Shown piece by piece: positions 1-5,881 of a stretch of DNA of 5,881 nt (positions are counted from its first letter, which is position 1; the number at the start of each line of letters is the position of its first letter). The notes beneath the pieces were generated by a model, which was not told the DNA's origin, did not search any database, and saw nothing but the letters and a program-made list of their open reading frames with translations. Position numbers and translations under genes: made by a program. This DNA is from Spirochaetales bacterium (GTDB lineage: Bacteria > Spirochaetota > Spirochaetia > SZUA-6 > DRHE01), in the NCBI GenBank assembly GCA_016930895.1, contig JAFGFV010000500.1, forward strand, positions 1-5,881, read 5' to 3'.

Positions 1-811
1 CGAGGCTGTACTCGCCGATCCTCTGGCCGGGCTGCAGCGGGATCACGGCGGTTCGCCGGTGCCCCTTCCACTCCTCGAAGATCCCCCGCTGCTCCCCGGG
101 GGCGGCTCCCTTCTCCAGACCCTCGAACAGGTAGAGCTTGCCCTCCCACTGGAAGCCCTGTCCGGGAGACAGGCCGCGCTCCTTTCCCTCGGGGTCGACG
201 AGGACCGCCCATGCCTGATCCGCGTACGAGCTCTGATAGATCCTGACCCGGTTGACCGTGAGCGGCTTGTTGACCTCGATGCGCTGCGCGGGAATCACCG
301 TGGCCCCGCCCCGGCTCACCCGGACCGTGGAGATCCAGTCCTTGGGCCTGCCGTCCTCGTACTGCTCGAAGGTGAAGGAGAGCACCCGCAGGGCGTAGTC
401 TCCGGGAAGGAGGATCTCCTGGCCCTCGGCCAGGTAGACCAGGGCCTCGCGGCGGCCGAGAACCGAGAACAGGGCCCCCACGATCAGCAGGAGGAGTCCC
501 AGGTGGATCAGGTCCGGGCCGTAACGCGGTTTGGCTTTCGCGCGGGCGCGGCGGGCCAGCCGGTCCACGGTGCACACCGAAAGGTTGACCAGAAACAACC
601 CCACGGGCACCAGGAACAGGACCGAGCGGAAGAAGTCGTCGAGCCTGAGACCGATGACCATCCGGGCGGGCAGGCGCGGATACCTGCCGAGGTAGAAGGC
701 CGGGTCCTGCTTCTGGGGAATCAGGGTCGCCAAAATCGACAGCGCGGCGATGATCAGGATCAGGACCACCGCCAGCTTCACGGAGCGCAGGAGCTTGTAG
801 AGGGTCGCCAA
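1..811 (-). CDS. resB: ResB/Ccs1-family cytochrome c biogenesis protein, N-terminal part
   Basis: ResB (Ccs1) is a membrane protein of system II cytochrome c maturation. With the haem-handling partner ResC/CcsA it delivers haem to apocytochromes on the outer face of the membrane. The 270 residues visible open with a ResB-type first helix (about residues 10-32, 'SVKLAVVLILIIAALSI' followed by an IPQ turn). A second helix spans about 62-81 and a third about 100-118, the latter with a His in 'LIHLGLLLL', where the family has a conserved His. Then follows a soluble beta-rich domain with the family signature 'IEVNKPLTVNRVRIYQSSY' (about 178-196). The frame is open to the window edge, so the C-terminal part and last helix are missing. 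I chose TTG at 811: it lies just before helix 1 and has AGGGGGG at 820-814. No ATG lies near helix 1, and the frame stays open further upstream, so the start is less certain than the family. The partner gene resC/ccsA may lie beyond the left edge. Confidence 0.9.
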   Translation of the reverse strand, partial: MATLYKLLRSVKLAVVLILIIAALSILATLIPQKQDPAFYLGRYPRLPARMVIGLRLDDFFRSVLFLVPVGLFLVNLSVCTVDRLARRARAKAKPRYGPDLIHLGLLLLIVGALFSVLGRREALVYLAEGQEILLPGDYALRVLSFTFEQYEDGRPKDWISTVRVSRGGATVIPAQRIEVNKPLTVNRVRIYQSSYADQAWAVLVDPEGKERGLSPGQGFQWEGKLYLFEGLEKGAAPGEQRGIFEEWKGHRRTAVIPLQPGQRIGEYSL

Positions 812-876
812 AGCCCCCCTAAGGTAGCACCCTCGTTCGTGCCAACGCAAGGCCCCGCGGCCTCGGGGGTGCCTGC

Positions 877-888
877 TCTGCGCGCAGA
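877..888. repeat. 12-bp perfect palindrome in divergent promoter region
   Basis: The sequence TCTGCGCGCAGA equals its own reverse complement. It lies between two divergent genes, about 47 bp upstream of the TATAAT box of the plus-strand gene and about 65 bp upstream of the resB start. This is a reasonable position for a dimeric regulator's operator. In GC-rich DNA, GCGC-centred palindromes arise easily by chance, so the regulatory role is only inferred. Confidence 0.3.
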
Positions 889-934
889 CGAGACACCGCG
901 CCAAAAAGAACTCGCGCTGCGGAGCTCTTTCCCG

Positions 935-940
935 TATAAT
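935..940 (+). promoter_or_regulatory. Perfect -10 box (TATAAT) for the phosphatidyltransferase gene
   Basis: TATAAT matches the sigma-70-type -10 consensus exactly and stands out in this GC-rich region. At a 16-19 nt spacer no good -35 hexamer is visible (TCGCGC at 912-917 with a 17-nt spacer is poor). The base triplet before it is CCG, so it is not an extended -10. Transcription would begin near 947, giving a leader of about 28 nt before the ATG at 975. The box overlaps an in-frame ATG at 939, which argues against that upstream start. Confidence 0.65.
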
Positions 941-962
941 GGAGCGCGATGCTGCTTTACAC

Positions 963-966
963 GGAG
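963..966 (+). promoter_or_regulatory. Ribosome-binding site GGAG deciding the ATG 975 start
   Basis: GGAG lies 8 nt before the ATG at 975, an ideal spacing. Together with the TATAAT at 935-940, which overlaps the alternative in-frame ATG at 939, it fixes the start of the phosphatidyltransferase at 975. Confidence 0.7.
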
Positions 967-974
967 TGCAAGCC

Positions 975-1538
975 ATGACCAGGTCCGAGATCCTGACCGT
1001 GCCCAACGGGCTGTCCGCGTCCCGAATCATCCTGCTGCCGGTTCTGTACGTGTTCGCCATTCGAGGGATGGAGCTGGCCTTCGTGATCGCCTACGCCGTG
1101 GTCGGCGCGACGGATTACTTTGACGGGCTGATCGCGAGGAGATTCAACCAGCGGACTACCTTCGGGAAAGCCCTGGACTCCATCGCCGACCTCCCCTTCT
1201 ACGTGTCCTCGGCCTATTTCCTGGCCCGGCTGTATCCGGAGTACCTGCGGCCCAACCGTTTCCTGCTGATCGTGTTCTTCGCTCTGCTGGCCGCCTCCTT
1301 CGTGGTGTCCGCCATCAAGTGCAAGAAACCCATCATGATGCACACCTTCCTGCTGAAGTTGAACGGCGTGCTGGTGTACTTTTGCGTCATCTTCTCGTAT
1401 TTCTTCGACACCACCCTGTTCGTGGCGGGCATCCTGTTCATCTACTACGTGGGTTTCGTCGAGGAGATCCTGATCTTCATCAAGCACGGCGAGGTGGACC
1501 CGGACACGCCGACCATCTACTGCCTGCCGAAGAAATGA
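975..1538 (+). CDS. CDP-alcohol phosphatidyltransferase family protein
   Basis: This 187-residue integral membrane enzyme transfers a phosphatidyl or phospho-alcohol group from a CDP-activated substrate to an alcohol during phospholipid synthesis. The full family signature is intact: D47-x2-D50-G51-x2-A54-R55-x8-G64-x3-D68-x3-D72, whose acidic residues bind the metal and CDP moiety. Hydrophobic segments lie at about 18-43, 72-86, 97-115, 128-143 and 147-168, fitting the usual six-helix fold. The N-terminus 'LTVPNGLSASRIILLPV' resembles PgsA-type starts. After the signature, however, it reads DSIADLPFYV rather than the DPVADK of PgsA, so the acceptor alcohol (glycerol phosphate, serine, inositol phosphate or other) cannot be assigned. 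The C-terminal tail is acidic and polar. An in-frame ATG at 939 was rejected because it overlaps a TATAAT box. The stop TGA (1536-1538) overlaps an ATG (1535) that begins a chain of very short ORFs leading to the next gene. Confidence 0.92.
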   Translation: MTRSEILTVPNGLSASRIILLPVLYVFAIRGMELAFVIAYAVVGATDYFDGLIARRFNQRTTFGKALDSIADLPFYVSSAYFLARLYPEYLRPNRFLLIVFFALLAASFVVSAIKCKKPIMMHTFLLKLNGVLVYFCVIFSYFFDTTLFVAGILFIYYVGFVEEILIFIKHGEVDPDTPTIYCLPKK

Positions 1539-1573
1539 TCGCCCTGCGCCGGCGGGCTGGAGCCGAACGATGA
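1535..1573 (+). other. Mini-ORF 1 of the reinitiation chain (12 codons)
   Basis: The ATG at 1535 overlaps the phosphatidyltransferase stop as ATGA. The frame encodes MIALRRRAGAER and stops at TGA 1571-1573, which itself overlaps the next ATG (1570). Only a weak GAAG precedes its ATG, so translation would depend on ribosomes terminating on the upstream gene. No function is claimed for the peptide. It could equally be a by-product of junction sequence, but it is the first link in an unbroken chain. Confidence 0.4.
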
Positions 1574-1593
1574 GCCCTGGGAAGCAGCCATGA
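1570..1593 (+). other. Mini-ORF 2 of the reinitiation chain (7 codons)
   Basis: The ATG at 1570 lies 7 nt after GGAG (1559-1562) and overlaps the stop of the preceding mini-ORF as ATGA. It encodes MSPGKQP and ends at TGA 1591-1593, overlapping the next ATG at 1590. Its 20-nt span matches the following repeat units at 14 of 20 positions, so it looks like an older, diverged copy of the same unit. The Pro codon before the stop is shared with the next two mini-ORFs. Confidence 0.4.
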
Positions 1594-1613
1594 CCCGAGG
1601 CGCGCAGCCATGA
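1590..1613 (+). other. Mini-ORF 3 of the reinitiation chain (7 codons)
   Basis: The ATG at 1590 has GGGA (1579-1582) 7 nt upstream and overlaps the previous stop as ATGA. It encodes MTRGAQP and ends at TGA 1611-1613, overlapping the ATG at 1610. Inside it, GAGG at 1597-1600 serves as a possible ribosome site for that next ATG. Confidence 0.45.
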
Positions 1614-1633
1614 CCCGAGGCACGCAGCCGTGA
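1610..1633 (+). other. Mini-ORF 4 of the reinitiation chain (7 codons)
   Basis: The ATG at 1610 lies 9 nt after GAGG (1597-1600). It encodes MTRGTQP, one residue different from mini-ORF 3, and ends at TGA 1631-1633. That stop overlaps the GTG start (1630) of the 84-residue gene as GTGA. Its own GAGG (1617-1620) is 9 nt before that GTG. Confidence 0.45.
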
Positions 1634-1884
1634 GCGCGGCCAGGCCCACCGTCAGCTCGAGCCTGCTCGAGGCGATGGCCGACTACTCCGTCAAGATCCG
1701 CAGGATCGTCACCCACGATCCGGGAAACAAGGTCGAGCTCGCCTGCCTGTACGCCGGCATCAGCGGGATCAAGGAGTGCATGACCGCGCTGCGAAACAAC
1801 GGCTTCGTCTCCGACGCGGAGAACCGGCGGCTCGAGGAGGCCCTGGAGGAGCTCTACGCTCTCTGCAGCCCATCGCCGCCCTGA
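1630..1884 (+). CDS. Small hypothetical protein, 84 residues
   Basis: I do not recognise this protein. It starts at GTG 1630 with GAGG 9 nt upstream, and its start overlaps the stop of the preceding mini-ORF. The product looks soluble and mostly helical: a Ser-rich start, a stretch at about 11-30 mixing Lys/Arg with hydrophobics, a central 'NKVELACLYAGISGIKEC' (33-50), then a charged, possibly coiled amphipathic helix at about 60-78 rich in Glu and Leu, and a PSPP end. Three Cys (39, 50, 79) are present but form no clear metal motif. There is no signal peptide or membrane segment. An ATG at 1675 (residue 16), with GAGG only about 2 nt away, is a less likely start. It lies between a phospholipid-synthesis gene and the fakA operon in the same orientation, so a role in lipid metabolism is possible but unproven. 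The frame has good codon-position GC bias and a sensible amino-acid mix, which supports it as real. Confidence 0.65.
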   Translation: MSAARPTVSSSLLEAMADYSVKIRRIVTHDPGNKVELACLYAGISGIKECMTALRNNGFVSDAENRRLEEALEELYALCSPSPP

Positions 1885-1924
1885 GCGGACGGAGGCGTCC
1901 GGGCCCGGGGCCCGAAAATCGACT

Positions 1925-1935
1925 ACACGCCGTGT
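1925..1935. repeat. 11-bp inverted repeat in the -35 region of fakA
   Basis: ACACG-C-CGTGT is a perfect dyad centred on 1930. It lies where the -35 element of the fakA promoter would be (17-nt spacer puts that hexamer at 1924-1929). A regulator bound here would block polymerase, so it is a candidate operator. Short dyads also occur by chance, so confidence is low. Confidence 0.3.
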
Positions 1936-1946
1936 GGATTTCGGGT

Positions 1947-1952
1947 TACAGT
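1947..1952 (+). promoter_or_regulatory. Candidate -10 box (TACAGT) for leaderless fakA transcript
   Basis: TACAGT fits the TAnnnT form of a -10 element and ends 6 nt before the fakA ATG at 1959. Transcription would then start at or next to the A of the ATG. No Shine-Dalgarno sequence is present before this ATG (the preceding bases are GTAGCGTC). Both facts fit a leaderless mRNA. The -35 candidate (TACACG, 1924-1929) matches the consensus poorly. fakA could also be read through from the upstream genes. Confidence 0.5.
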
Positions 1953-1958
1953 AGCGTC

Positions 1959-3650
1959 ATGGCGCTCGTGGGGTCCCGAGAAATCCGCGAGATGCTGGCG
2001 GTGGCCACGGGATGCCTCGAGGCCAAGGCCAGTCAAATCGACGCCCTGAACGTGTTCCCGATCCCCGACGGGGACACGGGAACCAACATGCTTCTGACCA
2101 TGCGTTCGGCGCTCCGCGCCGTGCGCGCCGCCGAGGATCAGGGGTTCGCGGCGGCAGTCGAGGCCGCCGGGCGGGGCGCCCTGCTGGGGGCGCGCGGCAA
2201 CAGCGGGGTCATCCTTTCGCAGTTTCTGGTGGGCATGTCCCAGGAGCTGAGCGGCGGGACCGCTATCGGCTGCGCGGAGCTGGGCCGGGCCTTCCGCCGG
2301 GGCAGCGATCTGGCCTACCAGGCAGTGAGCGAGCCGGTGGAAGGCACCATGCTCACCGTAATGCGGGAGGCCTCGGAGGCGACCCGCGCCTTCGAGGAGT
2401 CCGGTCAGCTGGCGATCTGCCTCGAGGCGGCCCTGCGCGCCGCTGGGGAAGCCCTGGCCAGGACCCCGGAGCTGCTGCCGGTGCTTCGCGCCGCCGGGGT
2501 CGTGGACGCCGGCGGTCAGGGCTTGTACACCCTGCTGGAAGGGGCGTTGCTCTACGCGCGGGGCCAGCGGGAGGCCGTATCGGAGGATCGCCTCCGGCTG
2601 GTTCCGGCGCGGATTCCAGCGGGGCGCCCGGGCGCGGAGGCCCCAACGGAGGCTCCGGCGGAGGCTGCCGGAGGAGGGGCGGGGGCGCCGTCCTTCGGCT
2701 ACTGCGTCGAGTTCGTTCTGGACCACGGGAACCGCAGCACGGACCAGGTGACCCGGCTGCTCGCGGCTCAGGGGAGCTCGCTGGTAGTGGCAGGGGCGCG
2801 GGCTGCGGCGAGCGGAGCCCAGAGTGGGCGCCACTCTCTCGAGGCTGATATCCCGGTCAGGGTGCACATCCACTGCGGCGATCCCGAGGAGCTGATCCGC
2901 CAGGCCCGGACCCTGGGCGGCGTCGAGCAGGTCCAGATCCGGGACATGACTCGACAGCACGCGGAGTACCAGCGCCGGCGCGCGACTCCCGGGGACGGCT
3001 CGGCTCCCCAAGCCGTGGCCGTGGTTCCAGGGGCGGGCCTGGCGAAAGTGTTCCTGAGCCTTGGGGCTTCCGTGGTCGTGGTATCCTCTCGAAGCCCGAG
3101 CGCGGAAGAGCTGCTGGACGCGGTGGAGTCGGCCCCGGTCGCGGAGGTGGTGCTCCTGCCGAACCACAAGAACATCGTGCCCGTGGCCGAGCAGGCCCGG
3201 AAGCTGAGCTCGAGGCGGGTCATCGTGGTTCCCACCGTTACGGTGCCGCAGGGGGTCGCCGCCATGGTCGCCTTCGCCGGCGAATCCGGCTTGGAACTCA
3301 CCAGCCGGCGCATGCTCGAGGCGCTGGCGGAGGTCTACTCCATCGAGGTCTGCCGGGCCGTGCGCAGCACGCGCCTGAACGGTGTCAGGGTCGCGAAGAA
3401 CCAGTTCACGGGCTACCTGGATGGAGAGCTGGTCGTCGCCCGCCCCTCCGCGGAGCAGGCAGTCCGGGCCTCCCTCGAGCGTCTTGCCCCGGCAGACGAA
3501 GCGATCGTCACTCTGTACCACGGAGCCGACGTTCCGGGGGAGCGCGCCCGGGAGCTCGCTTCTGTGCTGCGCAGGGACCTTCCCGGGGTGAGCGTTGAGG
3601 TCCTCTCCGGCGGGCAAGCGCTCTACGACTACCTGGTCGGAGTGGAATAG
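1959..3650 (+). CDS. fakA: Fatty acid kinase FakA (DAK2-domain / YloV family)
   Basis: FakA phosphorylates the carboxyl group of a fatty acid held by FakB, using ATP, to give acyl phosphate. The 563-residue product matches the usual 540-560 residues. Residues about 8-203 are the DAK2 (DhaL-like) kinase domain, with the ATP/metal loop PDGDTGTNM (36-44), GARGNSGVILSQF (77-89) and VVDAGGQGLY (181-190). A Pro/Ala/Gly-rich linker (about 217-245) leads to the middle domain (about 247-335), which keeps a Cys at 249, HIH at 303-305 and RQH at 332-334, candidate metal ligands in this family. The C-terminal YloV/DegV-like domain (about 352-563) includes 'LPNHKNIVPVAEQA' (400-413) and 'VVPTVTVPQGVAAM' (423-436). 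I chose ATG 1959 because it sits just before the conserved start of the DAK2 domain and next to a TACAGT box. GTG 1932 in the same frame is possible but has no ribosome site. It is followed after 11 nt by its partner gene. Confidence 0.93.
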   Translation: MALVGSREIREMLAVATGCLEAKASQIDALNVFPIPDGDTGTNMLLTMRSALRAVRAAEDQGFAAAVEAAGRGALLGARGNSGVILSQFLVGMSQELSGGTAIGCAELGRAFRRGSDLAYQAVSEPVEGTMLTVMREASEATRAFEESGQLAICLEAALRAAGEALARTPELLPVLRAAGVVDAGGQGLYTLLEGALLYARGQREAVSEDRLRLVPARIPAGRPGAEAPTEAPAEAAGGGAGAPSFGYCVEFVLDHGNRSTDQVTRLLAAQGSSLVVAGARAAASGAQSGRHSLEADIPVRVHIHCGDPEELIRQARTLGGVEQVQIRDMTRQHAEYQRRRATPGDGSAPQAVAVVPGAGLAKVFLSLGASVVVVSSRSPSAEELLDAVESAPVAEVVLLPNHKNIVPVAEQARKLSSRRVIVVPTVTVPQGVAAMVAFAGESGLELTSRRMLEALAEVYSIEVCRAVRSTRLNGVRVAKNQFTGYLDGELVVARPSAEQAVRASLERLAPADEAIVTLYHGADVPGERARELASVLRRDLPGVSVEVLSGGQALYDYLVGVE

Positions 3651-3656
3651 GAGGGG
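3650..3656 (+). promoter_or_regulatory. Strong ribosome-binding site of the fakB gene
   Basis: GGAGGGG begins at the last base of the fakA stop codon and lies 5 nt (7 nt counting from the GGAGG core) before the ATG at 3662. It is the clearest Shine-Dalgarno in the window and contrasts with its absence before fakA. Confidence 0.8.
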
Positions 3657-3661
3657 CGTGC

Positions 3662-4540
3662 ATGGTCAGGGTCGTGACGGACAGCGTCGCCGACCTGCCT
3701 TCCCGGGTGGCGGCGGAGCTCGGGATCACCGTGGTCCCGCTCATCGTGCGTTTCGGCACCGAGGAGTACCGCGACGGGGTGGACCTGAGCACCGAAGAGT
3801 TCTACGAGAAGCTTGCCGGCAGCAGCGACTTCCCGGTGACCGCCACCCCGTCGCCTCAGGATTTCGCCCAAGCCTACGACCGCCTGGCGGAACAAGCCGA
3901 CGGGGTCCTGGCGGTCATGCTCACCTCCAGACTGAGCGGGACCTACCAGGTGGCCCTCAAGGGCCGGGAGCTCATGAAACGCCGCTGCCGGGTCGAGGTC
4001 CTGGACTCGCGCCTGGCCACCATGGCGCAGGGCTTCGTGGCCATGAAGGCCGCGGAGGCCGCCCGGGACGGGGCCTCCCTGGAGGAGGCCCTGGCGGTGG
4101 CCCGCCGGGAGATGCCACGCTCGGACATGCTTTGCTGTTTCGACACCCTGGAGTACCTGCGCCGGGGAGGGCGGATCGGGGCGGCCCAGGCCTTCCTGGG
4201 ATCGATGCTCAGGATCCACCCCATGATCGCGCTGCGGGACGGGGTGGTGATGCCGGCGGGCAGGACCCGCTCGCGGGCCAAGGCGGTGGACCGCCTCTAT
4301 GAGTACGTCGCGGGCTACGAGCGCATCGACGAGCTGGCGGTCGAGCACACCGCCTGCCCGGAGGAGGCGGAGGCGTTCATCGAACGGCTTTCTGCTCTCT
4401 ACCCCCGGGAGCGGATCTACAGCTCCAAGATGACCCCGGTCATCGGTGCACACACCGGCCCCGGGCTCCTGCTGGTCGCGGTGCTTGGCGACAGGCGGAC
4501 GGAAGGAGCCGGCGGCGGGGAAGGAGCCGGTCGGGGATGA
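3662..4540 (+). CDS. fakB: DegV-family fatty-acid-binding protein (FakB)
   Basis: FakB proteins carry a fatty acid, present its carboxylate to FakA and release the acyl phosphate to membrane acyltransferases. The 292-residue product has the usual DegV length and signatures: VTDSVADLP (5-13), the ligand-region segment FPVTATPSP (57-65), SRLSGTYQ (89-96), VLDSR (113-117), LEYLRRGGRIG (163-173) and IGAHTGPG (261-268), whose His lies near the carboxylate in known family members. Two deviations are visible: the usual Thr-Ser pair of the TSxPSP-like motif reads Thr60-Ala61, and the common 'IKP' after GGRI reads IHP (185-187). The last 13 residues are a Gly/Glu/Arg tail created by an 18-bp duplication (4501-4536) and are probably disordered. 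No signal peptide or membrane segment is seen, so it acts in the cytoplasm. Its position directly after fakA and overlapping plsY makes the FakB role more likely than an unspecific DegV label. Confidence 0.9.
   Translation: MVRVVTDSVADLPSRVAAELGITVVPLIVRFGTEEYRDGVDLSTEEFYEKLAGSSDFPVTATPSPQDFAQAYDRLAEQADGVLAVMLTSRLSGTYQVALKGRELMKRRCRVEVLDSRLATMAQGFVAMKAAEAARDGASLEEALAVARREMPRSDMLCCFDTLEYLRRGGRIGAAQAFLGSMLRIHPMIALRDGVVMPAGRTRSRAKAVDRLYEYVAGYERIDELAVEHTACPEEAEAFIERLSALYPRERIYSSKMTPVIGAHTGPGLLLVAVLGDRRTEGAGGGEGAGRG
4501..4536 (+). repeat. 18-bp tandem duplication containing the plsY ribosome site
   Basis: GGAAGGAGCCGG occurs at 4501-4512 and again at 4519-4530, in an 18-bp tandem unit of which 15 positions match. 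The second copy places AAGGAG (4521-4526) 10 nt before the plsY ATG at 4537, and GGGG directly precedes the ATG. Because 18 is a multiple of three, the duplication adds six residues (EGAGGG then EGAGRG) to the end of FakB without a frameshift. Confidence 0.8.
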
Positions 4541-5238
4541 CCGGTGTCTCTCCGGGCTGGTTCGTTGTGGAGCTGCTGGTGTCTCTGGCGGCGGCCTACC
4601 TGTGCGGGTCGGTCAACTACGCCATCATCGTGACCCGCCTGGTCTCGGGCCAGGACATCCGGGAGCTCGGCAACCGCAATCCCGGCACCGCCAACGTGGC
4701 CAGGAGCATCGGCAAGGGATGGGCGGCGGTGGTGTTCTTCGCCGACCTGTTCAAAGGCCTGCTCCCTGTGCTCCTGGCCCGCCGGGCGGTGTTCCCGGAC
4801 GGGGGAGCTCTCCAGACCTTGGCCCTGGCAGCGGTGGGGATCGCGGCCATCGCCGGGCACTGCAGGCCGGTGTTCTTCGGGTTTCGCGGCGGCGGGGGAA
4901 TCGCCACGGCGGTCGGGGTGTACCTGTTCTTTATTCCCGCGGAGCTCATCATCTCGATGCTCGCAGGCTTCGCCGCGGTCATGCTCTTCGTCAGGAGGGT
5001 TCGCTTCCGCCTGGGGCGCTGGATCCCGATCATCTTCGTGGCGACCGCCCCGGTGCTGACGCTGGTCCTGAGCCTGCTGGTGCGCGTCCCTCTGCCCGGA
5101 GGGATCTCGATCGGCGGACATGCCTGGCCCGTGGTGGCCGCCGTGTTCGCTATTTCCCTGTTTCTGATCGCCATGAACCGGCGCCTGCTGGCGGGCACCT
5201 TCAGGGAGTACGGCGACACCCACGCTCCAGAGACGTAA
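4537..5238 (+). CDS. plsY: PlsY-type glycerol-3-phosphate acyltransferase, divergent
   Basis: PlsY moves an acyl group from acyl phosphate to glycerol-3-phosphate, giving lysophosphatidate, the first committed step of phospholipid synthesis. The 233-residue product is slightly longer than the usual 195-215 and has about six hydrophobic segments (8-28, 61-80, 92-108, 124-153, 162-182, 195-212). Motif 1 is recognisable as GSVNYAI (24-30) with DIRELGNRNPGTANVAR (40-56), against the usual DIR..GSGNxGATN. Motif 2 is GHCRPVFFGFRGGGGIAT (107-124), with Gly120 where most PlsY have Lys (GGKG). Motif 3 is seen only loosely in NRRLLAGTFREYG (214-226). It may therefore be a distinct PlsY-like subfamily with altered substrate binding, although the neighbouring fakA and fakB support an acyl-phosphate donor. 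The start ATG overlaps the fakB stop as ATGA, with AAGGAG 10 nt upstream, so translation is probably coupled. The stop is TAA 5236-5238. Confidence 0.87.
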   Translation: MTGVSPGWFVVELLVSLAAAYLCGSVNYAIIVTRLVSGQDIRELGNRNPGTANVARSIGKGWAAVVFFADLFKGLLPVLLARRAVFPDGGALQTLALAAVGIAAIAGHCRPVFFGFRGGGGIATAVGVYLFFIPAELIISMLAGFAAVMLFVRRVRFRLGRWIPIIFVATAPVLTLVLSLLVRVPLPGGISIGGHAWPVVAAVFAISLFLIAMNRRLLAGTFREYGDTHAPET

Positions 5239-5250
5239 GTGCGGCAGCGG

Positions 5251-5284
5251 CGATCTGCCCGCGGCGCGCGCGGCGGGCAGATCG
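5251..5284. terminator. 12-bp stem hairpin between convergent genes
   Basis: CGATCTGCCCGC (5251-5262) pairs perfectly with GCGGGCAGATCG (5273-5284) around a 10-nt loop of alternating G and C. It begins 12 nt after the plsY stop and ends 20 nt before the stop of the opposing gene, as expected of a shared bidirectional terminator. Neither side is followed by a T-run (TCTGGATGG on plus, CCGCTGCCGC on minus). It would thus be a non-canonical, U-less terminator, or an RNA-stabilising 3' hairpin. The remaining bases of the 66-nt gap (5239-5304) show nothing else. Confidence 0.7.
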
Positions 5285-5304
5285 TCTGGATGGGCCGGGT
5301 CGAC

Positions 5305-5881
5305 CTATCGGGAGCGCGCCTCCAGCTCTTCCAGCACCTTCTGCAATGCCATGATGCGTTCCCCGTAAGCGGCGAAGTCGCCGCCGCTCAGGGCTTGCGT
5401 CGCGCCGTTGTACTCCCGGAGGGCCTGGTCGATCAGCCCGCGCAGCTCTTCGGGGGTCACCGCCCCGCCTGCTGATGCCGCTGCGGCGCCGGCCGCCAGG
5501 GCCTCGGCTTGCTCCCGCGCCGTCGGGGTCCCGGGCGCCGTCGCTCCCGGGCGGGCTCCGAACAGCTTCGCGAGCGCCTCGTCCAGGGTCGGCGCGAACG
5601 ACAGCCGGTCCTGGTAGGCGGCGATCATGATCTTGAGCTCGGGCAGCTGGCTGTTGGCGGACACCAGGTACACGGGCTCCACGTAAATCAGGGAGTCACG
5701 GACCGGGATGACCAGGAGATTCCCCCGGATGATCTCAGAGCCGCTCTGGCTCCACAGGGTGAACAGCTGCGAGATCTCGCTGTTCTGGTCGATGCGGGAC
5801 TCGATCTGCAGGGGCCCGAAGATGAGCTTCTCCTTCGGGAACTGGTACTCGATCATCCGGCCGTACTGCTCCGGGTCGCAG
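5305..5881 (-). CDS. UPF0182 (COG1615) membrane protein, C-terminal part
   Basis: This is the last 191 residues of a protein whose start lies beyond the right edge. UPF0182 proteins are large (roughly 900 residues), with N-terminal membrane helices and a big extracytoplasmic part. Their function is unknown. The family's C-terminal signatures are clear, numbered from the first full codon in the window: DPEQYGRMIEYQFPK (2-16), GPLQIESRIDQNSEIS (22-37), LWSQSGSEIIRGNLLVIPV (42-60), DSLIYVEPVYL (62-72) and LPELKIMIAAY (79-89), then the TLDEALAKLFG segment (98-108). A low-complexity Ala/Gly/Pro/Thr linker (about 109-141) is followed by a helical tail with 'PEELRGLIDQALREYN' (143-158), ending in a Glu/Leu/Arg-rich helix. 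The stop is TAG at 5307-5305. It converges on plsY and is probably unrelated to it in function. Confidence 0.92.
   Translation of the reverse strand, partial: CDPEQYGRMIEYQFPKEKLIFGPLQIESRIDQNSEISQLFTLWSQSGSEIIRGNLLVIPVRDSLIYVEPVYLVSANSQLPELKIMIAAYQDRLSFAPTLDEALAKLFGARPGATAPGTPTAREQAEALAAGAAAASAGGAVTPEELRGLIDQALREYNGATQALSGGDFAAYGERIMALQKVLEELEARSR

Follow-up and report, generated by a model that had tools for sequence, protein, structure and literature searches.

Three of four chained mini-ORFs between a phosphatidyltransferase gene and an 84-residue gene of a Spirochaetales bacterium follow from a 20-bp tandem repeat

We analysed a stretch of 5,881 nucleotides from a Spirochaetales bacterium (contig JAFGFV010000500.1 of assembly GCA_016930895.1; hereafter, the window), which has a G+C content of 68%. 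The plus strand carries a gene for a CDP-alcohol phosphatidyltransferase of 187 aa (975..1538; Pfam PF01066, E 5.5e-20), a gene for an 84-aa protein of an uncharacterised family (1630..1884), a FakA-like gene (1959-3650), a DegV gene (3662-4540) and a G3P-acyltransferase gene (4537-5238), and the two window ends are occupied by minus-strand ResB-like and UPF0182 genes. For the phosphatidyltransferase, 208 homologues were detected at E≤1e-3, the best with 89% identity over the full length, and the named matches among the 120 listed belonged to Clostridia and related MAGs. Its start fell in the same alignment column in 16 of 20 aligned homologues. We ruled out that the protein carries a C-terminal extension, as it ends within a few residues of the ends of most aligned homologues.

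The 91 nt between the phosphatidyltransferase gene and the 84-aa gene are filled by a chain of four mini-ORFs, referred to here as the relay. The chain begins exactly at the phosphatidyltransferase stop, of which the TGA (1536-1538) overlaps an ATG at 1535. Mini-ORF 1 (1535..1573, + strand) has 12 codons and encodes MIALRRRAGAER; it is followed by three ORFs of 7 codons each on the same strand, namely, mini-ORF 2 (1570..1593, MSPGKQP), mini-ORF 3 (1590..1613, MTRGAQP) and mini-ORF 4 (1610..1633, MTRGTQP), the TGA of the last overlapping the GTG start of the 84-aa gene at 1630. The first-pass annotation of this DNA had reported five 4-nt RTGA stop-start overlaps, at 1535, 1570, 1590, 1610 and 1630, and the four mini-ORFs with their peptides; the overlaps proved base-exact when rechecked, and all coordinates and codon counts agreed. 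The geometry of a coupled gene pair, a stop/start overlap of 4 nt or 1 nt, is therefore found five times in a row, each time in the 4-nt form. A separate mini-ORF of nine codons (MLLYTECKP, 949-978) lies 5' of the phosphatidyltransferase gene; it ends in Pro-stop, and its TGA overlaps the ATG at 975. Of the 29 RTGA sites not belonging to the relay, 2 were preceded by an upstream mini-ORF of this kind.

Purine-rich sites had also been noted before four of the five starts, and their positions were confirmed; none precedes 1535. The SD-like sites are GGAG at 1559..1562 before 1570 and GGGA at 1579..1582 before 1590, both with a spacer of 7 nt (−5.6 and −4.2 kcal/mol with the 16S tail, respectively), and GAGG at 1597..1600 before 1610 and at 1617..1620 before GTG 1630, both with a spacer of 9 nt and −5.9 kcal/mol. 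Among the 34 RTGA sites of the plus strand, the calculated 16S-tail pairing at 1570, 1590, 1610 and 1630 ranked 13, 16, 9 and 9 (ties counted), and that at 1535 ranked 33. The SD-like sites of the relay are thus not exceptional in calculated pairing, and site strength was rejected as proof of use because these ranks are ordinary.

The relay lies largely on a tandem repeat. Tandem Repeats Finder detected an array at 1584-1633 with a period of 20 bp, 2.5 copies, a score of 86 and 93% matches, and its head-to-tail copies of one unit make it a minisatellite. When the repeat is cut at ATGA, three units can be read in 1570-1629, all on the plus strand: unit 1 (1570..1589), unit 2 (1590..1609) and unit 3 (1610..1629, including GAGG 1617-1620). 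Units 2 and 3 are identical at 19 of 20 positions, and the diverged unit 1 matches unit 2 at 14 and unit 3 at 15; the columns constant across all three are ATGA, CC, GG and GCAGCC. Outside ATGA, unit 1 agrees with unit 3 at 11 of 16 positions, a level matched by 9 of the 5865 16-mers of the window, and with unit 2 at 10 of 16 (29 of 5865). Based on these pair identities and a 16-mer similarity beyond chance, we take units 2 and 3 to stem from a recent duplication, with unit 1 probably the older copy. At 1630, agreement with unit 1 drops to 8 of 16 positions, a level matched by 384 of 5865 16-mers, and the sequence there does not make a convincing fourth unit. Allowing up to 3 mismatches, we found no further copy elsewhere in the window. 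The pattern M-x-x-G-x-Q-P, which the first-pass annotation had noted in the last three mini-ORFs, is real, but it reflects a 20-bp tandem duplication rather than separately evolved cistrons.

The period of the repeat determines whether a relay arises. An ATG that reads into its own copy runs up against the TGA that starts one base into the next ATG, and this TGA lies in frame only when the period leaves a remainder of 2 on division by 3. As 20 does so, each copied ATG reads seven codons and stops at the next RTGA, and the relay arises as a by-product of this period. We simulated this by triplicating in silico segments of 10-40 bp spanning each plus-strand RTGA located at least 60 bases from the window ends, the relay sites included. 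Relays formed in 6402 of 7310 triplications with a period of 2 mod 3 (87.6%), including 538 of 578 with a period of 20 bp, and in none of the 15878 with other periods (0/7650 at 0 mod 3 and 0/8228 at 1 mod 3). Three of the four mini-ORFs therefore require only a 20-bp tandem repeat. The link of mini-ORF 1, from 1535 to 1570 (35 nt), lies outside the repeat and its explanation, and needs a separate coincidence.

This origin bears on how the rarity of the chain is read. The relay is the only chain of at least three RTGA overlaps on either strand of the window (ATG/GTG starts, mini-ORFs of 2-15 codons), and a forward link of 2-15 codons was present at 4 of the 34 plus-strand RTGA sites, all four within the relay. 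In 500 dinucleotide shuffles of both strands, four-node chains occurred 0.014 times per window with ATG/GTG starts and 0.024 times with TTG starts added, and five-node chains never occurred with either set. In 800 kb of genome G001 (56% G+C), which has the nearest relative of the 84-aa gene among the four genomes found, both strands yielded 539 chains of two nodes and 19 of three, and no chain exceeded this length. Five overlaps would be beyond chance if the steps were independent; the steps of the relay are not independent, because three of them copy one 20-bp unit.

We next consider the gene at the end of the chain. The 84-aa protein had no Pfam match; at E≤1e-3, 25 homologues were detected in addition to its own record. 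The family has a strongly conserved core, which in the window reads ELACLYAGISGI. Those relatives that bear names were from Spirochaetota and the rest were unnamed sequences, the closest being on metagenome contigs. In all likelihood the 84-aa gene starts at GTG 1630, because the column of this GTG is the start in 23 of the 25 homologues, where the starts are themselves predictions; the same alignment ruled out an N-terminal extension broken by a frameshift. A scan of genome contigs with the family detected it in four MAGs, each assigned to Spirochaetaceae or Spirochaetales. The 84-aa genes of all four also begin with ATGA, on which a short ORF ends in each case: a TTG ORF in L001 (4 codons), L003 (2 codons) and L004 (2 codons), and a single ATG ORF of 16 codons in L002 (2405-2454). 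No RTGA chain was found at the 84-aa gene in these four relatives, and no phosphatidyltransferase of the window's type was detected within 2.4-4 kb upstream (tblastn, E≤1). Among 392 genomes drawn from the phylum of G001, the 84-aa family was present in G001 only, and the phosphatidyltransferase had one match (49%, in G381), the locus of which held no 84-aa relative. The viral contigs searched gave no match, and no second copy of the phosphatidyltransferase/84-aa junction was found in the genome and viral contig scans.

In the same 392 genomes, four RTGA at 20-base spacing were present in 16 genomes (65 sites), as compared with 19 genomes (92 sites) for the backwards control, indicating no enrichment of this spacing. 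Tandem repeats were evident at many of the sites. When the first match of each of 30 period-20 loci (approximately 21 distinct arrays) was scored, a relay was present in 12 loci (10 arrays) and absent in 18. Twenty of the 30 loci showed neither a relay nor a gene junction, or a relay only, and one array lay between two long genes. At locus L061 (G336:C45:85439-85502, minus strand), a 10-bp repeat with every second copy in the chain separates a 446-aa HATPase_c_4 gene from a type I restriction gene (HSDR_N, SWI2_SNF2). The TGA of the HATPase_c_4 gene overlaps the first ATG, and three 7-codon mini-ORFs follow, the last stopping on an ATG of the restriction gene; the true start of this gene is uncertain, with a further in-frame ATG ten codons upstream, within the repeat. 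L061 is an independent instance of the same architecture, built from an unrelated 10-bp repeat. A search for relatives of L061 matched 2 of 23 genomes, including G336 itself. The other, G400 (L081), was 78% identical over 204 of 501 bases, and the stretch viewed had no RTGA chain at the start of the restriction gene; as the match covers the downstream gene only, this absence carries little weight. L069 (G370:C3, about 710750-710973, minus strand) is a 20-bp minisatellite with 18 chained GTGA nodes, many units of which read V-S-S-R-A-T-P-stop or similar. Its first node overlaps the stop of a gene that we presume from its sequence to be FeoB-like, and the chain ends on a 69-aa ORF. No coupled gene was recognised there, and this relay may have nothing to serve. 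Together with the lack of spacing enrichment, the 18-node chain suggests that a relay alone does not imply function.

Taken at the window itself, the arrangement is most readily read as a small minisatellite seated on a translation-initiation site and generated as a by-product of its 20-bp period, which ribosomes may pass by re-initiation and so bridge the 91 nt; we assign this reading a probability of roughly 0.6. A 20-bp piece with an SD-like site, spacer and ATGA would have been copied in tandem, probably with one older event leaving the diverged unit 1 and one recent event producing units 2 and 3. Ribosomes ending the phosphatidyltransferase at 1538 would re-initiate successively at 1535, 1570, 1590 and 1610 before reaching GTG 1630 as the last start, and new ribosomes might also be captured by the SD-like sites of the repeat. 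In PMC6728339, every overlapping E. coli pair examined except one showed coupling, and at a 38-nt gap in E. coli, re-initiation was down by 80-90% in two gene pairs and nil in a third (PMC10666635). Because re-initiation, on these gap data, depends strongly on overlap, coupling of the two genes would not be expected to persist over a gap of 91 nt, and the array of 4-nt overlaps could keep them coupled across it. The earlier suggestion that ribosomes pass down the chain through the overlaps is thus plausible, as termination-reinitiation is documented in these two sources (PMC6728339, PMC10666635); for the window, it is a step that we infer. If ribosomes do run down the chain, it would be a very compact natural bridge coupling two genes over 91 nt, and the relay would test how many serial re-initiations a bacterial ribosome tolerates.

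The strongest rival is that the duplication is a neutral relic without effect, the 84-aa gene being translated independently from GAGG 1617-1620/GTG 1630 and the mini-ORFs being silent or tolerated. We regard this as possible, although less probable than the preferred reading. The 84-aa gene could initiate alone, since the SD-like site 9 nt upstream of GTG 1630 is an ordinary one; the four genome relatives encode the family without a chain, and both the comparison with the backwards control and the chain after the FeoB-like gene in L069 are consistent with a relay that does nothing. Against it, the chain starts exactly on the upstream stop, and unit 1, despite differing from the other units at 5-6 of 20 sites, retains its ATGA, open frame and SD-like site, a weak argument given that ATGA would survive by luck in approximately 21-28% of cases. 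If ribosomes do not in fact run down the chain, the locus serves as a caution: repeats with periods such as 20 or 23 produce striking chains of mini-ORFs by themselves.

The first-pass annotation had proposed a metering device, in which each junction loses ribosomes and the copy number sets a low ratio of 84-aa protein to phosphatidyltransferase. By arithmetic, a pass rate of 0.5 per junction would let 3% through five junctions, and published re-initiation efficiencies do differ among gene pairs (PMC6728339). Stepwise loss nevertheless finds no support here, as four of the five starts have SD-like sites that may add ribosomes, and no copy-number variant of the junction was seen. Moreover, a ribosome footprint covers 34-38 nt (PMC5972666), so starts 20 nt apart could hardly be occupied together, and the array would be more one landing zone than four metered gates. 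The direction of such effects is also not predictable: in axe-txe, inactivation of both minigenes lowered output more than 8-fold, and removal of the whole leader raised it by 30% (PMC8708949). We therefore consider metering very improbable. Lower still is our expectation of a role at the DNA level, with the direct repeats serving, for example, as an operator of 20-bp, approximately two-turn spacing and the mini-ORFs being incidental. The period is near two helical turns and the repeat is upstream of a gene, and GCAGCC before ATGA is constant besides ATGA and the SD-like GG, an observation that is neutral with respect to a protein site; against this, a consensus scan detected no promoter-like or terminator-like site in 800-2100, and the RNA folding of 1500-1680 was unremarkable (z 0.17). 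The same folding value led us to reject RNA structure as an explanation.

The preferred reading, a minisatellite on an initiation site, has a precedent in the mycobacterial MIRUs, whose mini-ORFs are coupled at −4 nt and which occur in tandem. The senX3-regX3 gap holds three identical 77-bp MIRUs in H37Rv, and two of 77 bp plus one of 53 bp in CDC1551 (PMC4213456). As 77 and 53 are both 2 mod 3, tandem MIRUs would, from these lengths and the −4 nt coupling stated in review, form serial relays. Differential translation within operons is among the functions proposed for MIRU-type repeats in 1997, as cited in PMC2734929. GTGA 1630 and all the internal junctions of the window share the 4-nt overlap with MIRUs, in geometry only, and the remainder of 2 is common to 20, 77 and 53 as a matter of arithmetic. 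In contrast, the window has a unit of 20 bp and ORFs of 7 codons, and a MIRU unit measures 40-100 bp (PMC2734929), so the array was not filed as a MIRU. The first-pass annotation knew of no described serial chain of minicistrons: in searches of the open-licence PMC literature, no paper naming such a chain was found, but −4 nt coupled mini-ORFs in tandem MIRUs are in print. The principle is therefore already known, the 20-bp unit and 7-codon ORFs being what differs, and the relay is an interesting arrangement that is mostly explained by the repeat and this precedent.

A wider generalisation, which we put forward as unlikely, is that a frame filter operates, whereby RTGA repeats of 2 mod 3 length survive best at coupled junctions, each copy extending re-initiation and keeping the coupling over a growing gap. 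In this doubtful joint scheme, the window would be a non-MIRU short-unit case, L061 an independent case and the MIRUs (77, 53 bp) the long form. If true, tandem repeats with a period of 2 mod 3 could grow at such a junction while the genes stay coupled. Against such a filter stand the lack of enrichment of 20-base RTGA spacing and the variable repeats upstream of fpg1 in Mycobacterium tuberculosis (VNTR3239). The latter, as in the window, are tandem repeats filling an intergenic gap, which is 1-54 bp in the other tabulated mycobacteria (PMC2734929); unlike those of the window, they begin 40 bp past the upstream stop and have units of 55 and 79 bp, with remainder 1, so not every intergenic repeat obeys the 2 mod 3 rule. 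Longer fpg1 arrays accompany higher mRNA, and 'translational coupling' goes unmentioned in the excerpted text of that report (PMC2734929).

Short upstream ORFs that act on the next gene are known outside repeats as well. The natural bacterial minigenes mg1 and mg2 of axe-txe act in cis on the following gene, as the relay might; they differ in being two, with mg2 of two codons, and the excerpt of PMC8708949 mentions no tandem repeat or chain of 4-nt overlaps. In bicistronic designs and short nonsense ORFs, a short ORF just upstream of a gene, with an SD near its stop, raises translation of that gene (PMC13255528). This resembles the arrangement at the window, except that bicistronic designs are synthetic with one leader cistron, whereas the window holds a natural series of four.
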